64,000 bases of DNA from Clostridia bacterium (GTDB lineage: Bacteria > Bacillota > Clostridia > Oscillospirales > CAG-272): the NCBI GenBank assembly GCA_017483195.1, contig JAFULR010000008.1, forward strand, positions 62,001-126,000, read 5' to 3'. The notes under the pieces were generated by a model. It was not told the origin of the DNA. It was given only the letters and a program-made list of their open reading frames with translations, and made no database searches. Made by a program: the position numbers and the translations under genes. Below, in pieces: positions 1 through 64,000 of this stretch; the first letter of the stretch is position 1, and every line of letters begins with the position of its first letter.

Positions 1-70
1 AGCCCATTTTTACGTTGGAATAGATGTCCTGAAGAAGCTCGCTATCCTTGGATTTATTGGTGTTATTCAT
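1..70 (-). CDS. Start of a small hypothetical protein (partial at window edge)
   Basis: Only the first 23 codons lie in the window. The ATG at 70-68 is preceded by a near-perfect ribosome site, AAGGAGGAT, on the minus strand at about 75-83, so this is a real gene start. The visible protein begins MNNTNKSKDSELLQDIYSNV, a polar, probably helical N-terminus. It resembles the start of small four-helix proteins found in Clostridia, but too little is present to name a family. It is divergent from the hydrolase gene beginning at 177. Confidence 0.6.
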   Translation of the reverse strand, partial: MNNTNKSKDSELLQDIYSNVKMG

Positions 71-130
71 ATTTATCCTCCTTAAAATAATCAAAAATAG
101 TATGCGCAAATAAAATAATATTATTCGCTG

Positions 131-158
131 TTGACAAAAGAAAAAATATGAGTATAAT
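131..158 (+). promoter_or_regulatory. Sigma-A promoter of the alpha/beta hydrolase gene
   Basis: A consensus -35 TTGACA (131-136) and -10 TATAAT (153-158) are separated by 16 bases. Transcription would start near 165, very close to the start codon, so the leader is nearly absent. Confidence 0.75.
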
Positions 159-176
159 TATTTTGAGGTGATAATT

Positions 177-953
177 ATGAAAATTGAAAAATTATTTATG
201 TTTGAAAACGATGAAAAAGCGCATCTCATAACCTATATACGAGATAATCCGCCGGAGATGGACAACGAGCCCAGACGCGCGATTATTATTTGTCCCGGTG
301 GCGGCTATCAATGGACCTCCGACCGTGAAAGTGAGCCGATAGCTCTCCAGTTTTTAGCGCGCGGATACAATGCCTTCGTACTTAAATATTCAGTTGCTGA
401 AATGGCAAAAGATTTAAATCCTTTACGCGAGATCGAGGCTGCTATAAAGCACGTCAGAGATAACGCAAAGGCTTATAATATAAGGCCTGACAGGGTTTTT
501 GTGCTTGGCTTTTCCGCAGGTGCTCACGTTGCTCTTTCAAGCGGTACACTACTGCCCGAGGAAGCACGTCCCGATGCTATGGTTTTGTGTTATCCCGTTG
601 TAACTGCAACCTGTCCCACACACCTTGGATCGATGTATCATTTCTGCGGAACAGAAACACCTACCGAGGAGCAGATAGAGCTGTTTTCGCTTGATCTTCA
701 CGTTGACAGTAATACTCCGCCAGCATTTGTTTGGCACACGGAAAACGATCCTTCCGTGCCCGTGCAGAACTCTAAAAATTTGATATCTGCTCTTAAAAAT
801 GCAGGGGTCAAGCACGAGCTTTTACTCTTCCCCGACGGCCCTCACGGTCTCTCACTTGCAACGCACGAAACGTGCAAGGATATCCCCGAGGACGAGCCCC
901 ATCCTGCTTCGGTTTGGGTAGATCTTGCGGATAAATGGCTTAAAAATTTATAA
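177..953 (+). CDS. Alpha/beta hydrolase (esterase / acetyl-xylan-esterase-like)
   Basis: A 258-residue cytoplasmic serine hydrolase of the alpha/beta fold, with no signal peptide. An oxyanion-type motif CPGGGY lies near residue 40. The nucleophile motif GFSAGAHVA is near residue 110, and an HGL motif near residue 220 supplies the likely catalytic His. Asp in the ENDPSVP segment is the likely third catalytic residue. This arrangement is shared by small-ester esterases of the BD-FAE/acetyl-xylan type; the substrate is not evident. A GTG at 168 is in frame, but it overlaps the GAGGTG ribosome site (165-170), so ATG 177 is chosen. The gene stands alone between its own promoter and a terminator at 1071-1096. 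Confidence 0.85.
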   Translation: MKIEKLFMFENDEKAHLITYIRDNPPEMDNEPRRAIIICPGGGYQWTSDRESEPIALQFLARGYNAFVLKYSVAEMAKDLNPLREIEAAIKHVRDNAKAYNIRPDRVFVLGFSAGAHVALSSGTLLPEEARPDAMVLCYPVVTATCPTHLGSMYHFCGTETPTEEQIELFSLDLHVDSNTPPAFVWHTENDPSVPVQNSKNLISALKNAGVKHELLLFPDGPHGLSLATHETCKDIPEDEPHPASVWVDLADKWLKNL

Positions 954-986
954 AAAATAGCCGTTTTTACGAAAAATTGCGAAATT

Positions 987-1047
987 TTGGCACTATGTGG
1001 CACTATGTGGCACTATGTGGCACTATATGGCACTATATGGCACTATG
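987..1047. repeat. Tandem 10-bp repeat (about 6 copies)
   Basis: The unit GGCACTATGT is repeated head to tail: three identical copies, two with one change (GGCACTATAT), and a partial last copy. The array lies between the hydrolase stop and its terminator. Its period is about one DNA helical turn. No gene is encoded here. Confidence 0.9.
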
Positions 1048-1070
1048 AGATACTAATTTTATACTAAAAC

Positions 1071-1096
1071 GAGCGCTCCGATTTTTCGGAGCGCTC
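1071..1096. terminator. Bidirectional intrinsic terminator
   Basis: An 11-bp perfect stem, GAGCGCTCCGA/TCGGAGCGCTC, has a short T-rich loop and T-rich sequence on both sides. It can terminate the hydrolase gene on the plus strand and the M16 peptidase gene on the minus strand. Confidence 0.8.
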
Positions 1097-1106
1097 TTTA
1101 TGTTTG

Positions 1107-3911
1107 TTAAATATTAACTATCTCGTCGAATTTGCCGTAGGCTGTTTGATTTGCGCCGTTGCCGACGGAGCATTCAGCGCAGGTGGATTTGAATTTTTCA
1201 AATACGGGTATAAATTTTTTGATATCTTCCTTAGTGAAGGAAAGCACCTCTGCCATGTGCTTTGACTTCTCCTCGTAGGTGTAATTTGCAAGATAGCCGA
1301 TCTCGTTCTCTATTCCCTCCTGCTCTACGGATTTGGGATTTACGAAGTCTGCAAGCGTGCTGATGATACATCCGAGGATCTCGCCGTCGGTGAACTCGTT
1401 ATTCGCAAGATAATCGGCAATACCGTCATAAAGCGCGTACGTTTCCTTAACCTTGGGATCGCGGTAAGAATAAACGTTCATAGATCCTCGTCTTGCGAAA
1501 CGAAGTCCGGTTCCGTATGCTCCACCTACCTCACGGATATTATGCCACAAGTATCCGAGTGAAAGAAGATTGGAAAGTGCGATATGCTTGCCGCTGTATG
1601 GGAGGATCTCTGTTACGTCGAGTGAGCGCACGTTAAAGCTGATACCCGCAGGGATGGCATATGCCACCTTTTTATCGGTGGGATTTACAAGAGTTTCACC
1701 TGCAAGCTTTTCTCCGTCTGTTAGATCAAGCTTATTTTCAAGCAAATCCTTATTTCCGGTAAGACCTGTGTAACTGAGATTTCCGCTATTGAACACCTTG
1801 ACAAGAAGATGCTTCGCATTTTCACAGAAGGTCTCGGGTGCGGCTACATATTTCTGAAGCTCTGCAAATAAAGGATAGCCGGAGCTGAGAGTTGCATAGT
1901 ATCCGCTTGCGCTGATAAGGGATTCACTCGTATTCAAGGCAAGTCCCACACCGTTACCCATAAATTGCATCTTCGCATTATTAAGCTCGCGAGCAAGCAC
2001 TGTTTTAGCGGTATCCAAATCATAAACAGTCTTGGAAACTATCTCACTTACAACCTCAAGTGCCTTTTGAGCATTCTTTTCAAGGCAAGCAACACTTGCT
2101 ACAAGATAAGGATCTGCTTTCTTCATTTCAGGCGAAATTGTCGTTATAGAGAAATTCCATTTACCTGCATAGCGGTTGAGCATTGTTAAAAGCTCAGCTG
2201 CCGTATGATCGGTGGTTGCGAAGTCACCGAGAGAGCGTGAAATAAGCTCCAAGGTTATAATCTCATCCGCGCTAAGTCCCGCAAGCGAGAAATAGAAGCG
2301 GTAATAAGCTATACCATTCGTTTCTGCAGGTGTATAAAGAACGTTTTCTTCAACGTAAAACTCCTTCTTGGGAAGCTCCGTTGTGAGCTTATCAAGAGAA
2401 AGTGTAGGCATTTTTGCGATCGTTTCGGGTGTGTCACGGTCCATAGCAAGCTTGCTCTCTTTAATAAACCTTTTGTGAGCCGCGTCCTTAACCTCATCGG
2501 AAAGGTGTGCTGTGTACTGCTCAACGGTTGCAAGATGCGAAGCGCTTGATTCTCTTTTCACAGGAACGAGAACAGAGGTCGCAGTAATATCATTTTCAAA
2601 GAATATCTGACGGAGAAGATTTTCAAAATATCCGTTATCAAGCTCGCGCTCGAATTTTGCAAACACTTCATCAATTTCAAAATAAGCATTTATGGGCAAG
2701 CCATAGAAAACATTATTTACAATATTGATAAAATCGTTGATGCAAAGACCCTTTACGGCGTTTCTCTGCTCCTTCATTCTAAAGCTTGTCGCTGAAATCT
2801 GAGAAAGCATGATTTCTTTATCAATACCGTTATCAATTATGCTCTGAATCGTGTCATCGATTATTTTCTTTATTTCATCACAATGCTCTTTTTCTGTATT
2901 ATAAGCTGCAAAGCCCCAAGAGGTCTGAATATCGTCGGTTGCTTCATAAATATCCGCATCCTGCATAAGTCCGCTTGTGGTGAGTGCTTTTTTCAAGGGA
3001 GATGAGCTATTATCCATAAGGTAAAGCGCAAGGAGAGATGCTGCCATCTGTCTTTCCGCGTCGTCATACTTACCCACACTATAGGAATAGATAATATTTG
3101 TTTTGCCCTTTGTATCGTCTGAAGGTGATATTGGATACTCATGCTCACAAACCCTGTGATTTTTACCCTGTACTGTATGCTTGATCTCACTTCTCTCCTG
3201 AGATGCGCCCGCAAGCCACTCGTCAATGATATCGGTATATCTGTCGATATCCATATTTCCGCGAAGGAAAAGAACGCAGTTAGCGGTACTGTAATACTTT
3301 CTGTAAGCCGCCAAATAGTTCTCATATGTAAGCGAAGGAATAACGGACGGCTCGCCGCCGCTATTGAATCTCTGATAGGTATCGGGATAAAGATCTGCCT
3401 TCATAGCCGCATAGAGCTGACGCTGAGTTGATGCGCCTGCACCCTGCATCTCATTATAAACTACACCCTTGATATCGTAGCCGCTCTCTGCCTTTTCAAT
3501 ATGCCAGCCCTCACGAAGGAATGTACCTTCCGCAAGAATGGGGTTGAACAGAGCATCAAGATACACCTTCATAAGATTTTCAAAATCGTCGGGATTACAG
3601 GAAGCGCAGGGATACATTGTCTTGCCCTGGAAGGTCATAGCGTTAAGGAAGGTGTTCATTGAATTCTTAAGCATGAAGAGGAAGGGTGAGTTCATAGGGT
3701 AGTTCTTGGAGCCGTCAAGCACCGAATGCTCAAGAATATGGAAAACTCCCGTTGAATCCTCGGGAATGGTTTTAAATGCCGCGCAGAAGGATTTTTCCTC
3801 CGTGCCTGAATCAATGTATATAAGCTTTGCTCCGCTTATATGATCATATTCATAGACGTCATATCCGCAGGAGTCAAATCTTGTTTTGTTTGTAAAAGTG
3901 AAATTTTTCAT
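1107..3911 (-). CDS. Insulinase-family (M16C, PreP/Cym1-like) zinc metallopeptidase
   Basis: A 934-residue single-chain peptidase with the inverted zinc motif HxxEH at residues 58-62 (HILEH). The distal glutamate is in a YNEMQG segment near residue 152. The length fits presequence-protease-type M16C enzymes, in which two homologous halves form a clam-shell that degrades unstructured peptides. The C-terminal half carries the REVGGAYG motif typical of the non-catalytic half. There is no signal peptide, so it probably works in the cytoplasm as an oligopeptide scavenger. ATG 3911 has AAAGGAG upstream. It is the second gene of a two-gene unit behind the desulfidase-family gene (21-base gap). Confidence 0.92.
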   Translation of the reverse strand: MKNFTFTNKTRFDSCGYDVYEYDHISGAKLIYIDSGTEEKSFCAAFKTIPEDSTGVFHILEHSVLDGSKNYPMNSPFLFMLKNSMNTFLNAMTFQGKTMYPCASCNPDDFENLMKVYLDALFNPILAEGTFLREGWHIEKAESGYDIKGVVYNEMQGAGASTQRQLYAAMKADLYPDTYQRFNSGGEPSVIPSLTYENYLAAYRKYYSTANCVLFLRGNMDIDRYTDIIDEWLAGASQERSEIKHTVQGKNHRVCEHEYPISPSDDTKGKTNIIYSYSVGKYDDAERQMAASLLALYLMDNSSSPLKKALTTSGLMQDADIYEATDDIQTSWGFAAYNTEKEHCDEIKKIIDDTIQSIIDNGIDKEIMLSQISATSFRMKEQRNAVKGLCINDFINIVNNVFYGLPINAYFEIDEVFAKFERELDNGYFENLLRQIFFENDITATSVLVPVKRESSASHLATVEQYTAHLSDEVKDAAHKRFIKESKLAMDRDTPETIAKMPTLSLDKLTTELPKKEFYVEENVLYTPAETNGIAYYRFYFSLAGLSADEIITLELISRSLGDFATTDHTAAELLTMLNRYAGKWNFSITTISPEMKKADPYLVASVACLEKNAQKALEVVSEIVSKTVYDLDTAKTVLARELNNAKMQFMGNGVGLALNTSESLISASGYYATLSSGYPLFAELQKYVAAPETFCENAKHLLVKVFNSGNLSYTGLTGNKDLLENKLDLTDGEKLAGETLVNPTDKKVAYAIPAGISFNVRSLDVTEILPYSGKHIALSNLLSLGYLWHNIREVGGAYGTGLRFARRGSMNVYSYRDPKVKETYALYDGIADYLANNEFTDGEILGCIISTLADFVNPKSVEQEGIENEIGYLANYTYEEKSKHMAEVLSFTKEDIKKFIPVFEKFKSTCAECSVGNGANQTAYGKFDEIVNI

Positions 3912-3932
3912 AGGTTCTCCTTTATGTAATGT

Positions 3933-5219
3933 TTATTTTCCAAGCATTATCTTAATTATCTCTTTATCGGTTTCGCTCATTCCCTCTCTGGCAAGAAGCC
4001 CAACGTTACGAATGGTGTTTTCAACGCCCTTCTGAATAATGCCGTCACCGCCGTAGAATTGCTTATCGCACATAGCCATCTCGCAACCTACATATCCCGC
4101 CTCGACAGCCATTGCAATCTTAGCCGCGCATGAGGGCTTAGCACCGTCGCAAATAGTTCCCGAAAGAATAGCTACTGCATTTACAAGGGTATGGGCTATC
4201 TCACGGTAGCCTCCGCCCTGCAGATAGCATATTCCGGCTCCAGCACCAACACCTGCGCTTATAGCTCCGCAATAAGCGGAAAGAGTGCCAATTCCCGTTT
4301 TCTGATGAACGGTAAGAAGATCGGAAACGATAAGAGCGCGAAGCATTTTTTCTTCAGAGATACCGTGCTCACGAGCATAAATTACCACGGGAACGCTTGC
4401 GGTAATACCCTGATTTCCGCTTCCCGAAATTATACACACGGGAAGCTCGCATCCGCTCATTCTCGCGTCGCTTCCCGCTGCAGCATAGCCTTTAAGCTTG
4501 TCCTTAAGGGGAGCTTCTCCGTTTTTATAAAGTATCTTGCCGATGGTAGCACCCCAATCATTCGTCAAGCCCTCGCGAGCGATCGCTATATTCATTTCTA
4601 TCTGTCTTTCAAGAGATGGCTTTATCCTCGAAAGATCTACCGTATCTGCAAATTCGACGATATCCTGAACGTTAAGCCGGGTTCTGTCCGCTTTTTTTAA
4701 GCTCTTCCCGCTCTCCACCTGCTCATTTCGGTATTTTTCGGTCATATCGGTTTCATTAAGACTGACTTTGACAACATTGGTGTGATAGTCGGAAATTCTT
4801 ACGATAGCCACTTTTTCTCCGAAACGCGCCTCAATTGAAAGATCGAAGTTACAAGGACTAACAAGCTCCTCGAGGACTATCTCGCAGGTGCTTTTATACT
4901 CTTCTATTGCTTGAACATCATGCTGGGTAAGTACGGATAAAAGCTCAAGCTTAAGATCACATCTTCCCGATATGACACCCGCAGCAACGGCACTCTCAAT
5001 TCCGTGCATACCGCCGGTTGAAGGTACTATAACGCTTTTTACGTTTTTTATTATATTCCCGCTAAGGGAAATTTTAATTTTTTCGGGGCGCGCCCCAAGT
5101 GCATCTCGGGCAATAGCCGATGCATATGCAATAGCTATGGGCTCTGTACATCCCATGGCAACCTGAAGCTCCTCGCAAAGTATATCTTCAAAAATCTTGA
5201 TTTTTTCGTTTGAAAGCAT
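3933..5219 (-). CDS. cyuA: L-cysteine desulfidase / serine dehydratase-like protein (UPF0597, CyuA/CdsB family)
   Basis: A 428-residue protein of the UPF0597 family. Characterised members (archaeal CdsB, enterobacterial CyuA/YhaM) use a [4Fe-4S] cluster to degrade L-cysteine to pyruvate, sulfide and ammonia. The family hallmark GCTEP lies at residues 23-27 with Cys24, near the N-terminus. Further conserved cysteines, expected to hold the cluster, are in AYCGAISAG and in TICDGAKPSC near the C-terminal third. There is no signal peptide, so it is cytosolic. It has its own promoter (5252-5280) and precedes the M16 peptidase, which suggests combined peptide and cysteine catabolism; that link is inference. 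Activity on serine rather than cysteine cannot be excluded. Confidence 0.88.
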   Translation of the reverse strand: MLSNEKIKIFEDILCEELQVAMGCTEPIAIAYASAIARDALGARPEKIKISLSGNIIKNVKSVIVPSTGGMHGIESAVAAGVISGRCDLKLELLSVLTQHDVQAIEEYKSTCEIVLEELVSPCNFDLSIEARFGEKVAIVRISDYHTNVVKVSLNETDMTEKYRNEQVESGKSLKKADRTRLNVQDIVEFADTVDLSRIKPSLERQIEMNIAIAREGLTNDWGATIGKILYKNGEAPLKDKLKGYAAAGSDARMSGCELPVCIISGSGNQGITASVPVVIYAREHGISEEKMLRALIVSDLLTVHQKTGIGTLSAYCGAISAGVGAGAGICYLQGGGYREIAHTLVNAVAILSGTICDGAKPSCAAKIAMAVEAGYVGCEMAMCDKQFYGGDGIIQKGVENTIRNVGLLAREGMSETDKEIIKIMLGK

Positions 5220-5251
5220 ATGAGATTTCCTTTCAAATAATAATTAAATTT

Positions 5252-5280
5252 ATTTTATCACAATTAAGCAAGCAAGTCAA
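5252..5280 (-). promoter_or_regulatory. Sigma-A promoter of the desulfidase/M16 peptidase operon
   Basis: Read on the minus strand, TTGACT (5280-5275) and TAAAAT (5257-5252) are separated by 17 bases. They sit about 35-60 bases upstream of the start codon at 5219. Confidence 0.75.
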
Positions 5281-5322
5281 CCGATTGCCTTCATTTTTTG
5301 TTTAAAAATAATGCAAAACCTA

Positions 5323-5351
5323 TTGTATTTTGGAGAATTATGTGCTATAAT
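5323..5351 (+). promoter_or_regulatory. Strong promoter of the structured leader
   Basis: TTGTAT (5323-5328), a 17-base spacer and TATAAT (5346-5351), with a TGTGC extended -10 context. Transcription should begin near 5358, which leaves a leader of about 220 bases before the CNNM gene at 5580. Confidence 0.8.
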
Positions 5352-5385
5352 ATATGCTGATTATTTATGAAAGGAGTTTACAACC

Positions 5386-5517
5386 GTGGACCCACTACCC
5401 CGAAGTTGCCCTGTAACTCGGTTTTTTAACTACGACAAGCATTCCGATTTGTTCAATATGTTCAGATGCTTTTGCTCGTACACAGGCAAAAGAATCCACT
5501 CACCGATCATTTCGTGA
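5386..5517 (+). CDS. Possible 43-codon leader peptide
   Basis: A GTG start at 5386 has the ribosome site AAAGGAG (5370-5375) ahead of it at good to slightly long spacing. It opens a frame of 43 codons ending in TGA at 5515-5517. The frame runs through the terminator-like hairpin at 5400-5427 and ends inside the second inner hairpin of the branched structure. The product (VDPLPRSCPVTRFF at its start, three cysteines in all) matches nothing I know. If translated, ribosomes would open the upstream hairpin, which would be a plausible attenuation mechanism. It may equally be a chance frame. Confidence 0.25.
   Translation: MDPLPRSCPVTRFFNYDKHSDLFNMFRCFCSYTGKRIHSPIIS
5400..5427 (+). terminator. Terminator-like hairpin inside the leader
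   Basis: CCG-A-AGTT (5400-5407) pairs with AACTCGG (5415-5421) across a single bulged A, with a 7-base loop, followed directly by TTTTTT (5422-5427). It is a short 7-bp stem, so strength is uncertain. It would end a roughly 70-base RNA or act as an attenuator before the CNNM gene. Confidence 0.5.
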
Positions 5518-5579
5518 GATAAGGTATTACTTGAATTTTTATACTGAACATATTTTGAATTACATTAATTGGAGGAGCT

Positions 5580-6917
5580 ATGTCTACTATACTTAGACAG
5601 TTATTATTACAGTTTATACTCATCGCACTTAACGCTTTTTTTGCCGCGACCGAAATTGCGGTTATCTCTCTCAACAGCCAGAAAATGAAGGCCATGGCTG
5701 AGGACGGCGATAAAAAAGCAGAAAAAATCTTGGGAATCATTGAAGATCCCACCAAATTTCTTTCGACCATTCAGGTCGGTATCACACTTGCAGGCTTCTT
5801 AGGCTCAGCATTTGCTGCCGACAGCTTCGGTGATATGCTTGCAAACGCCGTTAACGCGCAATTCGGCTTCACCGGCGGAACTGCCGGAGCGGTAAAAACC
5901 GTTTCCGTCATTATAATCACACTTGTTCTTTCTTACTTTACTCTCGTTCTCGGTGAGCTTGTTCCCAAGAGAGTGGCAATGAAAAACAAAGAAAAGGTTG
6001 CTAAATCATTCTGCGGAGTTGTTTCCGTTCTTACAACCATACTTAAACCCGTTATCTGGTTTTTGACCGTTTCAACCAACAGTGTTCTCAAGCTTCTCGG
6101 TATCGACCCCGACGAAAAGGAGGAAACTGTTTCCGAAGAGGACATCGTTACCATGCTTGACGCAGGTGCTGACGAAGGCGGTCTTGACGAGGACGACGTT
6201 GAATACATAAAGAACGTCTTTAAGCTCGACAATCTTACAGCGGCGGACGTTATGACTCAGAGAAGCTCGATCGTTGCTATTCCCGATGACATCTCAAACG
6301 AGGACATGATAAGACTTATCACGGACGAGGGATATTCCCGTATTCCCGTTTATACAGAAAGTCTTGACAAAATTGTAGGTGTTCTTTACGCAAGAGAATA
6401 TCTTCTCAAGCACAACGAGCCCGGCTTTAAGCTTGAGGACGCTATGTTCTCTCCCAAATACGTTCCCGAAACGATGCATCTCGATGCGCTTCTTAAGGAA
6501 ATGCAGGAATCCCACAATCACATCGCGATCGTCGTTAACGAATACGGTGTTACGAGCGGAGTTGTTAGTATGGAGGATATAATCGAGGAGCTTGTAGGCG
6601 AGATCTGGGACGAGCTTGACGAGGCTGTTGAGCCCATCAAGGAGATATCCAAAAATAAATACAGAGTCCTCTCTACCGTATCCCTTGACGAGTTCTTTAC
6701 ATTCTTTGAAATAGATAACGACGAGGAAAGTGACTCTACAACCGTAAACGGTTGGATCAACGAGCACGCGGAAAGCATTCCCGAGGTCGGATTTACCTTT
6801 ACTTACGACAGATTGACTGTTACAGTTACAAAGGCTGATGACATTATGTCACACGAAATCGAAGTGGAAATCATTCCCGAAGAGCTTCCTCTTGAGGAAG
6901 AGGATTCCGAGGAGTAA
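5580..6917 (+). CDS. CNNM/CorC-family (HlyC/TlyC-like) membrane protein with CBS pair
   Basis: A 445-residue integral membrane protein. Residues about 1-190 form the DUF21/CNNM membrane domain with the ELVPKRVAM motif after its third or fourth helix. Residues about 200-335 form a CBS-domain pair that in relatives binds ATP or AMP. Residues about 350-430 form the CorC_HlyC domain. Characterised relatives (CorC, MpfA/YhdP) export Mg2+; the old hemolysin name is not a safe function. The start ATG 5580 has GGAGGA directly upstream. The gene is monocistronic: a long structured leader precedes it and a terminator follows it, so metal-responsive control is plausible but unproven. Confidence 0.9.
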   Translation: MSTILRQLLLQFILIALNAFFAATEIAVISLNSQKMKAMAEDGDKKAEKILGIIEDPTKFLSTIQVGITLAGFLGSAFAADSFGDMLANAVNAQFGFTGGTAGAVKTVSVIIITLVLSYFTLVLGELVPKRVAMKNKEKVAKSFCGVVSVLTTILKPVIWFLTVSTNSVLKLLGIDPDEKEETVSEEDIVTMLDAGADEGGLDEDDVEYIKNVFKLDNLTAADVMTQRSSIVAIPDDISNEDMIRLITDEGYSRIPVYTESLDKIVGVLYAREYLLKHNEPGFKLEDAMFSPKYVPETMHLDALLKEMQESHNHIAIVVNEYGVTSGVVSMEDIIEELVGEIWDELDEAVEPIKEISKNKYRVLSTVSLDEFFTFFEIDNDEESDSTTVNGWINEHAESIPEVGFTFTYDRLTVTVTKADDIMSHEIEVEIIPEELPLEEEDSEE

Positions 6918-6928
6918 AATTGCACAAA

Positions 6929-6960
6929 AACGCAACGATATCAAATTCGTTGCGTTTTTT
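6929..6960 (+). terminator. Intrinsic terminator after the CNNM gene
   Basis: A 10-bp stem AACGCAACGA/TCGTTGCGTT (6929-6938, 6947-6956) is followed by a run of T. Confidence 0.9.
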
Positions 6961-7106
6961 ATTACTTTTTATGGGTAAAACTATGATTATTATTGATTTT
7001 TATATTGTTCACTTTGTTGTAAATGTCTTTTGATCCCATTTTTCAGTACCCTTTTTTGGCAAATTGACGAAAAATTCTTTTTTTGTTTATTTGATTAAAA
7101 AAAGGG

Positions 7107-7135
7107 TTGTTTTTTGCGGAAGTTTGTGCTATTAT
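7107..7135 (+). promoter_or_regulatory. Promoter of the RDD gene and probably the ABC operon
   Basis: TTGTTT (7107-7112), a 17-base spacer and TATTAT (7130-7135), with a TGTGC extended -10 context. The rest of the 300-base gap from 6961 to 7221 is AT-rich and shows no gene. Confidence 0.7.
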
Positions 7136-7221
7136 GTATGTAGGGTATTATTGAAAATTATAACTATGCCATTTTGACTTTTATACCCGTTATATTTATA
7201 TTAAATGAAGGGTTTTTCTGA

Positions 7222-8022
7222 ATGATATATGATTTGCAAAAAGCAAGCATGATGAAAAGGTTCTCTGCCTTTCTGCTTGACTTTATTCTTCTGATAATTC
7301 TGACCACCGGATTTATGTGGCTGATCTCAGCCGTAACCGGCTATGCTGATTATACAAGCGCGATTGATAACAAGATGTCTGAGATAGAGGCTAAATACGA
7401 TATACCGGCAATCAGTGAGGAATACAAGATCGATCTTAATCAATACGATATTCTTTCAAAGGAAGAAAAGGAAAAGTATCCTGCTGAGGTCAGAGCCGCA
7501 TTTGATGCCTGCATTGAGGAGATAAATTCCAACGATGACATCAATCACACCTACGTTATGATTATAAGCTTAACCATCCTTATGGTTTCCCTTTCCCTCT
7601 TCTTAGCTACGTTTTTGCTTGAATTCGTAGTTCCTCTTATTCTTAAGAACGGTCAGACCGTGGGTAAGAAAGTCTTTGCTCTTGCAGTTATGCGTATAGA
7701 CGGTGTAAGAGTTACCCCCGTTATTATGTTCGTTCGCTCAATACTTGGAAAATATACCGTGGAAATAATGATACCGGTGATAATTCTCCTTATGTTATTC
7801 TTCGGTGTAGGCAGTATTGTTACGCTTGCGGTAATTCCGCTCATTCTGATATTTGAATTGATCCTCGTTATCGCAACAAAAACAAATTCTTTTATTCACG
7901 ACGTTCTTTCTTCCACAGTTCTTGTGGATCTTCCCAGCCAGATGATCTTCGACAGTGTTGAAGCAAAGCTCGAATATCAGGCGCGCATCCACAGCGAGGA
8001 TGCAAAAAAAGCGAAGTATTGA
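7222..8022 (+). CDS. RDD family integral membrane protein
   Basis: A 266-residue membrane protein. The RDD-type first segment (KRFSAFLLDFILLI, residues about 12-25) opens a first helix. An extracytoplasmic stretch of about 70 mostly charged residues follows, then a second helix pair near residues 115-140, further helices around 165-225, and a polar cytoplasmic tail. Some RDD proteins are Na+/H+ antiporters, but most have no known role. The ribosome site is weak (AAGGG, 7208-7212). The next gene is 54 bases downstream on the same strand with no terminator between, so it may be co-transcribed with the ABC importer. Confidence 0.8.
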   Translation: MIYDLQKASMMKRFSAFLLDFILLIILTTGFMWLISAVTGYADYTSAIDNKMSEIEAKYDIPAISEEYKIDLNQYDILSKEEKEKYPAEVRAAFDACIEEINSNDDINHTYVMIISLTILMVSLSLFLATFLLEFVVPLILKNGQTVGKKVFALAVMRIDGVRVTPVIMFVRSILGKYTVEIMIPVIILLMLFFGVGSIVTLAVIPLILIFELILVIATKTNSFIHDVLSSTVLVDLPSQMIFDSVEAKLEYQARIHSEDAKKAKY

Positions 8023-8076
8023 TTCGCCCCCCCAACTTAGTTCTCAAAAATTTTTTATATAAGAAATGGAGATTAT

Positions 8077-9174
8077 ATGAAAGTTGCATTACAAAACCTC
8101 ACAAAGGTCTTCCCTAACCGCGATAAGAAAAAGGTTAATGAAGACGTTGTAGCGGTAAACAACTTTACCTTTGAGATCCCCGACGGTAAGCTCATCGGCT
8201 TGCTTGGTCCTTCGGGATGCGGTAAAAGTACTACCCTCTACATGATCAGTGGTTTGCAGAAACCCTCTTCCGGTCAGATATTCTTCGGTGACGAGGACGT
8301 TACTGAGCTTCCGACCGAAAAACGCGGCGTAGGCTTGGTATTCCAGAACTACGCGCTTTACCCCCACATGACGGTAAAGCAGAACATCCTCTTCCCCTTG
8401 CAGAACCTTAAGGGCGACGATAAGCTCTCTAAGGACGTAATGCTTGAAAGAGCATATGAAGCTGCAAGACTCGTTCAGATCGACGAGCTTATGGACAGAA
8501 AGCCCAGCGAGCTTTCCGGTGGTCAGCAGCAGCGTGTTGCTATCGCCCGTGCGCTCGTAAAGATGCCTCGCGTTCTTCTTCTCGACGAGCCTCTTTCTAA
8601 CCTTGACGCGCGTCTCAGACTTCAGACACGTGAAGAGATCAAGAGAATCCAGATGGAAACCGGCATTACAACAATTTTCGTAACTCACGACCAGGAAGAA
8701 GCTATGAGCATTTCTGATTTCATCGTAGTTATGAAGCTCGGTGTTGTTCAGCAGGTAGGCAAGCCTCAGGAGGTTTATGATAACCCCGCTAACCTTTTCG
8801 TTGCCAAGTTCCTTGGTACTCCTCCCATCAACGTTCTTGACGGTGAAGTTAAGGGTGGCAAGCTCCTTATCGGCGGCGCTGCTGTTCTCGATGTTCCCGG
8901 TGTTGCTGATCAGGCTGTTACCGTAGGCATTCGTCCCGAGGGCTTTAACCTCGATCCCAACGGTTCCTTCGTTTGTGACCTTTCTAACGTTGAGGTTATG
9001 GGACGTGACGTAAGCGTTGTTTCAAAGCATGCTAACTCTCAGAATCCCGTTGTTAGATCTATAATCAACTCTGACGCAACCATTGACACAACTGCAAGTA
9101 CTATAAGCTACTCTCTTAAGCCTCACAAGGTATTCATCTTCAAAAAGGATACCGAGGAAAGAATTTATTTTTAA
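8077..9174 (+). CDS. Sugar ABC transporter ATP-binding subunit (MalK/UgpC/MsmX type)
   Basis: A 365-residue ATPase that energises the importer encoded just downstream. Walker A is GPSGCGKST at residues 44-52. The Q-loop is in VFQNYALYPHMT, the ABC signature is LSGGQQQR near residue 148, and Walker B is LLLDEPLSNLD near residue 169. The H-loop is FVTHDQEEA near residue 200. A C-terminal TOBE-like regulatory domain follows residue 240, which places it in the carbohydrate uptake type 1 (CUT1) group. The ribosome site is GGAG, seven bases before the ATG. It heads the importer genes, with 12 bases to the first permease. A second MsmX-like ATPase lies at 62331. Confidence 0.93.
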   Translation: MKVALQNLTKVFPNRDKKKVNEDVVAVNNFTFEIPDGKLIGLLGPSGCGKSTTLYMISGLQKPSSGQIFFGDEDVTELPTEKRGVGLVFQNYALYPHMTVKQNILFPLQNLKGDDKLSKDVMLERAYEAARLVQIDELMDRKPSELSGGQQQRVAIARALVKMPRVLLLDEPLSNLDARLRLQTREEIKRIQMETGITTIFVTHDQEEAMSISDFIVVMKLGVVQQVGKPQEVYDNPANLFVAKFLGTPPINVLDGEVKGGKLLIGGAAVLDVPGVADQAVTVGIRPEGFNLDPNGSFVCDLSNVEVMGRDVSVVSKHANSQNPVVRSIINSDATIDTTASTISYSLKPHKVFIFKKDTEERIYF

Positions 9175-9186
9175 GGAGATACAATT

Positions 9187-10134
9187 ATGGTAGATAGCAA
9201 ACAACAATGGAAAGCGTGGATATACCTTGCTCCGGCTCTCATTTTGTTGGCGATCTTTACTGTTTGGCCCATTATCAACACTTCGATCATGGCCTTTCAG
9301 GAGGGCTTCAACGAAATGGATGCGCTCCGAGTAGGTAGATGGGGCTTCCCCATTGGATTTGGAAACTTTGAAAGAGTTTTGAACTATAACAGATTCATTA
9401 CTGCTCTTACAAATACCATTATCCTTTGTGTCCCCACCGTTCTTCTCTCCACGCTCCTTGCTCTTATTATTTCTGTATGTCTTAACTCTATTAAGGCTTT
9501 CAACAGATTTTTGCAGACAATCTATTTCCTTCCTTACGTTACAAACTCCATCGCTATCGGTATGGTATTTGCGGCAATGTTCAATATCGTTGGTAACACA
9601 TCCGCAGCTAACCCCATCATCGACACATACGGTATTATCAATACTGCTCTCCAGTCGATCGGACTTGAACCCATCAACTGGATCAACGCGGGTTCAACGT
9701 ATGAAGCAAATATGGCTGTTATGATAATCTACATTATCTGGAACGCACTTCCCTTTAAGATCCTCGTTCTTCTCGGAGCTTTGCAGAGCGTTAACAAGCA
9801 GTATTACGATGCTGCCAAGGTTGACGGCACGGGTAAGGTTCGTACGTTCACAAGAATCACAGTTCCGCTTCTTTCTCCCATGATCACATATGTTGTTATC
9901 ACGGGCTTCATCGGCGGATTCAAGGAATATTCAAGTATCGTCGGCGTATTCGGTGACGATATGGGTCCCACAGGCGCTCCCGGTTCCTTGAACACTATGG
10001 TTGGTCTTATTTACGATGCTATTGAATCCGGTAATACCGGTATCGCATCCGCTGCTGCTCTTATACTGTTTGGTATTATCTTTATCATCACTATGATAAA
10101 CCTTGCCATCAGTAAAAAGACAACATATTATTAA
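9187..10134 (+). CDS. Sugar ABC transporter permease (MalF/UgpA-like)
   Basis: A 315-residue permease with about six transmembrane helices; the first spans residues about 11-30. The EAA loop that contacts the ATPase is DAAKVDGTGKVRTFTRIT near residue 205, followed by VPLLSP as expected for CUT1 permeases. There is no large periplasmic insertion, unlike enterobacterial MalF. AAGGAGAT sits eight bases before the ATG. The stop overlaps the ribosome-site region of the next permease gene. The substrate cannot be read from the sequence. Confidence 0.92.
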   Translation: MVDSKQQWKAWIYLAPALILLAIFTVWPIINTSIMAFQEGFNEMDALRVGRWGFPIGFGNFERVLNYNRFITALTNTIILCVPTVLLSTLLALIISVCLNSIKAFNRFLQTIYFLPYVTNSIAIGMVFAAMFNIVGNTSAANPIIDTYGIINTALQSIGLEPINWINAGSTYEANMAVMIIYIIWNALPFKILVLLGALQSVNKQYYDAAKVDGTGKVRTFTRITVPLLSPMITYVVITGFIGGFKEYSSIVGVFGDDMGPTGAPGSLNTMVGLIYDAIESGNTGIASAAALILFGIIFIITMINLAISKKTTYY

Positions 10135-10148
10135 TGGAGGTAACAGAT

Positions 10149-11090
10149 ATGGCAGAAAATATTAAAAACGTTACCCCCAATAATACCTCCCTTCACGTTA
10201 TGAAGGAAAAGGATATGAACCAGGTCAACAAAACCGCTAAGGTGATGAAGGTTCTTGGTTATGTCGCAGTTTATGCGTTCCTTGCATTTATGGCTGTAAT
10301 CGTACTTTTCCCCTTCTATTGGATGCTTATCTCCTCTGTTAAGGATATTTACGAGTACAACCGTTCCGTTCCCACGCTTTGGCCCGAGGTAATTCATTTC
10401 GGTAACTACGTAAGAGCCCTTGAAGCCGCTAACCTTGAAAGAGTGTTCCTCAATACCGTTTACGTTGGTATTGTTTCTACAATTCTTTCACTTGTTATCA
10501 CGGTTCTCTCTGCCTTTGCTTTCGCAAGACTTGAGTTCAAGGGAAGAGATGCACTTTTTGCAGGTCTTCTTGCAACAATGATGATTCCCGGTGAGCTTTT
10601 CACCATCACAAACTACCAGACAACCTATTACTTCGGCTGGAATAATACAGACACTTGGGGATTTACCATCCTTATCGTACCCTTCCTTGTAAGTACTTTC
10701 TATATTTACTTGTTAAAGCAGAACTTCTTGCAGATACCCAATGAGCTTTACCTTGCCGCTAAGGTTGACGGTGTTAGCGATCTTAAGTATCTTTGGAAGG
10801 TTATGATTCCTCTCTCATTCCCCACCCTTGTTTCTATCACCATCCTTAAGATGATGGGTGCATGGAACACATACGTATGGCCCAACCTCGTTATCAAGGA
10901 TCCTGATTTCCTTCTTGTTACTAACGGTATCAGAAACGGTGACTACTCAGTACCCGATGCGATCGATATGATCGACTACCCCGTACAGATGGCTGCTGTT
11001 ACTATGGTATCCATTCCTCTCTTCATTGTATTCCTCTTCTTCAGAAAGTACATCATGAAGGGCGTATCCAGAAGCGGTATCAAGGGATAA
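10149..11090 (+). CDS. Sugar ABC transporter permease (MalG/UgpE-like)
   Basis: A 313-residue inner-membrane partner of the preceding permease. A cytoplasmic N-terminal tail of about 35 residues is followed by six predicted helices. The EAA loop AAKVDGVSDLKYLWKVMIP lies near residue 200. An upstream in-frame ATG at 10134 overlaps the stop of the previous gene, but it runs into GGAGG (10136-10140). That site is placed correctly for ATG 10149, which is therefore chosen. The protein ends KGVSRSGIKG, the usual CUT1 MalG-type C-terminus. Confidence 0.92.
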   Translation: MAENIKNVTPNNTSLHVMKEKDMNQVNKTAKVMKVLGYVAVYAFLAFMAVIVLFPFYWMLISSVKDIYEYNRSVPTLWPEVIHFGNYVRALEAANLERVFLNTVYVGIVSTILSLVITVLSAFAFARLEFKGRDALFAGLLATMMIPGELFTITNYQTTYYFGWNNTDTWGFTILIVPFLVSTFYIYLLKQNFLQIPNELYLAAKVDGVSDLKYLWKVMIPLSFPTLVSITILKMMGAWNTYVWPNLVIKDPDFLLVTNGIRNGDYSVPDAIDMIDYPVQMAAVTMVSIPLFIVFLFFRKYIMKGVSRSGIKG

Positions 11091-11164
11091 TAATTATTAG
11101 GTTATTAGCCACAAGGCAATAATAAATATTTTTTCATTCAATTATGAAAGGACGGACAAAACCA

Positions 11165-12556
11165 ATGAAAAAAGTTCTCTCTCTCGTGCTTGCTCTTGCT
11201 ATGGTAGCAAGCATGCTCATGCTCGTTGCATGTCCCAAACCCCCCATTGCTCCCGGTTGGCAGATCGGCGAAACAACATTTGATACAGAAACACCCGTAA
11301 CTATCAAGTTCTACAGCACAATGGGTAAGAATCTCATCGAGACTATCGACCCCTTCCTTGCTCAGTTTATGGAAATGTATCCCAACATCACTGTTGAGCA
11401 TACACAGCCCGGTGGTTACGACGAGGTTCGTGACACAATTAAGACAGAGCTTCAGGTTAATGAGCAGCCCAACATCGCTTACTGCTACCCCGACCACGTT
11501 GCTATGTACAACCGTTCCGGTAGAGTAATCACTCTTGACCAGTTCATCGACCACGAGATCTACGGTCTTACAGCTGAGCAGAAGGCTGACTTCATCGAAG
11601 GTTTCTACAATGAAGGTAAGCAGTTCGGCGACGGCTGGATGTACACTCTCCCCTTCTCAAAGTCAACTGAGGTTCTTTACTACAACAAGACATTCTTTGA
11701 TAAAAACGGTCTTTCTGTTCCCACAACTTGGGAAGAGATGGAAGCAGTTTGCAGACAGATCAAGGCTCTCGTTCCCGATTCCACTCCTCTCGGATACGAC
11801 TCCGAGGCTAACTGGTTCATCACAATGTGCGAGCAGTACGGTTCTAACTACACTTCCGCATCCGGTGACCACTACCTCTTTGATAACGAAACAAACAGAT
11901 CCTTCGTTAAGATGTTCTCTGAATGGCACTACGACGGTCTTGTAACAACAAAAGAGCTTAACGGTACTAACTATACTTCCGGTCTCTTTGTTGAGCAGAA
12001 ATCCTTCATGTCCATCGGTTCCTCTGCAGGTGCTACTCACCAGAGACCCGCTGCAGTTGATGGCGCATATCCCTTCGAAGTAGGCATCGCTCCCATTCCT
12101 CAGGTTGACGCAGCTAACAACCCCAAGGTTATCTCTCAGGGTCCTTCTCTCTGCTTGCTTGACGGTGGCGATTCTCAGGAAAACATCGCTGCATGGCTTC
12201 TTATGAAGTTCCTCACAACTAACGTTCAGCTTCAGGCTGCTTTCGCTGATGCTTCCGGTTACGTTCCCGTTCTTAAGTCCGTTACCGAAGTTCCCAAGTT
12301 CGCTGAAAAGCTTGAAAAGGCTGACGGTGGCAACAACATCGCTTATCTTTCTATGAAGGTTTGCTTGGAGCAGGCTGATTACTACTACACATCTCCTGCT
12401 TTCAACGGTTCTTCCACAGCTCGTGACCAGGTTGGTTACCTTATGCAGGCTGCTATGTCCGGTTACAAGTCCTACGTTGAGTCCGGCAAGAGCATTGACG
12501 AGTTGATCGACAAGGTATTCAAGGACGCTATCAACGAGTGCGAAAACCAGCTTTAA
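11165..12556 (+). CDS. Extracellular solute-binding lipoprotein of the ABC importer (family 1)
   Basis: A 463-residue substrate-binding lipoprotein. The signal peptide is residues 1-22 with lipobox LVAC and lipidated Cys23. The mature protein has the family 1 fold, with FYSTMGKNLIETIDPFLAQF opening the first lobe and a YNKTFFDKNGL segment that is common in sugar binders. An upstream in-frame ATG at 11144 would add seven residues, but AAAGGA (11147-11152) lies between them, so ATG 11165 is preferred. It follows the two permeases by 74 bases and is followed after 45 bases, with no terminator, by two surface lipoproteins. Ligand unknown. Confidence 0.92.
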   Translation: MKKVLSLVLALAMVASMLMLVACPKPPIAPGWQIGETTFDTETPVTIKFYSTMGKNLIETIDPFLAQFMEMYPNITVEHTQPGGYDEVRDTIKTELQVNEQPNIAYCYPDHVAMYNRSGRVITLDQFIDHEIYGLTAEQKADFIEGFYNEGKQFGDGWMYTLPFSKSTEVLYYNKTFFDKNGLSVPTTWEEMEAVCRQIKALVPDSTPLGYDSEANWFITMCEQYGSNYTSASGDHYLFDNETNRSFVKMFSEWHYDGLVTTKELNGTNYTSGLFVEQKSFMSIGSSAGATHQRPAAVDGAYPFEVGIAPIPQVDAANNPKVISQGPSLCLLDGGDSQENIAAWLLMKFLTTNVQLQAAFADASGYVPVLKSVTEVPKFAEKLEKADGGNNIAYLSMKVCLEQADYYYTSPAFNGSSTARDQVGYLMQAAMSGYKSYVESGKSIDELIDKVFKDAINECENQL

Positions 12557-12601
12557 TTTGAAATTTAAAGTTAACACTAATTTAGTTTCTACTATTATTT
12601 T

Positions 12602-13942
12602 ATGAAAACAAGTTTAAAAATTATCAGCGTCGTTCTTCTTCTCTGTGTTTTTACTTCTTGTTTTGTATCTTGTGAATTTCCTTGGACTTCCACAACTACA
12701 GGGGGCGGTCAGCCCTCTGAGTTTGTGGATTATGCGTCCCAGGTAAAGCTTGACTTTACTTCTACAAGAGCAAGACAGGAGGTTACACTCCATTTGCACG
12801 TTGACGGAGACACGACTCACTTTGACCTTCAATCACCCATTGACGGTTCCTACATTCTTAAAGCAAGATATCTTGGTGTAGATACACCCGAATCTACGGG
12901 CGCTATCGAGAAATGGGGCAAAAAAGCTTCTACCTTCACCAAGGAAAGACTTTTAAACGCAACTTCCATCATCGTTGAGAGCGATACTCACGTTTGGAAT
13001 ACTGACTCTAACGGAAGACACTTGGTTTGGGTATGGTATAAGACGGCAGAAATGACGGATTACAGATTGCTCAACCTCGAGCTTCTTCAGCAGGGTCTTG
13101 CAAAACCCAAGGGTACGGATAACGTTTACGGTACATTCTGCTTCGACGCTTATATGCAGGCTAGAGCTCACAAGCTCCACGTTTTCAGCACTGAGCGCGA
13201 TCCCGATTTCTATGACGGTATGCCCATTCCCGTTACCCTTCTTGACCTTGCTACAAACCCCGAAAAGTATGACGGCAAGACCGTTACATTTGAGGCGGTT
13301 ATCACCCGTGATTTTGGTGGTAGCATCTACCTTCAGGCTTTCAACGAGGAAACAGGTATGTACCACGGTATTAGTGCATACTACGGTTACCAGTTCGGCG
13401 GTATGGATCAGATTACCCCCGGTAACCTTATGAGAATCGTTGGTAAGGTATCTTATTGGGAAGGCGGCGGAACTTATCAGATCTCCGACCTTAAGTACAA
13501 TGAGTTCTCACCCAAGCCCGAAGAAAACATCGCTATCATCGAGCCCGGTCACGAAATAGTTTATGCACTTACCTCCCCCGAAGAGTTCTGCAACGGTAAA
13601 CGCGAGGTTCTCGTTACCAATGAAGAGGGAGAAGAGACACTTAAGACGTTCTCTTATGCAGATCTCGCACTCGATACGGCAATCGAAATGCACGACCTTA
13701 AGGTTACTGACGTAAGAACAACCGTAAACAGCGAAACCAGCAAGGGCGCTATGACTCTTACTTGCGTAGCTAACGGAAAAACAGTTTATGTTAGAACTGA
13801 GGTTCTCAAGTATGCTGACGGAACAATCGTTACTGCAGAATACTTCCAGGGCAAGACAATTGACGTAAAGGGTCTTGTTGGTTACTACAACGGACAGTAT
13901 CAGATACAGCTTCTGACACTTAATGACGTTGTTGTAAAATAA
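12602..13942 (+). CDS. Surface lipoprotein nuclease: thermonuclease (SNase) domain plus OB-fold domains
   Basis: A 446-residue predicted lipoprotein. The signal peptide ends at Cys20 or Cys24 (TSC / VSC). Residues about 50-200 match the staphylococcal nuclease fold. VDGDT opens the domain. RYLGVDTPE holds the equivalents of catalytic Arg35 and Glu43, and NGRHLVWVW holds the equivalent of Arg87, so all three catalytic residues are present. LLQQGLAKP is another family motif. Two OB-fold-like segments follow (about 205-305 and 325-446). The SNase-plus-OB arrangement recalls B. subtilis YhcR, a sugar-non-specific extracellular nuclease. It lies in the same transcription unit as a complete ABC importer, which suggests digestion of nucleic acid outside the cell; the link to the importer is inference. 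Confidence 0.85.
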   Translation: MKTSLKIISVVLLLCVFTSCFVSCEFPWTSTTTGGGQPSEFVDYASQVKLDFTSTRARQEVTLHLHVDGDTTHFDLQSPIDGSYILKARYLGVDTPESTGAIEKWGKKASTFTKERLLNATSIIVESDTHVWNTDSNGRHLVWVWYKTAEMTDYRLLNLELLQQGLAKPKGTDNVYGTFCFDAYMQARAHKLHVFSTERDPDFYDGMPIPVTLLDLATNPEKYDGKTVTFEAVITRDFGGSIYLQAFNEETGMYHGISAYYGYQFGGMDQITPGNLMRIVGKVSYWEGGGTYQISDLKYNEFSPKPEENIAIIEPGHEIVYALTSPEEFCNGKREVLVTNEEGEETLKTFSYADLALDTAIEMHDLKVTDVRTTVNSETSKGAMTLTCVANGKTVYVRTEVLKYADGTIVTAEYFQGKTIDVKGLVGYYNGQYQIQLLTLNDVVVK

Positions 13943-13971
13943 AACATTTTTAAATTTTATAAGGAGCTACT

Positions 13972-16900
13972 ATGAAAAGAATTTTAAGTCTCGTACTCAT
14001 TTTGATTCTTTCTCTCAGTGTACTTACCGCGTGCGACGTTCCTGCTCAGCTTCAGGATATTCTCGCTTCTCTCGGTATCGGTACACCTTCCGTTTCCTAT
14101 GATTTGGATAACGCTAAGAGCACTCTCAGAGAGCTTTATCCCAATCTTCTTCCCACAAAGGAAACACCCGTTCCCTCCACAATCGCTAACTTTAACGTAA
14201 CTAAGGTTCTTACTTGCGCTGACGGTAAGTACACAGTTACTTGGTCCACAAACGTTGACTCCATTGAGATCGTTGATTACGTTCCTACTAAGGAAGGCGA
14301 CATCTTCTCTGCTGAGACAACCTCCACAGTAAAGGTTAAGATGGGCTCTGAGGACGTTAACTACGTTCTTACAGCTACAATCACAGCTCCCGACAACACA
14401 ACTGCTGTTGTTGATTTCACTCTCGTTATTCCTAAGCTCGACTGTGATTCTCACGAGGATTACATGGCAGCTGTTAAGGATCAGGAGCTTATGATCAAGG
14501 GTATCGTTGTTGCTATCAACTCCGTTTCACTTGGTAATAAGTACAATCACGTATTCCTTGCAGACACAGACGTAGTAGGCGGTTACTACTGCTATAAGCT
14601 TGCTGCAGACCCTGCTGATCTTGGTGTTAAGGTTGGTATGACAGTTACTGTTAGCGGTAAGATGTCTCCTTATTCCGGTATGCAGGAAATCACCGGCGGT
14701 CAGCTCGTTATTCTTGATGATTCCATCCAGAGCGTTGAGCCTGTTGATATAACTGACAAGTTTGCAGCAGGTGCAGATCTTGGTGCTTACGTTGCTCTTC
14801 CCGTTACAATCAAGGGTGTAGAGATTGGTACTCAGGACCTTGTAGCAGAAACTTCTCAGTATCTTTATTTCTCTATCGGTGAGGAAAAGGGTTACGTTAG
14901 AACTTATGTAACTGACTTCCCTGCCGGTATGCTCACAGCGGCAGACAAAGCTACAATCGATGCTGATCACGCTGCACACTTCGGCTACAAGGCTGACGTT
15001 ACAGGTATTCTCATCCTTTACAGCGGCGCGCCTTATCTCATTCCTATGAGTGTTACACCTTTCACCAACTACGTTGAGGTTATCAAGACCGATGCTGAAA
15101 AGGTTGCTTCCGAAAAGGAAACACTTAAGGTTACAAACAGCTTTACAGCAGACGGAACAATGACACTTCCTCTTGTTGGTGTAAACTATGACGACGTTAC
15201 TATCGCTTGGACATCCGACAGCGAGTACATCGTTATTGCTGAGGATGGCACTGCTACAGTAACAGTTCCCGACACAAAGACTGTTGTTAAGCTTACAGCT
15301 ACTCTCACTTGCGGAGAAGCAACTGAGACAGTTGAAATTGAAGTTACTCTTAACAAGAAGGCTCTTACAGCAGGCGAAGCTGCTGCAATTGGCGGAACAT
15401 TTGAACACAACACATACACTGAAGGTAAATACCTCATCGCAGGTATTGTAACTGAGGTTTACAACGATACATACGGTAATATGTACATTAAGGATGAGCT
15501 CGGCAACGTTCTCACAGTTTACGGTACATACTCCGCTGACGGTTCCGTAAGATATGATGCTATGGAATCTAAGCCCGTTGCAGGCGACTATGTAGTTCTT
15601 CTCGGTGTTCTTGGTCAGTACAACGGTACTGCTCAGACAAAGAACGCTTGGATCGTATCTTGGACAACTCCCACAGATATTCCTACTGCTAATGCTACAG
15701 GTACTGCTAATCCCAATTACACAGCTGATAAATACCTTGTAACAGGTACAGTTACAGAGGTAGCTAATACTCAGTACGGTAACCTCTACATCGAGGATGC
15801 TCAGGGCAACAAGCTCTACCTCTACGGTCTCTATGACCAGCTCGGCAACAGATACGACGCTATGACAAAGGCTCCCGCTGTTGGCGATACAATTACAGTT
15901 CTTACAGTTCTTGGTGCTTACAAGGATGCTCCTCAGGGTAAGAATGCTACTCTCGTAGCTCATACAGTTGCTGAAGGTGGCAACCAGGGCGGCGAAGATA
16001 ATCCTCCTGTTGAGGACAAGGAAGTTTCCTACATCTTCGGTATGACTCAGGGTAACGTTAACAATACTATCTACTACCTTGTAGGTGGTATGAACGGCTA
16101 CTTCATGGATACAACAACAGACGCTTCTAAGGCTCTTCACGTATATCTTGAAGAGACAGACGGCGGCTACTACTTCTACTGCTACGTTGGTGAAGTTAAG
16201 ACATACATCAACATGGTAGTTAGCGGTACACACGTAAACGGTGCTTACGAGGCAGCTGCTTCCACAGTTTACAGACTTGATGCTGAAAAGATGACACTTA
16301 TCTCTGCTGTTGACGGAAAAGATTACTGGTTCGCTACAAGAAATGACAACACCTATACAACAATGGGTCCCTGCGCAGTTTCCTACAACGGCTTCTACGG
16401 TGTTCTCTACCCTGTAGAGGGTGGCGAGGTTACACCTCCTGAAGGCGGCGAAGGCGGCGAGACAGGCTCTAAGGAAGTAACAATTCCTGAGGCTCTCAAG
16501 GCAGCAGACGGCACAGAGGTTGTTGTTAGCGGTAGAGTAATCGAGGCTGACGAGTGGAACACTCAGTACAACAACATGTCCGTTACTATCATCGACGAAG
16601 ATGGTAACACACTTTACATCTTCAGACTTGGTACACAGGTAACAGTTGGTGATATCATCACAGTTACAGGTAAGATGGCTACTTTCTACGAGAGCAGACA
16701 GATCGGCCAGGGTGCAACTGCTGTTGTTACAGGTCACGTTGATCCTGTTAAGCCCGAAGGAAACGTTGCTGCTTCCATCGACTTCTCTAACGTAGCTAAT
16801 CGTACAGCTATGTCTGCTAATGCTCAGGTTTGGGAGTCCAACGGCTTGAAGGTTTCTAACAACAAGCACGAATCCACACAGGATGTTAAGGACTATACTG

Positions 16901-17148
16901 CACCTGCTCGTTTCTATGCGAATACAAATCTCGTTATTGAATACACAGGTATGACAAAGATCGTATTCAACCTCAACTCCGGTAAGCCCGCATCCGGTCT
17001 TACAGACTCCATCGCAGCTGCTGATGGTGTTACAGTAACTGTTGACGGTTACACTGTAACAGTTGAGTTTGCTTCTGCAGTAAATAGTTTTACAGTTGCA
17101 AAGCTCGTTGCTCAGATCCGTGTAAACTCTATTGAGGTTTACAACTAA
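13972..17148 (+). CDS. Large multi-domain surface lipoprotein with repeated OB-fold-like and Ig-like domains
   Basis: A 1058-residue lipoprotein with lipobox LTAC and Cys21. I see no catalytic motif. After the anchor comes an atrophied Ig-like segment, then OB-fold-like segments around residues 165-260 and 265-360. A second Ig-like segment (about 385-465) follows. Two clearly homologous OB-like repeats span about 475-565 and 580-665; compare YLIAGIVTEVYNDTYGNMYI with YLVTGTVTEVANTQYGNLYI. A glycine-rich linker near 825-840 leads to another OB segment (about 840-920). A C-terminal beta-sandwich starts around 930. OB folds next to a nuclease gene suggest nucleic acid binding, but glycan binding is also possible. 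Codons are strongly biased and uniform, as for a highly expressed protein. Confidence 0.8.
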   Translation: MKRILSLVLILILSLSVLTACDVPAQLQDILASLGIGTPSVSYDLDNAKSTLRELYPNLLPTKETPVPSTIANFNVTKVLTCADGKYTVTWSTNVDSIEIVDYVPTKEGDIFSAETTSTVKVKMGSEDVNYVLTATITAPDNTTAVVDFTLVIPKLDCDSHEDYMAAVKDQELMIKGIVVAINSVSLGNKYNHVFLADTDVVGGYYCYKLAADPADLGVKVGMTVTVSGKMSPYSGMQEITGGQLVILDDSIQSVEPVDITDKFAAGADLGAYVALPVTIKGVEIGTQDLVAETSQYLYFSIGEEKGYVRTYVTDFPAGMLTAADKATIDADHAAHFGYKADVTGILILYSGAPYLIPMSVTPFTNYVEVIKTDAEKVASEKETLKVTNSFTADGTMTLPLVGVNYDDVTIAWTSDSEYIVIAEDGTATVTVPDTKTVVKLTATLTCGEATETVEIEVTLNKKALTAGEAAAIGGTFEHNTYTEGKYLIAGIVTEVYNDTYGNMYIKDELGNVLTVYGTYSADGSVRYDAMESKPVAGDYVVLLGVLGQYNGTAQTKNAWIVSWTTPTDIPTANATGTANPNYTADKYLVTGTVTEVANTQYGNLYIEDAQGNKLYLYGLYDQLGNRYDAMTKAPAVGDTITVLTVLGAYKDAPQGKNATLVAHTVAEGGNQGGEDNPPVEDKEVSYIFGMTQGNVNNTIYYLVGGMNGYFMDTTTDASKALHVYLEETDGGYYFYCYVGEVKTYINMVVSGTHVNGAYEAAASTVYRLDAEKMTLISAVDGKDYWFATRNDNTYTTMGPCAVSYNGFYGVLYPVEGGEVTPPEGGEGGETGSKEVTIPEALKAADGTEVVVSGRVIEADEWNTQYNNMSVTIIDEDGNTLYIFRLGTQVTVGDIITVTGKMATFYESRQIGQGATAVVTGHVDPVKPEGNVAASIDFSNVANRTAMSANAQVWESNGLKVSNNKHESTQDVKDYTAPARFYANTNLVIEYTGMTKIVFNLNSGKPASGLTDSIAAADGVTVTVDGYTVTVEFASAVNSFTVAKLVAQIRVNSIEVYN

Positions 17149-17163
17149 TTAATAATTAGTTTT

Positions 17164-17190
17164 CCCCTCGCCTCTCGGCGAGGGGATTTT
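17164..17190 (+). terminator. Terminator of the ABC importer/nuclease operon
   Basis: A 9-bp GC-rich stem CCCCTCGCC/GGCGAGGGG (17164-17172, 17177-17185) is followed by ATTTTTAT. Confidence 0.9.
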
Positions 17191-17203
17191 TATAAAAACA
17201 AAA

Positions 17204-17227
17204 AACAGCAGGATAATTCCTGCTGTT
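17204..17227 (-). terminator. Terminator of the surE operon
   Basis: A 10-bp stem AACAGCAGGA/TCCTGCTGTT with a 4-base loop. On the minus strand it is followed by a T-rich tract, just after the surE stop. Confidence 0.8.
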
Positions 17228-17232
17228 CTCTT

Positions 17233-25097: not shown

Positions 25098-26324
25098 TCA
25101 GTTCCTTTCCGCATACGTTGCATTAATTATAAGTCTTTCAACTATCTCAACCACTTTATTAAGCGACTGCACTGAAAGATATTCAAAGCGGGAGTGGAAA
25201 TTTTCTCCGCCCGTGCAGATATTGGGACAGGGCAACCCCATAAAGGAAAGGCGCGCGCCGTCAGTACCGCCGCGAATGGGCATGATAATGGGCTTAACAC
25301 CCACCTGCTCCATAGCCTCTACCGCACGGTCGATCGTATACATATGGTTGTCAATTATCTCTTTCATATTGAAATAAGAATCCTTGACGGTTGCTACACA
25401 GCATCCTTCACCGTATTTAGCATTTATTTTTTCAGCGCACTCAAGAAGGAGTGCTTTTTTCTCGTTGAATTTCTCCATATCGTGGTCACGGATAATGTAA
25501 ACGAGAGTCGCGCTCTCACATTCACCGCTCATTTCGATAAGGTGGAAAAAGCCCTCGTATCCTTCGGTCTTAGCGGGAATCTCATCCGCGGGCAAAAGCG
25601 CGTTGAAATCCATAGCCATTAGAGATGCATTCTTCATCTTATCCTTAGCAGAGCCCGGATGAATGGAAACGCCGTTGAATTTTACGACTGCTGAAGCAGC
25701 ATTGAAATTCTCATATTCGATCTCACCAAGCGCGCCGCCGTCAACGGTATAACCGTAATCCGCGCCAAATTTTTCGACGTCAAAATGATCTGCGCCGCGT
25801 CCGATCTCCTCGTCCGGAGTAAAGCAAATTCTGATCCTTCCGTGAGGTAGACCGCTATTTTTAACGTTTTCAACGGCGGAAACTATTGCGGCAACTCCCG
25901 CCTTATCATCAGCGCCGAGAAGAGTTGTACCGTCGGTAACGATGAGATCATCCCCAACGTACTTATCAAGCGAGGGATATTCCTCTCGTGTAAGGTAAAT
26001 TCCCTTTTCCTCATTCAAGCAAATATTTTCGCCGTTATACTTAACGATCTTGGTCTTTATTGGATGATCAGCGCAAGCATCGCTTGTGTCAACGTGCGCC
26101 ACAAGTCCGAGTGTTACTGTTGAATTTTCAACGTTTGCGGGGAGAGTAGCGTAAAGATATCCCTTATCGTCAAGCTCAACATCCTCAAGTCCGATCTCTA
26201 TAAGCTCCTCTGCAATAGCGCGGCTGAGTACGAGCTGCTTTTCTGTGCTTGGAACTGTTTCGCTTGTTTCATCGCTCATTGTAGGGTATGAAACGTAGCG
26301 CAAAAATCTATCTGTATTTTTCAT
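25098..26324 (-). CDS. pepT: Peptidase T (tripeptide aminopeptidase)
   Basis: A 408-residue M20B di-zinc aminopeptidase that removes N-terminal residues from tripeptides in the cytosol. Zinc ligands are visible in LVAHVDTSD (His, near residue 76), LLGADDKAG (Asp, near 138), FTPDEEIGRG (Glu pair, near 171) and GENFHSRFEYL (His, near 380). IRGGTDGARLSFMGLPCPN is the usual M20 substrate-pocket segment. Length is typical. It is the first gene of the pepT-tdk pair, with its own promoter. Confidence 0.96.
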   Translation of the reverse strand: MKNTDRFLRYVSYPTMSDETSETVPSTEKQLVLSRAIAEELIEIGLEDVELDDKGYLYATLPANVENSTVTLGLVAHVDTSDACADHPIKTKIVKYNGENICLNEEKGIYLTREEYPSLDKYVGDDLIVTDGTTLLGADDKAGVAAIVSAVENVKNSGLPHGRIRICFTPDEEIGRGADHFDVEKFGADYGYTVDGGALGEIEYENFNAASAVVKFNGVSIHPGSAKDKMKNASLMAMDFNALLPADEIPAKTEGYEGFFHLIEMSGECESATLVYIIRDHDMEKFNEKKALLLECAEKINAKYGEGCCVATVKDSYFNMKEIIDNHMYTIDRAVEAMEQVGVKPIIMPIRGGTDGARLSFMGLPCPNICTGGENFHSRFEYLSVQSLNKVVEIVERLIINATYAERN

Positions 26325-26354
26325 AAAATCCTCCGTATAGTTTTATTCAAATAC

Positions 26355-26383
26355 ATTATAACACAAATTACCGCTGTAAACAA
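26355..26383 (-). promoter_or_regulatory. Promoter of pepT-tdk
   Basis: On the minus strand TTGTTT (26383-26378), a 17-base spacer and TATAAT (26360-26355), with a GTGT context before the -10. Confidence 0.7.
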
Positions 26384-26416
26384 TAGCAAAATACAACAAA
26401 TTATTAATATTATTTA

Positions 26417-26445
26417 TTTACAAAATGAAAACTATATGGTATAAT
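26417..26445 (+). promoter_or_regulatory. Promoter of the HD-phosphohydrolase to GPH-symporter operon
   Basis: TTTACA (26417-26422), a 17-base spacer and TATAAT (26440-26445) with TGG extended context. Transcription near 26452 rules out the in-frame ATG at 26450 as a start. Confidence 0.75.
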
Positions 26446-26476
26446 TACGATGTATATTTATGCAAAGGAGAAAATT

Positions 26477-27022
26477 ATGGGATATATTTTAACTTATAAA
26501 AAACACGAGTTTTATCCTCTTGATCCAAAAATCGAGGATATAGACATTGAGGATATCGCTCACGCACTCTCGCTCCTTTGCCGAGCTAACGGACATTTTA
26601 GACATTTTTATTCAGTTGGAATACACTCGGTCAATTGCGCTAAAGAGGCGATCGCTCGCGGATATTCCGAAAGAGTTGCCCTTGGTTGCCTGCTTCACGA
26701 CGGTAGCGAGGCTTATCTTGCCGATATCACGCGTCCTGTTAAAAGACATTTGCAGAAATATCTTGAGATTGAAGAGGTGCTTCAAAACAAAATATTTGAG
26801 AAATGGATTCCCTGTCTTACGGAAGACGAAAAGAAGCTGATCTTCGAGATTGACGATGCTATTCTCTATTATGAATTCACCAATATTTTTGAAGAAAAGA
26901 TTTTTGATTACGTCCCTGTTCTCAAATCCCAGCCAACCTTCGATTTTGTTGATTTTTCCATTATAGAAAACGAGTTTTTAAGCATTTTCTACAGACTTTC
27001 TGAAAGTGTTAACCGAGGATAA
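26477..27022 (+). CDS. HD-domain phosphohydrolase (YfbR/YfdR-like nucleotidase)
   Basis: A 181-residue cytosolic HD enzyme. The metal residues are His in YSVGIHSVNCAKEA, the HD pair in CLLHDGSEAYLADI near residue 73, and a later Asp in FEIDDAILYYE. The segment EAYLADITRPVK is typical of the YfdR/YfbR group, which acts on deoxynucleoside monophosphates. ATG 26477 is chosen because AAAGGAG (26464-26470) precedes it and the promoter excludes the earlier ATG. It heads a five-gene operon, although its role there (nucleotide metabolism) differs from the sugar genes behind it. Confidence 0.8.
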   Translation: MGYILTYKKHEFYPLDPKIEDIDIEDIAHALSLLCRANGHFRHFYSVGIHSVNCAKEAIARGYSERVALGCLLHDGSEAYLADITRPVKRHLQKYLEIEEVLQNKIFEKWIPCLTEDEKKLIFEIDDAILYYEFTNIFEEKIFDYVPVLKSQPTFDFVDFSIIENEFLSIFYRLSESVNRG

Positions 27023-27027
27023 AGCTA

Positions 27028-28338
27028 ATGAAAATAGACAAAAATCTGCATTGGTTCAAGCTTGATAACGCAGCCAAGATCTACCCTGCCTCGCATAGCA
27101 GAAACTGGAGCAATTTATTCAGACTCTCAGCTACCTTGTATGAGGACGTTGATCTTCGTGTGCTTACTGAAGCTATAAAAAATACTGTTCCGCGATTTCC
27201 AAGCATTGCCGCAAGGCTTTCAGAGGGTTTGTTCTGGTATTATCTGCGCCCCGTAAGTGAGCCACCCGCAATCATGTCCGAATATAGCTATCCCCTTGCC
27301 CACATGAGCAAAAAGGAGCTTAAAACCTGCGCCTTCAGAGTGATAGTTTACAGAAAACGAATTGCAGTTGAAATTTTTCATTCACTTACCGACGGAAACG
27401 GTGGCTTGATCTTTTTCAAGTCCCTTATTGCGGAATATCTTGAATTAAAGCATAAGATTGAAATTCCTTGCGAATTTGGTGTTCTCTCACGCAAGGAAGA
27501 GCCTAAAGACTATGAACTTGAGGATTCATTTATCAAAAATTCGGCACCCGTAAAGGAAACACGAAAGGACACCGACGCGTGGCGTATTGACGGCACGCCC
27601 GAGGAGAACGGATTTTTAAACATAACGAATTTTCAAATGTCATCCGATTTGATACGATCAATGGCAAGAGAAAAAAACGTTACCGTGAACACATTTTTAA
27701 CTGCGGTTTTATTGAAGTCAATACTCAATCTACAGTTTGATATTATTAAAAATCCAAAAAAATACAAGCCCGTTAAGGTGCTTGTTCCGATAAATCTGCG
27801 ACCCATATTTGATAGCAAAACATTAAGAAACTTTTCACTTTACACCATCCCCGAGCTTGATCCGAGACTTGGAGACTATTCTCTTGACGAAATTATAAGC
27901 ATTGTACACCACAAGGTCGGTATGTATGCTACAAAAAAGAATATGTCCAAGATGATCGAGACCAACGTTGCCGATGAAAGAGTATTAGCTCTGAGGCTAA
28001 CACCTCTTATAATCAAAAACATGGTAATGAAGCTGGTTTTCAATGCCGTTGGAGAAAAGAAATCATGCCTTAGCTTTTCTAATCTTGGCGAGATAAAGCT
28101 TCCGGAGAAAATGAAAAAGTATATTGACCGAATTGATTTCATCCTGGGCTCGCAGGCACAGGCTCCTTATAATTGCAGTGCATATTCGTATAAAGGTACA
28201 CTCAACGTGACCTTTTCCCGCGATATTAAGGAATCAAGAATAGAGACCTACTTCTTCCGTGAGCTTCAGAAGCTTGGAGTTGAGGTAACTGTACAGTCAA
28301 ATCAAAGACAGGAGGTAAAAATTGATGTATTGCGCTAA
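27028..28338 (+). CDS. Condensation/acyltransferase-superfamily protein (alcohol acetyltransferase-like)
   Basis: A 436-residue cytosolic protein of the CoA-dependent acyltransferase / NRPS-condensation superfamily. The defining HxxxDG motif is HSLTDGNG near residue 137. The expected DFGWG-like site in the C-terminal half is replaced by a less clear SNLGEIKLP segment, as in alcohol-acetyltransferase-like members. No carrier protein or NRPS gene is nearby. The next gene overlaps its last codons and encodes a zinc-ribbon membrane protein. The pair may work together on lipid or alcohol acylation at the membrane; the acceptor is unknown. Confidence 0.65.
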   Translation: MKIDKNLHWFKLDNAAKIYPASHSRNWSNLFRLSATLYEDVDLRVLTEAIKNTVPRFPSIAARLSEGLFWYYLRPVSEPPAIMSEYSYPLAHMSKKELKTCAFRVIVYRKRIAVEIFHSLTDGNGGLIFFKSLIAEYLELKHKIEIPCEFGVLSRKEEPKDYELEDSFIKNSAPVKETRKDTDAWRIDGTPEENGFLNITNFQMSSDLIRSMAREKNVTVNTFLTAVLLKSILNLQFDIIKNPKKYKPVKVLVPINLRPIFDSKTLRNFSLYTIPELDPRLGDYSLDEIISIVHHKVGMYATKKNMSKMIETNVADERVLALRLTPLIIKNMVMKLVFNAVGEKKSCLSFSNLGEIKLPEKMKKYIDRIDFILGSQAQAPYNCSAYSYKGTLNVTFSRDIKESRIETYFFRELQKLGVEVTVQSNQRQEVKIDVLR

Positions 28339-29017
28339 TTGCGGCGTTAAGCTTGCAGATACGGAAAAGAGATGTCCCCTATGCGGCACGGAAGCATATC
28401 ACCCCGATATCGAACGTCCTGAAGTGGATCCGCTCTACCCTAAGGACTTTGTTCCAAAGCGTGAGCTTAGCAAGACCACGCTTCATATTATTTTGCTCGC
28501 TATCTTTATGATACCCATATTTGTGACTCTCTACTGTGATTTTTACATCAACAGATCAATAACCTGGTCCGCTTACGTAATATTCGCTGTTTCACTTGTT
28601 TATATAATCTGTATTCTTCCGTTTTGGTTTAAACGACCCACTCCGGCAGTATTCGTTCCGATTGATTTCTTAGTACTGATACTGTTTCTGCACTACATAA
28701 ACTTTGCCACCGGAGGAGATTGGTTTTTAACCTTGGCTTTTCCCATAGTTACTTACCTTGGTTTGACAGTCACAGCGGCAGCCGTCCTTTTATACTATCT
28801 GAAAAAGGGACATATGTACGTTATAGGCGCATTCTTCATCGCCCTTGGACTCTTTATGGATATTATAGAGCTATTCCTTATGATAACATTTAAGGTGGAT
28901 TTTAACGGTTGGTCGATCATACCGATGATACCCCTTGTATTGCTTGGGCTCTCCATCATCGCAATAGCGACAAGCAGAAATATCCGAGAGGCTCTTGCAC
29001 GAAAGCTCCATATCTAA
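28325..29017 (+). CDS. Zinc-ribbon membrane protein (DUF6320-like)
   Basis: A 230-residue protein with an N-terminal zinc ribbon, two CxxC pairs in YCANCGVKL and KRCPLCGTEA. A Pro-rich linker (about 30-50) leads to six predicted transmembrane helices filling the rest. GGAGG (28311-28315) is nine bases before ATG 28325; an in-frame TTG at 28322 is less well placed. It overlaps the acyltransferase gene by 14 bases, so the two are translationally coupled. I recall this pairing from other Clostridia under the label DUF6320, but no function is known to me. The zinc ribbon would face the cytoplasm. Confidence 0.65.
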   Translation: MYCANCGVKLADTEKRCPLCGTEAYHPDIERPEVDPLYPKDFVPKRELSKTTLHIILLAIFMIPIFVTLYCDFYINRSITWSAYVIFAVSLVYIICILPFWFKRPTPAVFVPIDFLVLILFLHYINFATGGDWFLTLAFPIVTYLGLTVTAAAVLLYYLKKGHMYVIGAFFIALGLFMDIIELFLMITFKVDFNGWSIIPMIPLVLLGLSIIAIATSRNIREALARKLHI

Positions 29018-29032
29018 CCTTGGGAGGTTTTT

Positions 29033-31351
29033 ATGATAACATTTGAAAATAAAATTTTTAAGATCGACACAAGATCTACAAGCTATATTTTTAAAATAGC
29101 TGATTGCGGCAAGCTTGAGAGTATTCATTACGGCTCTTACGTTAAAAAGCAATCTTATGATGCTCTCGCTCTGAAAAACACAATTCAGCTTGGTAGCTGC
29201 GTTGATTACGACACGAGCGCGTCCTACTCCCTTGACAACGTTTTGCTTGAATACAGCGAAAACGGAAAGGGCGATTTCAGACATTCTCCGATCGAGCTTA
29301 TAATGCCGGACGGTACATACGTTACCGATTTTATCTATCATTCACACGAGATCAGCGACAAGGCATATTCCTCATCCTCCCTTCCCACCGCTTACGGCAA
29401 AGCACAGACCCTTACAGTTACGCTTGCAGACAGAAAATATGTAAATCTTCTTCTCAAGCTCTCTTATACGGTATTCGAGGAGTGTGACGTCATCGTTAGA
29501 AATGCCGTTCTTGTTAATAACTGCTCTCAGAGCGTTACTATTAATAAGCTTATGAGCTTTTCTCTCGACCTTCCCTCAACTTATTTTGATATCGTCACCT
29601 TAAGCGGTTCATGGATAAAAGAAGCTCACGCGACACGCACTCCCGTCAGCTCGGGAATATACGTAAATTCTTCTACTGTAGGAGCTTCGTCCAACAGGCA
29701 CAATCCCGCATTTATGCTCCTTGGTAAAAGAGCCGATGAGCAGCACGGAAGCGTTTACGGATTTAATCTTATTTATTCCGGAAACCACTATTCCGCTATA
29801 GAAGGCTCTCCCGCAGGCACAACGAGAGTAATGAGCGGTATCAATCCCCATTGCTTCAAGTGGGTTCTCTCGCCAAGAGAAAGCTTTGAGACTCCCCAGG
29901 CGGTTATGACATATTCCGCAAAGGGTATCAATAAAATGGCTCAGAATATGCACTCCTTTGTTAACAACAACATTGTCAGAGGCATGCACAAGGGCAAGGA
30001 GCGCCCCGTTGTTATCAACAACTGGGAAGCTATGATGTTTAATTTTAACCGTCAGAAAATAGTTGCGCTTGCAGACAAAGCTAAGAATTTAGGCATTGAG
30101 ATGCTCGTGCTTGACGACGGTTGGTTCGGCGCGAGAAATAATGACCGCGCAGGTCTTGGTGACTGGGTGGTAAACACTAAAAAGCTACCCGGCGGTCTTA
30201 AATCCCTTGCTGATGCTATAAATAAGCGAGGAATGAAATTCGGACTTTGGTTTGAGCCCGAATGTGTAAATCAGGATTCCGATCTCTACCGCGCGCATCC
30301 CGATTGGGCTATCGCAGTTCCCTCTCGCACGCCTTCTCTTGGCAGAAATCAGATGGTGCTTGATCTGACGCGTAAAGAGGTACGTGATTATATAGTTGAT
30401 TCCGTACACTCGGTTCTTTCAAGCGCGAATATCGAATACGTTAAATGGGACTACAACAGGCATATCAGCGATATGTATTCAGCAACACTTGAAAATCAAG
30501 GTGAATTCTATCATAGATATATCCTTGGACTTTATGAAGTCCTTAACAGAATATTCAATCAGCTCCATCCCGAGATCCTTTTCGAGAGCTGCTCCTCGGG
30601 TGGCAACAGATTTGACCTAGGTATGCTCTGCTATTCTCCTCAGATCTGGACAAGCGACGACACCGATCCCATTGAGCGTCTTGACATTCAGGGCGGTATA
30701 TTTAATTTCTATCCGCTATCAACTGTTTCCGCTCACGTTTCGATGTCCCCCAATGCACAAACACTCAGGGCAACTCCCCTCTCAACGAGATTTAACGTCG
30801 CTTGCTTTGGCGTTCTCGGTTATGAGCTTGACTTTGCTGACCTCACAGCCGATGAGCTGAAGCAGATCAAGGAGCAGGTCGAATTCTACAAGGCACACAG
30901 ACGAACTTTCCAATACGGTAAGTTTGAATTTGTGCCCGTGGACAACCCCAATCAGATTTCCTGGCAAGTAAAGCGCGATGGAGAAATAATTGCAGGACTT
31001 TTCCAGAAGAAAACAAGTGCTTTCCCGTATCGCGACAGACTCTCTGTTCCCTGCGCAGATCCAAACAAGGAATACAGCGTTGAAGGTGTAAAGCAATATC
31101 TGAGAATAAAAACCTTTGGTCCTCTTATCAATCACATATTGCCCGTAAGACTTAAATCCGACGGCTTGATCATAAGAACCGTTGACAAGAACTACTCTCT
31201 TACCGACGGACATGAGATCTACACATGCTACGGCGATGCTCTTAATTTTGGCATCAATCTTGAGATGCAATATGAGGGCACCGGATACAACGAAAATATC
31301 AGATTGCTCGGTGATTTTGGCAGTAATCTGTATTTAATAAAGGAGATTTAA
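29033..31351 (+). CDS. Alpha-galactosidase (GH36)
   Basis: A 772-residue cytosolic glycosidase that releases alpha-linked galactose from melibiose and raffinose-type sugars. It has an N-terminal beta-sandwich (1-330), a catalytic barrel with DDGWFGARNNDRAGLGDW near residue 360, and GMKFGLWFEPE near 400. The nucleophile Asp is in VKWDYNRHI near residue 480, and the acid/base Asp in IWTSDDTDP near residue 543. SCSSGGNRFDLG precedes the latter, as is usual. There is no signal peptide, so substrate must be imported, which fits the GPH symporter 2 bases downstream. GGGAGG lies before the ATG. Confidence 0.95.
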   Translation: MITFENKIFKIDTRSTSYIFKIADCGKLESIHYGSYVKKQSYDALALKNTIQLGSCVDYDTSASYSLDNVLLEYSENGKGDFRHSPIELIMPDGTYVTDFIYHSHEISDKAYSSSSLPTAYGKAQTLTVTLADRKYVNLLLKLSYTVFEECDVIVRNAVLVNNCSQSVTINKLMSFSLDLPSTYFDIVTLSGSWIKEAHATRTPVSSGIYVNSSTVGASSNRHNPAFMLLGKRADEQHGSVYGFNLIYSGNHYSAIEGSPAGTTRVMSGINPHCFKWVLSPRESFETPQAVMTYSAKGINKMAQNMHSFVNNNIVRGMHKGKERPVVINNWEAMMFNFNRQKIVALADKAKNLGIEMLVLDDGWFGARNNDRAGLGDWVVNTKKLPGGLKSLADAINKRGMKFGLWFEPECVNQDSDLYRAHPDWAIAVPSRTPSLGRNQMVLDLTRKEVRDYIVDSVHSVLSSANIEYVKWDYNRHISDMYSATLENQGEFYHRYILGLYEVLNRIFNQLHPEILFESCSSGGNRFDLGMLCYSPQIWTSDDTDPIERLDIQGGIFNFYPLSTVSAHVSMSPNAQTLRATPLSTRFNVACFGVLGYELDFADLTADELKQIKEQVEFYKAHRRTFQYGKFEFVPVDNPNQISWQVKRDGEIIAGLFQKKTSAFPYRDRLSVPCADPNKEYSVEGVKQYLRIKTFGPLINHILPVRLKSDGLIIRTVDKNYSLTDGHEIYTCYGDALNFGINLEMQYEGTGYNENIRLLGDFGSNLYLIKEI

Positions 31352-31353
31352 TT

Positions 31354-32745
31354 ATGAATCAGACAACAAGAAACAAAATATGCTTCGGACTCGGTACCGT
31401 GGGCAGAGATGCACTTTACTCACTTGTAAGTATGTATCTCTTGGTTCACCTCACTGACGTTGTTAAGTTTTCTGACGACGGTCTTGCTGTGATCGGTATT
31501 ATGCTTACCCTATTTGGTATTTTTGACGCGATCATCGACCCCTTCGTAGGTGCGATAGTTGACAACACAAAAACAAGATGGGGTAAATTCAAGCCCTGGA
31601 TCCTCATTGGTATGATAGGAACGGGTATTCTGACGGTTCTTATGTTCCATAATTTCGAAATGGACGAGGTTTCTCACATCATCCTTCTCGCAATTACTTA
31701 CCTTCTCTTCAGCATCTTCTTCTCTCTTAACGATATCGCATATTGGTCACTTATGCCCGCGATTTCCAAGGATCAGCAGGTCAGAGAGGGCGTTGGCGCT
31801 TTTGCAAGAATTTGCGCAAACGTTGGTATGTTCGCCATGGTTCTTATTTACCTCAACGTTCCCGGCTTCTTCCCCGACAAGTCCGCGCGAGACGCTTATT
31901 TTCTCTTTGCAATAATTGTTGCGGCAATAATGTGGATTTTCCAGAGCATCACATTGATCGGTGTTAAGGAGGATCGCTCCCAGCTTGAGAAGACCGAAAG
32001 GACCTCCCTCAAGGATCTCTTCCGCGCGCTTTTCAAAAACGATCAGCTTCTCGTTACTGCAGTTTCCATGGCACTCTTTATGATCGGCTACTGCACTACA
32101 ACGGGATTTGGTACATACTATTTCAAGTATGCATATAAGGACGAGGGCATGTATATGGTATTCGCGGCGGTGCTTGCTGTTGCTCAGCTTACCGCACTCT
32201 CCATATTCCCCCTTTTCAGAAAGAAATTTACCCGTAAGCAGCTCTATACCGGTTCTATGATAGCCGTAGCGATCTCTTACGTAATCTTCTTCCTCTCATT
32301 CGAGTGGATGCCCCTTATCGTTATTGCAGGTCTTGGACTTTTCTTTGCTCAGGCATTTATTCAGCTTCTTATGCTTCTCTTCCTTGCGGATGCCGTTGAA
32401 TACGGTGAGTGGAAGCTCGGCAAGAGAAATGAGGCTGCAAGCTTTGCGGTTCAGCCCTTTATCAATCAGTTCGGCGGTGCTGTAAGTAAGGGTATCGTTT
32501 CCTTTACTCTTATAATTTCAGGTATCAATGCCATTGCAAATTCACTTACAGGTGATCCCATTATCGACGAGGAGCTTATCGCCGCTACTCCCGATTCCTC
32601 TCTCTGGATCATGAAGCTCTCTATGATGATCCTTCCTCTTATCTGCATACTCATCGGATTTGTTCTCTATAACAAGAAATTCAAAATTGACGAGAAAATG
32701 TATGCGCAGATCTGCAAGGATCTTGAAGAAAGAAATAAACAGTAA
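31354..32745 (+). CDS. GPH-family glycoside:cation symporter (MelB-like)
   Basis: A 463-residue transporter with 12 predicted helices. FDAIIDPFVGAIVDNTKTRW near residue 53 carries the conserved aspartates that bind the coupling cation and sugar in MelB, and the RWGKFKPW loop follows directly. A second family segment, DAVEYGEWKLGKRNE, lies near residue 349. It is the last gene of the operon and most probably brings in the alpha-galactoside hydrolysed by the preceding GH36 enzyme. A terminator follows. Confidence 0.93.
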   Translation: MNQTTRNKICFGLGTVGRDALYSLVSMYLLVHLTDVVKFSDDGLAVIGIMLTLFGIFDAIIDPFVGAIVDNTKTRWGKFKPWILIGMIGTGILTVLMFHNFEMDEVSHIILLAITYLLFSIFFSLNDIAYWSLMPAISKDQQVREGVGAFARICANVGMFAMVLIYLNVPGFFPDKSARDAYFLFAIIVAAIMWIFQSITLIGVKEDRSQLEKTERTSLKDLFRALFKNDQLLVTAVSMALFMIGYCTTTGFGTYYFKYAYKDEGMYMVFAAVLAVAQLTALSIFPLFRKKFTRKQLYTGSMIAVAISYVIFFLSFEWMPLIVIAGLGLFFAQAFIQLLMLLFLADAVEYGEWKLGKRNEAASFAVQPFINQFGGAVSKGIVSFTLIISGINAIANSLTGDPIIDEELIAATPDSSLWIMKLSMMILPLICILIGFVLYNKKFKIDEKMYAQICKDLEERNKQ

Positions 32746-32757
32746 CCTAAAATCAAA

Positions 32758-32788
32758 AACCCGACGGAAATTCCGTCGGGTTTATTTT
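32758..32788. terminator. Bidirectional terminator between symporter and GH79 genes
   Basis: A 10-bp stem AACCCGACGG/CCGTCGGGTT (32758-32767, 32773-32782) with T-rich sequence on both sides. Confidence 0.85.
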
Positions 32789-32796
32789 TTATTGTT

Positions 32797-34323
32797 TTAG
32801 ATAACTATAAAAGCGCAAGAACCGGGAGCGATTGATACTGTTCCCTCCACGTCCTTACCGCAAAGGCAAGGAAGCTCGTTGTTCTCTTGAAGTGTGAGAG
32901 GCTTGCCGTTAAGGTACATTACCTTATTTCTCATATTGCCGTTGCCGGAAAGCTCATAAAGCTTTGCTGCACCGGGAAGCTCAACTGTTGTTGCATCGGT
33001 AAGCGAGTTATTGATAAGGAGATATGCATAACCGTCATTACCGTCCTTTCTGCTGTGGCAGTAAAGATGCGCGCCCTCGACATTGGGATTGTCGCAAGCA
33101 TAAACTGTATCACCCATAAGGCGTGTCCAAAGAAGAACCGCAAAATAGTTGGGACGGGGATCGAACGTTCCGTGCTGAAGGAATCCGTAGTCACTTGATG
33201 CAAGAGTATTATGGAATATAACACCGTTTGTGAGTGTGCAGAAGCTGCCAAGCTCGTTGAGTGTACGAAGCACGTCAAGATACGTGGATGCCCAAGTATC
33301 TCCGCCGCCGCCTGCGTCACCGGATTCGGTTACCCACATCTCGGCACCGGGCATATACTGATCCCTTACTGGAATATTCATATAGCAGATTCCGGGTGCT
33401 ACCTGAAGATATGCGTCGGTGTGCGCTGCCTGTGCAGGCCAATGACCCGTGGGCATCATTCCCGCAAGACGCTCGGAAATACCGTTATAGTAGTGGTAGG
33501 AATAAACGTCCATCTTTACCTGATGTCCGCGAAGAAGGTCGTGAGCAGTGCCCATTTTGAACATATTGCCCATACCTGCGCCCATTTGAGAGATCTTTTC
33601 ATCGCTTGCTTTTTCGTCTGCCATACCCGTATTGCAGGGACCGACGATGAGGCATTCGGGATAGTTCTCTCTTACCCAGCCGTTAATGATATCCTGGTCG
33701 CGAATGTAGTCATCAAAGTCATATCCGAGAGGTGCGCCTGAGATCTGAAGCATATTGGGCTCGTTCATAAATTCAAGAGCATCGATAGAACCGCCAAGCT
33801 CCTTTGTAAGAGCAAAGAGCTTCTCAATCTGTGTGAGCTTAATAGGACCGTTATTTTCATCGTGGTCACCGGCACAGTTGGAAACAGAAACGATGAGCTT
33901 TGCGCCTACGGACTTTACAAATCCAAGAATATTAGCCCACTGCTCTCTTGTGAGAACGGACTGATATCCCGCAGGTGCCTTGCCACCGGTAGTGCCGTCA
34001 AAATCATAGTATGTCTTTGTTGCCCATGTTCCGGAAACACGTACCCAAACAGGTCCAAGCTCTTTTGCAAGAGCGATCAATTTCTCGTTAGTTGTATCAA
34101 TGGGAGGATAATACTGCATAAGTCCTGCCATTGCGGTATGATTGGAAAAACCGCCTTCAAGCTTGGGGAATTCCTCCGTACCCGCTATCTGACCTTCAGT
34201 ATAAGCCTTCCAGAAGGTTCCGCCCGTAACCTCAGTCATCTCTACGTTGTAGGACATAAGACGGGGGTTCATTTTACGGATTTCTTTTAAATTCTCGGGG
34301 ATAAATTTTAAATTATGTGCCAT
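32797..34323 (-). CDS. GH79-like glycosidase (beta-glucuronidase/heparanase family)
   Basis: A 508-residue protein with a TIM-barrel followed by a C-terminal beta-domain (from about residue 415). The acid/base Glu is in ALEFMNEPNM near residue 200 and the probable nucleophile Glu in MWVTESGD near residue 325. The spacing and the RVSGTWA segment fit GH79, which acts on glucuronic acid-containing glycans. There is no signal peptide, so it would act on imported oligosaccharides. An in-frame start 13 codons further up (34362) lacks a ribosome site, while ATG 34323 has AAAGGAG. It is monocistronic with its own promoter. Confidence 0.75.
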   Translation of the reverse strand: MAHNLKFIPENLKEIRKMNPRLMSYNVEMTEVTGGTFWKAYTEGQIAGTEEFPKLEGGFSNHTAMAGLMQYYPPIDTTNEKLIALAKELGPVWVRVSGTWATKTYYDFDGTTGGKAPAGYQSVLTREQWANILGFVKSVGAKLIVSVSNCAGDHDENNGPIKLTQIEKLFALTKELGGSIDALEFMNEPNMLQISGAPLGYDFDDYIRDQDIINGWVRENYPECLIVGPCNTGMADEKASDEKISQMGAGMGNMFKMGTAHDLLRGHQVKMDVYSYHYYNGISERLAGMMPTGHWPAQAAHTDAYLQVAPGICYMNIPVRDQYMPGAEMWVTESGDAGGGGDTWASTYLDVLRTLNELGSFCTLTNGVIFHNTLASSDYGFLQHGTFDPRPNYFAVLLWTRLMGDTVYACDNPNVEGAHLYCHSRKDGNDGYAYLLINNSLTDATTVELPGAAKLYELSGNGNMRNKVMYLNGKPLTLQENNELPCLCGKDVEGTVSIAPGSCAFIVI

Positions 34324-34352
34324 AGCAATCTCCTTTAATTTATTACTTTTTA

Positions 34353-34381
34353 ATTTTAACATTTTTCAATTCCCTTGTCAA
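34353..34381 (-). promoter_or_regulatory. Promoter of the GH79 gene
   Basis: On the minus strand TTGACA (34381-34376), a 17-base spacer and TAAAAT (34358-34353). Confidence 0.8.
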
Positions 34382-34486
34382 TAGAATAGGGACACGAATA
34401 AAAAATTTAAAAATTTTGGTAATATATGGTATATTTCTATCATTTTCGCAACAAAAAACAAATATAATATTTTCATGAGTATATGC

Positions 34487-34492
34487 TATAAT
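34487..34492 (+). promoter_or_regulatory. Extended -10 element of the small DUF6514-like gene
   Basis: TATAAT preceded by TGC gives a TGn extended -10. No good -35 is seen (ATAATA at 17 bases). The start of transcription near 34499 supports ATG 34512. Confidence 0.55.
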
Positions 34493-34511
34493 AGTGTTCA
34501 GAGGAGGTATT

Positions 34512-50375: not shown

Positions 50376-50900
50376 TATGTTTTTCGTCAGCCTTTTCAGT
50401 GCCTCGCTTACGGGATATATTAGCAATCCCACTGTGAAGTTCCCTACCGTATGAATGATATCAAACGTAAAACCCGTTGAAATCCACGCAAGAGTTTGCT
50501 CAAAGGTGAAACCAAACATCAATGCTTGCACCGGAGCGTACAGTACTCCGAAAAACAATCCGTGAAGCGCGCAGATGACGGGATATACCACGCACGCCAC
50601 CGCCTTTGGCATATTTTTAGGCAAAAGCATCGTAGCTCCCCAAAGAATTGTCCATATATACAGATACGGTACCCACCAAGCATTAAAGCCCGCAAAAAGT
50701 CCGTTCAGCAGAACGTATGTATATATTGGTATAAGAGCTTTTTTTCTGAAAACTATAGTGTACGTAACAGTTAACATTCCGAGCAGGTGAATGTTTGGCA
50801 GCGCCTCCATTACTATCTTTGATACGAACATAAGCGCGCCTAAAACAGCAAAAAGACATATCTCTTTAACGGAGAGATGCCTTGCGTTTTTCTTTAACAT
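50373..50900 (-). CDS. ECF transporter S component, predicted cobalamin or corrinoid uptake (CbrT/CblT-like role)
   Basis: A 175-residue membrane protein with about six helices. The N-terminal KEICLFAVLGALMFVSKIVM has the AxxxA-like segment by which S components contact the shared ECF T subunit. The small size fits a substrate-specific S subunit. ECF A and T subunits are not in the window and would be encoded elsewhere. The gene starts 3 bases after a DUF4430 lipoprotein gene and both follow a cobalamin riboswitch, which is the basis for the substrate prediction. A precursor such as dimethylbenzimidazole is also possible. Confidence 0.75.
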   Translation of the reverse strand: MLKKNARHLSVKEICLFAVLGALMFVSKIVMEALPNIHLLGMLTVTYTIVFRKKALIPIYTYVLLNGLFAGFNAWWVPYLYIWTILWGATMLLPKNMPKAVACVVYPVICALHGLFFGVLYAPVQALMFGFTFEQTLAWISTGFTFDIIHTVGNFTVGLLIYPVSEALKRLTKNI

Positions 50901-50903
50901 AGA

Positions 50904-51335
50904 TTATTTTGTTCTTACAAAAGAATATGTATATCCGTCTGTTACATTAGTTGCATCCACACCGTTTGCATATTCTCCGTTTTCATAAAATGCCCAGTAT
51001 GTTCCATCGACATCATAATCAGCAAGCATACCGTTAACCTTCTTAACATAAAGTCCCCACTGACTGTCCTCACCCTCGATGAGACCGAGATCGAGAAGCG
51101 CTTTTCCAACTGTTTCTGCGTCGGTATGGATAGTAAACGTTACCATATTCTCCTCAACCTGAACAACAAAGGTAAATGTCTTAGAGCCTTCGCCAAGCTC
51201 GGTATCCTGCACGTATGTAGCATCCTGCCAGATTTCAGGAAGATCTCTTCTGATAAAATAATCACAGGATGCAAGTGATATTGCCATAAATATTACAAGC
51301 AATATCGATAATTTTGTAATAACTGTTTTTTTCAT
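50904..51335 (-). CDS. DUF4430 lipoprotein (transcobalamin-like domain), predicted cobalamin-binding
   Basis: A 143-residue lipoprotein with signal peptide and lipobox SLASC (Cys24). The mature part has the DUF4430 pattern: VGKALLDLGLIEGEDSQWGL, then VNGMLADYDVDGTYWAFYEN and a final GYTYSFVRTK strand. This fold is related to the C-terminal domain of transcobalamin/intrinsic factor. It would sit outside the membrane and could pass cobalamin to the S component encoded 3 bases downstream. ATG 51335 is chosen because AAAGGAAA precedes it; a longer in-frame start at 51476 lies within the riboswitch. Confidence 0.82.
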   Translation of the reverse strand: MKKTVITKLSILLVIFMAISLASCDYFIRRDLPEIWQDATYVQDTELGEGSKTFTFVVQVEENMVTFTIHTDAETVGKALLDLGLIEGEDSQWGLYVKKVNGMLADYDVDGTYWAFYENGEYANGVDATNVTDGYTYSFVRTK

Positions 51336-51368
51336 ATTTTTTATTTCCTTTCTTTTCAAAAGGATAAA

Positions 51369-51400
51369 ATAAAAGCGCCCTTTCCACCGGAAAAGCGCGC
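51369..51400 (-). terminator. Riboswitch expression-platform terminator
   Basis: On the minus strand GCGCGCTTTTCC (51400-51389) pairs with GGAAAGGGCGC (51385-51375) and is followed by TTTTATTTT. A competing 7-bp hairpin, GGAGTAC/GTACTCC (51409-51415, 51422-51428), lies just upstream in the transcript. Ligand-dependent choice between structures is inferred. Confidence 0.7.
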
Positions 51401-51404
51401 GAAA

Positions 51405-51605
51405 ACATGGAGTACCCTGCCGTACTCCAATCAACACTTGCCTCTCCGTTTGCCCGAAAGTCCTTTTACGTGTCACAGAACGGTGAGCATTCCGACTTAT
51501 TGCAAAGGCAAATTACGGTAATGGCTGTTGCTGCGGATTTGCACCGCGATTTCCTCACCCCCGAGCCGCTCCGTCAAGCAGAGCGTCCGACTAAATGAAC
51601 TGCGT
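51405..51605 (-). promoter_or_regulatory. Cobalamin riboswitch
   Basis: On the minus strand the core reads GGTGAGGAAATCGCGGTGCA then AATCCGCAGCAACAGCC (51569-51533). This matches the B12-box consensus, in which a GGAA segment precedes GGTGcnAATCC and a CnGCC-type segment. A downstream AAGTCGGAATGCTCACCG (51498-51481) corresponds to the AGTCAGGAnAC segment of the class. A terminator follows before the DUF4430 gene. Binding of cobalamin would turn off the uptake pair. It fills most of the 366-base gap between the DUF4430 and GH3 genes. Confidence 0.85.
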
Positions 51606-51623
51606 TTATTCTTTTGTTTTTAT

Positions 51624-51652
51624 ATTATATCACATTCATAAAGGATTTTCAA
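51624..51652 (-). promoter_or_regulatory. Promoter of the riboswitch-controlled uptake pair
   Basis: On the minus strand TTGAAA (51652-51647), a 17-base spacer and TATAAT (51629-51624) with TGA extended context. Transcription begins near 51617. Confidence 0.8.
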
Positions 51653-51660
51653 TAGAAAAT

Positions 51661-51691
51661 ATAAAAATCCCGACGGAATTTCCGCCGGGAT
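51661..51691 (-). terminator. Terminator of the GH5-GH3 operon
   Basis: The stem ATCCCGGCGG/CCGTCGGGAT on the minus strand (51691-51682, 51676-51667) has one G-T pair and is followed by TTTTTAT. Confidence 0.85.
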
Positions 51692-51701
51692 CATACTTTT
51701 T

Positions 51702-54131
51702 TTACTTGGGAAGCTTAACGCATTTTTCAGGAGTCAAAAGCTTGATAATACCTCTCAAAGGATGATTGTTGGCAATATCAAGGAGTCCGAGCGCCATCTG
51801 ATGTGAAAGCATACCTTCACTTGCGTAGGACATTGAGCGAAGGCTCATTGTGTACATTATCTGCCATCCGAAATACGCATTCTTTATCTTGGTTTCCTTA
51901 TCGGGGGAATCCTTGCCGCTCTTTTCGAGCTTATACATCAGTTCAGCTCCTGTGGTAATAGCCCAGAAAAGGAACTTACCGCCCGCTGTCTTATACTCTC
52001 TTATGGGAGTATTAAGATCATAAGGTCTCTTCACCTCGGGAGAGGCGATATCTCTGCCAATAAGCTTATCAAACTTAAAGTCGGGCATATTAAGGAAGCG
52101 GTATTTGTTAACGCCATAAAGCTCCTTATAAACAGGGTTTTCATTAACGTCCTCACCGTGTGAAACAGTTACGTTAGCTGAAAGCAAAACGGTATTTGCA
52201 TCGCTGCAGTCGTGGAAAATATAGTCTCCGTTTTCAAGAACCCATCTGCCGTCGATATAGTATCTGAGAGCTTCAAATGGGATCTCAACGCATACTGTCT
52301 TCTTCTCGCCTGCATCAAGCTCAACCTTTTCAAATCCGCGAAGCTCGCGCAAGGGCTTTACAACATCGCTCTTGGGCGCTTCAACAAAGATTTCCACAAC
52401 GTCAGAGCCGGTCATTGCGCCGGTATTCTTTACGTCAACGTAAATCATATATGAAGAATCAGTCTTTTCGACTCTCATATTGCTATGCGCAAACGTAGTA
52501 TATGAAAGACCGTATCCAAAGGGATATTTTACGGGAACACCAAAGGTGGAGTAATATCTGTATCCAACGAAAACACTTTCCTTATAGCGGTCATTCGTGG
52601 TTTTTGTAAACTCCTCAAAGAAAGGAACGTCCTCATATTTTACAGGCCAGGTTTCAGGAAGTCTGCCGGAAGGACAATGATGACCGAAAAGAAGCTCATA
52701 AGCCGCTTCTCCGCCCTCTTCACCGGGAAGATACATATTAAGCACTGCGTCGATGCCGCTGTCAAAGCTCATATCAACAGGGCATCCGCCAAACATTACA
52801 AATATAATTCTCTTACCGAGCTTGGAAAGCTTTTTAAGAAGCGTAACCTGATTTGCAGGAAGTGAGAGTGTCTTTCTGTCAAAGCCCTCGCTCTCGGCAT
52901 ATTCGGAAAGTCCTCCGAAAACGATCACGGTATTAGCTCTCTCCGCCTTGAGAAGCGCGCGCTGAAGAAGTGCACCGTCATCTTCAAAGCTGTTAACGTG
53001 ATAGCCCTGCTCGTAAACGTAGTTTACACGGTGCTTATCAAAGGCATCCTTGGGAGTGGTAAGCTTATAAGGACGGATCAATGATGAGCCCGCGCCCTGA
53101 TAACGCATTTTTTCAAACATCTCGCCAATAACAAGATATCTTTCATCACCCGAAAGAGGAAGTGCCTTATTTTTGTTTTTCATAAGAACGGCACTATCTG
53201 CGCTTATCTGTCTTGCAAGCTCTGCGTGATCAAGGAATTTATCCTCAACCGCATCCTTGGGAAGAGTGGTATTATATACCATATTGAGAACTCGTCTTAC
53301 TGCCTTGTCAAGTGTTTCCTCAGAAAGAGTACCGTTTTTAACTGCATCCACTATGACCTGACGGTTATGAGCGATATCACCGGGCATTTCAAGATCGAGT
53401 CCTGCTTTAAGTCCCTCTACTCTATTGTTTACTGCGCCCCAGTCACTCATAACAAGACCCTCAAAGCCCCAATCATCGCGAAGAACACTATTGAGAAGCT
53501 CAGGATTTTCGGATGCGTATTTGCCGTTCACTCTGTTATATGCGCACATAACCGTTTGAGGTCTTCCCTCCTTGATTATGGGCTCAAAAGCCTTGAGATA
53601 TATTTCTCTGTATGCGCGCTCATCAACTATTGAGTCGCCGAAATAACGGTTTGCCTCATTATTATTGCAAGCAAAGTGCTTAACACTGGTGCCAACGCCC
53701 ATATCCTCGATACCGCGAGTAAGCTTTGCTCCAAGCTGACCGGCAATAAGCGGATCTTCGCTGAAGTATTCAAAGTTTCTTCCGCAAAGAGGATTTCTCT
53801 TTATGTTAACAGCAGGCCCGAGTATAAGGTTAACGTTGTAATAACGGCATTCCTCACCCATAGCAACGCCCATCTTATAAAGAAGCTCCTTATTCCACGA
53901 GCTGCCCGTTGTACAAGCAGCGGGAAAACAAGTGGAAAGCTCTGTCTGACCAAGGCCTACCGCTTTATCGTCATCCTTTTTCTTTCTCAAGCCGTGAGGG
54001 CCGTCAGTCAAGAATATTGACGGAAGTCCCACTCTTGTTACTTTATTGGTATGCCAGGATTTGTGACCCGAGAGAAGACAAGCCTTCTCTTCAAGTGTCA
54101 ACTGTTCCATAATTTCATTAACGTTTATCAT
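51702..54131 (-). CDS. Beta-glucosidase (GH3)
   Basis: An 809-residue cytosolic GH3 enzyme. The barrel domain has FLTDGPHGLRK near residue 39 and SVKHFACNNNE near 156, and the nucleophile Asp in VMSDWGAVNN near residue 229. A six-stranded sandwich domain follows, with VFGGLSEYAESEGFDR near residue 404 carrying the probable acid/base Glu. A fibronectin III-like domain (about 570-650) and a C-terminal extension of about 130 residues are unusual in length. It lacks a signal peptide, so it acts on imported oligosaccharides. The GH5 gene lies 18 bases upstream in the same unit. Confidence 0.93.
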   Translation of the reverse strand: MINVNEIMEQLTLEEKACLLSGHKSWHTNKVTRVGLPSIFLTDGPHGLRKKKDDDKAVGLGQTELSTCFPAACTTGSSWNKELLYKMGVAMGEECRYYNVNLILGPAVNIKRNPLCGRNFEYFSEDPLIAGQLGAKLTRGIEDMGVGTSVKHFACNNNEANRYFGDSIVDERAYREIYLKAFEPIIKEGRPQTVMCAYNRVNGKYASENPELLNSVLRDDWGFEGLVMSDWGAVNNRVEGLKAGLDLEMPGDIAHNRQVIVDAVKNGTLSEETLDKAVRRVLNMVYNTTLPKDAVEDKFLDHAELARQISADSAVLMKNKNKALPLSGDERYLVIGEMFEKMRYQGAGSSLIRPYKLTTPKDAFDKHRVNYVYEQGYHVNSFEDDGALLQRALLKAERANTVIVFGGLSEYAESEGFDRKTLSLPANQVTLLKKLSKLGKRIIFVMFGGCPVDMSFDSGIDAVLNMYLPGEEGGEAAYELLFGHHCPSGRLPETWPVKYEDVPFFEEFTKTTNDRYKESVFVGYRYYSTFGVPVKYPFGYGLSYTTFAHSNMRVEKTDSSYMIYVDVKNTGAMTGSDVVEIFVEAPKSDVVKPLRELRGFEKVELDAGEKKTVCVEIPFEALRYYIDGRWVLENGDYIFHDCSDANTVLLSANVTVSHGEDVNENPVYKELYGVNKYRFLNMPDFKFDKLIGRDIASPEVKRPYDLNTPIREYKTAGGKFLFWAITTGAELMYKLEKSGKDSPDKETKIKNAYFGWQIMYTMSLRSMSYASEGMLSHQMALGLLDIANNHPLRGIIKLLTPEKCVKLPK

Positions 54132-54149
54132 ATTTTACTTCTTTCCGGA

Positions 54150-55673
54150 TTATTTATCCAACTGATCGAAATATCTTGTGAGTGCGCTGTAAAGATCGCC
54201 GTACTTTTTTACACTTCCGTCTTTATTGTAGCTATCAACAAAGGTGTAAACACCCTCCTGGTCGCCGTACGCTGTTTTCTGATTGGACCAAGCCTCAAGG
54301 ATCTCCTCATAGCTTGCAGTTCTTATATCAAGCTTAAGTGTGTCGGTTGCGGGATCTCCCGTAAGTCCGTCTTTATTATAAAGGTGTAGCTTCTGAACTA
54401 CAAGTCCCCAGGAGTTATCCCAATAACCGACGGAGATGATCTTATAGTTCCAAATTGTCCAACCCCAACCCATTTTGTCATACTGATTAAGGTATTTCAC
54501 CCAAGCGTCCTGATCGCCGAAGAACGTAAATTCTCCAACAAGCTTAGGCACTTCGTGATTGAAGATGGCATCCATTGCGAACATAGCGCTATAGAAAAGC
54601 TCGTTTGATGTGCCCATATAATCCCAGTTATAATAATGGCACTGATAGAGCACGTTTTCCCATCCGTATCTTTCGGGTCTTGGTAAGGATGCCGGGAACC
54701 ATACGCCTTCAATAGAAATTACGTGATAAGGGTCAACCTCTCTGATAGCATCATAAAGTCTATCCATTACATCCCACTGATAAGGAAGAGTTCCAATATC
54801 ATTCTTAATAGTGGGCTCATTTACAAGGTCATAAGCAAGAACTGTAGAAGCAAGATCGGGGCGCTCCTCTGTGTAGTGAACCGCAATAGCTTTCCAAAGC
54901 TTGCACATAAATTCTATGTACTCTTCAGTTTTCCAGAAATCCGCGTCCGCGCTTCCGGAGTGGTCCATGCTGCTCTGTCCACCCATTACACCGTGCATAT
55001 CGATGATTACCTTGAGTCTCTCTGCCTTTGCGTATTCAAGGAAGGTATCAATCTGATCGAAAACAAGCTCAATATCTTCAAAATTCATTTCGCAAAGAAG
55101 ATCGTCAAGCTCATCAACACCGTCACCGTCGTTATCAAGCTTATATCTTACCTCGGTTGTAAGGAAAGTTCTGTAATATACGGGAAGACGAACCGTGTTC
55201 ATCCCCATATCGCTGATCAACGCAAAATCCGCGGGAGTACAGTACGCATTAAAATATGCATCGTTGAGAGTCTTAAGCTGCTCAGCGGTAAATCTTGAAC
55301 CAAGCACGCAGTCCATTTGGTCCTGATATATATCGTTGTATTCCTCAACGATAAAGTTTCCGTCCTGGCTGGTCTTTACGTAAGAGCCATCGGGGTTCAT
55401 CTCCGCTCCCATAGAGTTTATGGACATCCATGCTTCGGTAACAAAGAGGTTACCAAAGTTAATGCCCTTGATATCAAATCGGTCACCCTTCTCGTCGTAA
55501 AGACCCGTTCCAACGGCAGTTACGGTATTATATTTATTTGCCTCGAGCTCTACATGCTCAGGAGCATTAAAAACATAAGTTTCTCCGTGAATGTAACCTA
55601 CCAGGAGAAGTCCTCCGAACGTAAGGAGTATCACCGCTAAAAATATGGCAACACCAATAAGTAATTCTTTCAT
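54150..55673 (-). CDS. Membrane-anchored GH5 glycosidase (cellulase/beta-glucanase-like)
   Basis: A 507-residue extracytoplasmic glycosidase held by one N-terminal helix (about 5-28). The barrel has FDIKGINFGNLF near residue 66, GMNTVRLPVYYR near 153 and IIDMHGVMGGQS near 217. The acid/base Glu is in YDLVNEPTI near residue 280 and the nucleophile Glu in KLVGEFTFF near residue 387. This is the GH5 order, acting on beta-glucans or mannans. It probably cuts polysaccharide at the surface, and the product could enter through the LplB-type importer encoded divergently and then meet the GH3 enzyme. Confidence 0.9.
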   Translation of the reverse strand: MKELLIGVAIFLAVILLTFGGLLLVGYIHGETYVFNAPEHVELEANKYNTVTAVGTGLYDEKGDRFDIKGINFGNLFVTEAWMSINSMGAEMNPDGSYVKTSQDGNFIVEEYNDIYQDQMDCVLGSRFTAEQLKTLNDAYFNAYCTPADFALISDMGMNTVRLPVYYRTFLTTEVRYKLDNDGDGVDELDDLLCEMNFEDIELVFDQIDTFLEYAKAERLKVIIDMHGVMGGQSSMDHSGSADADFWKTEEYIEFMCKLWKAIAVHYTEERPDLASTVLAYDLVNEPTIKNDIGTLPYQWDVMDRLYDAIREVDPYHVISIEGVWFPASLPRPERYGWENVLYQCHYYNWDYMGTSNELFYSAMFAMDAIFNHEVPKLVGEFTFFGDQDAWVKYLNQYDKMGWGWTIWNYKIISVGYWDNSWGLVVQKLHLYNKDGLTGDPATDTLKLDIRTASYEEILEAWSNQKTAYGDQEGVYTFVDSYNKDGSVKKYGDLYSALTRYFDQLDK

Positions 55674-55733
55674 TTTGTACCTCCAAAATAAAAACAGTTT
55701 TGAAAGTGAGTATAGGTACCCACAGTTATATTA

Positions 55734-55762
55734 ATTATAACATTTATATACAATTATGTCAA
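55734..55762 (-). promoter_or_regulatory. Consensus promoter of the GH5-GH3 operon
   Basis: On the minus strand TTGACA (55762-55757), a 17-base spacer and TATAAT (55739-55734): a perfect sigma-A promoter. Confidence 0.88.
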
Positions 55763-56042
55763 TTAAAACCAAAACGTATTTTTATACAAATATGGAGTGT
55801 TCAAATTGTTAATTTTCAATAATCGAATGCCCTGCGTTTTTCTTTGCTTTTTTGATATGAACAGGTAAATTTCTATATCCCGGTCTTTTAAAAAACCTTA
55901 AAAAATAAGCATTTTTTGTTTGCAAAAAACAAAATCCAAAATGATTTTTTTGTTAATAATATGCATTATACAGCATTTTTTCGTCATTATGCACAAATAT
56001 TGACGTGCTTTTTTTACATCAATAAGCAGATTTTTAAAATCG

Positions 56043-56099
56043 TATCAAAAAATTCAAGACAACTTTAATTTCCTATCAAAAAAATCAAGGACAACTTTT
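56043..56099 (+). promoter_or_regulatory. Direct repeat, 31-bp period, upstream of the LplB-type operon (candidate operator)
   Basis: TATCAAAAAATTCAAGACAA (from 56043) is repeated, with one substitution and one inserted base in a roughly 25-base match, from 56074 to 56099. The 31-base spacing is about three helical turns. A weak promoter overlaps the second copy: -35 AGGACA (56088-56093) and -10 TAGAAT (56112-56117). This fits an activator site, but that is inference. The rest of the 512-base gap 55674-56185 is AT-rich and shows no gene beyond the GH5 promoter. Confidence 0.5.
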
Positions 56100-56185
56100 C
56101 GCACTTTGTAATAGAATAAGGTTAAATAGTGGGGTAATGTTTACAGTTATCATTCCCCCTGTTAATAAACACACGGAAAAGCAAA

Positions 56186-56788
56186 ATGAACCAAATAACA
56201 TTTAAACAATATAGGAGCATTGACTTAACGCTGATTTGCGTTATTACCGCCGTTTTCGAAACGGTAGCCACACTCGCTACAAACAAGTGGTTCAACTTGC
56301 AGGCAATGGCAATTTCAATAATGCTGACAATGACCTGCATTGCCCTTATGAGATGGAGCGCGTATGCAGTCATTCCCTCTGTGATAGGCTCCTTAACCTT
56401 TTGCATTGTATCGTCCGCAACTCCCATACAGTACATTATCTACTGCGGAGGAAGCGTCTTTTCACTTCTGTCGCTTGTAATTATCAAGCGAATTGGAAAA
56501 GAAAAGCTCAGGCATGACTTTGTATGGAGACTGATCTTTGTATCCTTCACATATCTTTCGATAGTCTTTGGCAGATGGCTTATTTCTCTTATTTTTGAAC
56601 CAAGTCTTATGTCACTTCTCACCTTTATCACAACGGATATTCTTTCCCTGCTCTTTGCGGTGGTAGTGATGAGCCTACTCAAGGGCGCTGACGGAATGAT
56701 CGAGGATCAAAAGGAGTACCTTCTCCGCATCGACAGAGAAAGCAAAGAAGAAGAATCAGCAAATCTTAACGACCCCTTCAGCAAATAA
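56186..56788 (+). CDS. Hypothetical membrane protein upstream of LplB-type permeases
   Basis: A 200-residue protein with five or six predicted helices (about 15-160) and a charged C-terminal tail of about 40 residues. No family is recognised. The small size and compact helices recall an ECF S component, but no matching motif is clear. It is the first gene of the importer operon and ends 35 bases before the first permease. Its ribosome site is weak (GGAAAAG). One of four unfamiliar membrane proteins in this locus. Confidence 0.65.
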   Translation: MNQITFKQYRSIDLTLICVITAVFETVATLATNKWFNLQAMAISIMLTMTCIALMRWSAYAVIPSVIGSLTFCIVSSATPIQYIIYCGGSVFSLLSLVIIKRIGKEKLRHDFVWRLIFVSFTYLSIVFGRWLISLIFEPSLMSLLTFITTDILSLLFAVVVMSLLKGADGMIEDQKEYLLRIDRESKEEESANLNDPFSK

Positions 56789-56823
56789 TCTACATTAATA
56801 TAAAATACCGAATGGAGATTCTT

Positions 56824-57885
56824 ATGAAAGTAAAAGCAACCGATTACCTCGTTTATGACGAAAAAACAAAAAAATACAGAGAGGACCCCGAGCAGATAGT
56901 GCGCGACGATGTGGAAAAGCACTATTGGAAGCACGTTGGACTTACCATCCTTAAGGACTGGCGTCTTTATCTGATGCTCGTGCCTATGATCTTGGTGTTC
57001 TTCTTCTGGAGATATATGCCAATGTACGAGCTGCTAAGCTGCTTTAAGGTTGATGAAACGGTCAAAGAGGTTGCGGAACAGTTCTATTCCGGCTTCTCAT
57101 ATTTTAAAAAGCTTTTTGGAGGAACTGCTGAGGAATCCATCCTATTCTGGCAAGCGTTCAGAAATACATTCCTTCTCAGCTTCTACGGATTGTGTTTCGG
57201 CTTCCCGATGCCCATCATCGTTGCACTTTTCTTCAACGAGATCAAATCAAATATCGCAAGAAGCTTTTATCAGGTTCTTACATATCTTCCTAAATTTATG
57301 TCAACGGTTGTTATGACAACCCTTGTTACAATGCTTCTCCGTCCCTCATCCGAGATCGCTGAGATAGAAATGGGTGTTATCTCACGTCTCTTCGTCTCAC
57401 TTGGACTTGTCTCTCCCGAGATCGGTGCAGAAGGACTTTTGCATCAGCCCGAGTACTTCCGCGCTATCTATCAGATAAGCGGTATCTGGGAGACAGCCGG
57501 ATACGACAGTATTGTATTCTTTGCAGCAATTATCGCCATCTCACCCACAAGCTACGAGGCAGCACAGATCGACGGCGCAAACAAGTGGGCACAGATGAGA
57601 TATGTCGTTCTTCCGAGTATTCTCTCCACTGTAGTAATTATGCTTATAACGCGTATCGGATCGCTTTTGAGCGTAGGATACGAAAAGGTGCTTCTTCTTA
57701 TGAATGGCGATTCTTATATGACCGCTAACGTAGTTTCCACCTTTGCAAAGGATATAGGTATGGGTAACAACCCTCAGATAGGTCTTGCATCTGCTGCGGA
57801 GATGATCAACAACATTACCGGTATGCTTCTCGTTATAGGAGCTAACTCCATAGCCCGCAAGGCTTCCGATGTTTCACTTTACTAA
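56824..57885 (+). CDS. ABC transporter permease (LplB family)
   Basis: A 353-residue permease with a cytoplasmic N-terminus of about 40 residues and six predicted helices. The EAA loop AAQIDGANKWAQMRYVVLPS lies near residue 250. The length and the PMYELLSCFKVDE region after the first helix fit LplB/YtcP-type importers for complex oligosaccharides. ATG 56824 is preferred over ATG 56812, because the latter overlaps GGAG (56814-56817) that serves 56824. The partner permease follows after 19 bases. Confidence 0.9.
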   Translation: MKVKATDYLVYDEKTKKYREDPEQIVRDDVEKHYWKHVGLTILKDWRLYLMLVPMILVFFFWRYMPMYELLSCFKVDETVKEVAEQFYSGFSYFKKLFGGTAEESILFWQAFRNTFLLSFYGLCFGFPMPIIVALFFNEIKSNIARSFYQVLTYLPKFMSTVVMTTLVTMLLRPSSEIAEIEMGVISRLFVSLGLVSPEIGAEGLLHQPEYFRAIYQISGIWETAGYDSIVFFAAIIAISPTSYEAAQIDGANKWAQMRYVVLPSILSTVVIMLITRIGSLLSVGYEKVLLLMNGDSYMTANVVSTFAKDIGMGNNPQIGLASAAEMINNITGMLLVIGANSIARKASDVSLY

Positions 57886-57904
57886 TAAAGGAGGTAAAAG
57901 CTAA

Positions 57905-58795
57905 ATGAAAAGAAAACTTGAAGTAACAGAGCTTATATTTAAGATCTTAAGCTATACCTTTCTTACTGTTTTTGCTCTTTGTTGCCTTTACCCCTTTCTT
58001 TATGCAATATCCGCATCAATGAGTGGCATCGATGCACTCGAGGGCGGTAAGGTAGTTCTCTTCCCCAAGGATATACAATTTGAAGCATTTGCTTCAATGT
58101 TTAAGGACAACGTTTTCTGGAATTCATACACCAACACCCTCTTCCTTACCTTCTACGGTACGCTTTGGGCAATGGGAGTTGCAATTCTCGGTGCTTACGC
58201 GCTCTCTAAGAAGAGATTGCTTTTCAGAAAAGGCCTTAACTTTTTCCTTGTATTCACAATGTGGTTCTCAGCAGGTATCGTTCCTCAGTACAGAAACTAT
58301 ATCAACACAAGAGAAGTATTTGACAAGATCGGTCTTGATGACGATAAATGGCTCATAGTTATCGCCATGGGTATGGCAGCTATGAATATCATCCTTCTTC
58401 GTAACGCGTTTGAAGGAGTTCCCTCTGAAATTGAAGAGGCTGCAATAGTTGACGGCGCAACTGAGTTCCAGGTACTTACAAACGTATATATCCCGATGAG
58501 TAAATCAACTATAGCAACCGTTGCTCTTCTCTTCGGTATATCCCGTTGGAACGGATATTTCTGGGCAAAGCAGATGACCACCAACCACAACGAATGGCCC
58601 CTTCAGGTATATATTCGAGATCAGCTTGAATATTTCCAGGATAGCGAAAACCTTATTGGTTGGGATTATCCCTACTCTTCAGACTCCGTCATCTATGCTC
58701 TCATCGTTTGCTCCGTTATCCCGATCCTCGTTATTTACCCCTTCATTCAGAAGTATTTTGCAAAGGGCGTAAATATGGGCGGTGTAAAGGAATAG
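57905..58795 (+). CDS. ABC transporter permease (LplC/YtcP-like)
   Basis: A 296-residue permease with six predicted helices. The EAA loop EEAAIVDGATEFQVLTNVYI lies near residue 178. The C-terminus FAKGVNMGGVKE is typical of the LplC/YtcP partner subunit. AAAGGAGG precedes the ATG with good spacing. It pairs with the LplB-like permease and precedes the binding protein gene. Confidence 0.92.
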   Translation: MKRKLEVTELIFKILSYTFLTVFALCCLYPFLYAISASMSGIDALEGGKVVLFPKDIQFEAFASMFKDNVFWNSYTNTLFLTFYGTLWAMGVAILGAYALSKKRLLFRKGLNFFLVFTMWFSAGIVPQYRNYINTREVFDKIGLDDDKWLIVIAMGMAAMNIILLRNAFEGVPSEIEEAAIVDGATEFQVLTNVYIPMSKSTIATVALLFGISRWNGYFWAKQMTTNHNEWPLQVYIRDQLEYFQDSENLIGWDYPYSSDSVIYALIVCSVIPILVIYPFIQKYFAKGVNMGGVKE

Positions 58796-58810
58796 TTTTC
58801 GGTTATTATT

Positions 58811-58824
58811 GAGTGGCAACACTC
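58811..58824 (+). promoter_or_regulatory. GCAA-tetraloop hairpin between permease and binding-protein genes
   Basis: GAGTG-GCAA-CACTC is a perfect 5-bp stem with a GNRA loop and no T-run, 40 bases before the binding-protein start. It may protect or process the mRNA so that the binding protein is made in excess; this is inference. A weak -10 (TATAAT, 58839-58844) follows it. Confidence 0.4.
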
Positions 58825-58864
58825 GTGGTAATAAATATTATAATTTTTATTGGAGGAAAACACA

Positions 58865-61084
58865 ATGAAAAAACTCTTATCACTCGCATTAGTTCTTGTG
58901 ATGATGCTTGCTCTCGTGGCTTGTCCCACCGTTAAGGAAGACCCCCTTGAGTATGCTGAAGGTACCGTTCTTAGAATGGCAACCGGTTACAACAATGCGC
59001 AGACAGGCCTTTTCTTTGATGCAAAGTTGATTTCATCAAACGATGGTAAAGACAAGGTTGAAGATGGTGCTATCACTCTTCACAATGGCGTTTCCTATCG
59101 TGAAGGCGACCTTAAGCCCACTTGGGTTGAGGTACAGAACAGACTTGGTATCGTTTTCGAAAACAAATACCAGGGCAACTCCGCTGCTAACGAAATAGCC
59201 TTCTGGGCTGAACAGTTTGGTGAAGTTGACGTAGTTTCCGGTACAGCTTCCAAGCTTTCCGAATACGGTGCAGCAGGCGAGATCGTTAACCTTGCTGAGC
59301 ATCTTGATAAGATGCCCAACTTCAAGGCTTACCTTGAGGCTAACCCCATCGTTCGCCTTTCCATCACAGGTGACACATCCAACGGCGCTATCTACTTCTC
59401 TCCCTACTTTGACGGTGTAAACGACATTGAGCGTATGCCCCTTATGAGAACTGACTGGGTAGAAAAGCTTCTTAACGGCGAAGGTGACTTCGTAGCTACT
59501 GAAGCAACCGTGGTTGTTAAGGATGCAGATGGTAACGTAATTGAAACAATCACAAGATCTTACAACAACCTCGCAGATGCAGTTTATACTCCTTATATGC
59601 CCACTTCCGGCAAGGTTACTGTTGACGCAGTAAATAAGGAAGGCACAGCAGTAATCCAGCTTACTAAGGATTATGACAAAGCAGGTAATATCATTAAGGT
59701 TATGAACGATGCTCTCGCAGCTGGCACAGTAACCGGTGAGCAGGCAGTTAATATGCTTCGTGATTACATTGACACAGCTTATAACGGCTACTACGGCACC
59801 AAGAGAGCTGACCTCTTCATCGGTCAGAATGCTGCTTGGGACGCAGACGAGCTTGTTGCTCTTCTCCGCTGCGTAGTTGCTAACCCCCAGACACTTAACG
59901 GTACACATACAGTACAGGGTCTCTTCTCCCGTGAAGACGGTAACAACCAGAGACGTGTTGATATGTTCCGTTTTGCAGGCACGCTCTTCGGCGTAAGAGG
60001 TCTTGAATCTCGTCAGGATTACCTCTACGTTGGCAACGACGGTCTCCTTCATGATGCACGTCAGGAAGAGGCTACATACGTAGCACTTGAGAGAATGAAT
60101 GCTATGACCAAGGAAGGTCTTATTTCCAAGTCCTTTATTGAGGATGACACCTCTGTTAAGTCAGACGTTATGCTCTCTAAGGATGCAGGCTTTATGCACT
60201 ACGACTACAACCAGACTCAGACTGTTTACAACGAAACAAAGCTTAACGGTAAGGGTGAAGATAAAAGCGACGTAGGTGAAAAGTACATGGCAGTTATGGT
60301 TCCCGTTGCTCGTTGGAATGACGGCACAGGCGAAACATTTATGAGATTTACAGAGTCCTGGAGATCCGTTAAGACTGACGGTTGGGGTATTTCTGTAAAG
60401 GGTGTTGGCAACGATACAAACAAGCTCAATGCTGCTCTTAAGCTTATCGACTATGCTTACAGCAAAGATGGTCAGATCCTTATGTCCTACGGTCCTGATG
60501 AATTCATCAAGAGAAATGCAGACGGTTCTTACGTAATGTTCGACTTCAACGGCGAGCAGTGGCCCGTTATCGCTGATGAAACATTTGATGAGCTTTGGAC
60601 ATTTGCTAACGGTAACTACACCAACTTCGCTCGTCAGTTACTCGGTTCTACTCTTTCCTTCGTAAAGAGCCAGTCCTTCGAGTATCAGTGCACAACTGAG
60701 GTTGGTAAGGAAGGCGCAGGATACATCTCCAGAGCTATCGCTCTTGGAACGATCAGACATCCTGAGCTTGCTATCACCGAGAATCCTTGGTGGACATCCG
60801 TTCCCACAGTTCTTCCTACAACTAAGGTTCAGAACGATGAGTTGAAGACACTCTCCGCTCTTACAGGTAGCGGCGCAACAGGTAAGTTCTCCTCCAGCAA
60901 GGATGAAGAGGGTAAGGTTCAGACAAACCTTCTCGTTGACATCATCTCTGTAGGTTATGCAGGTGAAGGAACATCCAACCGTGCTGAAATGCTCAACACA
61001 GTTAAGGACACTTGGGGCTGCAGCAGATATCTTGAAATTAAGAATCTCGCTTGGAAAGACCTTTTGGATTTCTACAACAAATAA
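58865..61084 (+). CDS. Extracellular solute-binding lipoprotein of the LplB-type importer
   Basis: A 739-residue lipoprotein, much longer than ordinary sugar-binding proteins (about 420-560). The signal peptide ends at lipobox LVAC (Cys20). The mature protein has family 1 features: NEIAFWAEQFGEVDVVSG in the first lobe and KLIDYAYSKDGQILMSYGP in the C-terminal lobe. An insertion of about 150 residues between them (about 200-350) includes VKDADGNVIETITRSYNN. Large LplA-like binding proteins take up long oligosaccharides. ATG 58865 is chosen because GGAGG (58852-58856) lies before it; a TTG at 58850 is in frame but overlaps that site. Confidence 0.88.
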   Translation: MKKLLSLALVLVMMLALVACPTVKEDPLEYAEGTVLRMATGYNNAQTGLFFDAKLISSNDGKDKVEDGAITLHNGVSYREGDLKPTWVEVQNRLGIVFENKYQGNSAANEIAFWAEQFGEVDVVSGTASKLSEYGAAGEIVNLAEHLDKMPNFKAYLEANPIVRLSITGDTSNGAIYFSPYFDGVNDIERMPLMRTDWVEKLLNGEGDFVATEATVVVKDADGNVIETITRSYNNLADAVYTPYMPTSGKVTVDAVNKEGTAVIQLTKDYDKAGNIIKVMNDALAAGTVTGEQAVNMLRDYIDTAYNGYYGTKRADLFIGQNAAWDADELVALLRCVVANPQTLNGTHTVQGLFSREDGNNQRRVDMFRFAGTLFGVRGLESRQDYLYVGNDGLLHDARQEEATYVALERMNAMTKEGLISKSFIEDDTSVKSDVMLSKDAGFMHYDYNQTQTVYNETKLNGKGEDKSDVGEKYMAVMVPVARWNDGTGETFMRFTESWRSVKTDGWGISVKGVGNDTNKLNAALKLIDYAYSKDGQILMSYGPDEFIKRNADGSYVMFDFNGEQWPVIADETFDELWTFANGNYTNFARQLLGSTLSFVKSQSFEYQCTTEVGKEGAGYISRAIALGTIRHPELAITENPWWTSVPTVLPTTKVQNDELKTLSALTGSGATGKFSSSKDEEGKVQTNLLVDIISVGYAGEGTSNRAEMLNTVKDTWGCSRYLEIKNLAWKDLLDFYNK

Positions 61085-61125
61085 TTGTATAGATCTCTAA
61101 TTTAATTATTAATTAATCTAAACGG

Positions 61126-61148
61126 AGAGGGGAGCCTCGCTCCCCTCT
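61126..61148 (+). promoter_or_regulatory. GC-rich hairpin without T-run after the binding-protein gene
   Basis: A 10-bp perfect stem AGAGGGGAGC/GCTCCCCTCT with a 3-base loop. What follows is CTACCCAC rather than a T-run, so it is probably an mRNA 3'-end stabiliser or partial terminator. A second hairpin, GTCGCG/CGCGAC (61190-61195, 61200-61205), lies just before the next gene. Confidence 0.5.
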
Positions 61149-61218
61149 CTACCCACAAAAGCTTTACAAAAATACTATAATTTCGTGAAGTCGCGTCCAC
61201 GCGACGGTACGCGACAGA

Positions 61219-61815
61219 ATGGATGAAACTATGTATAGAAAACAAATGAAATTTCAAAGGCTCGTATGCTTCGCACTTCTTGCGGCATCGGCTCTCGTAT
61301 TCATATACTCCCTTGGTCTTGTGACAGACCTTTACGATGCATTTTATTATGCAATTCCCAACCCTAACAGACTCGATAGAACAGACGTTGCCGGAGCTCG
61401 TATTTATTACGATATCCAGCCCTTTAACTCTGCTCTCACTACCGTAAGCATCGTACTTGTGATCTTGTGTGTTGCAGTATTCCTTACTAATACTCATTCA
61501 CGCAGAAAATATTATCTTTCTAATTACATAACCACCAGCTTGATAGTTCTTGCTAATATTGGTACTACTATTTGGGGTGTTATTAACGTTTCCAAATTCA
61601 GACATCAATTTTTAACTACAGTTGATTTTGAGCAGCTTAAAGCATTTGCTGAGAAGAGCCTCAGCACAACTTATACAGAATCTACATTTTGGTTTGATAT
61701 CGGCTACGTTGTTTTTGGAATCTTGATCATCGTCAGCGCACTTGCTGTTTATAACCTTATTTTGAAATCAAAACTGATGAAAGAAGAACAAAGAATTATA
61801 GAAGGAGGAGTTTAA
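61219..61815 (+). CDS. Hypothetical membrane protein
   Basis: A 198-residue protein with four predicted helices (about 12-35, 70-95, 105-130, 160-185). A first extracytoplasmic loop of about 35 residues carries RLDRTDVAGARIYYDI. I recognise no family. No clear ribosome site precedes ATG 61219, and a GTCGCG hairpin lies immediately upstream, so translation may be low or controlled. It is co-directional with the importer genes and 4 bases from the next gene. Confidence 0.65.
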   Translation: MDETMYRKQMKFQRLVCFALLAASALVFIYSLGLVTDLYDAFYYAIPNPNRLDRTDVAGARIYYDIQPFNSALTTVSIVLVILCVAVFLTNTHSRRKYYLSNYITTSLIVLANIGTTIWGVINVSKFRHQFLTTVDFEQLKAFAEKSLSTTYTESTFWFDIGYVVFGILIIVSALAVYNLILKSKLMKEEQRIIEGGV

Positions 61816-61819
61816 TGCT

Positions 61820-62299
61820 ATGAACGGCAACATTGATATTAAGAAAGACCGCTTGCGTTATACAAAAAACAGCACCTCCGCAACGTTTGCTTACGTTGCT
61901 ATACTCTTTAATGTCTTCTATTTTGTCAGTATTTACAATACAGATGTAGGTAACTACTATTACACTATAGATATCGGCATTTCGGTAATCTGCAACCTTT
62001 TGTTCCTTCTCTTCACTTTCCTCTGCTCAGAGGGTGTTAAGGGATACAAAATGTCATATTCCGTAGCCTTCATTCCACTTGGAATTTTCCAACTTGTAAG
62101 AATATTCGGCATTCCTATGGATGCATACAACACGGTTCTCCACCTTGAAGGCAAGGATGTACCCGTTATGCTTAAAGACCAGTTTATCTGGCTTATCGTT
62201 TGCCTTATAGTTTCCGCAATCGCTTGCTTTGCCGCAGCAGCGATCGGAATACACAAAACCAATACCCTCAGAAATTACGAAAAGCAGATCAATGCTTAA
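61820..62299 (+). CDS. Hypothetical membrane protein
   Basis: A 159-residue protein with four predicted helices and short loops. It has the general look of the preceding protein but no clear sequence similarity. GGAGGAG lies 10 bases upstream. A closer ATG at 61815 is followed at once by a stop in its frame. No family is recognised. It sits between the binding protein and the ATPase gene of the importer, so it is probably part of the same transcription unit. Confidence 0.65.
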   Translation: MNGNIDIKKDRLRYTKNSTSATFAYVAILFNVFYFVSIYNTDVGNYYYTIDIGISVICNLLFLLFTFLCSEGVKGYKMSYSVAFIPLGIFQLVRIFGIPMDAYNTVLHLEGKDVPVMLKDQFIWLIVCLIVSAIACFAAAAIGIHKTNTLRNYEKQINA

Positions 62300-62330
62300 T
62301 TGACACTCCATATAAGAAAGGCGTGTATTT

Positions 62331-63395
62331 ATGGCTTCATTAACTTTAAAAAACATTAACAAAATCTATGATAACAACGTTCAGGCGGTATTCGATTTCA
62401 ACCTTGACGTTAAGGATGGAGAATTTATCGTTCTCGTTGGTCCTTCCGGCTGCGGAAAATCCACCACCCTTCGTATGATCGCAGGTCTTGAGGACATTAC
62501 CTCGGGTTCACTCATCATCGACGGCAAGGACGTTACAAAAATGCCCGCAAAGGATAGAGATATAGCTATGGTTTTCCAGAACTATGCTCTCTATGCTCAT
62601 ATGACCGTTTATGAGAATATGGCATTCTCCCTTACGTTGCGAAAAGAAAATCCCAATATTATACATGAAAAGGTGCTTGCCGCTGCTGAAATTCTCGGTC
62701 TTACCGATCAGCTCAATAAAAAGCCCAAGCAGCTCTCCGGCGGTCAGCGTCAGCGCGTTGCTATGGGACGCGCCATCGTTCGTACGCCTAAAGTGTTCCT
62801 TTTTGACGAGCCCCTTTCAAACCTTGATGCAAAGCTCAGAGGTGCTACACGTCGCGAGATACTTCTTCTTCACAAGAGACTTGGCACTACTATGCTCTAC
62901 GTTACTCACGACCAGACAGAAGCACTTACTCTTGCCGACAGAATAGTTTGTATGTCCATGGGTTACGTTCAGCAGGTAGGAACTCCCCTTGAGCTTTACG
63001 ATACACCTGCAAATGTTTTCGTTGCAAGCTTTATTGGTTTGCCACCTATGAACTTCTTCGAGGGTAAGATCGAAAACGGTCACTTCGTTTCCAAGTTCTT
63101 CTCTGCTCCTCTTAACGATGAACAGAAAAAGCTTCTTTCCTCATATGAAGGAAAAGAAATTATACTTGGTTCCCGCCCCGAAAACATCGTTGAGGACGAA
63201 AACGGATATATCAGCATAGACGTTACTCTTAACGAAAATCTTGGTCAGACAACTCTTGTTCACGGCTTGGTAAACGGTCACAAGATAACCGCTAAATTCC
63301 GCGAATGGTGTGAATATCGCAGTGGTGACAAGGTAAATGCATCCATCAACCGTATGCATTTCTTCGACAAAGAATCAACGGCTGCTATCAGATAA
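62331..63395 (+). CDS. Sugar ABC transporter ATP-binding subunit (MsmX/UgpC type)
   Basis: A 354-residue ATPase with Walker A GPSGCGKST near residue 37, Q-loop VFQNYALYAHMT, signature LSGGQRQR near residue 135, Walker B FLFDEPLSNLD near residue 157, and H-loop YVTHDQTEA. A TOBE-like C-terminal domain follows. LplB-type importers usually borrow a shared MsmX ATPase encoded elsewhere; here one is encoded within the locus. It differs from the ATPase at 8077, so each importer appears to have its own. Confidence 0.92.
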   Translation: MASLTLKNINKIYDNNVQAVFDFNLDVKDGEFIVLVGPSGCGKSTTLRMIAGLEDITSGSLIIDGKDVTKMPAKDRDIAMVFQNYALYAHMTVYENMAFSLTLRKENPNIIHEKVLAAAEILGLTDQLNKKPKQLSGGQRQRVAMGRAIVRTPKVFLFDEPLSNLDAKLRGATRREILLLHKRLGTTMLYVTHDQTEALTLADRIVCMSMGYVQQVGTPLELYDTPANVFVASFIGLPPMNFFEGKIENGHFVSKFFSAPLNDEQKKLLSSYEGKEIILGSRPENIVEDENGYISIDVTLNENLGQTTLVHGLVNGHKITAKFREWCEYRSGDKVNASINRMHFFDKESTAAIR

Positions 63396-63407
63396 GGAGC
63401 AATTAAT

Positions 63408-63974
63408 ATGGATAAAAAAACAAAAAAAGCCGCTAATAGCAAATTCAAGACAAGCTTAAAGGAATTCTTTCGTAAGCTTCTTGTTTCTTTAAAGAAAAAG
63501 CCCGATATAATTCCCCTCGGACTCCTTCTGATCACATTTTTGATATTTTCCTTGAATCTTACAGACATCTCCAATACTACCTCAAAGATTCAGGGCCCCA
63601 ATATGGGTCTTAGCGAGTTTATTGCTATGCTCCTTTCTATTTTGTCAATGATATGCTTGCTGAACGCATTTCCCAAGAGACAAAAGCCCAATAAAATGAT
63701 GATAGTCGTTTATCTTATATTGTTCGCGGTCACAATATGGGCTGACATTAATTACATTTCCTGTATAAACGCAAGCTCCATTAAGATCAATGCAGCTACA
63801 GCGTACATAACCAAAACAAAGGGTATTATTATCGCACATATCATAGGTATGTCTCTCACTACAGTTGCTGTGATTTTAGAACCGATTATTGCTAAGCTTC
63901 TCAAGAAGATCAATACATCAGTAGAAATTGAAGAAACTGAAGTTGGTGAAATTGAACTTGCAGAAGAAGAATAA
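63408..63974 (+). CDS. Hypothetical membrane protein
   Basis: A 188-residue protein with a Lys-rich cytoplasmic N-terminus (about 35 residues), four predicted helices (about 37-55, 70-88, 100-118, 145-165) and an acidic C-terminal tail ending in a Glu-rich stretch. I recognise no family. AAGGAG precedes the ATG and the gene starts 12 bases after the ATPase gene, so it belongs to the same unit. Confidence 0.7.
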   Translation: MDKKTKKAANSKFKTSLKEFFRKLLVSLKKKPDIIPLGLLLITFLIFSLNLTDISNTTSKIQGPNMGLSEFIAMLLSILSMICLLNAFPKRQKPNKMMIVVYLILFAVTIWADINYISCINASSIKINAATAYITKTKGIIIAHIIGMSLTTVAVILEPIIAKLLKKINTSVEIEETEVGEIELAEEE

Positions 63975-64000
63975 TGCCATATTATGAGCAAGAAAAACCC
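63974..64000 (+). CDS. Possible start of a further gene (partial)
   Basis: An ATG overlaps the TAA stop of the previous gene by one base (63974-63976) and stays open to the window end, reading MPYYEQEKP. A second ATG at 63984 is open in another frame (MSKKN). No strong ribosome site is visible for either. Continuation of the operon is likely from the lack of a terminator, but the start cannot be fixed. Confidence 0.35.

Follow-up and report, generated by a model that had tools for sequence, protein, structure and literature searches.

The question raised by this locus is what the long, stably folded RNA leader in front of a CNNM/CorC gene responds to, and how. Within the window, the whole analysed stretch of 64,000 nucleotides, the gene (5580-6917; like all features below on the + strand) carries PF01595, CBS and CorC_HlyC domains above cut-off and is a predicted Mg2+ exporter; the Mg2+ link drawn in the original prediction is plausible. 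That prediction described a ligand-sensing RNA behind a strong promoter. As read from the sequence, the promoter (5323-5351) combines an extended -10 element (TGC-TATAAT, 5343-5351), which fits this description, with a weak -35 element (TTGTAT, 5323-5328), which does not; it is kept across the genus in the genus alignment, and a promoter scan of the region did not list it. The leader itself (5362-5582) is clearly structured, with a predicted energy of -54.5 kcal/mol (z -3.75) that none of 200 dinucleotide shuffles equalled. Its closing stem is real: AATATGTTCAG (5455-5465) and CTGAACATATT (5544-5554) match exactly as reverse complements, and pairs are changed on both sides, for example from A-U to U-A, among four genus members. 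The proposed covariation check thus favours the closing stem, but not the two inner hairpins, one at 5469-5492 (arms 5469-5476/5485-5492) and one at 5499-5518 (arms 5499-5503/5514-5518), which are present in the fold and showed only departures, with no compensatory pair changes, in the same four members.

The ribosome site had been placed just after the closing stem. The Shine-Dalgarno sequence of the CNNM gene, GGAGG, is indeed found there (5571-5575, ahead of the ATG at 5580), but the stem extends outward and covers it, with 5437-5454 pairing with the Shine-Dalgarno region to about 5577. The 5′ arm of this sequestering stem therefore spans 5437-5465, including the anti-Shine-Dalgarno TTCC at 5442-5445 (fold and duplex tests), and the 3′ arm spans 5544-5577 (fold, duplex and recoding tests).

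Behind the promoter lies an upstream open reading frame (uORF) of 43 codons (MDPLPRSCPVTRFF...; leader peptide MDPLPRSCPVTRFFNYDKHSDLFNMFRCFCSYTGKRIHSPIIS) at 5386-5517, with a GTG start at 5386, a TGA stop at 5515-5517 that the second inner hairpin overlaps, and its own Shine-Dalgarno site, AAAGGAG (5370-5376), read from the sequence and invariant in the genus. The closing stem takes its 5′ arm from inside this uORF. GTGGA at 5386-5390, for which a contact with TCCAC had been suggested, is the start of this uORF (GTG-GA), and the pairing was not seen outside the genus. The predicted terminator-like hairpin with six T also exists (hairpin 5400-5421, T run 5422-5427), but it is situated inside the uORF and is genus-specific (kept in 4/4 genus members); it is possible that it provides a second, transcriptional layer of control. 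The three other genomes of the genus that have the leader keep the uORF frame intact while differing by a 3-nt in-frame indel and many synonymous changes, and orthologues at about 61-65% protein identity share the MDPLPRS start while the remainder of the uORF peptide differs.

Among 45 distinct leaders, codons 2-5 (D-P-L-P) each use several synonymous codons with no amino-acid change, the S codon is almost always AGT, and no conservation was found past codon 8, where sequence and length vary freely. The R codon is CGA in all 45, although one of the two search patterns imposed CGAAGY; CGA AGT also occurs in 10/10 family matches from a pattern with free synonymous choice, and CGA is rare, at 8.2% of Arg codons across the genes of the loci retrieved. 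This codon usage indicates that an amino-acid-level constraint acts on the uORF start. Codons 2-7, D-P-L-P-R(CGA)-S (5389-5406), are proposed as a ribosome-destabilizing sensor from pattern matches and codon comparison. At the other end of the MDPLPRS uORFs (e.g., L037, L045 and L092), N or C is usually the final residue (LLC, DLN, RN or RC before the stop) and the middle is variable; in L039 and L093 the uORF is frameshifted relative to its relatives and the usual PFVLLC end persists downstream in another frame, reflecting either assembly error or decay.

The conserved start is linked specifically to CNNM genes. A Shine-Dalgarno site followed by MDPLPRS was matched 10 times in 395 family genomes by the pattern with free synonymous choice, whose Shine-Dalgarno spacing is too tight for the window's own genus, and a CNNM gene was next in all 10 cases, while the reversed control pattern gave no match in the same genomes. 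A related pattern, imposing CGAAGY, recovered 64 loci from 84,980 species, 48 of them clostridial and 16 in other phyla. CNNM genes follow 46 of the 48 clostridial matches, the remaining two reaching the contig or locus edge, and the distance from the uORF stop to CNNM is 44-78 nt in most of them. None of the 16 loci in other phyla has CNNM downstream, and their number is about the chance expectation. The genomes are mostly metagenome assemblies and related sequences are not independent.

The interior of the uORF is conserved in a different manner, namely in its pairing with the CNNM ribosome-binding site (RBS); this pairing and the N-terminal codons are the only features of the uORF conserved between genera. 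A 10-leader MAFFT alignment was too gappy for pair counts, and support beyond the genus comes from swap and synonymous-shuffle tests. The duplex between the uORF interior and the CNNM RBS region had a mean energy of -27.1 kcal/mol in native leaders versus -17.7 with swapped uORFs, and in 43/44 leaders the RBS is paired with uORF nt ~30-65 in the minimum-energy fold. Accessibility was expressed as RBS opening energy, the unpaired-probability metric being uninformative. Synonymous uORF recodings lowered the mean opening cost to 6.47 kcal/mol from the native 10.62 (Wilcoxon p 2e-12, which is optimistic since the leaders are related). Because native pairing beats both recodings and swapped uORFs, and because the genus members show both-side pair changes, the stem seems to be selected beyond the needs of the peptide. 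Translation of the uORF and folding of the leader are mutually exclusive by computed energies: the median opening cost is 10.3 kcal/mol in free RNA and 10.4 when a ribosome is stopped at codon 7, which leaves the site as closed as in free RNA, but the cost drops to 5.5 with a ribosome placed on uORF nt 31-66; in 7/44 leaders a ribosome on the arm cuts the cost by less than 2 kcal/mol. Selection thus appears to act on two traits: residues 1-7 of the peptide, and a stem with a 5′ arm that starts just past a codon-7-halted ribosome.

The architecture of a leader-peptide translational attenuator is well supported by these comparisons, and we consider it rather probable that the leader is such an attenuator of a predicted Mg2+-exporter gene, with CNNM ON at high and OFF at low Mg2+. 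Translation of the uORF, ribosome drop-off, Mg2+ as the signal and the ON state at high Mg2+ are inferred by analogy with characterised systems. Ribosomes initiating on the uORF would meet a hard-to-translate N-terminus, M-D-P-L-P-R, with its rare CGA; in B. subtilis, Asp-Pro is a motif that brings ribosomes to a stall (PMC11381351). With ample Mg2+ they would pass and travel across uORF nt ~31-66, thereby disrupting the stem and freeing the CNNM RBS; at low Mg2+ they would abort or halt in the first codons via intrinsic ribosome destabilization (IRD), and a ribosome at codon 7 would stop short of the 5′ arm, letting the stem form and turning CNNM OFF. The ON state at high Mg2+ suits an exporter role, Mg2+ export by the window's CNNM being assumed from homologues (PMC12421838). 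As in leaders of the MgtL/MgtQ kind, a short uORF lies upstream of a predicted Mg2+ transporter gene and has an acidic and/or Pro N-terminus conserved at the amino-acid level. On the other hand, with its single acidic residue D-P-L-P falls short of MgtL and of the acidic uORFs described below, which counts against the Mg2+ attenuator, as do the 7/44 leaders with a small ribosome effect and the CNNM genes that lack a clear uORF. The M-box (RF00380) was matched neither in the window nor in any of 40 family genomes tested, the control matching in B. subtilis, and mgtE is nearly universal in family genomes, from which another Mg2+ sensor is to be expected. Importer genes had a convincing look-alike uORF in only 2/29 upstream regions: MDTGNGNPDAGGRST... 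with CGA-AGT upstream of mgtE (L161), and MDPAPGIVR... with CGA upstream of corA (L188).

Elsewhere in the order, the CNNM genes of further genera and families are preceded by different uORFs, including MDSDDSDCDDHRILRC, MDSDSSDNPDRN, MDADEGDGNN, MDTDEGDSTAAG, MDDGDSNAPAKPP and MDGSDSNAADR, and further MNATDSDDSSDDDR, MDDGDSTDTT, MNPGDSSDPDR, MDTDSIPRND and MDDSPIPRC, with MDSDDSDCDD and MDGSDSN exemplifying the acidic/Pro-rich type. Acidic/Pro uORFs, defined by a Shine-Dalgarno site and three or more D/E/P in residues 2-9, were counted in 17/55 regions upstream of CNNM, where shuffles predict 1.3, in 10/48 when the MDPLPRS class is left out, and in 4/128 upstream regions of other genes. A separate acidic pattern gave 10 matches in 395 genomes, 8 of which were verified before CNNM. 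Of the non-MDPLPRS uORFs with an Arg codon anywhere in codons 2-16, 14/17 use CGA as the first one; these uORFs are not phylogenetically independent. In about a dozen non-MDPLPRS leaders a hairpin followed by a run of T (-15 to -27 kcal/mol) overlaps the uORF stop, lies just past it or is located inside the uORF, whereas terminators were searched for in MDPLPRS leaders and are not general there. Since terminators sit at the uORF stop in the sister leaders, completing the uORF would prevent termination; the acidic/Pro-rich uORF would then act on a terminator at its own stop codon with the same sign as the window leader, through a different device. Rfam had a match for none of the sister-lineage leaders tested, and no clear uORF precedes roughly half of the CNNM genes in the survey. 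In L012 and L015 the uORFs reach 100 and 95 codons, longer than the other leader peptides analysed, with an MDDSPIPRC start, a KILNC end and hydrophobic stretches. In L013, L019 and L021, which have no uORF, the CNNM protein itself starts with MPDPLWG, MDDPLW or MDDPIWRQ and thereby resembles the beginning of the uORFs; that such genes are directly sensitive to ribosome destabilization is speculation.

The same attenuator could respond to another signal, such as CGA decoding or charged tRNA-Arg or tRNA-Pro, EF-P or ABC-F capacity, a ribosome-targeting drug or the general elongation rate. The invariant CGA could mean that tRNA-Arg or decoding speed is what is sensed, and it is retained in nearly all uORF classes despite its rarity; S. 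aureus rbfL senses arginine via a rare Arg codon (PMC13009471), and B. subtilis ribosomes stall at Asp-Pro, these stalls depending on EF-P/YfmR (PMC11381351). We nevertheless regard such a signal as unlikely, if worth keeping in mind, because the gene under control is CNNM and the look-alike uORFs occur at mgtE and corA, not at arginine, proline or drug-resistance genes, because the acidic uORF classes are without repeated Arg or Pro codons, and because acidic/Pro starts are, as far as the sources describe them, a known hallmark of IRD. An Mg2+ attenuator of opposite sign, in which early drop-off frees the RBS and CNNM is ON at low Mg2+ for uptake or another role, has a precedent in MgtQ at mgtB (PMC8092293), and the transport direction of CNNM rests on homologues; it is very improbable given that the codon-7-halted fold keeps the RBS as closed as free RNA, that the sister terminators at the uORF stop imply antitermination by completion rather than abortion, and that characterised CorC-type proteins are tied to efflux of Mg2+ and to induction when Mg2+ is high (PMC12421838). 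There is similarly little to be said for the uORF being a functional small protein or a constitutive translational coupler without sensing: the ORF is conserved and has good initiation signals, but its conservation is limited to the first seven residues, and constitutive coupling would leave the selected RBS-closing stem unexplained. A ligand-binding riboswitch, perhaps for Mg2+ or Mn2+, is hardly credible despite the branched fold, the low z-score and the metal-transporter gene downstream, since no conserved aptamer-like core was found, the conserved element is coding sequence, loop sequences differ between genera, the inner hairpins are without covariation, and Rfam at gathering and permissive thresholds gave only chance matches below threshold, in agreement with the original prediction, which left the class unknown. 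The riboswitch reading was dropped once the conservation turned out to be coding; the "branched RNA" is mostly uORF interior whose sequence is unconserved between genera.

The Mg2+-responsive leader-peptide attenuator, ON at high Mg2+, is therefore the reading retained for the window, and related Clostridia probably share the same kind of switch, as judged from their leader sequences. More tentatively, and with slightly less than even confidence, we propose order-wide clostridial Mg2+ sensing by nascent peptides in M-box-less genomes, where acidic/Pro uORFs with a rare-CGA sensor control CNNM via RBS-sequestering or terminator devices and occasionally the importers mgtE and corA. To our knowledge, most descriptions of Mg2+ sensing by ribosome destabilization concern enterobacteria and genes for importers. 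If the proposal is true, such sensing reaches Clostridia and predicted exporters with opposite sign, one kind of peptide drives two output devices, and a possible reason for the M-box absence in the family genomes is at hand. The many natural uORF variants also offer material for asking which nascent-chain sequences destabilize ribosomes.

Compared with known systems, the leader would resemble the M-box of ykoK as an Mg2+-responsive leader in Firmicutes, but there was no covariance-model match in the window or the 40 family genomes. Like rbfL of S. aureus rbf, it has a uORF with a rare Arg codon that gates a downstream RBS; in rbfL, however, the paused ribosome occludes the RBS, arginine is the signal and an acidic/Pro start is not described (PMC13009471). 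In Enterobacteria, the CorC-domain genes of CorC (YbeX) and MgpA (YoaE) are under IRD or positive leader-peptide control: high Mg2+ induces corC and mgpA, MgpA falls when YoaL loses its start codon, and the N-terminus of CorC contains an IRD sequence (PMC12421838). The IRD of CorC lies within the protein itself, unlike ours, and YoaL is compared by description. MgtL of mgtA (E. coli, Salmonella) shares an acidic/Pro N-terminus before an Mg2+ transporter, and ribosome drop-off on its EPDP at low Mg2+ alters the leader fold (PMC11282234, PMC11552253); its peptide and RNA have no evident relation to the clostridial leader, and its drop-off turns an importer ON via Rho, whereas in the window drop-off would switch a predicted exporter OFF by letting the RBS be sequestered. 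MgtQ of Salmonella mgtB is likewise a ribosome-destabilizing uORF governing the sequestered RBS of an Mg2+ transporter, with Asp2 and Glu5 destabilizing ribosomes (PMC8092293); in this peptide of 8 aa destabilization promotes RBS opening, whereas early abortion on the window leader should keep the RBS closed.
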